This document shows, piece by piece, positions 1 to 64,000 of a DNA stretch of 64,000 nucleotides. This DNA is from Bugula neritina (taxonomy: Eukaryota > Bryozoa > Gymnolaemata > Cheilostomatida > Bugulidae), in assembly GCA_964035545.1 (NCBI GenBank), contig OZ037765.1, positions 25,804,504 to 25,868,503 of the forward strand. The letters are read 5' to 3'. Below the pieces are notes generated by a model. The model did no database searches and was not told where the DNA came from. It saw only the letters and a program-made list of their open reading frames with translations. A program made the translations under genes and the position numbers. Position 1 is the first letter of the stretch; each line of letters begins with the position of its first letter.

Positions 1-150
1 GAGAACAAAAGTAATTGTAATTGTAATTAATTACATTACCATGTAATTGTAATTGTAATTAATTACATTAATTTTTAACTGTAATTATAATTGTAATTGA
101 TAAATCTTCATGTAATTGTAATTGTAATTAATTACATTTACATGTAATTG
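1..150. repeat. AATTGTAATTGTAATTAATT-type AT repeat
   Basis: The first 150 bases repeat TGTAATTGTAATTGTAATTA blocks separated by short spacers such as ACATTACCA. The unit is partly palindromic (AATTGTAATT / AATTAATTACA). The array runs into the 3' part of the hypothetical reading frame at 85-447 (minus), where it encodes an Asn-Tyr run. It lies inside the DDX56 gene, upstream of the first exon visible here. Confidence 0.7.
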
Positions 151-447
151 ACCCCAACCCTGTTCTAAATATGCAATGATAGAAGCATTAGTTTCTTCTT
201 CCTGGTAAAGGTGGTAAACTGTCGAGTGCTGATGAGAGAACAACTCCTGAAATAACTGCTGTCCACCAATGGAGTCAACTTTGATCTTATAATTAAATAA
301 CTGAATCGTGTTCCCATGTATTGGTTTATCCATTGACTCTATTCCACCAGTTTTAGTGACTGATTTTACCTTTACAACAGTTACACTATGTGCATCCATA
401 GCCACTATCTGGCCTGAAACTTGTTTTGTTCTGGCTGAGAGTTGCAT
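85..447 (-). CDS. hypothetical open frame, possible mobile-element fragment
   Basis: A 120-codon open frame whose last 25 codons are the AATTGTAATT repeat read in reverse, giving an Asn-Tyr run. I recognise no domain in the upstream part. It is antisense to DDX56 and should lie in one of its introns. The repeat-coded end and the absence of splice partners suggest a transposon remnant or a chance frame rather than a host gene. Confidence 0.2.
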   Translation of the reverse strand: MQLSARTKQVSGQIVAMDAHSVTVVKVKSVTKTGGIESMDKPIHGNTIQLFNYKIKVDSIGGQQLFQELFSHQHSTVYHLYQEEETNASIIAYLEQGWGQLHVNVINYNYNYMKIYQLQL

Positions 448-615
448 CAGAAGCTAATACCAAATGCTCTTCTGCGACGGCTATTTGTAGAGCAAAAAAA
501 TGCAATTGTATTTATTCACTCTTACATAAGAATTTGTGTAGTTGGCTTGGTGTGTAGTTTATATGTATTATAAGTTTTGTTGTCTTTCTTCAACTTTGTG
601 CTGCCTGTTTGATAG

Positions 616-2738
616 GACAGCTAGAGGGAAGAATCAAGGTGCTGCTTTGTCATTTGTTAGTGTAGGAGAAATGCCCAAGTTTGAAAAAATGAAGCAAGAC
701 CTTGCTGGTGATTATGGTACGCAGTGTGCATGTAATATTATGGTGAATGTGTATATCCCATCTTGTTGTCACTCAGGAGTTATGTTCTCTTATTATTGCT
801 TTTGTTTCAGTTGAATATATGATTAGGTAAACTTTCATTACATTTTAATCTTTTGTTTCAGCTGATGTTAACACTATTTTTCAACCTTTCAATTTTAAGA
901 TGGAAGAGATTGAAGGTTTCAGATACAGAGCCAGGGTATGTGTATTTTATTGTTTACCTTGTAAAATTGTTACATCAAAGCCTCACTAGCTGTATAATAT
1001 AAACCAATAATTTAGAAGTATTGGGGCAATTTTCTGATGTGCAAGTTTATATGTGTAACTTATTACAGTGACTCTAAAGTACTGCCATTTAAAAAGTAGC
1101 CAAGTTACTTGTGATTTTATAATGATGAAAATATTACAGATGCACATTAAATACAATAAAATGTAATCATTTCCTTATACTTACTTTGTTACTCACTTTA
1201 AATCGAATATCAAAATTAATTTCCAAATTTTCAAAACCATGTGTGTTAAGTGTACTTTGTATAGATCTTGTATTGCTGTGCTGTTTTGATGCGCCTCAAT
1301 GTGTTTTGTGAAACACTTTTCTGAGATTCACTGATTCCAACGAACATAATGTTTGTTGACTGTGGAAGTATATTCTACAGTTACAGGGAGACAAAAAAAG
1401 AGTGACTGTCACTTAGCATTACATAATACATTCAAGTGGCACTTCACTCTTATGTAACAAGAAATTCGTTCTGATTCACATAGCTCCATGTTGAGTAAAT
1501 TCAGTAAAGCTGAAGCTGTCTGGCTGTGGCTGTCTACTTTCTCTTTATTGTACACTATATTCTATAACTAGTACTGATTTCCATTATTATTCCGAACACT
1601 TTTTATCACAGGATGCCTACAGAGCTGCTACAGGTGCTGCGGTTAGAAAAGCAAGGCTAGGAGAAATAAAACATGAAATGTTTACTTCAGAAAAGCTGAA
1701 AGTATGTTGATAAATTTAAGTTTTATATAACTTATTATATAGTATTATAATAATATTGCTTGCTTACCTAATTGTTTACAGCTTCTCCCTTTACAGTATT
1801 AGTTGACATTTTCTTGTGTAGACATATTTCAATGAGAATCCTAGAGATAAGCAAGTTCTAAGACATGATGCAACAAGAGGTCTAACAAAGTTACAGCAAC
1901 ACCTGAAGAATGTCCCTGACTACATAGGTTTGTACTTGTGACAGTAATAGGAGTTGTTATTGCAAACTAACTTCCTTTGCCCTCTTGTGCGACACCCATC
2001 TTTTATTTTACAAGCACCACTTTGCTCTACTATTGAATTTACACTATACTTCTCTTGCAAACGTTGTTCATCCTTGTAGGCTTTACTGCATGTTTATTTT
2101 TGTAATATTTTAGTTTTATAGTTTTCTAATTTTATATTACTTTCTCCAGTTTGGTAGATGAAAGTGTAAATGTTATTATTTTTATACTTCCATGCTTTCA
2201 GTGCCAGAAACGTTGAAGGGTAAAACTGGAAAAAAGAAGAAAGGTAGTAGCAACTACACTGGAAAGAAAGTAGTGACAAAAACACAGCAAAAATACAAGG
2301 TTAGAGCTTAGTTCCCAGTTATTATACTTTTTAAAAGGTGTAAGAATTTAGTTTAATAGTTATTGCTTTTAGATTTTGTTAAGCTAAACAATAAAAAGTT
2401 ACAAATATAAGCCAATTCAAATCTCTAATTTCAAAGTTTTATAGTTATTCAGTTGCTAGCATATTTTAGAATTGTTTTTATGAAAAAGTTTTTATAACTT
2501 ATTAGCCAACTTTATTCAACCCCCCCCCCCCCACCGCCTTTGCTTACTAAAATTGTTCATCCCTTTTTAATTAAGCAATCACATGATTAATTATTATCTA
2601 ACACAATTTCGCCAAACTTATTCTGTAATACAATTAAATGCATTTCATACTTTGTAGAAACGGAAAGCTGATGCCTTGCAAAGTTTAGAGCTTTCCTCAT
2701 CAAAAAGAGGCGGCAATAAAAAAAGAAAGAAAAACTGA
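616..2738 (+). CDS. DDX56: DDX56 (nucleolar DEAD-box RNA helicase), 3' part, six exons
   Basis: Exons 616-716, 862-935, 1612-1701, 1822-1927, 2202-2299 and 2658-2738 join in one frame, with GT-AG borders and matching phases throughout, to give the C-terminal 183 residues. They begin at the end of helicase motif VI (RTARG after a split Gly-Arg codon) and contain MEEIEGFRYRAR, SEKLKTYFNENPRDKQVLRHD and VPDYIVPETLKG, all close to the DDX56/Dbp9p family. The tail is Lys-rich and ends GGNKKRKKN, as expected for a nucleolar protein. DDX56 is an ATP-dependent RNA helicase of large-subunit ribosome assembly. The ATP-binding half lies before the window. Stop TGA is at 2736-2738. The gene converges on TTC39. 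Confidence 0.93.
2520..2532. repeat. homopolymer C13
   Basis: An uninterrupted run of 13 C in the last intron of DDX56. It is a likely length-variable site and a likely sequencing-error site. Confidence 0.8.
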
Positions 2739-2795
2739 CAAAAAAAAACAATTAAAATAAGGAGATTTTAAAGGAAACATAAATCTGTTTATCTA

Positions 2796-2801
2796 AATAA
2801 A
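2796..2801 (+). terminator. poly(A) signal candidate of DDX56
   Basis: AATAAA 58 bases after the DDX56 stop codon, a usual position for a short 3' UTR. Confidence 0.5.
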
Positions 2802-4345
2802 ATACTAGAGAAAGTTTTGCTTCATTCTGGCACTTAATATAAAATAAACAGGTATACAAAATACAAGTGGAGAAAAGTGTTAAAACTTGGGTGTGAATGC
2901 ATATTTTGTAAAAAGTAAAATTAATTCTTTTTGTTTCACATTCAGTTTTATATTTAATTTGATACACAATATGCAGTATTGTTATATACTTTTTTTCTGA
3001 AAATATGATTTTTCTGAAATTATATTCTTGCTATTTGCTGCAAGTTGGCATTAAAAATGGAGCACTACTAGAGTGTAAGTATTTAATGTGGGGCCTTAAA
3101 TACTAATAGAGATCAGTTTCAACAAGATATTAATAATTTTATTTAGCTACCCAAGTGACACTTATTAAAATAAATTCTTTATCTGTTCACTTAGCTTCAT
3201 GGGACCCTTACAACCAATTTTTTCACAGGTTATTGCAAAGTGCTGTACATACAGTTTCTCAATGGTCAAAGCTGTAGGTGAATTGTGGCATTTAAGTTCT
3301 GCATGCCCTATTTTCATAAAACTCCTTTCAGATAGCTCCAACATTAGAGCACTGCATTGGTTTATGAAAAGGACTCTGCTTACTTGTATGTTGGATGCTA
3401 ATACTTGGGGTTTTCATTTCACAAAACCCAGATTTCTGATTAGTGCCTTGACTTTGCAAATCATTGATTTTATTTCAGGTATTCACTAATTCCTCAGTCT
3501 ACCTAAAACTAAACACTACTACTTGCTACTATGCAATCCTGCAAATATTACAATGCAGGCACATGAGCATATATAAAATTGGATATGATTGGTGGCACCT
3601 AGTTGACTCACGAATGCTATTGGTACATTCATCAAATATTAGATTTGCACTACTAGCTCCCATCTTAACTCTTCTAGCAATAATTATGCTTGGTATACAA
3701 GTATGCTGAGTTTTGTAGTTTCAACTTTGAAGATTTTGCTAATATTGCTTTTAGATAATACACAGTAGAGTTATTGGACATGCAACGTATGTATAGGGCA
3801 AGTTATGTAGCATGCAACTAAAGTATAGTTGTTCAACAAAGCAACACAAACATATAAAGTGCTTTTTTTGCTTTGTGGTTTCATATTTTCTAAATAATAA
3901 TATATCATAGAAAAATTTTAAATTGTATGATATCAATATTATATTGACTTAGTTTGCATAGCCTGACTCACAGTCAGATTATTTAGGTGTCAAAATTGTT
4001 TCAATAAGCTATTCCAAAAAAGTACAACCAACAAATAATAAATATTATACTGTAAGCCATGACTATATTGGTAAGCTGCAACAAATATGGCATTTCCCTT
4101 AGAACACGATCACAGATAATTTTACAAGACAAGCTTGCTTTTCTATCAAATAAACCATATGAAAACTATAAAATGAAATTTTCAAAATATATGTACCTAT
4201 AGATAAAGACATAAATAAATACAATGATTACAGACTTGCTAAATTGTCAAAAAATAACTGTTGTGGGACATAATATAAAACAGCAAGTGTATTATACAAG
4301 AAAACACACAAATGACTGTTCATTCCATCTGAACTGAACACATCT
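2802..4345. other. intergenic DNA between convergent DDX56 and TTC39
   Basis: This stretch should hold the ends of both 3' UTRs. Open frames at 3199-3489 and 3464-3709 (plus) have no recognisable motifs, no splice partners and no codon pattern like the neighbouring exons, so I do not call them genes. Confidence 0.5.
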
Positions 4346-7300
4346 CTATAATACTGTAAGAGGTTTGGCTGACTTAGATTGACTGATACTCGTGTAAGCA
4401 GCATGTATCTTGAAATGCAGACGAGATTCCAGAGCGTAACCTTTATAGTTGCTTCTACAAGCAAAGTAGGATTTATTTTTTATGTTATATATTTAAAAAT
4501 TATACAGGGAATTGGGTTTGTTATTCAATGATATATAATCCAAATACATGTTAATTTGAATTATTAAATAAAAACGAGGACCTATAAGGTGGTTAAGTAT
4601 AAACATTACTAATACTTTAGAAATTCACTAAACTTTTTGTGACATACTTGGCACAGTCAAGGAGGTCAGAAGCTTCAGCATACTCCCCCATTTTCACTCT
4701 AAGCAGTGCCTGTTCCACAGTAGCCCATGGTGCAAGATAGGTATCAAATTTCAAGTCTTTAGCACTGCAAAAGCAGATATTTTTGTATAAATAAGTGCAA
4801 TAAGCTGGATGCCAATAACCTTTACCCTATAAACGTAAGCAATAAATCATAAACCTATTTGTAAACTTTTAATGGTTTGGTCTACCTGATAAAACTGTCA
4901 GAAAGCGCTAAGTGATTCAATCATCAAACCTATCAATATTATAATTTTGCAAAACTCAGGAAAAGTGATTTCGTTAATATATTTTAGAAATTATGGGGTA
5001 CCTATAGGTTCAAGACAATTATTTTTAGCAACTTCTAGCTCCAAATACATAACCACATAGAGTAGGTCAGCTAACTATAGAGTGCAGCTTTAGACTATTC
5101 TAATGATCAACTTTTCCTTCACTTTGGAAACATTTCAGTACATAAATATTGAGACTAACTGAGAAATGATTTCCTGATAGCACATGTCCGCCTGAAAGAG
5201 TTGTCCTTTCATTGCCAAACAAACGCCTTTGAGGAGGAGAGCGAGAGAGTAATTGTCAAAGTAGTACTTGAGCTGATCTACAACCATGGAATATGTCATA
5301 TTATAGCTGTCAAAGCTACTAGAGTAATACTTAGTATTATTATATTTAAAACAGCCCCATCATAGTTTATTAAAGGTAAATAAAGACGCAAGTGATACAA
5401 GTTTCACAATCAAAACTGCTACTCCTAGCAATACCTGCAGTTGGTAGGAAGTACGGTGAAACAAACCTTTTTTGGAGATTAGTTTGTTTATGGAGTCTTC
5501 AATAAGCTGGGATATTGGATCTAACAGCTCCATATTTTTACCTATTATAGAGAAGCCATTCCACACGTATATCATTTCCTAAAAGAAATATAGAGCTAAC
5601 TATACAGCCATACCAATAAAGTCTTATTTGGTTCGTTATTACCACCATTAAAATACCAATGCAATAAAGAAACGCTGATATTTATAAACACCTATGAGTA
5701 ATGTTCATGGAGAAATCTTGGAAATTAAAAAAAGACTAGAAGTAAAACTGAAATTTAAACACCAAAAAACTATAATAGCTACAGATATGCCAACCTTCCA
5801 AATGCTAACAGCTAGACTTATGCATGACCGTATTTTGACCTTTCCTCCTTTCAGATAATTTTTTTTAAAATAATAACTCTGATGACGCAACAAAAGTTTT
5901 GACAGAGCACTTTGCCAAGTATGTGATTATTCTATTCCCTCTTTGTATGGCATAATTTGAAAATTTTCAAATTTAACCAACTTCTTTTTAAAATAATTTT
6001 CTTCTTACTACAAAATGCATTACTTGTCGTTGTCCACTTACATTATATGATAAATTGCAATTAGATTTTGGAAGCATAAATTTATAGCACTTCAAATCTA
6101 ATCTAATGCCTACGACATAATGTAATTTTATGCAGCAAGTAAAATAAAATAAGTTTTCCTGTTTTGTTCAACAAAATATTAAGCAACCAAAACTAAAACT
6201 TTGATCACATGATTTACAATCAACATACTTTATTGAAAAAATTCAACAGAAATTGGGAGTAATTTGGCGCATTAACAATGACACCGTAAAAGCACTCGAT
6301 ATCTATGAAGGGGTTCCTGAAGTTAGAAAACTTGACTCACCAATGCTGCCAGATTGAGCTGACAATTCTGAGCCTTATACAGCTTCACCTTTTTCAATGC
6401 GAACTTCTCTATAGGTAAAGATTTACCTGCAAATCGTTGTATGAGTTCAGGTACTTGGCTAAAAACAAAACATGAAGAGATAATAATATGAGCTTTACGA
6501 CAGCTCACTGTGCAGAGATTAGGAAATCTGAATATATGGACAACAACTAATGCCCATCCACCTGTAATTAGCAGTTGTATTATTGTAAACTTCTTCAGTG
6601 TATTATAAGGCAATTAGTATTCCTGCTACTTTATACCAATAAGTGAGCAGTTGTTAAGTTATAAAGTCTGTCGCATGTTGAATGATTCAACAAAAACTGC
6701 ATGCGGTAACATATTACAGCAACACATTATCATGAATAATGTTTCCAACAAGTGAATTAAGTACACTTTAAAAACATATAATTACTTAACTAAAAGCAAG
6801 AACTAAAAACTATACCTGTAAAGATCTTTCACCAATGACTCAGTCTGCTCATCTTCACCACACAAAGAGAGAAAGGAACCCTTCAGATACGTGTATGTAG
6901 CTCTGCTCCATTTGTTCTCAGTGGCCAACTTTTCAGCATACTTCATGGCGAGAAGCCAGTCACACTTGTAAGCATAGCACCACATAAGTTCCCAGTAACA
7001 TATATGGTGAAACTGCCTCCATTCAGACTGACTTTCAACAGACCGCAAGAGGAGGGCCAGAGCTTTATCAATGTCTCCTTTGATTTGTTCAATTCTTCCA
7101 TGGAAAAACAGAAATAGTGCACTCTGAAACATACAAAGAGTAAATTATTTCAACAACTGGTGTGATGACTTATAAACTACACTTGAAAGCAAAATATACT
7201 ACTAGTTTATTTGTATATAGGTTTAGAGTTACGCTAGTTATACACTATTTTGATCGTTACAACAAATGAATGAAAAACAATAGTGAGAGTTTACATCTTT

Positions 7301-10300
7301 CAAAAGAATAGAGTAAGTTCAAAAGTATCAGCTAGACAGTCATTCTGCTTCAAATGACAACAATACAACATAACTACAACTAAAGAATACACACCATCAT
7401 TTTAAATGAATAGAGATTTTCTAATATCAAATATTAGGCTACCTGAGGGTAGAGCTGCAGACATGGTTGGATAACTTCCTCTGAAGCAGTTATATCCCCT
7501 TCCCCGGTACCTGCGTAGTAAGAGCAGATAAAATATACATGTATGTATGTATAACTTTCCAATGTCTTTTGTCTCCTCACAATTCAAAGAGTCAGCTTAC
7601 AATGCTATATATTTACACGACATTACAAAAGGAAAAAATCTCTACACAACCAATCTCATACGGGTATTTATGGCCTCTCCCTGTGTCAATACGATAAAAT
7701 ATTACTTATCAGTTTAGGGAGTGTTGGCTAGTAGTTGTTTTGCTAGTATCAACTTCTATCAAGTGATACACCATTTACACACTATTACAGAAACCCTCTA
7801 AACCCAGAGAACATATTATTGTTGATTGTTATTTTTGAAAAAGACTTTCCTAGTGAATTGTAAGGATATACCAAGGTTCATAGTTTATATTCATTGTTTT
7901 CTTGCCAGCCACTTTTGTTTTAGTAATGTGTTTGTAGATTACACAAACTACGTTAATAGTAAGTAGTCCATCAGAAAAATAGGAAAAGTAAAGGTTTCAA
8001 AATATTAAATAGCAAAATATTGAAACTATTTATTTCAATTCACAAAATTTACTTTTTTTATACAACTAAAAAAATTCTAATAAGATTTTTGAAGACACTT
8101 CTTTCACCACTAGTTTTTCATTATTAATTGCAGCAAATATTTGACTATGACTGTGAGCTTTTCAAAAAGTTGAGAATATATTCTCATCTCCACAAACTTG
8201 TTAAAATGATGAATATTTAAATTTCAACTTTGAGTGTTTATTTGAATAGTCAACCAATTTTAGAAACTTGAATAGAACTGTTGTGGTTAAAAGCACGGTT
8301 GTAAATGAATGCTATTTCAGTGTGGTTTACTATTTGTAGAAAATGGAACTTAGGACTGAAAGTCAACGAAAGGAGTTCAAGGCTAAGCTAACAAAACAAA
8401 TTATAGCTTCAGGTACTAAAATACAACTACAGCTTCATGAATATGACAAGAGTCAACCTTTACATGACATATTAAGTAGATGGAATAATCCACAGGGACG
8501 AAACTTCCTTATGTTGGCAATTATTCACGAGAAAAAAGAAGCAGTGTATGATATTCTCGATATTTTAAATCTTGGTGCTACTGATTATGGATTTTGGACG
8601 AAAGAAGACTTTGTAAAATTCCTATGTATGACAGACAATGACCGTAACAATGTGTTGCAGCTGGCGCTGCTTTATCAAATCAATAAACAAAGTGATGGAT
8701 TGCTTCAAACCCTGCTAGTTCATGTTGAAGATGGCAGGAGCAAATTGGCAGAGCTAGTCGATAATGAGAACAATGCTAGACAGAAGTCAATAGATATTGC
8801 TTTTAGAGGACGGTGGGATAAGGATGTAATCAATTCTTTATTAGATAAAAGTAATGACTATGACAGAAAAGGTATGATGAGAGCCATAATATTTTACAAT
8901 GATGTGTATGAGAACGAGAGAAATGCACGTTCCCTAGATGAAGCACTCTTTAGCAGAGGGTTTTATGTAGAACATTGGACGCATAAACAGTGGAATGCAG
9001 ATACCCTTCTTGACAAGTTGACAACAAAATGTAAAGAGGGTATGGATCAATTGTGGGTGGTGGGTCTTACTCATGGCGTATACAAGTATATCTTCGATTC
9101 ATCTAGTAAGAAAATCCTGATTGACGATATAGAACAAAAACTTATAAACACCTCTGATGGAGGAAAAGATGTAAGAACTTTTCACATTTACATTTTCATT
9201 AAAAAATCTATAAACTTGACACATCAGTGAAAGCACGGCAGAGAAATAATTTTATTTTAGATTATATTTTAGACACTATTTACTTAAAGTAAATTTAGCA
9301 ATAATTCAAGATGAAGTTTGAAAAAATACAATTTGATTTTCTTTATTCAATTATTCTTCAAAACAAAGCAGTCCAAATAACCAGCAGATTACACATAATT
9401 GCATGAGACCCATTGTCAATTTTTGTTAAAATAGATTTAGTTTTGACATCGTGGAACCCAGAAACTAAACTTTTTATTATTACAATATTGACAACTACAG
9501 TTGAATGTTGCAAATAAGAACAGAAAACTTCCAATGCTGATTCTCACAGTTAGAACTTAAATTATTTGCTATAACCCATTGCTTGTTAATTTCAATACTA
9601 TTTCAACCATTTTTTGAAAAGTTTCCACATCTTGATTACCAGTACATGTGTGCTGAGTCACCAGACGGCAAAGTTGGCCTTTTAAAGAGCATTAATGTTG
9701 TTTTGCACGAATAACAAAATGTTATTTTGCATAAATAACATTTTGTTATTTAACATGAATGTTAAAATCGAATAAGACGATTCTTGAAAACAGTAAAAAC
9801 AATGATTTGGGAGTTAGTCCTCTCAATCTGTAAACAAATTATTGCACAAAAAGCTGAGTTTTGAAGTTTCTTGATAAGCTCTACCAAACTAAAACATTCC
9901 TGACAACTTCATACAAAACAATTATTCTACTAGTTTACAGTGACATATTACTACATATTTCAGATAATCATCATTATTGATGCTTGTCAAGAGAATGAAG
10001 AAGAGGAAGGAGAGGAAGGAGAGAGAGGAGAGGAAGGAGAGAGAGGAGAGGAAAAAGAGAGAGGAGAGAGAGTAGAGGAAGGAGAGAGAGGACAGAGAGT
10101 AGAGGAAGGAGAGAGAGGAGAGGGAGGAGAGGAAAGAGAAAGAGGAGAGGAAAAAGAGGGAGGAGAGAGAGGAGAGGAAGGAGAGAGAGGACAGAGAGTA
10201 GAGGAAGGAGAGAGAGGACAGAGAGGAGAGGAAGGAGAGAGAGTAGAGGAAGGAGAGAGAGGACAGAGAGTAGAGGAAGGAGAGAGAGGACAGAGAGTAG

Positions 10301-13300
10301 AGGAAGGAGAGAGAGTAGAGGAAAGAGAGAGAGGACAGAGAGTAGAGGAAGGAGAGAGAGGACAGAGAGTAGAGGAAGGAGAGAGAGGACAGAGAGTAGA
10401 GGAAGGAGAGAGAGTAGAGGAAAGAGAGAGAGTAGAGGAAGGAGAGAGAGAACAGAGAGGAGAGAGAGGACAGAGAGGAGAGGAAGTTGAAAGAGAAAGA
10501 GAAGAGGAAAATGAGGAAGAAAGCCCAGAAAACCTTTCCATAACACCAAATAAAAAGCTAGCAACCCCTTCACAACCCCGAACAGTACATCTTCTCATTA
10601 CAAGTAGCAAAGGCGAACAAGCATGGGGAGAGAATTTCATTACACCTCTTGTTAAACACTTGAATGATGGTGAAACAGATGTATGGACAATTCTCAGAAG
10701 TGCATCAAATGACGCTCAAACATTATCTGCTTCAAAAAAACATGAAAAGAGCACACACACAATCCAGTTTCCAACATCTCTAGAGGAAGGAGACATAACA
10801 TTGCCACCACCAATAGCTCACACACAAAACTGATTTTCTGCCTTCCGTTTGACACAGTCAACTGAACTTATATATCTCAAGTATAAGTGCTACTTGTGCT
10901 TACACTATTGCTAGTTGAGCTAGTGCTAACAACATACTAAATTTATCTTGTGTTCTACTTGTGTTAGATTATAGCTAGCAATATGGTGAGTTTAGTGACT
11001 AAGTAACTGCAAGAGCTTTGAAAGACTCAACACATTCCCTTATCAAACACAGAGTTCTGCTGATCAACTTATTATAAATATGAAGAAAAACAGAAGTAAA
11101 TATGATTTGAAAAGCTGCTATTCCAGAGAACCTGAAGTACACATACAGAAATAAATTTTAAATAGATATAAGCTACACTGCATTGAAAGAATAAAAATTT
11201 TAATCTAAACATTGTTGATGAAGATACATCAAAACATAATGTTATGCTTATACAGGCATTTATTCAAGTTCCTGCTTTATATTAGACATTATGATGACTT
11301 TTAATTTAGTACTATTTATAATTTACTAAATTGTTTAATTATAGAAAAACATAGTATTTATATTGAAATATCATATTTGAAAATAAAAAAGTCTGTATTA
11401 TGACTAGTGAGTTGTGTATTCATTATACTCTTGGATAAAAGCAAAAGTATAAAGATGCAGTGAAAAGAAATTAAAAGTAAAGTCTTAAAAAAAGTAGAAG
11501 CATAATAATTTGATGGTATTTAAATTAAATTACTGTTTGCAATAAGATACAAGTTGATTGTAGATATTTAAACTGCTTAGATTTGATTTAAAAATAATAT
11601 ACTTTTTTTTCCAGCCGTAGAAGTAACAATGCCTGCTAGTTTTACTATAAACTATAGCTTTGTAAAAATTCCACAAGATATCAAACTGTTATTATTACTG
11701 CTTTTAGCACTCATAGTAGTTGAAAATCCCAGTGATGGCTGATTTTGTGATGGTTTATATCTTCCTATTTATTTTTAAGCAATCCCATGTACATCAACAT
11801 AACCAGTGGCATGACATAGGCATTGAACATGAATATGGGCTTGCAGCAAGTTGACACACTACAGTATTCACCTATCACTTGTCTAGTCATGTAGGACATA
11901 CTTGTTAATAAATATCAGTGTGTGGCACTGTTACAGGCAGCTGAATTATTAAAGTAACAACAGAGTTACACTAGCAGCAAATCTCACTGAACCAAAACTT
12001 ATCAAGTTGAGAAAATATGATCTGCTGAATTATTTTGCAAATTATAACATATTTTGTGTGAAAAATTTTTACTGAAAGATGCTTCAACCCAAGCAAAGGT
12101 TTAACCTCGTAACAAACCAAACTCCACATATTTAATTCAGCATTATACTGGTCAGGCTCACTGAGACACTCATGTTAATAGTTTAGCATACTAACTTACA
12201 TATAATGTTAGATTCTATCCTGGAGCATCGTGAGACTTGGATCTGTTTGATTTACTTATTCCGACACCATTTCACAACTTTTGTTCGAAGAAGTCAAATT
12301 CATTTATTCTAAAATTAACTTGCGGATGCTGAAATTCCAAAGACCACTCAGGACTTACCCAATATATAAGTTACCATCGTGTTGTATCCCAGGAGAATCA
12401 AGGAACAGAGCGGACCTCTTAGAGAATGAATTTTATCAGCACCTATTCTCAGCTCACTCAAACCTAAACTCTACAAGCAAACATGCTGTGACTAAATAAT
12501 TCTCATGTACAGTTCAGTTTTGGTCAGCATTTTGTTTAATTCCAATAACTGAAATATAAGTCCAGACAACTAAACACCATTCCACATTCTCTGATCACAT
12601 TTTATTTTAAAAACTACATGAATAATTTCATCAGTTTTTGAACACAGTCACGTCAACTGTTCATCACCCAATGCAGGACATTTAAAAGCAATTGGTGAAT
12701 AAGATTAACTTTTTATTATAAATATCAGGCAAGTATATAGTTGCCATGAGAAACCCCCTGATGGAAGGAGTTTCATTTAAAGCAGGCTAAGGAGCACATG
12801 AGCATTTATGACTGGATGCTTTTTCTACCATCACCAATGACCTTTACTGGGAATGGAACCCATGGCTATGGGCTTACCAAGCCAGCGCTCTAACCTCTAG
12901 ACCACAATTGCTCCCATTGACTTTCTAGTACTATACTGTCATGATAATCTAACTGTTCTGTATAACTATGACCATCAGTGGTAATTAATGGAATAAAACT
13001 CACTCTGTTTCCAGAAAATCCAACAAACTCGAGCAGTTTGAGTACTCTAGCCGGCAGCTGTGAGATCATCTACATAATGACAGCAATAATGAGTTTAGAT
13101 ATACAGCTCTTCACAATAACCAAATAATACAATAAATCAGTAGTAGGGTATACCTGAAACTCTACAGAAAAGAACCATCAGGAACAGTTTGGTGGCCATC
13201 GACGTTTGTAGGCAGACAACTGATACTTTTTTTTATCAATATAACAAACTTTAAACAGGCAACAAAAATGTTAACTAAATATACAATACAATATTATACA

Positions 13301-16300
13301 CTATGCTTTTAAAGAGATATTTAATTATTTTTTTCAATCATCAGCTTTAGTTTAGGAATAAAGAATAATGAATAAGTTTAAACAACAAATTAAAACTTGA
13401 TATAACAACTACCTTGTATATTACAGGCAATAAAACTATGGTACTTTATTCTTTAGCAAAATCAATTGCTTACCAGATTGAAAGCTCCTATTCCCATATT
13501 GACACCACTAGAAAAATGCTCATAATCACTAAGAGTTGCCTTATCTCTACTTTCCGCTATTTTACGGCATTCTCTGAAATACAGCAGAAAGTTACTAGTT
13601 ATTGAAATATTACAGATAGTTGTTTCACTTAAAACCTAGTAGAGCAGTAAAGAAGACAATCTGTACTATAGTACTATAGTACGCATTATATTACATACAA
13701 TAAGCATTATATTACATACAGTGAGCATTATATTACATACAGTGAGCACTATATTACATACAGTAAGCACTATATTACATACAATAAGCATTATATTACA
13801 TACAGTGAGCATTATATTACATACAGTAAGCGCTATATTACATACAATAAGCATTATATTACACACAGTGAACATTATATTGGACCAAGTAGAAAATATA
13901 TAGCTAATTAGTTAAATTGAATTGAAAATGTCAGGCAAGGGTGCACACAGCATATTACATACACATACAATGCAGTGTGCTACTGTTTATACATTAAATA
14001 GTGCTTTATGTGTGGAACTAAATATTATAATATTACAAAAATGGTAACCCATTATTCAGCAGCCAAAATCTTACTGTCACTGCCAATACAGGCATTCCAA
14101 TTCAAATCTTATATTTGCTGCTTTTTACTTCTGTTAATATTTAAAAATTACTATTATATCGCATTGTGTGCATTTCCAAAAAAGCATGCACGTCTGTTAA
14201 CTGGCAATGTAGAATTAGATAAACTGTACGGATGGTTATGTAACACACTAGATTAACTTATATACATTAAAGCTGTGACCAGTGCAAGAACACAACTCCT
14301 GGTGTCAGATCCACTCACTTGTACGACTGGTAACAATGCTTGATCTTGAGGGCTCCTTTGAGGAAACTCATCAGATTCTCATCCTGAACAAAACTCAGGA
14401 CAGCTCTGAGAAGGAGAGTCTCCGCAAACACCAGCTCAGCGTGCACTTCAACTGTTGTAAATAAAATATTTTACTAGCAGTTTACTATGCATTCCTCACC
14501 CAACCTTTCAAAATATTTTAGTTTAAATTCATTTGGAAATTACTGTTAAAAGGCAGATCAAATAAGTATTATATCTCTTGGTGACTAACCCTGTCCTGGA
14601 ACATTACTAAAACATTACAAACATGAGATTTCTATTTAATGTCTAACATGTGCTATAAATACACCTAGTACTCACTTTCAGTGTATGTAGAGTATATAAC
14701 TATGTACTCACTGTCAGTGTATGTAGAGTATATAACTATGTACTCACTGTCAGTGTATGTAGAGTATATAACTATGTACTCACTGTCAGTGTATGTAGAG
14801 TATATAACTATGTACTCACTGTCAGTGTATGTAGAGTATATAACTATGTACTCACTGTCAGTGTATGTACAGTATATAACTATGTACTCACTGTCAGTAT
14901 ACGTAGAGTATATAACTATGTACTCACTGTCAGTGTATGTAGAGTATAACTATGTACTCACTGTCAGTGTATGTAGAGTCTATAACTATGTACTCACTGT
15001 CAGTGTATGTAGAGTATATAACTATGTACTCACTGTCAGTGTACGTAGAGTATATAACTATGTACTCACTGTCAGTATACGTAGAGTATATAACTATGTA
15101 CTTTCAGTGTATGTAGAGTATATAACTATGTACTCACTGTCAGTGTATGTAGAGTATATAACTATGTACTCACTGTCAGTGTATGTAGAGTATATAACTA
15201 TGTACTCACTGTCAGTGTATGTAGAGTCTATAACTATGTACTCACTGTCAGTGTATGTACAGTATATAACTATGTACTCACTGTCAGTATACGTAGAGTA
15301 TATAACTATGTACTCACTGTCAGTGTATGTAGAGTATAACTATGTACTCACTGTCAGTGTATGTAGAGTATATAACTATGTACTCACTGTCAGTGTATGT
15401 AGAGTATATAACTATGTACTCACTGTCAGTGTACGTAGAGTATATAACTATGTACTCACTGTCAGTATACGTAGAGTATATAACTATGTACTTTCAGTAT
15501 ACGTAGAGTATATAACTATGTACTCACTGTCAGTGTATGTAGAGTATATAACTATGTACTCACTGTCAGTGTATGTAGAGTATATAACTATGTACTCACT
15601 GTCAGTGTATGTAGAGTCTATAACTATGTACTCACTGTCAGTGTATGTAGAGTATATAACTATGTACTCACTGTCAGTGTATGTAGAGTATATAACTATG
15701 TACTCACTGTCAGTGTATGTAGAGTATATAACTATGTACTCACTGTCAGTGTATGTAGAGTATATAACTATGTACTCACTGTCAGTATACGTAGAGTATA
15801 TAACTATGTACTCACTGTCAGTGTATGTAGAGTATATAACTATGTACTCACTGTCAGTGTATGTAGAGTATATAACTATGTACTCACTGTCAGTGTATGT
15901 AGAGTAGTCAATCTTGTGTGAGATCTGCTTTAGAGTATCATACATGGTGTGCTTCTTCCTCAGAGAATGAGCCAAGTTTATGGACCTCTTAGTAGACTGA
16001 ATAGCAGCTTCTATGTCCGGCTGTTGAATGTTGGATATATTATGAGATGAATGAGCAAAGATTTATAATAATGAAACACAAACATGTTTATAATATTATT
16101 ACAAAGAAATATGAGAAAATATGTTGATATAACAAGAAAATAAATAGCAAGTTTGAACATAAAATGGTTTACATTTACTAGATTTGTTCAGCTCAGCAAA
16201 GTTCAATTATTCTTCAAGCTAAAAGTATCTAAGCTTTTTCCATGTCCTCAAAAGACACACAATAAGGGTTTTCATATTAAAAGTAATGTATGATAAATCT

Positions 16301-18383
16301 GAATAGTGATAAAACAGCTAAAAACATCATGCTTAATTTCACTGTAAGTTTTAGGATAAATATAACATGAAACATTCTAAAAATATACTTGTGTTCATAC
16401 ACACTAGATCTTGTGCATACATAGTAAACCAATAAACCAATAAAATTTACCATTAATATAATTCTATAATTGAATACTATCAATGAAAACACACCAATGC
16501 TGCGCAGAACAGTAGAGTTTTTATTAGTAATCCAAAGTGAACTTTTAGTAAAAATTGTTCTATTCTAAGATATTATACCTTTTCAAAGCTAAGCATGGCT
16601 TGCATGTATAGCAGCGTGGTATGTGCAAGAGAGTGGTACATGCTGCTATCTATCCTATAATGAATAGAATGGAAATTAAGCAAAGCAACTTTAAGCAAGG
16701 GTACTAATATGAAATACATTTCCTGAGTAGAGATGGATTGTCATCTAAGCATGACAACAGAAGCTAACATATTATTATGATTGAATCCAACGAGAGAGGC
16801 ATAAGATATACACACTGCATACAGGCACATTACAAGCTTCGTTCATTTAAAATTTTAGTGTATAACAAGCAGAGAAAGTATATTAATACTAACCACGGCT
16901 CCATGCGTTTGATAGCCTCCTCAAACCTATTGTTGAGAAACAGATTGAGTGCAGCTTTAGCATCACAAATAGAGACAGCCAAGTCCATTTCACTCGCCCT
17001 TTAAAGTAAAACACACAAAAGATGACAGACTATCTGTTTCATACTTATAGCACTATGAGTACAGGCTTAGAGAGAAATACCATCTCTTACTGCTGTGAAT
17101 GAGCTGCCTCCCCATCATCTAAATCCGAGAGACACTCCACAGAAAGCAGAGAATCCATGTGACTGTGTAGTGTGTTCTTTCAACGAGCACAAACATTGAA
17201 TGACATAAATTTACTTAAGTACTAACCTTCATAGCAGAGTCTAGGCAGCTAGCTAATCAATACTATATATTCACAACACTGCCTACACAATATAGGGTGG
17301 CTATAATTAATCCATTTAGTAGAAGCTTTGTAATGCAATTTAATGCAACAATTCCCACAAGTAATTAAATTGACATAATATAACTAAGCATTTATAGAAA
17401 AATAAGCAGAGTGTAGCCTAACATCAAACAATCTACTGGCTATTGACCAAAGATTATACAACCGTGTAATTGCATAGAGATGCTAAAAGTATTACAATAT
17501 TATGCTGACAGTTTCAACAAAGGATAAGTTTCAAAGTCCTAACACTCAATGTCATAGTATAACTATATATTATATAAAAGTAGCAAGCGTAGTTGTTAAA
17601 TCTTTAATTCAGAAAACAAAACATTAGCAAAACAATTTTTTGACATTAGATTATAAAACTAAAGACCAAGTATTACAGAGAATGCAAATATTAAAAACAA
17701 GGCCAGTGTAAAAATTACATCTTCTGGCACTTAACAGAGCATTTAGCACGTTTACAACAGTAAAAATTGGAAACTGTGACTCTTAACAAAAAAATTTGTG
17801 TTGAACATAAAAATTTTTACATTTCAACTACAATATTTTTAGCTTACCGAACTGTATCTTCAGCATCTTCGAATATCTGAAAGTTAATAGTTCAAAGCAT
17901 TATAAGCAATTTGACTGCAAATTGAAATATTTTATATAACATAGCATAGTCCACAGTGTTATATTTGAGCTATGATAGTAAATACTGCAACATGGCCTTA
18001 ATCATGCACGATACCCTAAATTGCACCAACATGAATTGTATACTGGAAAACTAGTTTGTTTTAATGAGAGTCCAAAAAAGTTACAGGCACCTCAACTTTT
18101 TCTAATTTTTTATGGAAAAAAATGAACTGTGAATTTTACTGGCATAATTCTCAAATGAAATTTATGCTGAAAAAATTAAACATACCTTATATTTCAGATG
18201 AAATTAAACATGTATAAAATAAATGCAAATTATCAAAAACATATTTACACAGAGTTATGAGTTTTATAGTTTTATCTAGTAGGAATCGTATACAAGTAAG
18301 TAAATTTAAAATGGATGTAGTAGAGCACCTACTTCCTCATCGTCATCTGACAGTTCAGGATCAATATTAGAGGCACTGGCCAT
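4346..18383 (-). CDS. TTC39: TTC39 family (DUF3808/IML2-like TPR protein), complete, 16 exons
   Basis: Coding exons in order: 18333-18383, 17848-17876, 16894-16998, 16579-16654, 15888-16020, 14319-14451, 13474-13573, 13004-13069, 12359-12470, 7443-7510, 6816-7123, 6341-6458, 5435-5578, 5160-5329, 4648-4764, 4346-4454. All borders are GT-AG and phases match, giving 612 residues, a normal length for TTC39A/B/C. Family landmarks in order: LNLFLNNRFEEAI, SSMYHSLAHTTLLYMQA, FVQDENLMSFLKGALKI, LPARVLKLLEFVGFSGNR, ILGTGEGDI, SALFLFFHGRI, FHHICYWELMWCYAYK, AGKSLPIEKFALKK, MIYVWNGFSIIGK. The family carries TPRs and is related to yeast Iml2; its biochemical role is poorly known, with TTC39B linked to lipid metabolism. 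The orthologue (A, B or C) is not assigned. Intron 9 holds an antisense caspase gene, and the exon 5 donor lies in a minisatellite. Confidence 0.93.
8343..10833 (+). CDS. caspase-like cysteine protease with repeat-expanded linker, nested in TTC39 intron 9
   Basis: Exon 1 (8343-9170) ends ...GGKD at a GTAAGA donor; exon 2 (9964-10833) starts in phase 0 with IIIIIDACQEN; the protein is 565 residues. The N-terminal third has ankyrin-like helices (GRNFLMLAIIHEKKEAV, DRNNVLQLALLYQ). From about residue 178 a caspase p20 fold is readable: AIIFYNDVYENERNARSLDE, RGFYVEHW, the catalytic His244 in LTHG (usually SHG) and Cys284 in DACQE (usually QACRG). Residues 286-463 are a Glu/Arg/Gly repeat. A p10-like part follows from about 481 (VHLLITSSKG, AWGENFITPLVKHL, TILRSAS). 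There is no Asp between D282 and the p10 part, so classical cleavage of the linker after Asp looks impossible. Its role is unknown; a cell-death or immune protease is an inference. It could be inactive. Confidence 0.8.
10001..10511. repeat. in-frame polypurine minisatellite in the caspase linker
   Basis: The plus strand is almost only A and G for about 510 bases. The commonest unit is 27 bp (GAGGAAGGAGAGAGAGGACA then GAGAGTA), encoding EEGERGQRV, mixed with shorter in-frame variants (ERGEEG, EERERGQRV). Units are multiples of 3, so copy-number change keeps the caspase frame. Extreme strand asymmetry and mirror symmetry would permit triplex (H-DNA) structures. Confidence 0.9.
10834..12358. other. 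rest of TTC39 intron 9 downstream of the caspase gene
   Basis: AT-rich non-coding DNA. Several AATAAA hexamers between 11150 and 11400 could end the caspase transcript. I see no further exon on either strand. Confidence 0.5.
12745..12918 (-). mobile_element. tRNA-derived SINE, copy 1
   Basis: Read on the minus strand, the head has a pol III A box (TGGTCTAGAGG) and B box (GGTTCCATTCC) about 40 bases apart in a tRNA-like frame (GGTTAGAGCGCTGG...). It is followed by a core GTGATGGTAGAAAAAGCATC, CAGTCATAA, and a tail CATCAGGGGGTTTCTCATGG. The same head, core and tail recur at 21831-21992. It sits in TTC39 intron 8, in the same sense as the gene. Confidence 0.75.
13681..13880. repeat. 21-bp minisatellite (about 9 units)
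   Basis: Units of the form GCATTATATTACATACAGTGA, with ACAATAA/ACAGTAA variants, repeat head to tail. The array starts about 110 bases on the intron side of the TTC39 exon 7 acceptor. Open frames on both strands here are products of the 21-bp period. Confidence 0.9.
14669..15906. repeat. 36-bp minisatellite spanning the TTC39 exon 5 donor site
   Basis: About 34 units, mostly 36 bp; a few are 34 bp (TA lost) or 32 bp (CACTG shortened). On the minus (TTC39) strand a standard unit is GTGAGTACATAGTTATA followed by TACTCTACATACACTGACA. The second part is identical to the last 19 bases of exon 5 and the first part is the start of the intron, so each standard unit carries a consensus donor GTGAGT. 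A block of about 11 units (390 bp) is itself duplicated: the marker GTGTATGTAC occurs at 14861 and 15251. Confidence 0.95.
17091..17158 (-). CDS. TTC39: candidate alternative first coding exon of TTC39
   Basis: An ATG at 17158-17156 opens a 22-codon frame, MDSLLSVECLSDLDDGEAAH then SQ, ending at a GTAAGA donor in phase 2. This is the phase exon 3 (16894-16998) needs, and the joint codon CA|G encodes Gln. The annotated exons 1-2 also reach exon 3 in phase 2. Both starts give short acidic N-termini (LSDDDEE versus LSDLDD), which suggests two promoters and two N-terminal isoforms. Transcript evidence is lacking. Confidence 0.55.
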
Positions 18384-19931
18384 CTAAAGAAACATATATA
18401 ATATTAAGCACTTTAAAATAATATTTGCAGTGTTATCAGGCTAAAAGTAATGAGCTATCATAAAATTGAGCTTATTATTATGATTACTTGAAAAAATCAA
18501 AAGCCCAATAAAAAGTTTCTGACTACATTAATATTATTGCTATTATTTTTATTATATTCTACATACTTTATATTATTGTTAGAATTTTAAAACATGGAAA
18601 ACATAGTAATTACAACAAGATATAAAACATAAAGATATTGAATAAAGTCACCTGAAGGTAACAAATAAAAGCCTCTAAACCTGATGAGTTGAAGAAAAAA
18701 AACTTTACATTGGATATAATCTTACAAAGGAAGAGGACTAGTTTCAATGGTAATCATTAGAATATTACAAACTGCTGAGAAAAAATATTTTTCAAATCAA
18801 ATCTAATGTAAAAATAAAATGACAATTATTGATTGAATCACTAACAAGCAGAAATCCAATCACAAGTAACAAAACCACAATGTCAACAAATATAAAGATG
18901 AACATGTACACTTCTGTCTTATAAAGTTTTATTTCGATATGGATCAGTGAAAACATATTCATGTTTATACTGCTACATCCTAAGATCAGTCTGCAGCTAC
19001 AGAAGCAAACAAATAAAGCAGTTAAGAGATTCAGTGCAACTTTTGCTACCTTAACCTTTCAGTTGGGAACACAACTCCAGTAAGTTGTATAGTCTACACT
19101 CTGTAGCTTCTTTAAATGTTTTATTGTAAGTGTATAAAATACTAACTACAAAATTTACATGTCTGTTTATAGCTAGAGAGATTCTGTCTGTAAATTAGAA
19201 GGGGAAATGTGATTTTTATGTAAGTTAGTATAAATGGCTAACAAGTGTACCCAACTACTGTTGGCGCTTAAAAACAATTGTGTGATAAAGGTAGCATGCA
19301 CATGCATTATTGCATAATAAACCATAAGTTACATTATAATGTGAGGAATTAATATTAAAAAACTAAACAGCTAAGTGAAAACCAGTAAGGTTATTTCATA
19401 ATATGATGATCACTATGTCAACTATAATTCTGGCTATCGTAACTTTCACTTATTATTGAAAATATATGATATCATTTTATTAAATTTGAAATCAATACAT
19501 TAAAAACAAATCTCAAAATGCCAATATGAACATCAATATGAATATGAGTATAATTAAAATTATTAAATTATTAATAGTCTCAATGAGTTGATAAATTCAT
19601 CATTATGATTTATGATGAACATTCAGTTTTACATAGAATGATTGATTAATGATATTTATATCAAATTCAATATCACAATAATAGTGATATTATGATTGAG
19701 TATTATATTTTTAATATATCATATATATTTATGAACATCAAATTCAGGATGAATGAATAAGTCAATCTTCTACGCGAACAGGACAAAGTGAAGGTAGGTG
19801 AGAAAAAAATGAATGAATAATTTAATATCAACATTTTTACGAGTATGATATTGATTATCAATTACATGAATGACCACCATCATCAGCAATATGGACAGTA
19901 TCAGTAGAACTAGTTAAGTGATAAGCTTAGC

Positions 19932-19997
19932 AGTACTACTACTAGCACTACTGCTACTACTACTACTGCTACTGCCACCGCTACTACCACTACTACC

Positions 19998-20039
<42 letters not shown>

Positions 20040-20040
20040 G
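19932..20040. repeat. TAC triplet tract
   Basis: About 110 bases of CTA/TAC triplets with interspersed GCT and CCA, ending in about ten nearly pure TAC units. Untranscribed as far as I can tell. Confidence 0.9.
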
Positions 20041-20579
20041 TACAAGTACTAGCTATTACTCATTAGTCCTACTCCTAGGCAGTAAGATCCCAACTACTAC
20101 TAGACCGTAAAATTTACATTTTGGAAAAACTATAAGAATAAAAACGTTATCCGTTGTAGTCAACGTAATAATATTTGACATAATGATAAATATCAGTAAC
20201 TGCAACTGTAAGACTAACTGAGTATCATAATTGATAACATTAATATAAAAGTAAATAATAATCATAATGTCAATGATAACCAAATTTAAATTATCAATAT
20301 CAATATGAATAATAATATTATTAATTTATTAATATAAATATCATATATTTATATTTTTGATAAAGATAATCAGTATCACTATTCACCATTAAAAGCAAAA
20401 AACCTAATCTGTAATCATAATTGCAGTAGTGAATAAAAATCATATAATATGACTTCCACTCACAGCCCAAGAAAAAAATGATAATCAGAATATTGATTTT
20501 TAATTTAAATTTATGAAAATATCAATTACAAATGAACTAATTGCCAAAACAAGCCCAGGATTGTGGATCTGTTCTATAA

Positions 20580-20710
20580 ACAGCTTCAAGTTGGGGGTAA
20601 ATAAAGCTAGTAGCTTAAAGTTTTCAAGTTTAAAGTTGGGGTCTACTAAGACCCTCAACTTCAAACTTGAGAATCCTAGACTACTATACTCATTCACTCC
20701 ATACCTGGAG
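20580..20710. repeat. imperfect inverted repeat, arms about 50 bp
   Basis: The left arm (TCAAGTTTAAAGTTGGGGTC) and the right arm (GACCCTCAACTTCAAACTTG, read as printed) are complementary with a few mismatches around a short TACTAA centre; pairing continues outward to about 50 bases per arm. Both strands therefore show similar open frames, which I regard as artefacts. Confidence 0.7.
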
Positions 20711-21830
20711 ATGCCTATAAAACTATTCATTTACGATATTGACCGAGACAAAAAACCTAACTATTATTAGAACGGTAGCTTGCGGGTTTCTCGAAATTTT
20801 TCAATAAAACTAATCTTAACAAGCCTTAGGGCTTAAACTTGAATAAATGCTTTGTATCTGACTCACTCAGATGCTAAAGTTCAATGTTATAGAACTTCAC
20901 ACTACAGTAGGATTTAATTTTAATACTTACCAGTTACACCCATTGAACTATAATTTCATTTCAGTGCTTACACCCTTCACCTGACCTTATTTCAATTTGT
21001 GATCTCTAGGCCTTTGTAGTTTATGTAAACAACTATATTGATATAAAGCGTTAGAATAACAGTCGGCAGCTCAATTAAAATTAAATTGTGTTTCAATTTG
21101 AATTTCAATTTGTAATCAACATCATTATGATTATGATAATGATTAGGATATTCAATTTCATATTCATATTGAAATTGTGATATTGATCATCATTGTTCAT
21201 TGGGATTATCATAAACGTAAAGTGATTATGATAAAGTGATTCTTATTGTCATTATGATCATGATGATCACAATGAAGAATGATAATTTACATTATCATTA
21301 TGATAAAGTGATTATGACTATGAGTATGACTCAATGAGTAGCCTACTCAGCAAGAGTCATGATGATAATGATCAAGTAATGATGATTATCGATTAGACTA
21401 TATCAATATGGTTTATTACGATATCTACTTATAGTCTCGTGCTAAGTCAGATAGTCATAGTGATACTGATCCTCATAGTCATACTGATACTGATAGTGAT
21501 ACTTATGAATTATGAGTGGTGACAAAAACTGCCACTGGTACAGTAATACTCTACTGATGCTTGTACCCATGCCATAGACCTTGGTGATAGTGTTACGCTC
21601 AATCTCTTAGCCATACTGCAGTGATACTGAGTCTGATCACCGAGTCATATTCAATGTGATAATTGTACTGATATCTATACTCATTACTCATACTGTCACT
21701 AAATCTGATGGTTAGTTATACTCGTACTTTAATTAACACGAATAATCATAGTGATCATCATTATGATAGTCATACTCACTTACACTCACACTCTCATGCA
21801 AGTTTATAATCACTATCCCTGTGAGAAAAC

Positions 21831-21992
21831 CTCTGATGGAAAAGGGTTTTTGTTGATTTGAGCTAAGAACTCATTAAGATGAGGCACAAGAGCAATTATG
21901 ACTGGATGCTCTTCCTAACATCACCAATGGCATTTGTCCGGGCTCGAACTCATAACTTCGTGCTTACTACCTCTAGATCACGGCTGCTCACT
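21831..21992 (-). mobile_element. tRNA-derived SINE, copy 2
   Basis: On the minus strand: A-box-like TGATCTAGAGG, B box AGTTCGAGCCC, then the shared core (TTGGTGATGTTAGGAAGAGC, ATCCAGTCATAA) and tail (CATCAGAGGTTTTCTCAC). It diverges from copy 1 in many positions, so it is an older or different subfamily member. Confidence 0.7.
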
Positions 21993-23224
21993 GTGATAGT
22001 AATACTCATAAACAATAGTCAATCATAGTGATCTCATACTGATGATAATTGGTACTACTTATGCGATCACACAATTATTGGTTGTGATGATCATTATCGT
22101 AATGATCATGATGATACATTTTGGTATAATAATTTTGATTTGTTTTACAATTTACCTATACTTATGCTTTCAGTAATAGTTACACTTGACTTACAGTATA
22201 AGCTGAAATAACCTAAGACTTTAAGTTTAACACTAATATATAAGTTTACTTATAATTATAATTTTAAGTCACTGTGATTGTAGGTGTATCACGATCATCT
22301 TATAAGGTTAGGTGTCCTACTTTTTAATAATTAACATTAAAATTAAATGCAACAGTAATAAGTAAATGTCATTGCATTTGTATACTCGTGAAAGATATCA
22401 TTACAGAGCCAGTAGTGATGCTGATAACTTGAGTAAAACAAATGAAGCTGTTCATGTTGGTTGTTGTGTAATTTCAATTATATCTTAGCAATTTCTAAGT
22501 ATTAGATCTGCCCAACATAATTATTTAAGATTGCTGTAATAGTTATAATAATAACCTTAGAACTTAGAGCACTTACAGTTTATCAATACTAATTATTATT
22601 CTATTTATGGCTACTATATTTATTAACTGTAGTGAAACAATGAAATATCAAATGTGTTTATGCATATATACACATGCATATACATGCATATTTGTAGAAT
22701 ATTATACATACACGAACGCAGATACACACATTATTTATATATGTGTGTGCTTGCGTGCGTGTTTATATGATGGCACATAGAAATATGCATATATATTTAT
22801 GTATGCCTAGTTTCCTTGCAGTCGAATAAATATGTGAACTGTAAAAAGTTGAGACTCTTTGATGCTAGTAGAACAATAGCAAAAATTATCATCAATGCAT
22901 GGTGCATGTCATTCTCTCAATCATCAGTTGCAACAACATTTCTACAGCTGTTTGTTATAAAAGGGATTGTGTTCAATGGCATTTTCCCAATTTGAAAAGA
23001 GTAGCTTCAACTAGTAAAGACAGAAAAGTGAATTCAATTCCTTTGAGTGATATTACATCAAGAAGTTAATTTCTTTTTGGTCTGTCGAAACTTGTTTGAA
23101 TGTCTTTGCAACTATTAGAAAGTTATTTCCTGGTTCCTGACTTAGTTTAACTAATTAGTGATTGGAATTCTAACATTTTGTCTTAAACATTGTATAATAT
23201 CGTGTAAATAAATGAGTATTGCAG

Positions 23225-26200
23225 ATGAGCGTTGAAGATGATAATGAATCTAAAAAAGCCCCGCTACTACAAACTTCATCCTCTGCCTCAGTCAGGTTTG
23301 TCTATGCATAAATTTATATGTAGTTGTTGATTTTCAATAAGCATCATTTTATTTTAAAAATTGATATATAATTGGAAATTTGATTAATTAACAAAATTTG
23401 GAGGTTTCGGTTGATATTTTAAAATTAGTAGAATACTGAATAGCAGGAATTAAGTTCAGTCCAACCACCCAGCAGTGAATTAATGTCAGATGAAACATTT
23501 CGAACATGCAAAGTATTCTCTATACACTTCATTCTGTAAGCTAATTATGGCTCAACCCAACTCTGTCTATTGGTTATATTTCCTTTCTATATACAGTCGA
23601 CGGCCTCTAATCTATGGGTCAATAAACTCTGATCCAGATGATGTAGAAGCTGTAAGAAATTCTGCCATTATAAGTCGCTACAAGTACTACAGTCGACTGG
23701 CCCCTCATCCCAACAACCCTATGGTGAGTCATCCATCCTCGCTGATATAAAGTCGTGTTGATGTATCGTGAGATTTTAGACTTTATATGCTCTTCATAAA
23801 AAGAGTGTTTATGCTTTCAATTATTATTCGTTAGTTAGCAAATCAATTATTTTAGTTAGTGCTAATCATTTAGCTGTGTATAATAATTATATGGAATTAA
23901 AATTTACCAAAATATTTGTTTTCAGCAGTAGAGTTATATTTCATATCAATAAACATTTATCATGCTTTTAAAATTTTTATTTGTATTATTTTCTTTATTG
24001 TAAAGTTGATTATTGTAATAAATATAACCTACCTACTAAAAAGTTGTATAGTTGAGTGTTTACCACAATATATTAATATACAATAACTGAAATGATAATC
24101 AAGTTGGTAACTAAGTAGTAAAAACAATTTACATTACAACTTGCTCAATGAAAACTCATTAAACTCTAGTCTAATGATAGCAACTAAAATTATTAGTTTT
24201 AAACTGTAAATTTCAAAATGATATTTTAACATTATATCAGATAAATCATTTTGTGTGTTAGAATTGTTTGAACTTGCATGATTATGACTTTTCTTGACTG
24301 TGTAAGCACTAGCAGATACAATATTTCAATTTGATATCTGTATGTAACATACTATCTGATTATTGTTGTATTGAGACACCCATACGTTACATTACATTCC
24401 CAGGTAATACCAGATCATGTAGTGCCCTCTGAACTATGGACACATATTCCAGTAAAACCTGCTGGTAAACAAGGCAGCCTCATCACAATGTAAGTCAAAG
24501 TTGGTAATGGAGAATTAAGAAAATCCTGTGCTCTGCATGAGAAATGTAGTAGAAGTAATATTTTTGCCCCAACCATGAATTTTTTTTAAAAACTAGGAAC
24601 TTGATTATTAAAATTTCTCAGTTAATGCATGTAAATGAAAAAGTTTGTGTTGCATGGCAGTAGAATGTTAAATACATTCACTTATTATAATCACCATACA
24701 AACAGCTTAGCCATAGGTCAATATTTTAAGGTTTAAACTTTAAGAATTGAACATAAGTGATTTGCATTATTGATCGCAATAGGCTAAAATCCTAAAGAGC
24801 ATGATTTTGTAAGGAGTGCCGTTACTTATACTAGTACTGCATATTACTTCTATCATGTTTCTATGCACTTTTATATACATTTGTATACCAATCTTATACA
24901 TTCTTCAAATACATGCATTTTTGCTTGGTAATAAGTTATTGCACCACTATATTATAGTAAAACAATTGTTTGCTTAGAGATTGTTAAAGTTTAAATTATT
25001 TCACCAAAGGGCTGCTTGCAACTTCTCCTAGAAAGATACAGGCTGACGTAAAATGTTTCAGTTGTATTAAATTATAAAAAATGCCATCTTTTTATTCACC
25101 TGATCAGTGAGCATTAAGCAAATAGCAGAGTTGATTGTGAGTAGAGATAATCTATTGAGTCTAACATAAACAACTTGGATTGTTAAATGAATTCAATTGC
25201 AATCTAGTTTTGTAGTTAGGCATAACTTAGCTAAATGAAGATGCTTTGTGTGGATGTGTTAGAGTAGATGAGTGTTTTACTCATTTATGCACCTTGTGCA
25301 CATGTACTAAGTATAGTTCTGTGATCACCATGATGTGTTGTTGATACTGATTGGTCTCAAGACCTTTTGACAAATTATTTTTGGGCCAGATGTTTTTACA
25401 TATTATTTAGTTACTTTTCAGGAAGAAACATGGTTAATCCTTGTACTTTTATGCTGATGAAACGCACTGCACTGTGTGTTTCAGGTTTTGATCTAAACAG
25501 ACTCTGATAAACAATGTTGAATGCTCATATTTACGATTCTTCGGCTCTCTACAGTTGCATCTCCCTCTTATGTTTTACAAACTGACAAATTTTTAGTTCA
25601 TTCAATTGGTTTTGTAAAATAATGTCTGTAAGATGTGTACCAGGTTTGTTATTCTGTTACCATAAGTTCTCTGTCTTCAGATTCAGCATATGGAACACCA
25701 TGATGGGCACATCTCTGTTGAGCATGCCATGGGCTGTGGGACAAGCAGGGTTTGCTCTTGGATTAGCTTTGCTGATTTTTATGGCTTTTTTAACTTTATA
25801 CACAGCATACCTGGTGATGAAGTCAGTTGATACAATCGGTAAGTTCTTAAAACCTTCAATCTTGTGCATTTCTTAAAATAACAAGCTTCTTAAACATATT
25901 TTTGTGTTAAATGTGATTAAGCATACTACTTTCTAAGCTCGTTGCTTTTTAATAAAATTGCTAATCAGCCATGAGTTGTGTTTGGTTGGTTTTTATGTTC
26001 TTTATTCTTCGAAAGAAGTTGCTACTAGTATACAGGATATGATGTCATCATTTAGAGCTGTGTTCTGTTGGTTTCTGCAGAGTATAAAGGGGGCGATGTA
26101 CTGGAGTTTTCAGACGTCTGCAGGCATTACTTGGGGAAGGTTGGAGAGAGTTCAGCAGTGATATTCTCAGTCATAGGACTCCTGGGCGGGGCTATTGTTT

Positions 26201-29200
26201 ACTGGGTGCTCATGTCAAATTTTCTCTTCAACGCTGTTTCTTTTATATACAGTAAGTTGTGTGGTTTTCTCTTCACTTTTTTAATTATCACCTGACATAT
26301 TTGATGGTGAATAGGTTTGATGGTGTTTCACATGCCTGCTCAAATTCAGCTCAGCTTTAATTGAATTTTTTTCTAAATGTTTAGATTTCTATATAAATTA
26401 ACTTTATAGTTTACTTTTGGTTGGTTTGTACCTTCAGATGATGTTCACGATGGTGCTGGTGCTACTGCGGACTCTAATCTCTCCTCACTCTACAGTGATA
26501 GTAAGTGTCTATTCATTATACTCATTTATGCACTACACTCTATACTTCATGAACGACATGCTAATAATTTGGTTATTGAATACTTTTCATTAACATAAGT
26601 GTTTGCAAAGGTTCTTTTTGGTAATATTTTACTATACTATTGCTCAATTTTGTTTTATTCATAATTGTTTTATATATATATGATTATTTTTCTGTTTTTA
26701 GAGTATATAAACTGTTCCAACCCGGACATTAAAACAACAAAAGATTATTCAATGACTCATCAATTCTCACCTGCTATTGATTCTCATAATATGACGACTA
26801 TAACGCCAGCTCCAGCTACTCCTTCTGACAAGATGTTTCATGATATTTGGAATCTTCACAATGTTCCATTTTTCCTACTTCTCGTTTTAGTTCCACTTAT
26901 TAACTTCAAGTCACCAACATTTTTTACAAAATTCAATGCTTTAGGTAAGTTTAGCTTGATTTGCTCAAGCTGAATGTGTTATGAATTTGTATACTTACTA
27001 GAAAAGTACTTCCTACCTGTTAGTATTTTCTTTATGTGGAATTTGCTCTATGCTGAATTGTAAATGTTACTCGTAAATTTCAACTTATTTATATATAATT
27101 TATAAATTTAAATGGTATATCTAGTATATAGTGAATGCGTTTATTATATACATGCCAATAGCTTGAGTATGGTTAAAGCCACGTGAATTTTTTTGACTAC
27201 CAAAATCTTTAGGCATGTGTTTATATAAATGAATGCTGTATACGGTAGTGTAAAATTCATTGTATATCAGTTCCTGCAGTCATTATCATCATGTCTGTAA
27301 CCTTGTTTAATGGTTTTACAAACATCTATGATCTATTTCTTGTGAAGGTTAGTGATAGCTTTATGCTAAATGTCACTTCAAGTGTGCTGGTAACACCCCA
27401 AATTGTTTTTTACCAAATTTATTTTTGTGGACATGTACTTGAGTTGTACATAAGATTTAGATTACCAATGGAGGAGGTTTATAATTTTGATTGCTGTGTT
27501 GACTTATTGCAAAAATTGTTTTTAAGCCTGTAGGGTTTGTTGGCCTCAAAAATTTCAGTTGAATGATTTGAAAGCTTGAAAGTAGTGCAGGAGCAATTCA
27601 AACTAGATGCCCTTTCTAATAACTGATAAACCTTCATAGAGTTTAGATCAATAGCTTACCATAACTGTATTAGGGTAGATTGGTGTGTATATAGTATATT
27701 TTGTTATTGTATAAGTTCTGATAGTATATACTTACCTAATTTTGTAGGCACCATATCCGTTCTCTACCTGCTTTTCTTTGTTACCTACAAGGCATGCATA
27801 TGGGGCTTCCATATGGATTTTTCCAAGGTTCCTGGAACTTGTAAGTGATTACTACAGGCTCTAAGTTGGAACTGATGCGATTAAAATTGAACAGACTTGG
27901 GTTTATGTAATTTGACCTCTGAATAACTTAATCTTATTTCTACTAGCTTATCTAAGCAAGTTACCATGTTTTATCTAGCTTCAGTTGCCTGTTTTCTACT
28001 GATGTATGACAAGTCACTCATATATCATACAGGAGCCTATTTTTAAGTTCTGTTATTGTTCTTGTAGATGCTAAACTTTCCTTTCCTGCCTTAACTGGTG
28101 TGCTTTCTTTGGCCTACTTTATTCACTGCTGTGTATTATCAATAGTAAGAAATCAAGCTAAACCTCAAAACAATGTAAGCAATTCTATTGTTTTCACATG
28201 TCATTTGTTACTCATTTATTTACCAATGTTACTTTCATCATAACAAATAAGTTTTTAGTATAGGAGGGTGAAAGTGTTTAACTAATGTATTATTAAGACA
28301 CCATTTGCACTTATATTATAATGTATTCATTCAACAGTTTTGTTTTTTAGTGTCATAGAATATGTCTCTAAAATATACAAATTATTATGGTATGTTGTTT
28401 GAGTAAATTTCAAACTTTTTGATACCAGAAGTAATTTTAGACCATAATTGTATTGAGATTTACTTATAGATGACAGTTGGGTATATTTATTGTATGGAAT
28501 ACATCAAGTAAACCAGAAATATGTTATTGTATTGTACTTGCAGGGGAGAGACTTGAGCATAGCTTTCTTCTGTGTAGCTCTCACGTACTGCTATGTTGGA
28601 GCTATGTTCTATGCCGCTTGGCCAATGAAAACAAAAGAATGCATTGACCAAGTAAGTTTGGTTCACCATTAAAGTTTAATATTGAAAAGTTTTTTTTGTG
28701 AAATCAGATCAGTTTCACTTTATGATATTTTTAAACAGTCAATAACTTATGCATGCAATATCACTTTATCAAAAGTTGAGATCTGAAGGAATAGTAGGGA
28801 TCATCTGGTACATTTATACTATTTTTGTAGAACCTGTTGAACAATCTGCTGACTTCAGATCCACTAGCTTTTGTTGCCAGAATCTTCCTCTTTGTACAGA
28901 TGCTTACCGTTTTTCCTCTTTTACTTTACATAATGAGGGTGCAAGTCATGCATGCTGTTTTTGGCTCTATTTGGCCCAGGTATGTATTGCATTTATTTCA
29001 TTGATAGGATATTGGCAGTTTTGTATGTGCTAAATATGTATGATTTAGCTCATAAATATGTTAATGTATTAAATTTGGAAGTATAATATAATATGTATTA
29101 TATGTATTATATAGTTTTAACATTGATGGCATATTTTTTGACAATATTTTTCTTGTCATAGAAATATCAGTAAATTGTGGCTCTTTCAGTTTCAAGTATA

Positions 29201-30057
29201 AATTGGGTATCTAGCTAATGAAGGCTCTGCTTATTTCAACAGCTCTAACCAACAGCGTATAACAACTCATAAGTTTAGGCTATGAACTGTTGTACTTTAT
29301 CTCCTAAATTTTAATTTCATTTTTAGTAGATTTCAGTTTCAAGTTTTCAGTCATAATTTACATGTACCAGTCAGTACCACGGCCTAATTACATGATGATT
29401 TTGTATTAGGAATATACTCTCAATAATTAGGAATGGTGTTTATAAATATGCACTGCTTTCAGTACTGTCTAGCTAATGCTGATTATTATGTAGAAGTAAA
29501 AAGTTAACCATAGTATTGAAGATCCCCTTCATTTTAAAAAAAATATGCAAAAATTGTGCTATTAATGTTTTGTTTAAAGCAATTGCCAAGTAACACAATA
29601 CCTGCCGGTGACATGTATTCTATAATATTGATTGTATTGCAGTTGGAAGCATGTTGTGGCAATGAATTTGATAATAGTTGGAATTTGTGTTGTGTTCGCC
29701 AGATTTTATCCAAAGATTGGATCCATTATTCGGTAAGTCTACTTGAAAACTTGTATAAAGAATGTGGATTATAATCTTACATACTTACTCACTTTTTGTG
29801 GGGTGATAATTTCTTTACATACAGGCTATTGAATATTTCCCAAAACCATAAGTTGGCAAGATTAAAAGCTGCTGCATACACATGTTTACAGGTACACTGG
29901 AGCATTTGTTGGTCTAGTCTACTCATTTTTCTTACCTTGTGCAACATATATACTCTCAGAGAAAGGTGCTGGTAAACTTACTGCAGTGAAAACCATTGTA
30001 CATGTTACAATAGTTGTGCTGGGGTTGGTTAACTTTATTGCTCAGTTTCTAGTATGA
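23225..30057 (+). CDS. SLC38A9: SLC38A9 (lysosomal arginine transporter/sensor for mTORC1), complete, 13 exons
   Basis: Exons: 23225-23295, 23597-23723, 24404-24489, 25681-25838, 26081-26251, 26438-26500, 26702-26944, 27748-27840, 28068-28174, 28544-28651, 28831-28979, 29643-29732, 29892-30057; 543 residues (human 561). The cytosolic N-terminus keeps SRYKYYSRL and [10 protein letters not shown], like the region that binds Rag-Ragulator. TM1 has the family signature [15 protein letters not shown]; then [90 protein letters not shown]. About 11 membrane segments are expected in this amino-acid/auxin permease-type protein. The luminal loop (exons 6-7) has N-glycosylation sequons NCS and NMT and is rich in Ser/Thr/Pro. 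The start is the first ATG after an acceptor-like TATTGCAG. Confidence 0.96.
27580..27660 (-). mobile_element. degenerate SINE core remnant
   Basis: GAGCAATTCAAACTAGATGC followed by CCTTTCTAATAAC resembles the SINE core seen at 12.8 and 21.9 kb (GAGCAATTATGACTGGATGC, TCTTCCTAACATC). The head is barely recognisable. It lies in SLC38A9 intron 7. Confidence 0.35.
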
Positions 30058-30230
30058 ATATTGGATTTCTCAAATGCTCAATTAAGCCTTCCTATTTATG
30101 TCCAACAATTCATATTTTGAGGTTTAAACCATCCAGTTCTTTTTCATGTTTAAAATTTTTTGTACTGTGTTTATTTTTGAAATTATTGTGCACTTCTAGT
30201 TATAAGTCTTACTGCAAAATTTTGCCTACA

Positions 30231-30236
30231 AATAAA
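30231..30236 (+). terminator. poly(A) signal candidate of SLC38A9
   Basis: AATAAA 173 bases after the SLC38A9 stop, followed by TATATA-rich DNA. Confidence 0.5.
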
Positions 30237-30651
30237 ATAAATATATATATGGTAATAATTTTTATAGAAGAAAAAAAATATATATAAAGGTATAAAATGC
30301 TTTCAAATGTGTACTCTGTAATATACATATATTGGTAATTTTTTAAATTTATTTTATAAATACAAATCCAAATATATATAATTTTATATAATAAACTAAA
30401 TTTGTAATATACAATAATAACAACATGTATTTTATCTACTATAAAAATAAAGCATTGGCATTATATGCAATTATTTTTAAAGAGTGTTTTGTAGCCTATA
30501 TTAGGATTTCGTGCAAAGAGAATACAACAGATAAAACATATTAGAAAGAAAGACTTTGTGTGCAACAGTTTGATCTTTTTGTTAAGGCAGCAACTGCACA
30601 CAGTAAAATGTAGAGAGAGTGCAGTACAGGTAGGCTTACCACTGGTTTTAA

Positions 30652-32559
<1,908 letters not shown>

Positions 32560-33094
32560 GATGGACTACATGTGGACCCTTATCTCCCAGTTAATGACTA
32601 TACTATAGATATTTTCTATTCTAAAAATAAAAAAAATACTTCAAATGAAACAAAAGATATTTTTGTTTAATATATCTTTCTACCATATTAAAATTTATAC
32701 TCATCACAGGTCTTGATGCTATTTAATTAGGTTTTATGCTGTTTTATATGATGTTACATAAACACAAAAATTTCAACACCATCCTATATTAGCCATGAAG
32801 TAGATCAAACACATAACAACAATACAACAAACTATTAGAAACAAAGCAACTAACAAATATAATGTTACTGCTCATTCAAAAGGTGATGGCTGGTAAAATA
32901 AATATTATTAATACTAATAGTTGATAGACAATAATTTTTAAATATTCATTTTTGATTATCATGTATTATAATAATAACAACATAATTAAAATTAATATGT
33001 AATATATAAATTATATAATAATCATATAATAAATATAATATAACTAATTATTGGTTGTATCACAGCTTTTTAGCAGGTGTAACCTTCTATTATC

Positions 33095-33290
33095 GGCCTA
33101 GTTCCTCTAGAATGGGATGAATAGAACTTTCCTCAAGATGTGAGCTGATCCTAGTAAGGCTGTCCGCTAAATCAGTGGGTATTTGTTTTCAGCTACTCCA
33201 AGTAGTGCCATCCAGTATACATTCTTGTCTGAAGCTCCAAGAGCTCCAATTCAAATGGGGATGACTTTTGTTAATGTTTTCCAAAGGTGG
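33095..33290 (-). pseudogene. decayed C-terminal tail of a LINE-type reverse transcriptase
   Basis: Minus-strand translation reads KVIPI-stop-IGALGASDKN... then RTALLGSAHILRKVLFIPF. This matches the pattern VIP(V/I)VIGALG...(Q/R)KTALLGTARILRKVL seen at the C-terminus of several animal non-LTR retrotransposon polyproteins. There are at least two in-frame stops and no upstream RT domain nearby, so this is a short relic. The exact LINE clade is not assignable. Confidence 0.5.
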
Positions 33291-33940
33291 GTTAACTCTT
33301 ATTTATATTATTATTATTAGATTCATAAATTGAAATAATAATAAAAAATAGGTATCAGTAAAACTAAAAGTAAATGTAATAACTTAAAACTTTAAAGTGA
33401 GTTTAACTTTAACTAAGTCTGATGAGTAATAAGTAACCTATTAGTTGTTACTAAGTAATAACTAATAAGTTAATTGAATTTACTATTATTATTATCAACT
33501 ATTAGTATTACTGTAACTTATACAATAACTTACATATAAAGTTATAGTTATACTGTATAACTATAAGTATAAGTAACAACATTAACTACCACTATTAGTA
33601 TTAGTATTACTCTTAGTGATAGTGACCAAGTCTAGTACTGATAGTACTATTGCAAGTAGTACTATAGTTTATAAGTAAAAGTATAACTACAACCACAAGT
33701 ATACTTATACTTAGTCTGATAGCTATAACTATAAGTTAAAGTAGTCATAAGGATAGACTAAATCTATTGACATGTAGTTATAGTGTAAGATTAAGTAGTC
33801 ATACTCATAGTGATACCAATAGTACTACTAATAGTTATAGTAATACTAATTTTATAGCATAAATATTGTCATTGGATTTACTTTTACTTTTAGTTTATGA
33901 CTACTGACAATGTACTAACTTAAAATTAATCATAATTTAA

Positions 33941-34052
33941 ATCTGAAGGTGAATCATTATGATTATGATTATCATTATGATTATGATTATCATCATCATG
34001 ATCATGATGATTATTATTAAGATAATCATAATGATTAGATTCACTTTCAGAT
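33941..34052. repeat. 112-bp imperfect palindrome
   Basis: It begins ATCTGAAGGTGAATCATTAT and ends ATAATGATTAGATTCACTTTCAGAT read across 34028-34052, so the two ends are complementary apart from a mismatch and a small insertion. The inside consists of ATTATGATTATG repeats. It could extrude as a hairpin. I see no clear target-site duplication. Confidence 0.65.
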
Positions 34053-36120
34053 TAACATCAAATGTAAAGCTTATCATTTTTTTGAAAAAAAAAAGCTGTA
34101 AATGAAGTTTTTGATGCAATCATGTGGAACAAAAAAATTAGTTAAAAGTGAACTTATAGCAAAAGTTGGGGCAAACTGGTCACCAAGAGTGAGAACAGTA
34201 TCAGTGTGAGTGTTAGTTTCCTTTTCTCTTTGGTAGGGAAAATTTCTCGACAGAGTTCACTGTAACAAAGGAAGAAAACTCTAACGTAAAAATATACTCG
34301 ATACATGACGTGATTAACTGGGCGAATAACTCCGTCATTCTAAACAGCATAACAAGGCTGCTGCTATCTTTGGACATTATGCTGCCATGTTAGGGTTATA
34401 ATGATCTGAGCGGTTTTGGCTTATGATATTTGATCAAGATTCATCACTGGATTTGTCACAAACCGTTCATGTTTTATTTACCAATTTCACGTATAGATGT
34501 ATTGTTGAATGGGTCATTATGGTGAGGTCGCTGTTGAGCTTATGAGACCCCCAAAAGAAGTGGTGGGGGGTATGTGATATGTATACCACTTAGTTTAGAC
34601 CATTGATTATACTCTCTTATGGTTAGCACTACAACATTTACCAGCTGCTCAAAATCCATTCTACTAATAATACATTATAGATGCTTGAAATTATTACCGT
34701 AACTAAAAAAATTGCTATGCTACACGCAATTGCAGTAATACTACTTATTATGGTGAAATAAGCTGATTTTTACATTTAGTTCTTACGGGTACTTATTTTA
34801 TCGTATTTTCAATTACTCCTACCCCATGAAACTACACCTCACTTAAACGCCGTACAACTATAAACAACTAAAAAACACCTAATCCTGATAAACTTTTAAA
34901 AATAATTATAAACCTTTTGTGACAATTGAGCAATATAATAAATAATTTTATTCAACTTACTTATTTTGCTATTCAACAATACCTGTTCACTATCACATGC
35001 TTTTGCCAAGTGGCTGTATTTGAAATCAAGGAATAAGCTATAGGTGCAGCTTGTCTGTAAAAAGCTCTGGATATAGCTCAACGTAAAGGCTTTGCATAAA
35101 TTTCACTACACCTATTACATTAGATTCGCTATATTAATATAAACACTAAAGTAGCATTCAGAGCACTAAATTCCTGAACTGCTCTATCGTGCCGTGGGCA
35201 CTATCATATTAAATAAGTTTCATGATGACTTGGAGTTACAATGTCTCAGTTGTAGATCAATTGTGACTATAGTTTATAAATGCAATGTTTTCTTTCTATA
35301 TCATTAAACATACTGGTTTTCTCTCTCTAAAAAGGATTTTAGGTAGATTATTGAAATAAATGCTTTATGCTAGTTTGTGTTATAAAATTAAACTTACAGC
35401 ATATAATGTAATATCATTTATTACGCCATGTTGTTGTACTTTTTGTGTACCAATAGCTGAAACTCAGAGCTTACTGAAATTAGCCAGCCTAACCTGTAGT
35501 GAACTATGAAAGTGTACTTTTCAATATAAGAAAACCAACATGCTGAAAGAATGTCATACTCATATATTTACTTCCCATAAAATGGAATTTCTATTCCTGT
35601 TGCACATATTGGTATAAATTTAGTAAACTACAAACTGCCTAGCAATATGGAGACAATGAATTGTTGAAGACTAGTATTAAATAGGTTTATTTCATTAGTA
35701 GTTGAAGATTTATATTAAGGTTGAGTTCATTTAATTAGCTAAATTGTAAATCATGAAAGCTTACATCAAATATCAGAGTAAGAGATTTACATACATCAAG
35801 TATAAAAGCTTAAGAAATACAACTGGTAATATATATACGCATATATATAATTTATATACATAATTTATATATATACACATATATAAATTATTCAAACAGT
35901 TTGTAGCAAATGGAAACAATTTAACAAGAAATTTGATTAGCAATTGATGGATTTTCAGGTATAAAATAAAATTATAGGACACTGCTTGCTACCTTATTTA
36001 TAACATTAAAAGTAAATTTTCCATGGTATCAGCTAAGGAAATATGACTTTTGTTGTATTATAGCACCGAAATATCTGCATAAAGAGAACTAGAGATTGTC
36101 AGTATAAGCAGAAGTGACAA

Positions 36121-39100
36121 CTAATTAGCTTTAGAAGATGAACTTTGACCTTTGTAAACCCAACTGCTTATCTCTCCAGATCGTTGAAAGTACTACAACA
36201 GAAATATCCTTGAGTCAATTGCTAAACTGCACCACACAGCAACACTATTGCAATGTGCCTAGAGTTGTGTTACTGTTAAAATGTAGGCAATAAATATTAG
36301 ATAGGGAGGTTAAAATAATTAAACTTTCAGGGACTAGTTTTAAGAGTTGTCTTCTCAGCAGAAGAAGTAATTTCTACTAGCTTTAATCGGACTCGTCACC
36401 CGATAAGCTTTGCTACTAGCAGGGCCAGAAGCTAAAAATAGTCTAACCCAAAAAACCTGCTTCAAGTTCTCAATTCTATAATTAAAGTAGTCTTGAAATG
36501 TTTAATGCATACAGTAAAGTCCACTGACATTATAAGAAACTTGACTTACTTTTGTAGGAAAAGGAAGTCCTTTATCTTTCCTATGTTTTTCTTCTTCACG
36601 TTGTTTACTTTCCAACTAAAATTATAGAAAAACAATACAAAATCTATAAAGACAAATAAATTTAATGCAAAATAAAAAGCATTAATAATGATTACCTACA
36701 ATACTAATTTTATCAACAAGACTACATAAGTACCACCTATATTATAGTATATATGAATTATGTAAGCTTTTTCATGTATGAAAAATCAATGATTTAAAGC
36801 TAGATAACTACTATCTTTTAGGACAACAAAAGTTAATTGATAAACCAAAACTTACTAATTAATATTGATTAGCTACTTCCATATCAAAGTTTCATTGCAA
36901 TTTTACCAACAGTAACCATGCTTACTCAGGCACAATATGATTACAGCTAAGCTTAAGTTTTTACAAACCAGTGATTTGTGTTCGGTAGCTGTAGAAATAT
37001 CATTGAGACGCAATGCATTGGTCACATGGCGCCAGAGATTTCTAGACTCGTAATCCCCTTGTTTAGAGAGAGGCCTAACTTTCTTCTTGTGTACAGGAAG
37101 TGTCTGTGTGTCTATCACATACACGCCGGACTGCAAGTACAAACACACTGCATATATCACACTAATAAATGCATATATTATGTATATAACATACAGACAA
37201 TATCCTTTCTAATACATGGTATATAACCAATATTGTGTTTGTTGGCTTGGGCTACAAAGGGCAGTAGCAGAATTTAACCAAAATAAAAGAAAGCACTAAA
37301 ATATTGCAATTTATTTGAGAGGTCAGAATAATTTGAGTCTAAATGTTGAAGCTCATTAAAGGTGGATACGTATAAATCTGTTTTATGGAATAATTTTTTG
37401 CAAAAGGAGTTGCCCATAAAACAGCATCAACCCAAACTATACACCTAAAATACTTAGACTAACGAAGTCAAACAAAAAGCAGTATGTTGGCATGTAAAGT
37501 TGAAATACTCATTAGTGTGATATTAGATAATAAATGTACAAAACACACCTGAGAAGAAAACTCCATTGCACCGTTCCATGTGCCTGAAATCCTAGTATAT
37601 ATCGTACCATCAGGGCACTTGATGTCTCCACTCACCCGGTGCAATTTGCCGCCGTAAAAAGGCTAAAACATTAAACAGAGAATCAAACCCTGTGGTGATG
37701 TGAAGAGCTACTTCTCTCATTAAAGTTAACCGATAAAATTTAAAGCTGAGCTCCAGAATCTGTCTCCAGTAGGTTTAATGCTCACAACAACTGTTTACCT
37801 CTCAAACAACATAAATACTTATCAACTAAGTCAACTACAAAGTGGTTTTGGCTGAACAGGCAACATAATAGTGTAAAGCTATTCCCAACACACTTCTTGT
37901 AAAGTACAAGTTGTGTAGAGCTCATTGTAACACACTGCTTACCTTAGTGTGAAATATAATAGACGCAGAGTAGCCGGTTTGCTTGCAGGTTATACTGCAT
38001 TTGTCACCCAGTTCTACCCAAGGGTACGTGAGTATTGATCGCGCATAAGCACTGGGCAGAGTCAGGACATACTCCTATAAACACAGTAGCATCCATACAT
38101 ACAACCTTTCAAGTTGAATAAGTGACAATATCATTAATTTATAACATAAACCAAACAAATACTATCACTATGTGCAGTTTAATTGTCATCTGCATATAAC
38201 TTAACTTCTATATAACTTATATTACCAGTCTAGTAGATTTTTGTTTTGTTCATATAACAGAGAATAATGAGTACAGAGGAGAAGCTAAAAATACACACCT
38301 CCTTGTATTCTGGGAGGAACAGGCGAAGATTGCCGATAAGAGTCACTCCAATAGACATGCCCATAAATTTAGACTTTGTCCACAAAGAGCCTGTCATGTG
38401 TATTTGCTTCTCAGGACAGGTTATATGAAATGCTGATACTGAAACAATCAATATATTTTATAATCCAATTAATGTAAAATTTGTACAATTTATATAAATT
38501 CCTGAAGACAAAACTAGAGAAGTTCAAAGCCACCATATTATAGCTGTCAGTAAAATCCCACGGCTCTGCTGATAATGTTAGCCAATATCCGCAGTGACAA
38601 CCAAGCAGTAACATAAATATTTAATGACATTTTGAATAAAAATAAGAAATTATATACAGTAGCATTGATGCCTAATGTATTGTCTAATACTCAGCATTAG
38701 GGTAAAAGCACGATATGCGTACACACACGTGTCAAGGGAATTGAATACAGGTCATCAAGATGTATTATTAGCTCATTAATGTACGGGCATCAGCTACATG
38801 CGTGGAAATGGTGATAGGATGCCATTTGTTGTAAAGTACTTAATGTTGTGTTCTTGTTATTTGTTAAACAAGAGTAACAGTAAGATTAAGCATGTATAAG
38901 TAAGATTGGCTGTAGAGTAGAATGTATGACTGTATTGTATTGAAGCTAACAAGTAACTGACATAAAAATACATGTAGATAAACAGTGACAGAATAACAAC
39001 TGGCTTGTATATTGATATGGCAAAAACTGTATATAATGAGTTTAAACAAATAGACATTAGAATAAAAAAGTAACCGAGCACATAAAATGTGGTATGTCAT

Positions 39101-42100
39101 AATATGCATCTATGTGGTGTATTGACAAGGCTAGTTCAATACATAGCACTCCTCCCTCACAATTTAGACTTAAGAGTTATGGCTTGTACCAATCTGGCTG
39201 TCTGCGCTCTCTGGTTGGATAGCGCCTCTCATGAGGATGGACAATATTATTATCAGCTTGGGGTGTGTTGGGTACCACTGATTTGTTCATATTTGTAGAT
39301 GGAAGGCGAATTTGAAGCTGATTAGCATGCCTCTTCCAGTTGCCACTGTCTGTTTGTACTATGTAGATAGCATTTCCTTGTTTTGATATGATAGTTCCTG
39401 GGATCCACTTTGGACCAGTACTGTAGTTACGAGCGTACACTAGTGAGTCAATAGTGAACTGTGTTGTCTGTGGCTTGTCATGTTTAGGGTATTTGTGATT
39501 AGTAGGTTGGAGAAGGGATAGTAAGCCTCTGGGCTGGCGGCCATGCAGGACTTCTGCAGGTGTTTTCCATTCCAAAGCAGGATGTGGAATGGTTCTGTAT
39601 GATGCTAATGTAAGTCTGATACTCTCGTCTAGGGATGCTCCTCCCTCACAATTCTTGTCCACAGAGCTTTTAAAAGTTCTGACAAATCGTTCAGCTTCAC
39701 CATTTGAAGGTGGGTGGTATGGAGGTGACAAGACATGGTTGATGTGGAAACTGTTGCAGAAATTAGTAAATTCCTGGCTGGAAAACTGTGGGCCATTATC
39801 TGTAACTATAGTAGCAGGTACACCTTCTATAGCAAAAATATCCTTTAATACTTGTAATGTTTGGCGAGAAGTTGTCTGCCCTATTTCCATGCGTCCAATA
39901 TATGGAAATTTTGAACAAGCATCAATGCAGATAAGCCACATTTTTCCTCTAAAAGGTCCAGCAAAATCTAGATGTATGCGTTCGCATGGCTTGTCTGTCT
40001 TGGGCCAGCTTTGAAACTTCTGGTCTGGAGCAGCTGCTGACTCCTGGCATACTTCGCAAGATTTTATGGCCAGCTCAATATCCGTGTTGATGGTGCTCCA
40101 CCACACATAGCGGCGAGCTAGTTGCTTTACCTTGACTACACCCCAGTGTGAAGAATGAAGTGTGGCTAGTATTCTGCATTGAAGTGAACGAGGTATAACT
40201 ACACGACTTGTTTGTTCGCGTATCAACAACAATACACCTTGTTCAAGTTGCAGGGAGTCACGGTGAATCCAGAAAGTGCCCAGTTCTTTGTCATCTGGTT
40301 TTGTGACTGGCCAACCTTGCTGAATCCATTTTATGACACGTTGAAGGTGTTGATCTTTGACAGTTTCCTGTCTGACCTCATTGTATCCAGCAACAGGTGA
40401 TGTAAATATTTGCTCTTGTATTGGATGGGATATCTCCTTGTTGTCCTGCTGCTCGATCCGGTCAAAATTGCTATCAGGACCAAATGGTAACCTCGAAAGA
40501 CAATCAGCATTCCCATGTTGGGAGGTCTTCCTGTACCTGATAGTAAACTGGAAACCCATCAGAGTGAGAGCCCAGCGTTGTAAACGCTGTGCTGTTAAAG
40601 TTGGAATATTTTTGCCTGGTGCAAAAATAGTAGTGAGAGGCTCATGGTCTGTGACTAGCGTAAAATGTCGTCCATATAGGAATTGTCTGAACTTGGTCAC
40701 ACCATATATAATAGAGAGAGCTTCACGTTCAATCTGAGAGTAGTTCTTTTGAGTGTCAGTCAATGTTTTTGAAGCGTAAGCCACTGGAACTTCTCCCTGA
40801 TCAGTATCCTGCGAGAGAACAACTCCTAATCCATAGGATGACGCATCGGCTGCAAGAATTAGGGGTTTTGTCTCATCATAGTGTGTCAGGCTAGTAGCAT
40901 TGATAATGCTATTCTTTAGCTGGGTAAAGGCTTGTTCACATTCATTTGACCATGTGAATGTGGTATCATTCTTGAGGAGCTTGTACAGTGGAGCTGCTTT
41001 ATCCGCAAGATTAGAGATGAAGCGCCCATAGTAGTTAACCTTTCCTAGAAATGCTTGCAGTTGGTGCAAGTCCTGTGGTCGAGGTAATTGAGAGAGAGCT
41101 GCCATGGAAGCAGCTGTTGGTCGTTTGCCATCCTTGTCGATGGTGTGACCCAGATACTCAACAGAGTGCTTGAAGAATTCACACTTGTCTAATCGTATTC
41201 GAAAACCATGCTCTTGAAGTGTTGAAAGCAGGTTTGTCAGATTAGTCCAGTGTTCTTCCTCCGTTTTACCAGTAATGATTAAATCATCAAGGTATGCAGC
41301 AACTCCTGGTAATTTTTGAGTCAAGGTATCCATACACCGTTGAAACTGAGCTGGACCAGGGGCAATTCCAAAGCACATTCTATTATATTGGTATAATCCG
41401 AATGGAGTGTTTATCACACACAGCTGTTTGGCATCATCTTCTAGCTCAAGTTGTAGGTAAGCATCAGCCAAGTCAAGTTTGGTGAAGAATTTACCTCCTC
41501 TAAGCCTGTTCATTAAATCATCCAGTTTTGGTAGTGGATGCTGATCTATGGAGATGCACTGATTGAGTCGCTTGAAATCTCCACAGATGCGAACTTTGCC
41601 AGACGGCTTGGTAACCACTACTATAGGAGCGGCCCAGTTACTGAAGTTAATACGTTGTATGACACCTTCAGCTTCAAGCCTGTTTAATTCAGCCCTAGTG
41701 GCCTCATGTTGAGAATAGGGGATTTCTCTAGGTTTAGAAAAACAAGGTTTATGTTCTGATTTGAGGTAAATTGGTACTTTGAATGTTTTACAATGTCCTA
41801 TTCCAGGTTTGAAAACATCGGGATATTTTGTTGTGAGAACTTTGACCTTGGTATCAACATTGTGTACTGCGTTAGTAACCTCGGTGTCACTGTCTACAGC
41901 AGATAGACCCTGTTGTGATAGTCCAAAACTGTCACTCCAGTCTACACCCAGTAAGTTGACACCTTCATCTGAGTCTACTATTAATAATCGAAGATTGTTT
42001 TTTGTAGTCTGACCAATGGTTACTGTTACATAGCATTCACCACGTACCTGCATAGCGGTATTTCCATATGAATGAAGGGTCGTGTCTGTCTGTTGATATG

Positions 42101-45100
42101 GTGGAGAGCATAGGGCTTCGTAGCCTTTGTTCCCTACCATAGAACAAGTAGCGCCTGTGTCCCACTGAAATTGTGTTTGTTTGTTGTTCACAGTAGTGTT
42201 AATCCATATTTGTTTCCCCTTGCGTTCATATATATTGTAAACACTACTTGAAGATTCTTCTACGAAGTGAGAGTTGTTCCCACTTGATTTTGATGAAGTT
42301 TTGCAGACGCTAGAAATATGTCCTGTTTTGTTGCACAGCTTACATTGTTTGTTACGGTGAGGACATTGTTTACGATCGTGGCTAATGTAGCATTGTGGAC
42401 ACGATTTCAACTTGGAAGGCTGTGTTGGCATAGCAGTCTGGTTTTCAGACTTGTGAAATTGTGGTCTCTTGCCCTGACTACCTTTGTTTTGACGTTTGTA
42501 TGTTGAGGACATTTGATTTGTGGTAACAGGTGTAGAGGTCTCACCCTTCAAAACTTTATCAGTTTCTGCTGTTTGAATGTATGTAGCTGCCTTCTTTAAC
42601 ACATTTTCCAGTGTAGGATCTGGATCCAATAAGCATTGTCTACGTACATCAGCATGTGGAGTTTCTTTAATAATTATGTCACGGATTTGATCATCAACAT
42701 AACTTTCACCACAGTCTTCCTTTTTACAGGTAAAATTGCAGTTACGAGCTAAACCCCGTAAATCAGCTGCCCAATCTGAGTATGACTGGTTAGGTTTCAT
42801 TTTACAGTTATAAAACTGATATCTAGCTGCTTGCACATGTTTTGTTTCAATAAAATGTGTGCTAAGCTTACCTGCTAGATTATCGAACGACATGGTAGTT
42901 ATGTCCTCTGAGCCATACAGTTTTGTCAGCAATTCATAACATTCTGAGCCAATCCATGAAAGTAACCAAGCTCGTTTTTGTTCACTGTCATTTACTTTGT
43001 AAACGGTAAAGTGCTGATTGAGCCGCTGTAAATACTGAGTCCATGATTCCTTGTCTCTGTCATAAGAGTCGAATCTAGGCACAGTTACAGATTTATTTTG
43101 TGCAGGTTCACCAGGCTTTACAGCTGTAGTAAATTGTCCCAGTATTTGAGCGAATTGCTCCATCTGCTGCTGCTGTTGTTGCTGCATTGTTGTTACAAGT
43201 TGTTTTATAACTTCCTCCATTTCAAAATGATATGGTTGTATTTATCCTACTTCTGACACCAGTTGTTGTGTTCTTGTTATTTGTTAAACAAGAGTAACAG
43301 TAAGATTAAGCATGTATAAGTAAGATTGGCTGTAGAGTAGAATGTATGACTGTATTGTATTGAAGCTAACAAGTAACTGACATAAAAATACATGTAGATA
43401 AACAGTGACAGAATAACAACTGGCTTGTATATTGATATGGCAAAAACTGTATATAATGAGTTTAAACAAATAGACATTAGAATAAAAAAGTAACCGAGCA
43501 CATAAAATGTGGTATGTCATAATATGCATCTATGTGGTGTATTGACAAGGCTAGTTCAATACATAGCACTTAAAATAACTCGACAGCCAGACGTCTTCGG
43601 TCAAATTTGCCAACTGTTGTAACGTAGCTAAAAATTCTAATGCTTTTTACTACCAGTATTTTTTGCCAACAGAAAATTCGAGGTTTATGTGGTGCAATGG
43701 TGCTAAGAACAATTTATAAATACTAAATACCTAACGAGGCTTAGCCTGACATAATACATTCATAAGATATTTGTCATAAAATTAAATTTTCTGATACACA
43801 CATCTTCCTGCTATATAGATCTAATCAGTCTAGAATCTAGATATATCAATAAACAGTGCTGGGTGTCAGAAGACCCTAGAATATTCTATAAAACAACATT
43901 TTCTGCTGATAATCAACCTAATAAGTTCCTAATAGAGCAATGAGAAATGATTGTAAAAGCAGAAGAGAAAATAGTTAAACAGAAAAAGTACAACTATTTT
44001 AGTATAATGGAACATTTGAGTACTAATATTAGAATGAAAATTGAAATAACGTTTCTAATCACAATTATCAACAAAGTTTGGTTATTCCTGGGGTTGGCAC
44101 TGTTGATTTTCAATGTGACAGAAAACAGAGAGATAAAAGATTAATATTTGGTGAAAGAAGTTTGTGTTAAGAAGAGGCAATACCTGGCGGATGGTGAGAT
44201 ACTTGCTCAGCTACATACAACATCCTGCTAGCCTGATTTCCATTCTCACCACTGACATCCCACGAGCAGTGGAAGGTCTCCCCAATAATAGGATTATATG
44301 GCTTCTTGGCAAGACTACCCTGAATATCAACGAATATTAGATACACAATATTTTTCAACACAGCAAATCCAATGATAATGATGAACTATAAAATACAGGT
44401 ACAAAAGAATATAACAGCATGCAATATTCACTATCAATACTCTATAACATGTAAATGCTTATTGATTAACATCATATTACTGTTGAATAATAACCATTTT
44501 TCGTTTCAACATTAGTTCTCAGGCATGACAGTCAATATGCACTTGATTAATATTTTATATACAACAAACATGCTAGCTTATCAATAGCAGTTGGATAAAA
44601 TTGATTATTGCAACAGTTTAATGAGCATAAGCCAGTTCAGTGGAAGAGTTATGTTGTGTTGTTGTCTTGACCTTGCATAGTTGCTTCCTCTTACGCGAGC
44701 ACAATAGGTTGGGAAATTTGGCTAGGTATAGTGAGGTCACTTGTCTAAGTTGTCAAAGCTGTGTTTTTCACATGAAAACAAGTTTGCCGTTTTCATTGAG
44801 CCAAGTACTTATTCTTACACCTATGTTTTATATTTTGATTCAATAGCCTAGTATAACTTTATACATTGGAGCAACTTTAATCTAGTAATTAGAGTAGTCT
44901 AGTGGTGATGTTACGAAAATTCTGATGGCAACAGTCCTTGCATGTTAAAACACTATTACCATTAGGGTTTCTCATAAGGGTGGAGATTTTAAACAAATGT
45001 GATTGAATCTTTTAAATGTTTACAATTGACAATATATTGATACATCATTTCGTTCTTCTGGCAGTTGAGAATGATAATTTATTTACAGAAATACTGATTA

Positions 45101-48100
45101 CACTAGTAGAAACTAGTTTCATTAGCCATTAAAAGTATATTCTTGCACTTAGTAACTCAATGTAAGTTTTACGACCAGACTACTTATTTATCTTTTTGGT
45201 GTATGAGCTGATCATATCATAGATCTGACAGTATTTACAGATTAAACTAAGTTTCAGCTGAGCAGTCAACTAGCTCAGAGTGATGGAGATCAAACTTTGA
45301 CCTGTTTCTGTGTCTCAAATTGACTGCAGCCGGACTGATATCAACGCCGGAAAAAGCGATTCAGATGCAAGCAAATTTACATTTTAATAATAATTAAAAA
45401 AAAGAACACAAAGTTTTTTGTGAAATAAAAGATGAGAAATAGTAAATTTGTAATTTCAGTATTCTATTATAATTATGCTATACAAAACTAAACATAAGTC
45501 AACACTAACTACCTTTCTGCCTTCATGGAATGATGCCAAGTACCACTCAACAACCTGCGTCATTCTGGCTCTTGGGTCAGTCATATCGGCTATTCTGAAT
45601 TAATGTAAAGAAATGAATAAAAAAAAATCTTCCAGAAACTAAGAAACTCAAAGTTTTCGCCATGAGAACTTATATAACTTGAAAAACAGGAAAATAGTTT
45701 ACATTGAGGGGAATACTTATAAGCTAGTGGATGTCATCATGAACCTGTCTACCTCAACTTATTTACAGCACAGTATTGTGTAGTACTTAGACACTGTGTT
45801 GTACTATAGTCATCAGTCACAAGATTAAATCTTAGTCTGTGTGCATACAAGACACATCTAACAGTTGCAGTATATGTTTTTCTATATAATAATATAACTG
45901 TGCACACATAGGCATTGTGGTTTTTGAGTGAGCTGCTGACGAATGATAAAATCAACATCATTACATATAAAATGGCAGTAAAGGACAACTCACCTCAAAA
46001 AAGTGTCAGGATGAGCCATGCAGTCCGCAAACATCTCTAATAATGATCTTTTCTCTAAGATGAATGTAGGCAACACAACCTAAATAACCACATCAAACAT
46101 ATATGAAACAATCCAGAAACCTTACTAATATCTTTCACAATTACGACAAAGATTTAAATAAATGTATTCAATACTAATAATATTTTACCAACAGTTTAAA
46201 CTTATGAGCTAGCACTCATCTGTGTGTATAAACTACCAGCTAAACTGAGTCTCCAATAAACTGATGCTAGTCTTACCTTCGTCAAGTCCATGCCCAGTTT
46301 GAGTTGAGATAACAGATGAAGGATGATTGTTTTATGCTGCTCCATCTCACCAAGATCTTTCTCTTCAGTAGCATCCGAGTCGGCGACTTCATCTTCGTGA
46401 TTTATTGCCGGCACTGTAAGCAGCATTACTGGCTGTTGAATAATACTGTTACTATATAATACTGTTACTATATATAATACTGTTACTATATAATACTACT
46501 ATTAGCGAAGAACAGCAGCTGGATAGCACTGTCTCCTTAGAAGGACCTTCTGACTAAGTGAATGAAAATCTTTGCTAATGCAACGCTCTGCTTCACTCAC
46601 CCTTGAGTAATATTCAATTCACGTGATCAGAATCAATAAATTATAATATTACTCTAGTCACATAATGTAAACATTAAACTACCATTAACCCTTTGATATG
46701 ATGAAATATTTGAATCAATTATCTGCCCTAAAGAACGATGTGCTCTGACTGTGACATAAACTATGTGAACTTTCTTTATATAGTAACAACAAAGGTAATG
46801 AAACGTGACAGTTTAGCTCTATGCCCATAGAGTGTGTTCAACAAGAACAATACTAATACTAATGGACTGAGCTAGGTCAAACTGTATCAGTATTACATTA
46901 AAGTATAGCTGAAAAATGTACTTCATCTTACTATTTGTATACCAACTGCAAAGAAATGAAGAAAACTTAATTTCAAACTGGTATTGCAATACTATGATAA
47001 ATCATCCAATAGCGTAAGTTATGGGATGAGAATATAATTTCATCATAATTAATCATTAGTACTGCAATGTTTTCCACAACCAGTTTACACTACAATACTT
47101 TCCACCCTGCCAAAACCAAGTTATATATTCATATTGCATGATTTATTACATGCGAGGCCAAAAATTGCTTTCCATAAATAAAGAATTTGTTAACCAATAG
47201 AAGGTGGCAAAACTTCCTCATTTGTATGAAGCCAGCCGTGAAGATGGTGTGTATTGATGATCAAGTTTAGTCCACCATATCTTTATATGTTTAATATTGC
47301 AAGCAAGCACTTAGCTATAACAATACTATCATGCATTTATATAGTTTAAAAACTACTGGCATTGAGCAACTTTCAAATCTTTGAAAATCTAACTTTTTCA
47401 GATAGTAGGTACAGAAATTTTTTTCTAGACTTCATAAAAATAACATGTACAAGTCATAATACACATAATTATGATACAATGGAGTAGTATGCAGGGTAAG
47501 GACATGCTAGCTTTCTTCAAACTGAACATAGAATATAGTTCAGCTTTTAGTACATATCAGCAAAAAAATTGATTGCAAATTCCTTTGATCATTCACCAGA
47601 AGAGTGGGGAAAAAGGAACTTAACTAAAATCCTAGAGAATAAAATTCAACTTTTCACTGGTAAAGAAGTTAAAACGCTCACTTCAAAACAAAAATGCAAT
47701 AATTGAAAAAATTCTAGAAATTGTACAACTCCCACAGTTAATGTTGAGGTTGAAAACTTAGAAATATCTTGTTGTTTCTTGAGTGTCAATTAGTCGTTTA
47801 CTATGACACAAATACAAAAGAATGTAAATTGGTGATTGGTGAACCAGCATAACACACTAACTTGGTAAAGGTTGAGTAAATCCAATTTCACTTTGAGCTA
47901 CCAGTCTTGATGACTCATCTAAATGACTCATTTTATTGTCTCCGTTGAGCTTCACATCAGTCTCAGATTTATCTCTGGAAAAGTTTGTACAAGGAGATGT
48001 ACCAACAAAATGTTTATAATATTCTTGGCCTTCAATATGAATTATGTAATTATTATTCACAACAGATATTTCGCCAGATATAGTCTGATACATTTCATTA

Positions 48101-51100
48101 TATGTATAAATGTAAATCATTCTAAAAATAAACAAATTAAGTTTATGTAAAGTAGTTTTAGGAGTATTGAAAAAACGAAGCGTGGGCACAACTCCAACAA
48201 TTGAAACTTGTAAACCTGATACAACATAATTATGTCCAATATGAAAATCAGAATGGAGCGTTACTGAAACTTAATCCAGTCTAAACCAAAATCTGTTACA
48301 AACCACAACTTTGATTATCCGGACAAACCAACTTTCCATAAAACTCAATTTCCTATTGCTTTATTTTATTGATGGAGAGAAATCTACATTTTAAATATTA
48401 AACTCTGATGGCACCAAGCTAAGTAAAAACAAAGTCAAAGCTCCCATTTTCCTTACAATAAATTAAACTTACTTGTTATTTATAATCCACTCTACTTTAG
48501 CACCAGATTTTAGGTGATTTTTCTTAAAAGACTGCCGAGCAATAGCCGCCTGAAATATAATCTTAAAATCAAACTAAAAATATAATGCTCATTTAAAAAC
48601 AGTATTTAAAATGAGAGTTTTACCACCATAATATGCTTTTATTCAGAACTCAAGATGTAAAAAAACTGGCCATTATAAAAATAAAAACAGTGTGAGCATT
48701 TTGTTTGGTTTGCAATACTCAAAGTCCATTAAAATGTAGTACAAAAAATAATTCCCCACCAGGAAAATCAAACTCAGCCGAACAAGCACAACATTTTACT
48801 CTACTCAAACGTGCATGGTTGAAAAAACACAATATCTAATGTTTCCTCCCGATATCAGGATGACTATGACTAAAATAGAACTTGCTGCTTAATACAGATT
48901 TGTTTAACATAACAAGTGACTTATTATAATTTAGTGCGATTACAAGTTTCAAACAGGAAAGACATACATGTTGCTGATCCAATATAGACAAACAACTGTC
49001 CAGGCAACCGGCAGTAGCCTTTGAACAAGCCTTGAGTAGTAGCATGTCCTACAATGTTACAGCATAGCAAGTCTACATAAAATAATATATTTAGTGTAAT
49101 GAATACTCCTGTACTTTGATTTAGTAACCAATGGCGTTATAAAGGCATAAAACAATGCCAAAAAATGTTTCTATTATTAGTAATCAATTACATCACAATT
49201 TCGAAAATTGTTGAAGCGAACAAAACATCCATCAGATGAGCTATGAGCATATATAACATATCTTATTGTTGAGCCTTAAGTTTAACTACTTATCAGTCTA
49301 AATAAAAATTTGATTTGTCTGGGGTTTAAAATAAAATATATCATAGTGTATTACTATAATCAAGTTCTCTCATCAATAGAGAGTTCAATTAACCTGATCA
49401 AGGGAGTTGATGAGGTCTCCGTGAGATGGTAGACTTTCTATTTTGTCAGCCAACTTGACCTCTAGAGTACAAACTTCATTAACATACTCTTTAACCTCAG
49501 CTAGAGCCCGGTTCTCCTCTGTCACCACAGCAGAATGCACGGAAGAGCGCCTATAATAATGATATGAAAGACTACTCGAACCAATAACCAAACATGGAAA
49601 AAATCATCAGCGCATATTTCTACAAGCAGTGCAGTGATGTGGCTATATTATTATATTCAAAGTTGAATCTCACATGGAATTAAAAAAAACATCAAATCAC
49701 TTGCTGATGGCAACATGAACATAAAAGAGATGTCCATATATGATGCATACACAAGTTACTTTAGAAGTGAAATGAAGAATGTATTTGTAGAAATCTGCAT
49801 TAGCAGTTGCCTCTTGCCATAATCAGTTAAGTTTGCAGATAGGAAGATCAGAAACGTGAAATGAAAGATAAAGTTAATAACCGTAAGAAACAGCAGGTTA
49901 AAAGACCAAAGCTGAGCGTCCTACCTGTGCTTCTGTTTTAGAATGCTCATTTTCCTAAAACAGTGGGTTTCAAAGTTCTCACTCACTCAAATCAACACTG
50001 TTAGTAGTATTCTGATATACTATGTGAGTGAATCACTAGGAAAGTTGTATATATTAGAATAAACCCTTTATTGAATACTACACAAATCTGGGGGTAAACT
50101 AAGTGTACTAACCTGCTGTGACGCACTGCGGGGGCGTCACTCCAGGTGGTACTACCGGCAGACCCTTTCGTCTCTAAAGATACGGTACTGGCCTTCCTTG
50201 ATTCGCTGACTTGTGTGACATACATCAATCTTGAGACCCATAGCTGTCTTGTTTTCGTATTATCAGCTAAAATTACAGTTATGGTAGGTTATTCTGCCCT
50301 CAATACTAATAGACATCTCATCAGTAATGTGAGCTATAATGAAACTGATCACTACTAAAGGGCAATGAAAAAAGAAAGTATTGCACCAGAAGCAATGTGC
50401 AACTCTATCAGAAAAATATTTAAACCAAAATAAGTAAAAACTAAATTCACTCACCACGTAATTTATAGACTTCCCCATTGGCAGCATATATAGTGAAAGT
50501 GACAGAGTCCTCCTCTGATGGAGCTACACTAGCACAGTGTAGATTGATAGCACCACGGGGCTTTTGATTCACCAACTCTTCCCTCTGCAAGGTTGAAAAT
50601 CTTGAATCACTTGAATAGTGCAAACACATTGAACTAATTTAAAAAATTAGGTTTGATTTAATCCCACCTATCACATTAGTTCATTTAGAAAAACAATACA
50701 ATATAAACTATGTAAAAAGTTTTTCAAGGTTTTGTAGACTATACACAAGAGAAAAAATTGGGAAGATGACTTTAGAAATGCAAAATAGGTGTTTATTTCA
50801 TTTTTATTATTTACTAGAACAAAAAAAATAGTAGACGCAGAAAAAAAATTCTGTGAAATTAATTGACACAACATAAGGAAATGCTGGGCCAGTATATTTG
50901 GTAGCATTACGACTTTATTGCACCCACCTCGTAATACTCTACAGTGCCTTGATCTGGATAAAGAACAAACCACCTGTACTGCCATCCTTTCACCACATTG
51001 GTGTATTTGCTTAGTAGACCACGTAATGGTTTGCTACAGTTGATGAAAACATTCAGTAATAAGAAAATTTCAACCATCTCACATTTGCTTATATCCTCAT

Positions 51101-51627
51101 AATATATACTGACAAAGCAAATGACATGCTGATCATAAAGTTTAAACCTTTGCTGCACCAGTTTGCTTAGCAGTGTAAAATGAGCGCCTATTAACTATAC
51201 TACTAGACCAATTCTAAAATGAGAAGGCTAGACAGTGAGCCCACTCCACACTACAAAGTACACACTTTAACATAATAGGTAATTTAGCTACGCTTCCATT
51301 TTGTGAAATACTACAGTCAGAAAATAAATTAATAAATCGAAGAATTATTTTCTATTGAGAATATATTTAGCTTATGCGAGGTATTAGAAATAGCATGCTG
51401 ATAGTAGGGTTTGAACTCTGGTAATACCAACTCACTTAGCAATATAGAGTTGGTGCTTCAATGGTTCAAACTCCATTATTAGCATGTTATCATATTTTTA
51501 CATAACATATAACTATGACAATAACAATCTTGCTGTAAACACATTCATTGTAAAAGGAATAGAACTAAATTATCAAGATAATAGCCATAAGTTATAAATA
51601 CCTTAGACTGCTATCTACCACTGCCAT
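36121..51627 (-). CDS. oxysterol-binding-protein-related protein, OSBPL10/11-like, complete, 18 exons
   Basis: Exons: 51602-51627, 50928-51033, 50455-50584, 50113-50266, 49394-49550, 48968-49048, 48473-48549, 47862-47974, 46277-46413, 45994-46079, 45513-45594, 44184-44319, 38299-38438, 37943-38074, 37549-37662, 36969-37130, 36550-36615, 36121-36192; all phases agree, 656 residues. An N-terminal PH domain (about residues 9-125) has [27 protein letters not shown] and [11 protein letters not shown]. After a helical middle come [36 protein letters not shown], the ORP fingerprint EQVSHHPP (421-428), [22 protein letters not shown] and [13 protein letters not shown]. ORPs bind and exchange lipids at membrane contacts. 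I see no FFAT motif. The PH and ORD sequences fit OSBPL10/11 best; OSBPL9 is the next choice. Intron 12 carries a sense-oriented LTR retrotransposon. Confidence 0.94.
38844..39148 (-). repeat. 3' LTR
   Basis: 305 bp, apparently identical to the 5' LTR. Left flank CTTAA is one copy of the target duplication. The polypurine tract GTGAGGGAGGAG (minus strand, 39149-39160) abuts it. Confidence 0.93.
39177..43220 (-). CDS. Gag-Pol polyprotein of the Ty3-type element, single intact frame, 1,347 aa
   Basis: Domains in order: Gag with an N-terminal Gln run; a Cys/His zinc-knuckle cluster near residues 275-307 (CPQC...[17 protein letters not shown]); aspartic protease [11 protein letters not shown] near 353; reverse transcriptase with the YLDD catalytic box near 643; RNase H starting [12 protein letters not shown] near 790; integrase with an HHCC zinc finger (about 1020-1055) and DDE residues in DFAGPF, TDNGPQF and SNGEAERF. 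No chromodomain or env frame is seen. Gag and Pol are fused without frameshift or stop, so Gag must be released by the protease or made from another product. The motifs suit the animal Mag-like lineages, but the clade was not tested. Confidence 0.95.
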   Translation of the reverse strand: MEEVIKQLVTTMQQQQQQQMEQFAQILGQFTTAVKPGEPAQNKSVTVPRFDSYDRDKESWTQYLQRLNQHFTVYKVNDSEQKRAWLLSWIGSECYELLTKLYGSEDITTMSFDNLAGKLSTHFIETKHVQAARYQFYNCKMKPNQSYSDWAADLRGLARNCNFTCKKEDCGESYVDDQIRDIIIKETPHADVRRQCLLDPDPTLENVLKKAATYIQTAETDKVLKGETSTPVTTNQMSSTYKRQNKGSQGKRPQFHKSENQTAMPTQPSKLKSCPQCYISHDRKQCPHRNKQCKLCNKTGHISSVCKTSSKSSGNNSHFVEESSSSVYNIYERKGKQIWINTTVNNKQTQFQWDTGATCSMVGNKGYEALCSPPYQQTDTTLHSYGNTAMQVRGECYVTVTIGQTTKNNLRLLIVDSDEGVNLLGVDWSDSFGLSQQGLSAVDSDTEVTNAVHNVDTKVKVLTTKYPDVFKPGIGHCKTFKVPIYLKSEHKPCFSKPREIPYSQHEATRAELNRLEAEGVIQRINFSNWAAPIVVVTKPSGKVRICGDFKRLNQCISIDQHPLPKLDDLMNRLRGGKFFTKLDLADAYLQLELEDDAKQLCVINTPFGLYQYNRMCFGIAPGPAQFQRCMDTLTQKLPGVAAYLDDLIITGKTEEEHWTNLTNLLSTLQEHGFRIRLDKCEFFKHSVEYLGHTIDKDGKRPTAASMAALSQLPRPQDLHQLQAFLGKVNYYGRFISNLADKAAPLYKLLKNDTTFTWSNECEQAFTQLKNSIINATSLTHYDETKPLILAADASSYGLGVVLSQDTDQGEVPVAYASKTLTDTQKNYSQIEREALSIIYGVTKFRQFLYGRHFTLVTDHEPLTTIFAPGKNIPTLTAQRLQRWALTLMGFQFTIRYRKTSQHGNADCLSRLPFGPDSNFDRIEQQDNKEISHPIQEQIFTSPVAGYNEVRQETVKDQHLQRVIKWIQQGWPVTKPDDKELGTFWIHRDSLQLEQGVLLLIREQTSRVVIPRSLQCRILATLHSSHWGVVKVKQLARRYVWWSTINTDIELAIKSCEVCQESAAAPDQKFQSWPKTDKPCERIHLDFAGPFRGKMWLICIDACSKFPYIGRMEIGQTTSRQTLQVLKDIFAIEGVPATIVTDNGPQFSSQEFTNFCNSFHINHVLSPPYHPPSNGEAERFVRTFKSSVDKNCEGGASLDESIRLTLASYRTIPHPALEWKTPAEVLHGRQPRGLLSLLQPTNHKYPKHDKPQTTQFTIDSLVYARNYSTGPKWIPGTIISKQGNAIYIVQTDSGNWKRHANQLQIRLPSTNMNKSVVPNTPQADNNIVHPHERRYPTRERRQPDWYKP
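43246..43261 (-). promoter_or_regulatory. primer-binding site, tRNA-Leu-like
   Basis: Two bases inside the 5' LTR the minus strand reads TGGTGTCAGAAGTAGG. TGGTGTCAGAAGTGGG would be the complement of a tRNA-Leu 3' end with CCA, so one position differs. The tRNA assignment is from memory of tRNA-Leu ends. Confidence 0.6.
43264..43568 (-). repeat. 5' LTR
   Basis: 305 bp, followed on the right by CTTAA (43569-43573), the second copy of the target duplication. It should contain the promoter of the element. Confidence 0.93.
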
Positions 51628-53465
51628 AATGAAGCGTATCTCATGATCATGCTATCTAGAATATACAAAAATAAATTTAAAAAAATACCATTAAATAAGT
51701 AATTTATTTATGCAATCTGCCATGAGCTGATGTATAAAAATATTTTGAACCATTGCTAAATTTCATAAATTATTGTGATACAATTGAATACGGTTTCATT
51801 GATTGTTCACACGTAAAAGAACATGAATGAATAAATGTAATCTTTAGATGATCACAGCATCAACTTAAGAATATTTTGCAATGTCGATAATGAAATCTGA
51901 ATTCTGAACTGATGAGACTCAGAAGTTTATAAAAATTATAATCATTTTATAGCTTAATTACTAGGCTATGAGTATGATGAGATTACTTCTTTTTTAGTTT
52001 AGCTTCCCAAATTTAAACTAAAAATAATTTGAGTAACATATTAATTTATATCATAATTTAATTTACTGGTAGTCTGAAACAAGACTAAGTTGCTAGCATT
52101 TTATCATTGGAAGTAAATAAAAATTAGTAAGTCTATTCAAATTTATAAATTTGGAGTATCACAGTGATCTATTAAAATTAATAATAGATTAATACAAACA
52201 TTGGCGGCACTAAGTTTGATGATACATCGAGTATAATTGCATAAAGTTTTTTCAAGTCTATTAACTACAACTAGAACTACACGCAATAACCATAAGTAAA
52301 AAGAAATAATTTGGCAAAAGTAGATGTAATTTATTTTCAATGTGTTTTTATATAATTAAAAGCTTATTATTATCAATTATGTAATTAGTATTTACTACTA
52401 GTATCGCTATTATGATTACTATTTATATTACTATTAGTATTAGTACTTACTTAGTATAAGTATTTCAATTTACTTTCAGTAGAATACCACAATATGATAT
52501 ACAATATGAAATATGAAGATGACTATGAGTATAACATTAACTAATAATAGGTATATAGTATTAATAGTGATACTAATACTAATAGTAATAGTAATAACGA
52601 TACTTATACTATAAGTATAATTTATAAGTGTAACTATAAGTACAAACGTTTTGCTATTACCATTAGTATTACTATTAATTATCACTATGAGTATGAGTAC
52701 GACTATCACCATCAGTATCAGTAACATTAACTGGTTAACAATAACTCTTACTGTTATACTTATAGTTATACTAACTTATACTTATAGTTATTGCAAAATT
52801 AAAAAGCAGAATTATTATGATCAATTAGTAAATTACTAATTAGTATTACTCAATTCGAAAATCAGTCTCAATTTTTTTGAGTCAAGGTCAATTACTTATA
52901 ATTTATTAGTATTACTCAAACTGAAGCTTAAAGTTGACGAGAGAGGAAGTAAAAAATAAAAATCAAAATTTCCATCACTTAAAACTTATAGTTATAACTA
53001 TAAGTTGAAATGTATGTCGCAATTTCATTTTGATTTACAAACTCAAATCTTTAAGTTTAACTCTATCTTTACAGTTATCAGTTATGTTATCATAATGATT
53101 ATCAATATCATTATGATTATGATTTATGTGACTTAACTTATGTCAGATTGAGATTCAGATTGGACTTCGAGTACGCTATGAAAATTGAAACTTAATATGA
53201 GATAAAAGTAAAGTGTAAAATTTTGTACCGGTACGTATTAAGTATTTATTACGTTTGCACATGAACCTCTGAATTACGATTGTAATTATAATTTTTATAA
53301 AGTCATTTAATTTTATTGAGCTGAAGTCAAAAGTCAAGAAATATAAATTAATGGCTCTACATTGAACAATAATTTTTATAGCCTGCGTTTCTAACTTGTA
53401 GAGCTTGCATTTACGAATTAAACAATGCTAGCGAGCCGGGTCAAACAGAGTTTAAGCTTTTACAT

Positions 53466-53902
53466 CAGTGTGGTATATTAAGAGTGTTGCCATTAGCAAA
53501 TCTTACGGAATCATATGGGCGCCATTATGCCGAGATTGGTACCGCGAGTTTATATAAGTTATAAGAGAAAAATTTTGCCACTTTTGTTATTTTATTTTTT
53601 TTCTATTTTATGTGTACATTTTTTTAAAGTTTTTTTATTGGTAAAGTTTTTAAACACATTTTTAATGCACATAAAATTAAAAGAAAAATTAAAACTCAAT
53701 CATGCACATAAATACAAAGCTATAAAGTTCAAGCTTCGCTGTGATTTTAATGTGAATATGAATTGAATAATGCTTGCAATAACCATTATACACAAAATAC
53801 GTTACAGTTGCTATAAATGTAAGACTAGTTAATTGGATGCAAATAAGCACGGTAATACTACTTAATTTATGCTATTTTTGAATTTTGTAGTAAATATTTG
53901 GC

Positions 53903-53967
<65 letters not shown>

Positions 53968-54340
53968 TATATATATATATCCAAAATTTACTAGTCTTAC
54001 ATTTATAGCAACTGTAACATATTTTGTGTAAAATGGTTATTGCAAGCATTATTCAATTCATATTCACATTGTAATCACAGCGAAGCTTAAACTTTATAGC
54101 TTTGTATTTACGTGCATGATTAAGTTTTAATTTTTTTTAAAATTTTATATGTATTGAAAATATGTTTAAAAACTTTACCAATAAACAAAACTAAAAAAAA
54201 TGGACACATAATATAAAAAAAAAAATAAAATCACAAAAGTGGCAAAATTTTTCCTTTATAACTTATATAAACTTGCGGTACCATTAGCGACATAATGATT
54301 TTTTATGGTTTAAAGTCAACACTCTTAATATACCACACTG
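53466..54340. mobile_element. foldback non-autonomous DNA transposon, hAT-like, 875 bp with 8-bp TSD
   Basis: The ends are CAGTGTGGTATATTAAGAGT... and its exact complement (...CCACACTG); the terminal inverted repeat is perfect for 24 bases. Beyond that the two arms stay complementary with mismatches over roughly 350-400 bases (for example CAATCATGCACATAAATACA on the left pairs with a right-arm segment near 54100), around an (AT)n centre. TTTTACAT occurs immediately outside both ends (53458-53465 and 54341-54348). An 8-bp duplication and a CAGTG-type terminus suit hAT. No transposase is encoded. Confidence 0.9.
53904..53980. repeat. (AT)n microsatellite at the centre of the foldback element
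   Basis: More than 70 bases of nearly pure TA dinucleotides with one AAATA interruption, forming the loop of the long inverted repeat. Confidence 0.9.
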
Positions 54341-54758
54341 TTTTACATAAAAGACAACTCTTTATAAATGGTAAAAAAATTCAAGTAAAGTGAGCCCTAT
54401 TATAATATTGCAACAGACAAAATCTATCGCTTCCAAAATAATAATATGCAGTTATCTACATTCTGTGCAAATAAAATTAAAAATTAATTAATTGACTAGA
54501 AATTTTTTTAGCATTATAATCAATAATAAAAATCAACATGGCAAGTTTTTTTGAAGTTGTACAAAACCGGTATATGACTTTTTCAGTTGCGTTCCGCTTA
54601 TTGCACCCGGTGTTATGAAAATACACTAAAAACTGTTTCACATGGCAGCGAATTTAGTAATCACAAATTGGTGTTGATTGTATTATATTTATGCACCTGT
54701 ACTTGAAATTAAATATATAGGTTTATATTTTGCTAGCTGATTAACATATAATCTGAAA

Positions 54759-57410
54759 ATGTCTTATTGTGAAGAAAAAGGTAAATTGGTAATATTAATA
54801 ATATAAATATTATTATTTATTTATAATTATTAATAATGATAATTTCTTATTTTTATCAACATTTACTTTTAGTTTTACTTTAAGTTTCAGTTTAGTTTTA
54901 CATTATAATAATGATATTCATTATAAAAATTATTAGACATTCATTATGAATATCATTATAATTATTGTTATATAAACCAATAATTATAATTATAATAATA
55001 ATATAATAATTATTATGATTTAGATTACCATTGTGATTGATTTAATTTTATTCAAAGTAAATTTAAAGTACTCATAATATTAAAAATATTAATATTATAA
55101 TTTATATAAATAATACTGATAGTGATAGTTGAATTCGATGTAACACTTACAATTATTTTGAGTTTAACTTACAGTTACTGTTGTCTGTTAGTGTTAGTGA
55201 GAATAATGCAACTACAAGTACAACTGCTATCAGTCAACCAAATGTACTAGCAGTATCAGTCAGTATGACTATGACATTGAGTATGAGTATGACCATATTG
55301 ATATTATTAATAATAATAGTGTATAACTGGTTTCATCCCAGATAGACGCTTCCTAGTTAGACGCTATTTTTCATTTTGGTGCCATATAATTACATAGTTA
55401 TAGTAATATACCTATATATACCTATAAGTATATAGCTGTAGCATTGATTGCTAAATAGCTAAAGTGCTAGCAGCTATAATAGCTAACATGAATTATCTGG
55501 AATAATATTCTAATTTTCATGGATTAGTGTAGGACAAAAACACAGTAATATATTAATAATAAACATCTTTAATTAATGAATACGTTCATAAACGAAATAT
55601 CTGTTCAAACAAGACGCAAAAAATATGTAAATTTATTATGTTAATGCAGATCAAAGAAATTTATTTATGTGCTCAATATGTGCTTTATTTAAATAATCAA
55701 ATAAATTGTACATAAAATATATATTGTACCAATATAAATAAATAGCGTCTATCTGGGAAGCGTCTATCTGGGATGACACCGTATAACTATAACGGTATAA
55801 CCTAAAGGTTAAACTTACTATTATTGGTATTACAGTCTACATGAGTACATGTAGTACTAGTACATATAATCATATGTTGAAATTCAAAGTTTATAATAAA
55901 AAACCAACTGAAAGTCATAATGATGAAAAAAAAATTTGAGTATATTTACCTTCCGCTTTAGTGAAGGACATAGTGATGGCTATGATGGTGAAAACATTTC
56001 TTCAAGTGCAGTGAAAATTAAAGATAGTTGTAGTCCAATGTTATTGTTATAGTTATTCTACTGTTCATAATTTAATCATAATATTTATAAGAAATAATTT
56101 ATAATTATAAAATAATTATTTATTTTTGGCTTTTCCTGCCATCTCCTAGTCTCATCTATTTTGCTGGAGAAACCCTCATAGTTATTGAAAAAAAGCAGTT
56201 GTCGCCATCAAACCAAATGTCCTTTATTTTTATGTAGTTGAAAATATAGATGTTGATTATTTGTTCAATAATTAATACAACTTAGACAAAACACCCATGC
56301 TGAATAGTGGGCGAATATTTGCTATTGGTGTCCACTTTCAATTCATTCATAGCAATCATGATAGCTGATTGAATTATCATGATCAGCTAAAAACAGATTT
56401 TTGTGGTTTGTTTACTCATTCTTTTGCAATCTATGTGATTTTATGTTTTTCAATATTGGAAAAATAATTTTTCTAATGTCTAATGTTAATATGTTATATT
56501 TAGGGAAAGACAAAATCATTTTTGTAAATGAAGAAGACTATAGACAACCCATCAATAGTAAGCTCGCCACAGTTGAACTTGATGAAGAAGAAGGTATTTC
56601 ATATGTAAAGTAGTTATGTGCTCAAATAATAAGTTAGGTAGGAATTCGTTTACAGTATTAGAAAAGTTTTGCTAGCTTTATACTAGAAGATGGGGTACTG
56701 GTATGTCAAAAACTGAATAAAATATTTTGCTTGTTTTCAGCTATAATGGTATTTTCTTTAGCAATCTTTACTAGCTATTACACTTGTAGTTATGATACCA
56801 TCTTGTTAGAAAAAGAAAATGCAAAACAAGACGTCTCTATTATATTATATACCTTATGTAAATGTTCCAACATAGGAAATGGATATGGAACTTATTGTGA
56901 TTAAATAACAGTTTTGGGGCCCTGCAGGCAATCGATAAGTACAATGTAAGACTTGATGTTACAATATTCTCAGTTTGTCTGATTTGTAAATCTAACTTTT
57001 ATTGAAGGTTTAATCAAAGAAAATGGGGAAATAAATTGGGGTTGTCCGTGCTTAGGAGGAATGGCCACTGGCCCATGCGGACAAGAATTCAGGGAGGCTT
57101 TCTCATGTTTTCACTATAGCAAAGAAGAAATGAAAGGTAACCGGCAGTTAAATTGGTTACTTGAAATAAGCATAGTGAAAAGTATATAATTTAAATTGAA
57201 TAAAAAACTTTTCAGGTTTAAATTATTGTAAATATTGAAGGATTCTGATTTGTTTTAGGAAGTGACTGTATAGAACAATTCAAGAAAATGTCGGATTGCA
57301 TGTCTCAATATCCTGATTTATATCCCGAGAATAAAGATGAAACAGAATTGAATGAACCTTCTCCGGATGATGTAAATGCTAGTGAGGAAACCTCTGAAAA
57401 GAACACCTGA
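54759..57410 (+). CDS. CHCHD4: CHCHD4/MIA40 (mitochondrial intermembrane-space import oxidoreductase), complete, four exons
   Basis: Exons 54759-54780, 56504-56593, 57008-57136 and 57259-57410 encode 130 residues (human 142). The N-terminus [15 protein letters not shown] matches CHCHD4. The redox CPC motif is Cys50-Pro-Cys52 in [10 protein letters not shown], followed by twin CX9C: Cys61/Cys71 and Cys84/Cys94. MIA40 forms mixed disulfides with incoming small Cys-rich proteins in the intermembrane space and passes electrons to ALR and AIFM1. The tail is acidic (EETSEKNT). The first exon has only seven full codons and is separated by a 1.7-kb intron that contains a MITE; a foldback transposon ends 418 bp upstream of the ATG. 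Confidence 0.96.
55329..55780. mobile_element. 452-bp MITE with 8-bp TSD
   Basis: Terminal inverted repeats GGTTTCATCCCAGATAGACG (left) and GGTGTCATCCCAGATAGACG (right, complement) continue through CTTCC and a second GATAGACGCTATTT box. GTATAACT occurs immediately outside both ends (55321-55328, 55781-55788). There is no open frame of interest inside. The superfamily is uncertain: an 8-bp duplication fits hAT, P or Merlin, and GG termini would fit Merlin better. It lies in CHCHD4 intron 1. Confidence 0.88.
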
Positions 57411-57583
57411 TACTTGCATTGACATGACAAAGACGTGTGAACAAGTTTAGAAGTAGTTGATCAGTGATGTGTCGATCAATATGATTATTGATGAAAATTG
57501 AAGGACCATTATCTATGTATTGTATTGTGTATATAAATGGTCAGTTAAATAGACGTGTACATAATGAATTTTGCAAATTTGTC

Positions 57584-57589
57584 TTTATT
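57584..57589 (-). terminator. poly(A) signal candidate of the vezatin gene
   Basis: AATAAA on the minus strand about 140 bases past the vezatin stop and inside the probable CHCHD4 3' UTR. Confidence 0.5.
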
Positions 57590-57657
57590 TGCTCAATAGG
57601 AAAATTTCAAGATGTTAGCGGGTGACAAATTAATTTAAAATTGGATAAAAAAGTAAT

Positions 57658-57663
57658 AATAAA
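57658..57663 (+). terminator. poly(A) signal candidate of CHCHD4
   Basis: AATAAA 248 bases past the CHCHD4 stop and 65 bases before the vezatin stop on the other strand. Confidence 0.5.
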
Positions 57664-57727
57664 AATAATACACAAATATTATAAATTATAGTGTTGTTCC
57701 ATATATACCAGATGTTGATTTTCTTTT

Positions 57728-60700
57728 TCAATTATCAGTGTCCTCAGTATCACCTGAGCAAAATGTGTCATTTAGCTGCGAACAGTTCAACGCTGCCATA
57801 CTGGCTATTTTAGCGAAATCTATATCGACATTCGGTGGAGACTCATCCTCATTGTACTCATATTTTAACTTCTGCGAGTTCTTTCCTTGTTCTGCAAAGT
57901 TAAAATTGGATAGAACTTTAATAAACTATAACCAATGCCTTTCATAACCTACTTCAGATTACACTTCATAACTCAAATTATGTTACAAGCAATATTCTTT
58001 TAGTTATACAACACACATCAGTTATTAATGACAATCCCAATAGGCATCATGATGCCGTAAATTTTATAATCTGCCTAGAACTATACAGGCAACATGGATT
58101 AAGGGTTTCCATGATACTCCATAAGCGTATTTTGTGACCAGAAGCTCCTTATATTAACAACAACCCTGTCTGGGCTTTGGTGTACCAACTCAATGTTAAT
58201 CATGTATATCTCCAGCGAATAAACCACAGCTGCTGCTTTATTTTATTATTAAAACATCAGTTTGAAACAGTTGATGCACTCTATTTATTGCACAACGTGC
58301 ATGTTATTTTTATGAAGGTGATAGTTTTTGTAATATTTTAGTGTAGAAGTCATGGGTGAATTTTTTTAGTGAATTCAAAATAGCTGAGCTCAAACTTCAC
58401 ACATTTAAAAATTTCCTGAAGATACATGTTATGGCAAGATGATTATGACTAAAACTATGTTGATTCTCATCAACTAAATTGTATTTCCAATGTCAAACCT
58501 GGTGAAGTTGATTTATGATGGACATGCTTTGCTGCCGATTTCACCAGGCCTTTAATATCTCGCTTCTCTACAATTTCTCTACTGATCCTTGCCAATTGCT
58601 CCCGAGATTTTCCATCTGGTTCTGACATCAACTTCTCTCTGTTAACCTGTTCCTTTGCTAGCTCAGTAATAACACCTGCAAACACATTCTATTATCAGCA
58701 GGTCTTGCTGTGTTCAACTGAAACGAATCGATATCGAATGACTACTTTGAAATACGAATGTTTCAAATTGTCAAACTTTGAATGACAGGAGGAGCTGCTT
58801 AGCATACACATACAAAACATACATGAGAAAATGTGTGGTAAACAACTTTTGATGTTCATATGTATTGATAGAACGATAATAAATAATGTATCAATTAAAA
58901 AGTAACAATACTCTACCATTAAGTTCTCGAAAAAGAAAATATTCATATTGCCGTCTCAGTTCCGCCTCCTCACTATAATCGTCCAATAAGGTGTCATCAC
59001 CATTTGATTCTTCACATTTTCCAGTATCAACAAATACCTGGTCAATCACAGGCTCATTCTGAACAGATACAGGAAGTACTGTTACCTCCGTCTTCAACAG
59101 ATTGCATTCCTCTTCACTAAAACATTTTGAGAATATGAGAGAAATTCAAATCTGCATTCTAAAACATTTAAACTAGATATTGAGTTAGAAAACCAAGGTT
59201 GCAAACAGTTTTTACTTTCTACAACACATCACAATCAATGAATAAAACTTTCGATTTAAAGGACCTTGGCCACCTGGCATTATCATATTTGATTAGAAAA
59301 TTTGAGATGAATTGGTTCAACTTGACATTGAAATACAAAATCCATCAAAATTATATAAAATTAATATCCCCTAACATAGAAAGGTCAAAGTGTTCCTGGA
59401 ATACGTTATGTAAGGCTAATCGATACTTTTATAGTGTCAGTTTGTTGAGCCAGTAGACTTTAAGCTTTCCAATGATACAAAAATCCTAGGCCATGAAGAT
59501 CGTTGTAAATGATAATTTGTGCACTAACAATAATTAGAACATGCTTTGATCACCAAGGTGACGTTATAACATTGAACTAACAAACTAGTGCATTTAGAAG
59601 CTTCAACCTGTCTCATCATAATATCAACACTGAAATGGGTTTCAAAATCTCAGAGAAATCAGGTTGGAATTATAAAATAATTCAATAGTTTGTCTACAAT
59701 CATAATTTTAATAGCAAAAAAGGAGTCAACAACATGATGATGAGTAAACAAAAACACATTTGCTAGGCTTACTATTTGTGTTGATATGGTGACTTTTTCT
59801 TTCTGCATGCCAGTTCTAGACAAGACGAGCAATCTGAAATTTGCTGCTTAATATCCATATACATATCATCAGTCAGAACTTCAGTGTCTGCGAGTTTAAC
59901 CAATCTTAACAGCTCACGGGAGTGTAAATACAGACTGTGAAGTGCCAGTCTGTTATCTGGCACCGTCTTGACACTACTAAATTTTACCTTTGGCTCCAAT
60001 TCACCATCAAGCACCATTTTTCTAAATTTGAGGGCGTTTTTCAGTTGGAGAGGATAATTATAAGCTTTCAATTTCAACAACTGATTAGCTAATGTCTTCA
60101 TGTCATCATTGCTGGTGAGTATTAAAAGAGTTGTGTAAAAGATCCACTCAGATGTCAACACTGCCAATATCTTGTGATGCTTCTAAAAAAAAAAAATCAT
60201 TTTTTACAGCCATTTATTTTAAATTTTTTGCTGTGAATATTGCCTAATGAAAAACTAGAATGGCATATACTTGGTCAAAGTCAATTAAAAAAAAAGTAAT
60301 AAAATATATCTGGAAAAACATGCAAAGGCTTCGATTATCTACATTAAAGCAAAAGTTTCTTGCTAAAAAGCTCAGACTTTCAAATTGCTGTCCATGTGCA
60401 AGGCATTGCTGCTATTCAAAGTTGTTAAATATCTGAAACTAACCATGTCTTGAAAACTTCTGACTCTGAATATAAGTATGTTAATTTAATTATATTTCAA
60501 CAGCAGGATTCAAACCTGTAAAGTTGGCATGTCACACTGCAATATAGGACACTCCCTGTCTGTGAGCATTAAGCCCAGCTCGGACACAACAGATTGATTG
60601 ACTAGTGAGTGGAGATAGGCTATATCCGATTGCAGAGATGATATGCTATGCATCAGGTAAAGCTGTGCGCTCTGTCTTATAAATAGAGTTGTCTTATCAG

Positions 60701-62339
60701 CTGTTTGTGATAATGTCCCTCCTCTACCAGTTCTCAAGCTAAATTGAAACGAAGAAACACCAATCTATAAAGCACTATAAAATCAACCTGGTCTTGCATT
60801 TCCATGTCTTCAAAGAGATGAACAAATCATTAAGTTTACTGCAGTAAATAAGGCTTTTCAAATTGCAAATTACTCTTTAACAGTTGCATAATTTGGAGAC
60901 ACAAATTTGCCCATCGAATCAAAGCGATAAGTTTTCAATAACCCACGACCTTTGTAAACATTCAGCTGCCATAAATCATAGACATATTAAACAGAGTATA
61001 AACGGATGATTCACAGCAAAGGAAAACCCTAATCACTGTAATAAATTAATTCATCAGATCGGGTCTAAAATCGGGTCTAAAAGCTTAAAATTTGTATGCT
61101 TGAAATCTTTTTGACATGTCAACATTATTATGTCAACAACAAAATTGCTGCCAAGTTAGAAAAAAAATTTAAATTAAAACTCTAAGCAGTCACACTGAAA
61201 CTGTGTTCTAGAAAATGGTTTTAGAGTTGATAGAATTGAAAATAAAATTATGCCAAACCCAAGACCTTAGCCTCAGATCCGTGTAAAATAAATTTACCGA
61301 AGAGTACTCAGGTGAATCAACTGAACCTCCTTACAAAACTGCTGAATAGATTTCCACAGAGATTCTGACTGCTCAAAGATGTTGATAATATTAAATACAT
61401 GATCTCTAGCACACCGGAGCTGCTTCGTCAAAACTTGTGTCAGGATCTGTTGAATAAGTGGAAAACCAAAATTCACCACAAAACTTGCCAGTAGAGTCAC
61501 TTTCAGAGGATTGGATTTATGAGCTACGCATGCTATACATGCTATGCCATGTACCACCAACCTGAAACAAAACATAGTATAGAGTAAGATGACGGCAACA
61601 ATTAAACAGCTATAAATTTCGTATGTGCTGTTGCAATGCTGCTGAGCTAAGAGCTGTCTGCTTTAACACATCTATTATATTCAATTTTGGAAATATTTTT
61701 CTCATGTTTTAACTTTCCTTAACGCTTGTAAATTGTGATGATTGAGTAAGAGGCAACAATTGGTCATTTCAAGTGAGCTAGGTTTAACAAACTCTGTAAA
61801 ATGTAACAACTACTACTTTATTAACCTTATATCAACTTTTAAGGTCCTGGTGAGTTGCAAAACCACAACACAGGATGATAGCAACAACAGAAAATTGTAA
61901 ATAGTAAACATAACCAAATTCCGACAACAGCAGCTGTTGGTTTACCATCTTTCGGAATAAAAGTAGTAGTGGAGCATGCCACACACATAAATAAAGGTGT
62001 GTGAAAAAGTTACAAAAAATTGTACAGTATGATTAGTGAATATTGAACAGCTTTTGCATCATTTATCAACTTCAACAGTTGTAATGATAAAAAAAAATAT
62101 TTAAAGAAATTAGTGTAATAAACCAGTTTTTATAAACATTTTTACATCAAATAGCCACCCCTATAGTAATGCAGACTAAACAGAACTCACTGATGACAAC
62201 AAGGTTGATAACAACTAGGAGAATTAGTATGTGGGAAATAGGTCTCCAAGAAGGCAGTTAACACATTATGATGTTCTTCTATCAAGCAACACGAATTCAT
62301 TAAACCCTTCACTATGAGATTCTTCAACAGTCCTTCCTC
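57728..62339 (-). CDS. VEZT: vezatin-like adherens-junction membrane protein, 3' seven exons
   Basis: Exons 62191-62339, 61298-61561, 60516-60738, 59773-60182, 58917-59116, 58499-58675 and 57728-57891 share one frame with matching phases and yield 528 residues up to the stop. A hydrophobic segment (LVVHGIACIACVA, then VTLLASFVVNFGFPLIQQIL) is followed by a helical region (IINIFEQSESLWKSIQQFCK), as in vezatin, where membrane spans precede the myosin-binding Vezatin domain. The acidic region VFVDTGKCEESNGDDTLLDD plus YSEEAELRRQYEY and the C-terminal SPPNVDIDFAKIASMAALNC match vezatin in pattern and order rather than in high identity. Vezatin links cadherin-catenin complexes to myosin VIIA. The 5' exons lie beyond 62339, separated by a Penelope-like insertion or outside the window. 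Confidence 0.72.
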
Positions 62340-62393
62340 CTGTAATTTTCACCACACTATTCTTCAGAATATCTACTTATAATTATCTATGGT

Positions 62394-62397
<4 letters not shown>

Positions 62398-62460
<63 letters not shown>
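62398..62460. repeat. (AT)n microsatellite
   Basis: A pure TA run of about 62 bases just past the 3' side of the Penelope-like element (minus-strand orientation). Confidence 0.92.
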
Positions 62461-62463
<3 letters not shown>

Positions 62464-62558
62464 AAATGAGTGTTTATAAAACGTTACTAGAGTGCTCTAT
62501 AGAAATAAATCTAGAGCATAAACATTAGAAGAAATGAAATGAGATTTGATTAATATAA

Positions 62559-62622
62559 TGGCATTTATTACTAGTAGTTTCGTACACAAAAATGATGTGC
62601 ACTCGTCAGATAAATTTGCCAC
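62559..62622 (-). ncRNA. type I hammerhead ribozyme of a Penelope-like element
   Basis: The minus strand has every conserved part. The core CTGACGA (62609-62603) is followed by a 7-bp stem II (GTGCACA / TGTGTAC, one G-U pair) and GAAA (62581-62578). A 3-bp stem III follows (ACT / AGT around ACT) and then the cleavage triplet GTA, with the cut expected between 62569 and 62568. Stem I closes as ATTTAT/ATAAAT and, beyond a two-base AA bulge, TGGC/GCCA. Very short stem III and open stem I are typical of the hammerheads known in Penelope-like elements. It starts about 100 bases downstream of the endonuclease frame. Confidence 0.88.
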
Positions 62623-62721
62623 TGTGATTGCTTACAACTATAAATAATGTAATATGTAAATATACACAGAATAAAGCTGGAAGATCAAATATAACAAAGA
62701 GGTAGCATTGGAAGTAATTGG

Positions 62722-63734
62722 CTATGTTACAGCATTCTTGAGTAGAAATTTACTACTATGTCTGCATATAGAAAAAAAGTCATTGCGCTTATTGAGAGAA
62801 GACAACTGTGGCTTATAAAGAATGAAATATTTTTCCCATAAGCACAGCTGACAGTTTTTAGTGATGTTATTGTATGGTTGAGCTTTTCTGAGAATTTTCC
62901 AGGATATGGTAAAATCCAGACCTTTGTCTTTTAAGGACCAGATGTGTTTGCTCAACTCAGTTTGCAAGCGCTTGGTTGGGTGCCTGAAGGAAGCAAGGTG
63001 GTTGTAGTACCTTGCCTTGAATGCAGTGGAGGAAATTCCTACATATGTTTCGACAGTATCGTTTGATGGGACGGATACTTTGGCCTGGTACACAATGTTT
63101 GGAATGGTGCATTCTCCTGGAAGCGGGCATGTCTCTACGTTTCTACAGTTACAGCCTGCCTGTGATATAGGGGTGGTGTTGCATTTAGTAACACTTTTGT
63201 TGTGGGCAGTGATGGTCTGCTCTAAATTCGGGCAGCAACTGTAGCTGAGTTTGAGTGTGTTTTTATTAAATATTTTGTGCAGTGGGTGTTTGGTGTGGAA
63301 TATATCTTTTATCAGCTTGAGGAATATGGAGCCGATTTTCGTCTTTACATTACGGCTATAAGGTGGGTTGTACCAGATGACTCGTCTTTGCCGTATGGGT
63401 TTGATGCTTGTGTTGGTGTTGTTAGTGTAGTCTTTGTATTTGAGTTGGTAATTATATCCACTTTAGCCAACGCATCTTGATATTGTGGGATGGCATTGTT
63501 GAAAATAGTTTCATCAGCAGACATGTCACAAAGTCTTCGGTTTATGGATTCTGGTATGTTTTTCAGTATGCTAGGGGGATGGTTAGACTCTTTGTGTACA
63601 TACAGAGGGATGTTATTGGGCTTAGAGTATGGTGTATGATGTTTCTTGGCCAGATCTAGGGTGACATCTAAACAGTCAGTTGTCTTAAAGGATTGCTCTA
63701 TCTTGTCTAATAAATGGCCATTTAGGTCAAACAC
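62722..63734 (-). pseudogene. Penelope-like element: end of reverse transcriptase plus GIY-YIG endonuclease, 5'-truncated, frameshifted
   Basis: The first frame (63734 to about 63400) encodes the RT end: CLDVTLDLAKKHHTPYSKPN, LYVHKESNHPPSILKNIP and RLCDMSADE. A one-base frameshift between about 63440 and 63395 moves reading to the frame RRVIWYNPPYSRNVKTKIG, KLSYSCCPN, CNCRNVETCPL, which is open into the GIY-YIG-type endonuclease (ETYVGISSTAFKARYYNHL, NCQLCLWEKYFI). The frame ends near 62722. The N-terminal and palm parts of the RT are missing, so the copy is truncated near 63740, as is usual for these retroelements. Same strand as vezatin. Confidence 0.85.
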
Positions 63735-64000
63735 ACATAATATTGTGTTTTTCTAAGCATGCATTGACAAAAAGCATTTGACCAAAGGTAGAAAAAGTTA
63801 GTTGAAGTTGAGGGTGTAGATTGGTAACAGCCAAAACGCCGATTTTGAAATGAGCTGGGAACTGTGACGTAACAGCGCCAGCATTCCTGCTGGTCACATG
63901 ACTATACAAATGAATAACTATAGAAATATGACTGTGAGATGTGATCTTTCAGCTCGTAATTTGTATATTTATAGAAGTGCAAATGTGAATTATCTCAATC
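63735..64000. other. window end, upstream of the truncated Penelope-like element
   Basis: The stretch 63829-63900 is less AT-rich and contains TGACGTAA and GGTCACATGAC. I see no exon or element end in it. Confidence 0.4.

Follow-up and report, generated by a model that had tools for sequence, protein, structure and literature searches.

A splice-donor minisatellite across an exon-intron border of TTC39 in the bryozoan Bugula neritina, and its likeness to the mirages of amphioxus

Introner-like elements are repeated sequences that carry splice signals. A second kind of repeat is known from amphioxus, in which tandem repeats spanning exon-intron borders, called mirages, occur in Adh3, the globins BflGb6 and BflGb9, troponin C, and PGBD5; in the parts of these papers available to us, splicing was reported to be undisturbed and length instability was seen (PMC3087553, PMC3902484). 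Under the Rogers model, an intron is gained when a segment of exon that bears AGGT is multiplied and itself turns into the intron; the available portion of a study of fission yeasts describes an intron lying across multiple tandem copies of an AGGT segment of 24 bp (PMC4974935). Here, we compare with these systems an array at the end of a TTC39 exon in Bugula neritina, which had been noticed in a sequence-only reading of the locus. The window, that is, the whole stretch of DNA analysed (64,000 nucleotides), lies on contig C1 (35,640,107 bases), and the genome searched comprised 215,847,546 bases in 295 contigs.

TTC39 is encoded on the minus strand of the window. Six coding exons (17158-17091, 16998-16894, 16654-16579, 16020-15888, 14451-14319, and 13573-13474) were spliced via GT-AG borders, giving 205 residues without a stop, and this product matched Pfam Iml2/TPR_39 (PF10300, 1.6e-45); a search of solved structures with the spliced protein gave no match. 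The exon that bears the array (15888..16020, 133 bases) is the fourth counted from the start codon used, and was assigned as coding from its GT-AG borders, open frame, and the PF10300 match; its end forms the first unit of the array. The first donor GT (15886..15887), presumed to be the one in use by analogy with the IP3 receptor junctions described below, opens an intron of 1436 bases (14452..15887) that is mostly array. From the end of the array, 216 bases lead to the acceptor and the next exon (14319..14451), the join target of the in-phase donors.

Tandem Repeats Finder and unit cutting indicated a 36-bp minisatellite at about 14668-15906 on the minus strand (period 36, 34.8 copies, 95% matches), with 34 full units (thirty of 36 bp, two of 34 bp, and two of 32 bp) and a partial 35th unit. 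The standard unit consists of 19 exonic-type bases, TACTCTACATACACTGACA, and 17 intronic-type bases, GTGAGTACATAGTTATA, exactly as the sequence-only reading had stated, and unit 1 (15871..15906) lies across the exon-intron border itself. The same reading had proposed that a minisatellite multiplied a real splice donor and exon tail about 30 times. The gene, by its PF10300 match, and the border within unit 1 bore this out, and the copy number was corrected to exactly 33 GTGAGTAC donors (GTGAGT), the donor being lost in both 32-bp units. Accordingly, a tandem unit spans the exon-intron border of a real gene, and the splice signal is kept in many units, both of which are characteristic of a mirage.

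Eighteen of the 34 full units were identical to unit 1. Compared with unit 1, the thirty units of 36 bp carried 17 differences in the exonic part, stemming from a few inherited variants, and none in the intronic part. Eight unit types were distinguished, in the order AAABAAAACAADBEAAFBGCAAHBEACFBGAAAA. A block of the array appears to have been duplicated 11 units apart, because units 12-19 (15229..15510, DBEAAFBG) and units 23-30 (14839..15120, HBEACFBG) follow the same order except at two positions; a run of this kind was reached by 12 of 2000 shuffles. Such a duplication would be compatible with length variation between haplotypes or cells. When a 28-base probe from the unit was searched against the genome with up to three mismatches, all 32 matches fell inside this array, and the reversed probe gave none. 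RNA folding of the exon end and the first units was no better than that of shuffled sequences (z -0.35).

Next, the reading frame was followed into the array. Donors 1-11 (15887 to 15527), all within 15526..15887 on the minus strand, are reached without a stop and would join the next exon in phase, and the following 22 donors (12-33) all pass a stop. The first in-frame stop begins 401 bases past the first donor, at about 15486-15484, within unit 12 (15479..15510), a 32-bp unit in which the donor is lost and the frame shifted. These results agree with the earlier statement that the frame stays open for about 11 units to 15484, and also with the statement that distal donors join the next exon in phase, which holds for ten of them.

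Two other repeats were observed in the window. The following TTC39 intron contains, clear of its exon edges, a 21-bp array of 10 copies (13667-13881) in which donor-like motifs occur on both strands (plus, GTAAGC; minus, GTATGT). At 10002-10486, a purine-rich array of the AGAGGAAGGAGAGAG type has several nested periods.

A genome search with the TTC39 array found related arrays on C1, C3, C5, C6, and C7. The array on C6 lies in NUP205, as indicated by a PDB match (1.2e-9) and two Pfam Nup192 matches (2.3e-4 and 4.7e-3, both below the curated cut-off). This array has a 32-bp unit in about 30 copies, and its host exon ends with CTCTACATACACTGAAG followed by GTGGG. Another donor array in this gene has a 21-bp unit, and three further arrays lie at most 12 bases from an acceptor. 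The NUP205 array (L009 3527-4491) and the TTC39 array share TATATACTCTACATACACTGA and are up to 83% alike, and the exon tails of the two genes both contain TCTACATACACTGA, though the genes are unrelated. A transfer of the array between them was considered and left as unproven; the likeness was treated as a selected coincidence, because NUP205 was the best match outside the locus in the whole genome.

Subsequently, an IP3 receptor gene was assembled from a stretch of 8751 bases (L048 and L042), which gave 17 spliced exons with no stop and a protein that matched the solved type 1 receptor with 1112.8 bits. Tandem copies were found downstream of 4 of the 17 donors (exons 2, 9, 11, and 17), or of 3 of 16 when exon 17, whose array had led to the gene, is set aside. 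With the first donor used, the junctions after exons 2, 9, and 11 aligned without gaps to solved receptors; judged from these alignments, the exon-proximal donor is the one predicted to yield the conserved protein. Short arrays ending about 6-16 bases from an acceptor were also observed (L048 682-759 and 7720-7765; L009 5244-5411 and 6766-6966), and the acceptor side of introns therefore carries repeats as well.

Frame keeping and border spanning were compared in 16 junction arrays, namely those of TTC39, NUP205 (two), the IP3 receptor (four, including L042), eight others among the 14 donor arrays described below, and L031 from a random sample. An in-frame, stop-free distal donor was present in five of these arrays and in none of the other 11. 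The usable distal donors numbered 10 of 32 in TTC39, 3 of 29 in NUP205a, 4 of 4 after IP3 receptor exon 11, 2 of 2 after exon 17, and 4 of 9 in L031, where copy numbers of arrays in short fetched stretches, including that of exon 17, are lower bounds. The absence of in-frame distal donors is partly mechanical, because a phase-2 exon end before GTRAGT meets TGA or TAA immediately. Exon bases recurred in the downstream copy in most arrays (at least 5 bases in 14 of the 16, at least 10 in 11, and up to 32 of 35), the least being found in L034 (3 bases) and L031 (4 bases). These recurrences indicate that the founding duplication spanned the border.

Genome-wide, three AGGTRAGT motifs in a row were found 3574 times, compared with 95 for the backwards pattern, and single motifs 21087 times, compared with 11998. 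AGGTYAGT was tried as a non-donor control and rejected, since its triples were themselves over-represented (721 versus 71 reversed; singles, 14318 versus 16811). We read this excess as a class of weaker donors, because one TTC39 exon has GTTAGT as its donor; a repeat-unit bias unrelated to splicing is also possible. Tandem TTACAG (17078 versus 544 reversed) was likewise discarded as a test for acceptor arrays, because the donor-like sequence ACAGTA was present in many units, and acceptors and donors were therefore not separated. Among the matches listed (the first 100, uneven over the strands and about seven per array), AGGTRAGT triples defined 14 donor arrays, from which a rough extrapolation gives some 500 arrays of this strict form in the genome.

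The repeat units differ from array to array among these 14. The 5' side of each of the 14 was examined. Nine of the 14 arrays among the matches listed (L034, L036, L037, L039, L041, L042, L043, L045, and L046) directly follow an open frame of 111-645 bases; in the remaining five (L035, L038, L040, L044, and L047), 36-63 bases are open and an exon is not evident, although L038, judged by eye, may follow a small one. Homology was found for four of the nine exon-end arrays, three by Pfam (immunoglobulin, 9.5e-4, under the curated cut-off; caspase, 1.4e-9; and OATP, 9.7e-7) and the fourth with the IP3 receptor (4e-24). The Pfam search gave nothing for L039, L043, L036, L042, and L045, and sub-threshold matches only for L037. 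The L039 exon presumably resembles PUF60, and that of L043 we take to resemble a monocarboxylate-type transporter.

Several arrays had peculiar units. The caspase exon of L041 (C1:1612600-1613400) is flanked on both sides by repeat arrays, the upstream units containing copies of the acceptor and the start of the exon (ACAG TTGCTAGCATGGACT) and the downstream units copies of the donor. In the units of L034, motifs resembling donors and acceptors are combined (GTAAGTATATATACTAACAG) and accompanied by a branch-point-like TACTAAC, and the units of L040 read TATATTACAG and then GTGAGT; with such combined motifs, the units of both arrays resemble recursive splice sites. Apart from these arrays, most of the kinase matches listed were on small contigs (C11-C289), with many TAA and TAG codons read through and TGA rarely. 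This pattern is as in organisms that read TAA and TAG as glutamine, and these genes probably belong to a ciliate associated with the animal or living on it.

In a random sample of C1 (20 stretches of 10 kb, 200 kb in total), 16 arrays with a period of at least 14 were found. On visual inspection of the 10 arrays left by a stricter filter, which removed a single long array of 7.9 kb (L022), one array (L031 3274) was seen to start at the end of an exon and another (L029) to end near an exon start. The three annotated genes were richer in arrays than this sample, but they had been reached via arrays. These genes contained 19 arrays, or 17 after removal of those that had led to NUP205 and TTC39; the array that had led to the IP3 receptor gene lies beyond the last of the 17 exons and is not one of the 19. 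Thirteen of the 19 arrays were within 20 bases of an exon edge. When the null model allowed the founding unit to lie across an edge, 11 of 17 were near edges against 6.2 expected (p 0.010). By the same null, four of 17 were exactly at donors against 1.76 expected (p 0.086), which is weak, and no excess was found exactly at acceptors (1 of 17 against 1.76 expected, p 0.85). A null that forbids straddling gave a very strong excess and was set aside. Since the excess is weak to moderate under the fairer null, much of the edge pattern may reflect frequent tandem duplication in introns near exons, together with tolerance; a splicing-linked cause is possible.

Taken together, these findings suggest that the TTC39 array is probably a passive intronic minisatellite, or mirage, founded by a tandem duplication across the border, with the first donor in use. 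A short tandem duplication would have straddled the 3' end of the exon, leaving the exon tail and donor in each unit, and the array would have grown inside the pre-existing intron through slippage and unequal exchange. The private unit and the duplicated block would fit such local growth. The spliceosome would pick the exon-proximal donor, with the whole exon behind it, and the copies would leave with the intron; growth across the border would be tolerated because a perfect donor always stays beside the exon. First-donor use at TTC39 is suggested by analogy. Counting against the passive reading are the ten distal in-frame donors, whose core is that of the first donor, the five donor arrays without a clear exon among the 14 in the matches listed, and the excess under the straddling null, which is weak exactly at donors and absent exactly at acceptors.

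The sequence-only reading had raised a ladder of isoforms as a possibility, alongside competition for U1 snRNP. In such a ladder, distal in-frame donors would be used at useful rates, each unit would add 12 residues, and array length would alter the protein. Donors 2-11 are suited to this, being open, in phase, and of the same donor core as donor 1, and TTC39 alone could make such a ladder; however, donors 12-33 give stops, and the sister arrays do not keep the frame, so that we consider this use of the array unlikely. Judged from the predicted frames and junctions, the ladder is not a general function, because 11 of the 16 arrays have no in-frame distal donor and the three IP3 receptor mirage junctions are insertion-free under first-donor splicing. 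Alternatively, selection might keep rows of donors that serve as decoys or that draw U1 snRNP towards a weak exon end. The graded excess of donor-like triples, larger for AGGTRAGT than for AGGTYAGT, speaks for such a role, but arrays near acceptors and inside introns are likewise common, and within introns the fairer null leaves only a weak excess at donors; this explanation seems decidedly improbable.

It would be extremely improbable that the copies at TTC39 themselves became the intron as in the Rogers model, despite the fission yeast precedent, since the acceptor is 216 bases past the array and all six donor arrays in the three annotated genes end 63-316 bases short of an acceptor; the copies do not supply both donor and acceptor. 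We regard it as very unlikely that the array arose through misassembly or through insertion of a mobile repeat at the exon end. The likeness to the NUP205 array gives a hint of transfer; yet it was selected for as the best match outside the locus, and the TTC39 unit was found nowhere else. Against an artefact, variant units stand in a specific order over 1.24 kb, and the available part of the genome paper reports the assembly at QV 53.7 (PMC11480708).

Beyond the passive mirage at TTC39, a wider reading can be put forward only tentatively, and we hold it to be rather unlikely: the birth of minisatellites in B. neritina would be tied to splice borders. An exon-edge-linked process (co-transcriptional, spliceosome-related, or R-loop-related) would seed duplications there, or selection would keep them; a sizeable share of donors, perhaps at least 1 in 20, would precede a row of near-identical donors, of which the cell would always pick the first.

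The cases found in the literature are from lancelets, and a bryozoan case suggests that the kind is convergent, ancient, or overlooked; overlooking is possible, for example, when repeats are masked before gene study. A literature search of titles and abstract openings, which has partial coverage and is no proof of novelty, returned no paper on such arrays in bryozoans, and word searches in the available main texts of two B. neritina genome papers and a Flustra paper gave no passage on introns or such tandem repeats. Natural rows of the same donor would allow spliceosomal choice between identical 5' splice sites to be studied from cDNA alone. Such arrays would also test the proposal, as given in the available parts of the amphioxus globin work, that arrays feed intron gain. 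In addition, gene predictors may pick wrong donors in them.

Finally, the array was set against the known systems. Like introner-like elements, it is a repeated sequence carrying splice signals; unlike them, the TTC39 unit has no dispersed copies, units differ among the 14 donor arrays, and near-identical copies at other loci were not found, the 32 probe matches all lying here and the NUP205 array being 83% alike at best. As in the Rogers model, at least in the part of that paper available, tandem duplication adds GT and AG sites to a gene; in that model, a new intron arises from the copies, whereas the TTC39 copies lie within an intron whose acceptor is outside the array (PMC4974935). The closest counterparts are the amphioxus mirages. 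Splicing and length instability were tested in amphioxus, according to the available parts of those papers, whereas the B. neritina arrays were characterised from genome sequence. In both animals, as far as these same parts describe, the duplications are minisatellite-like, cover 5' and 3' borders, and keep AG/GT signals in many units, and the unit lengths of the amphioxus Adh3 arrays (10-72 bp) are similar to those in B. neritina. The present arrays differ from what is described there in their bryozoan host, in their greater length (up to about 34 units), and in having been counted genome-wide. Thus, the TTC39 array belongs to a known kind, and what is new, as far as searched, is the host phylum and the scale.
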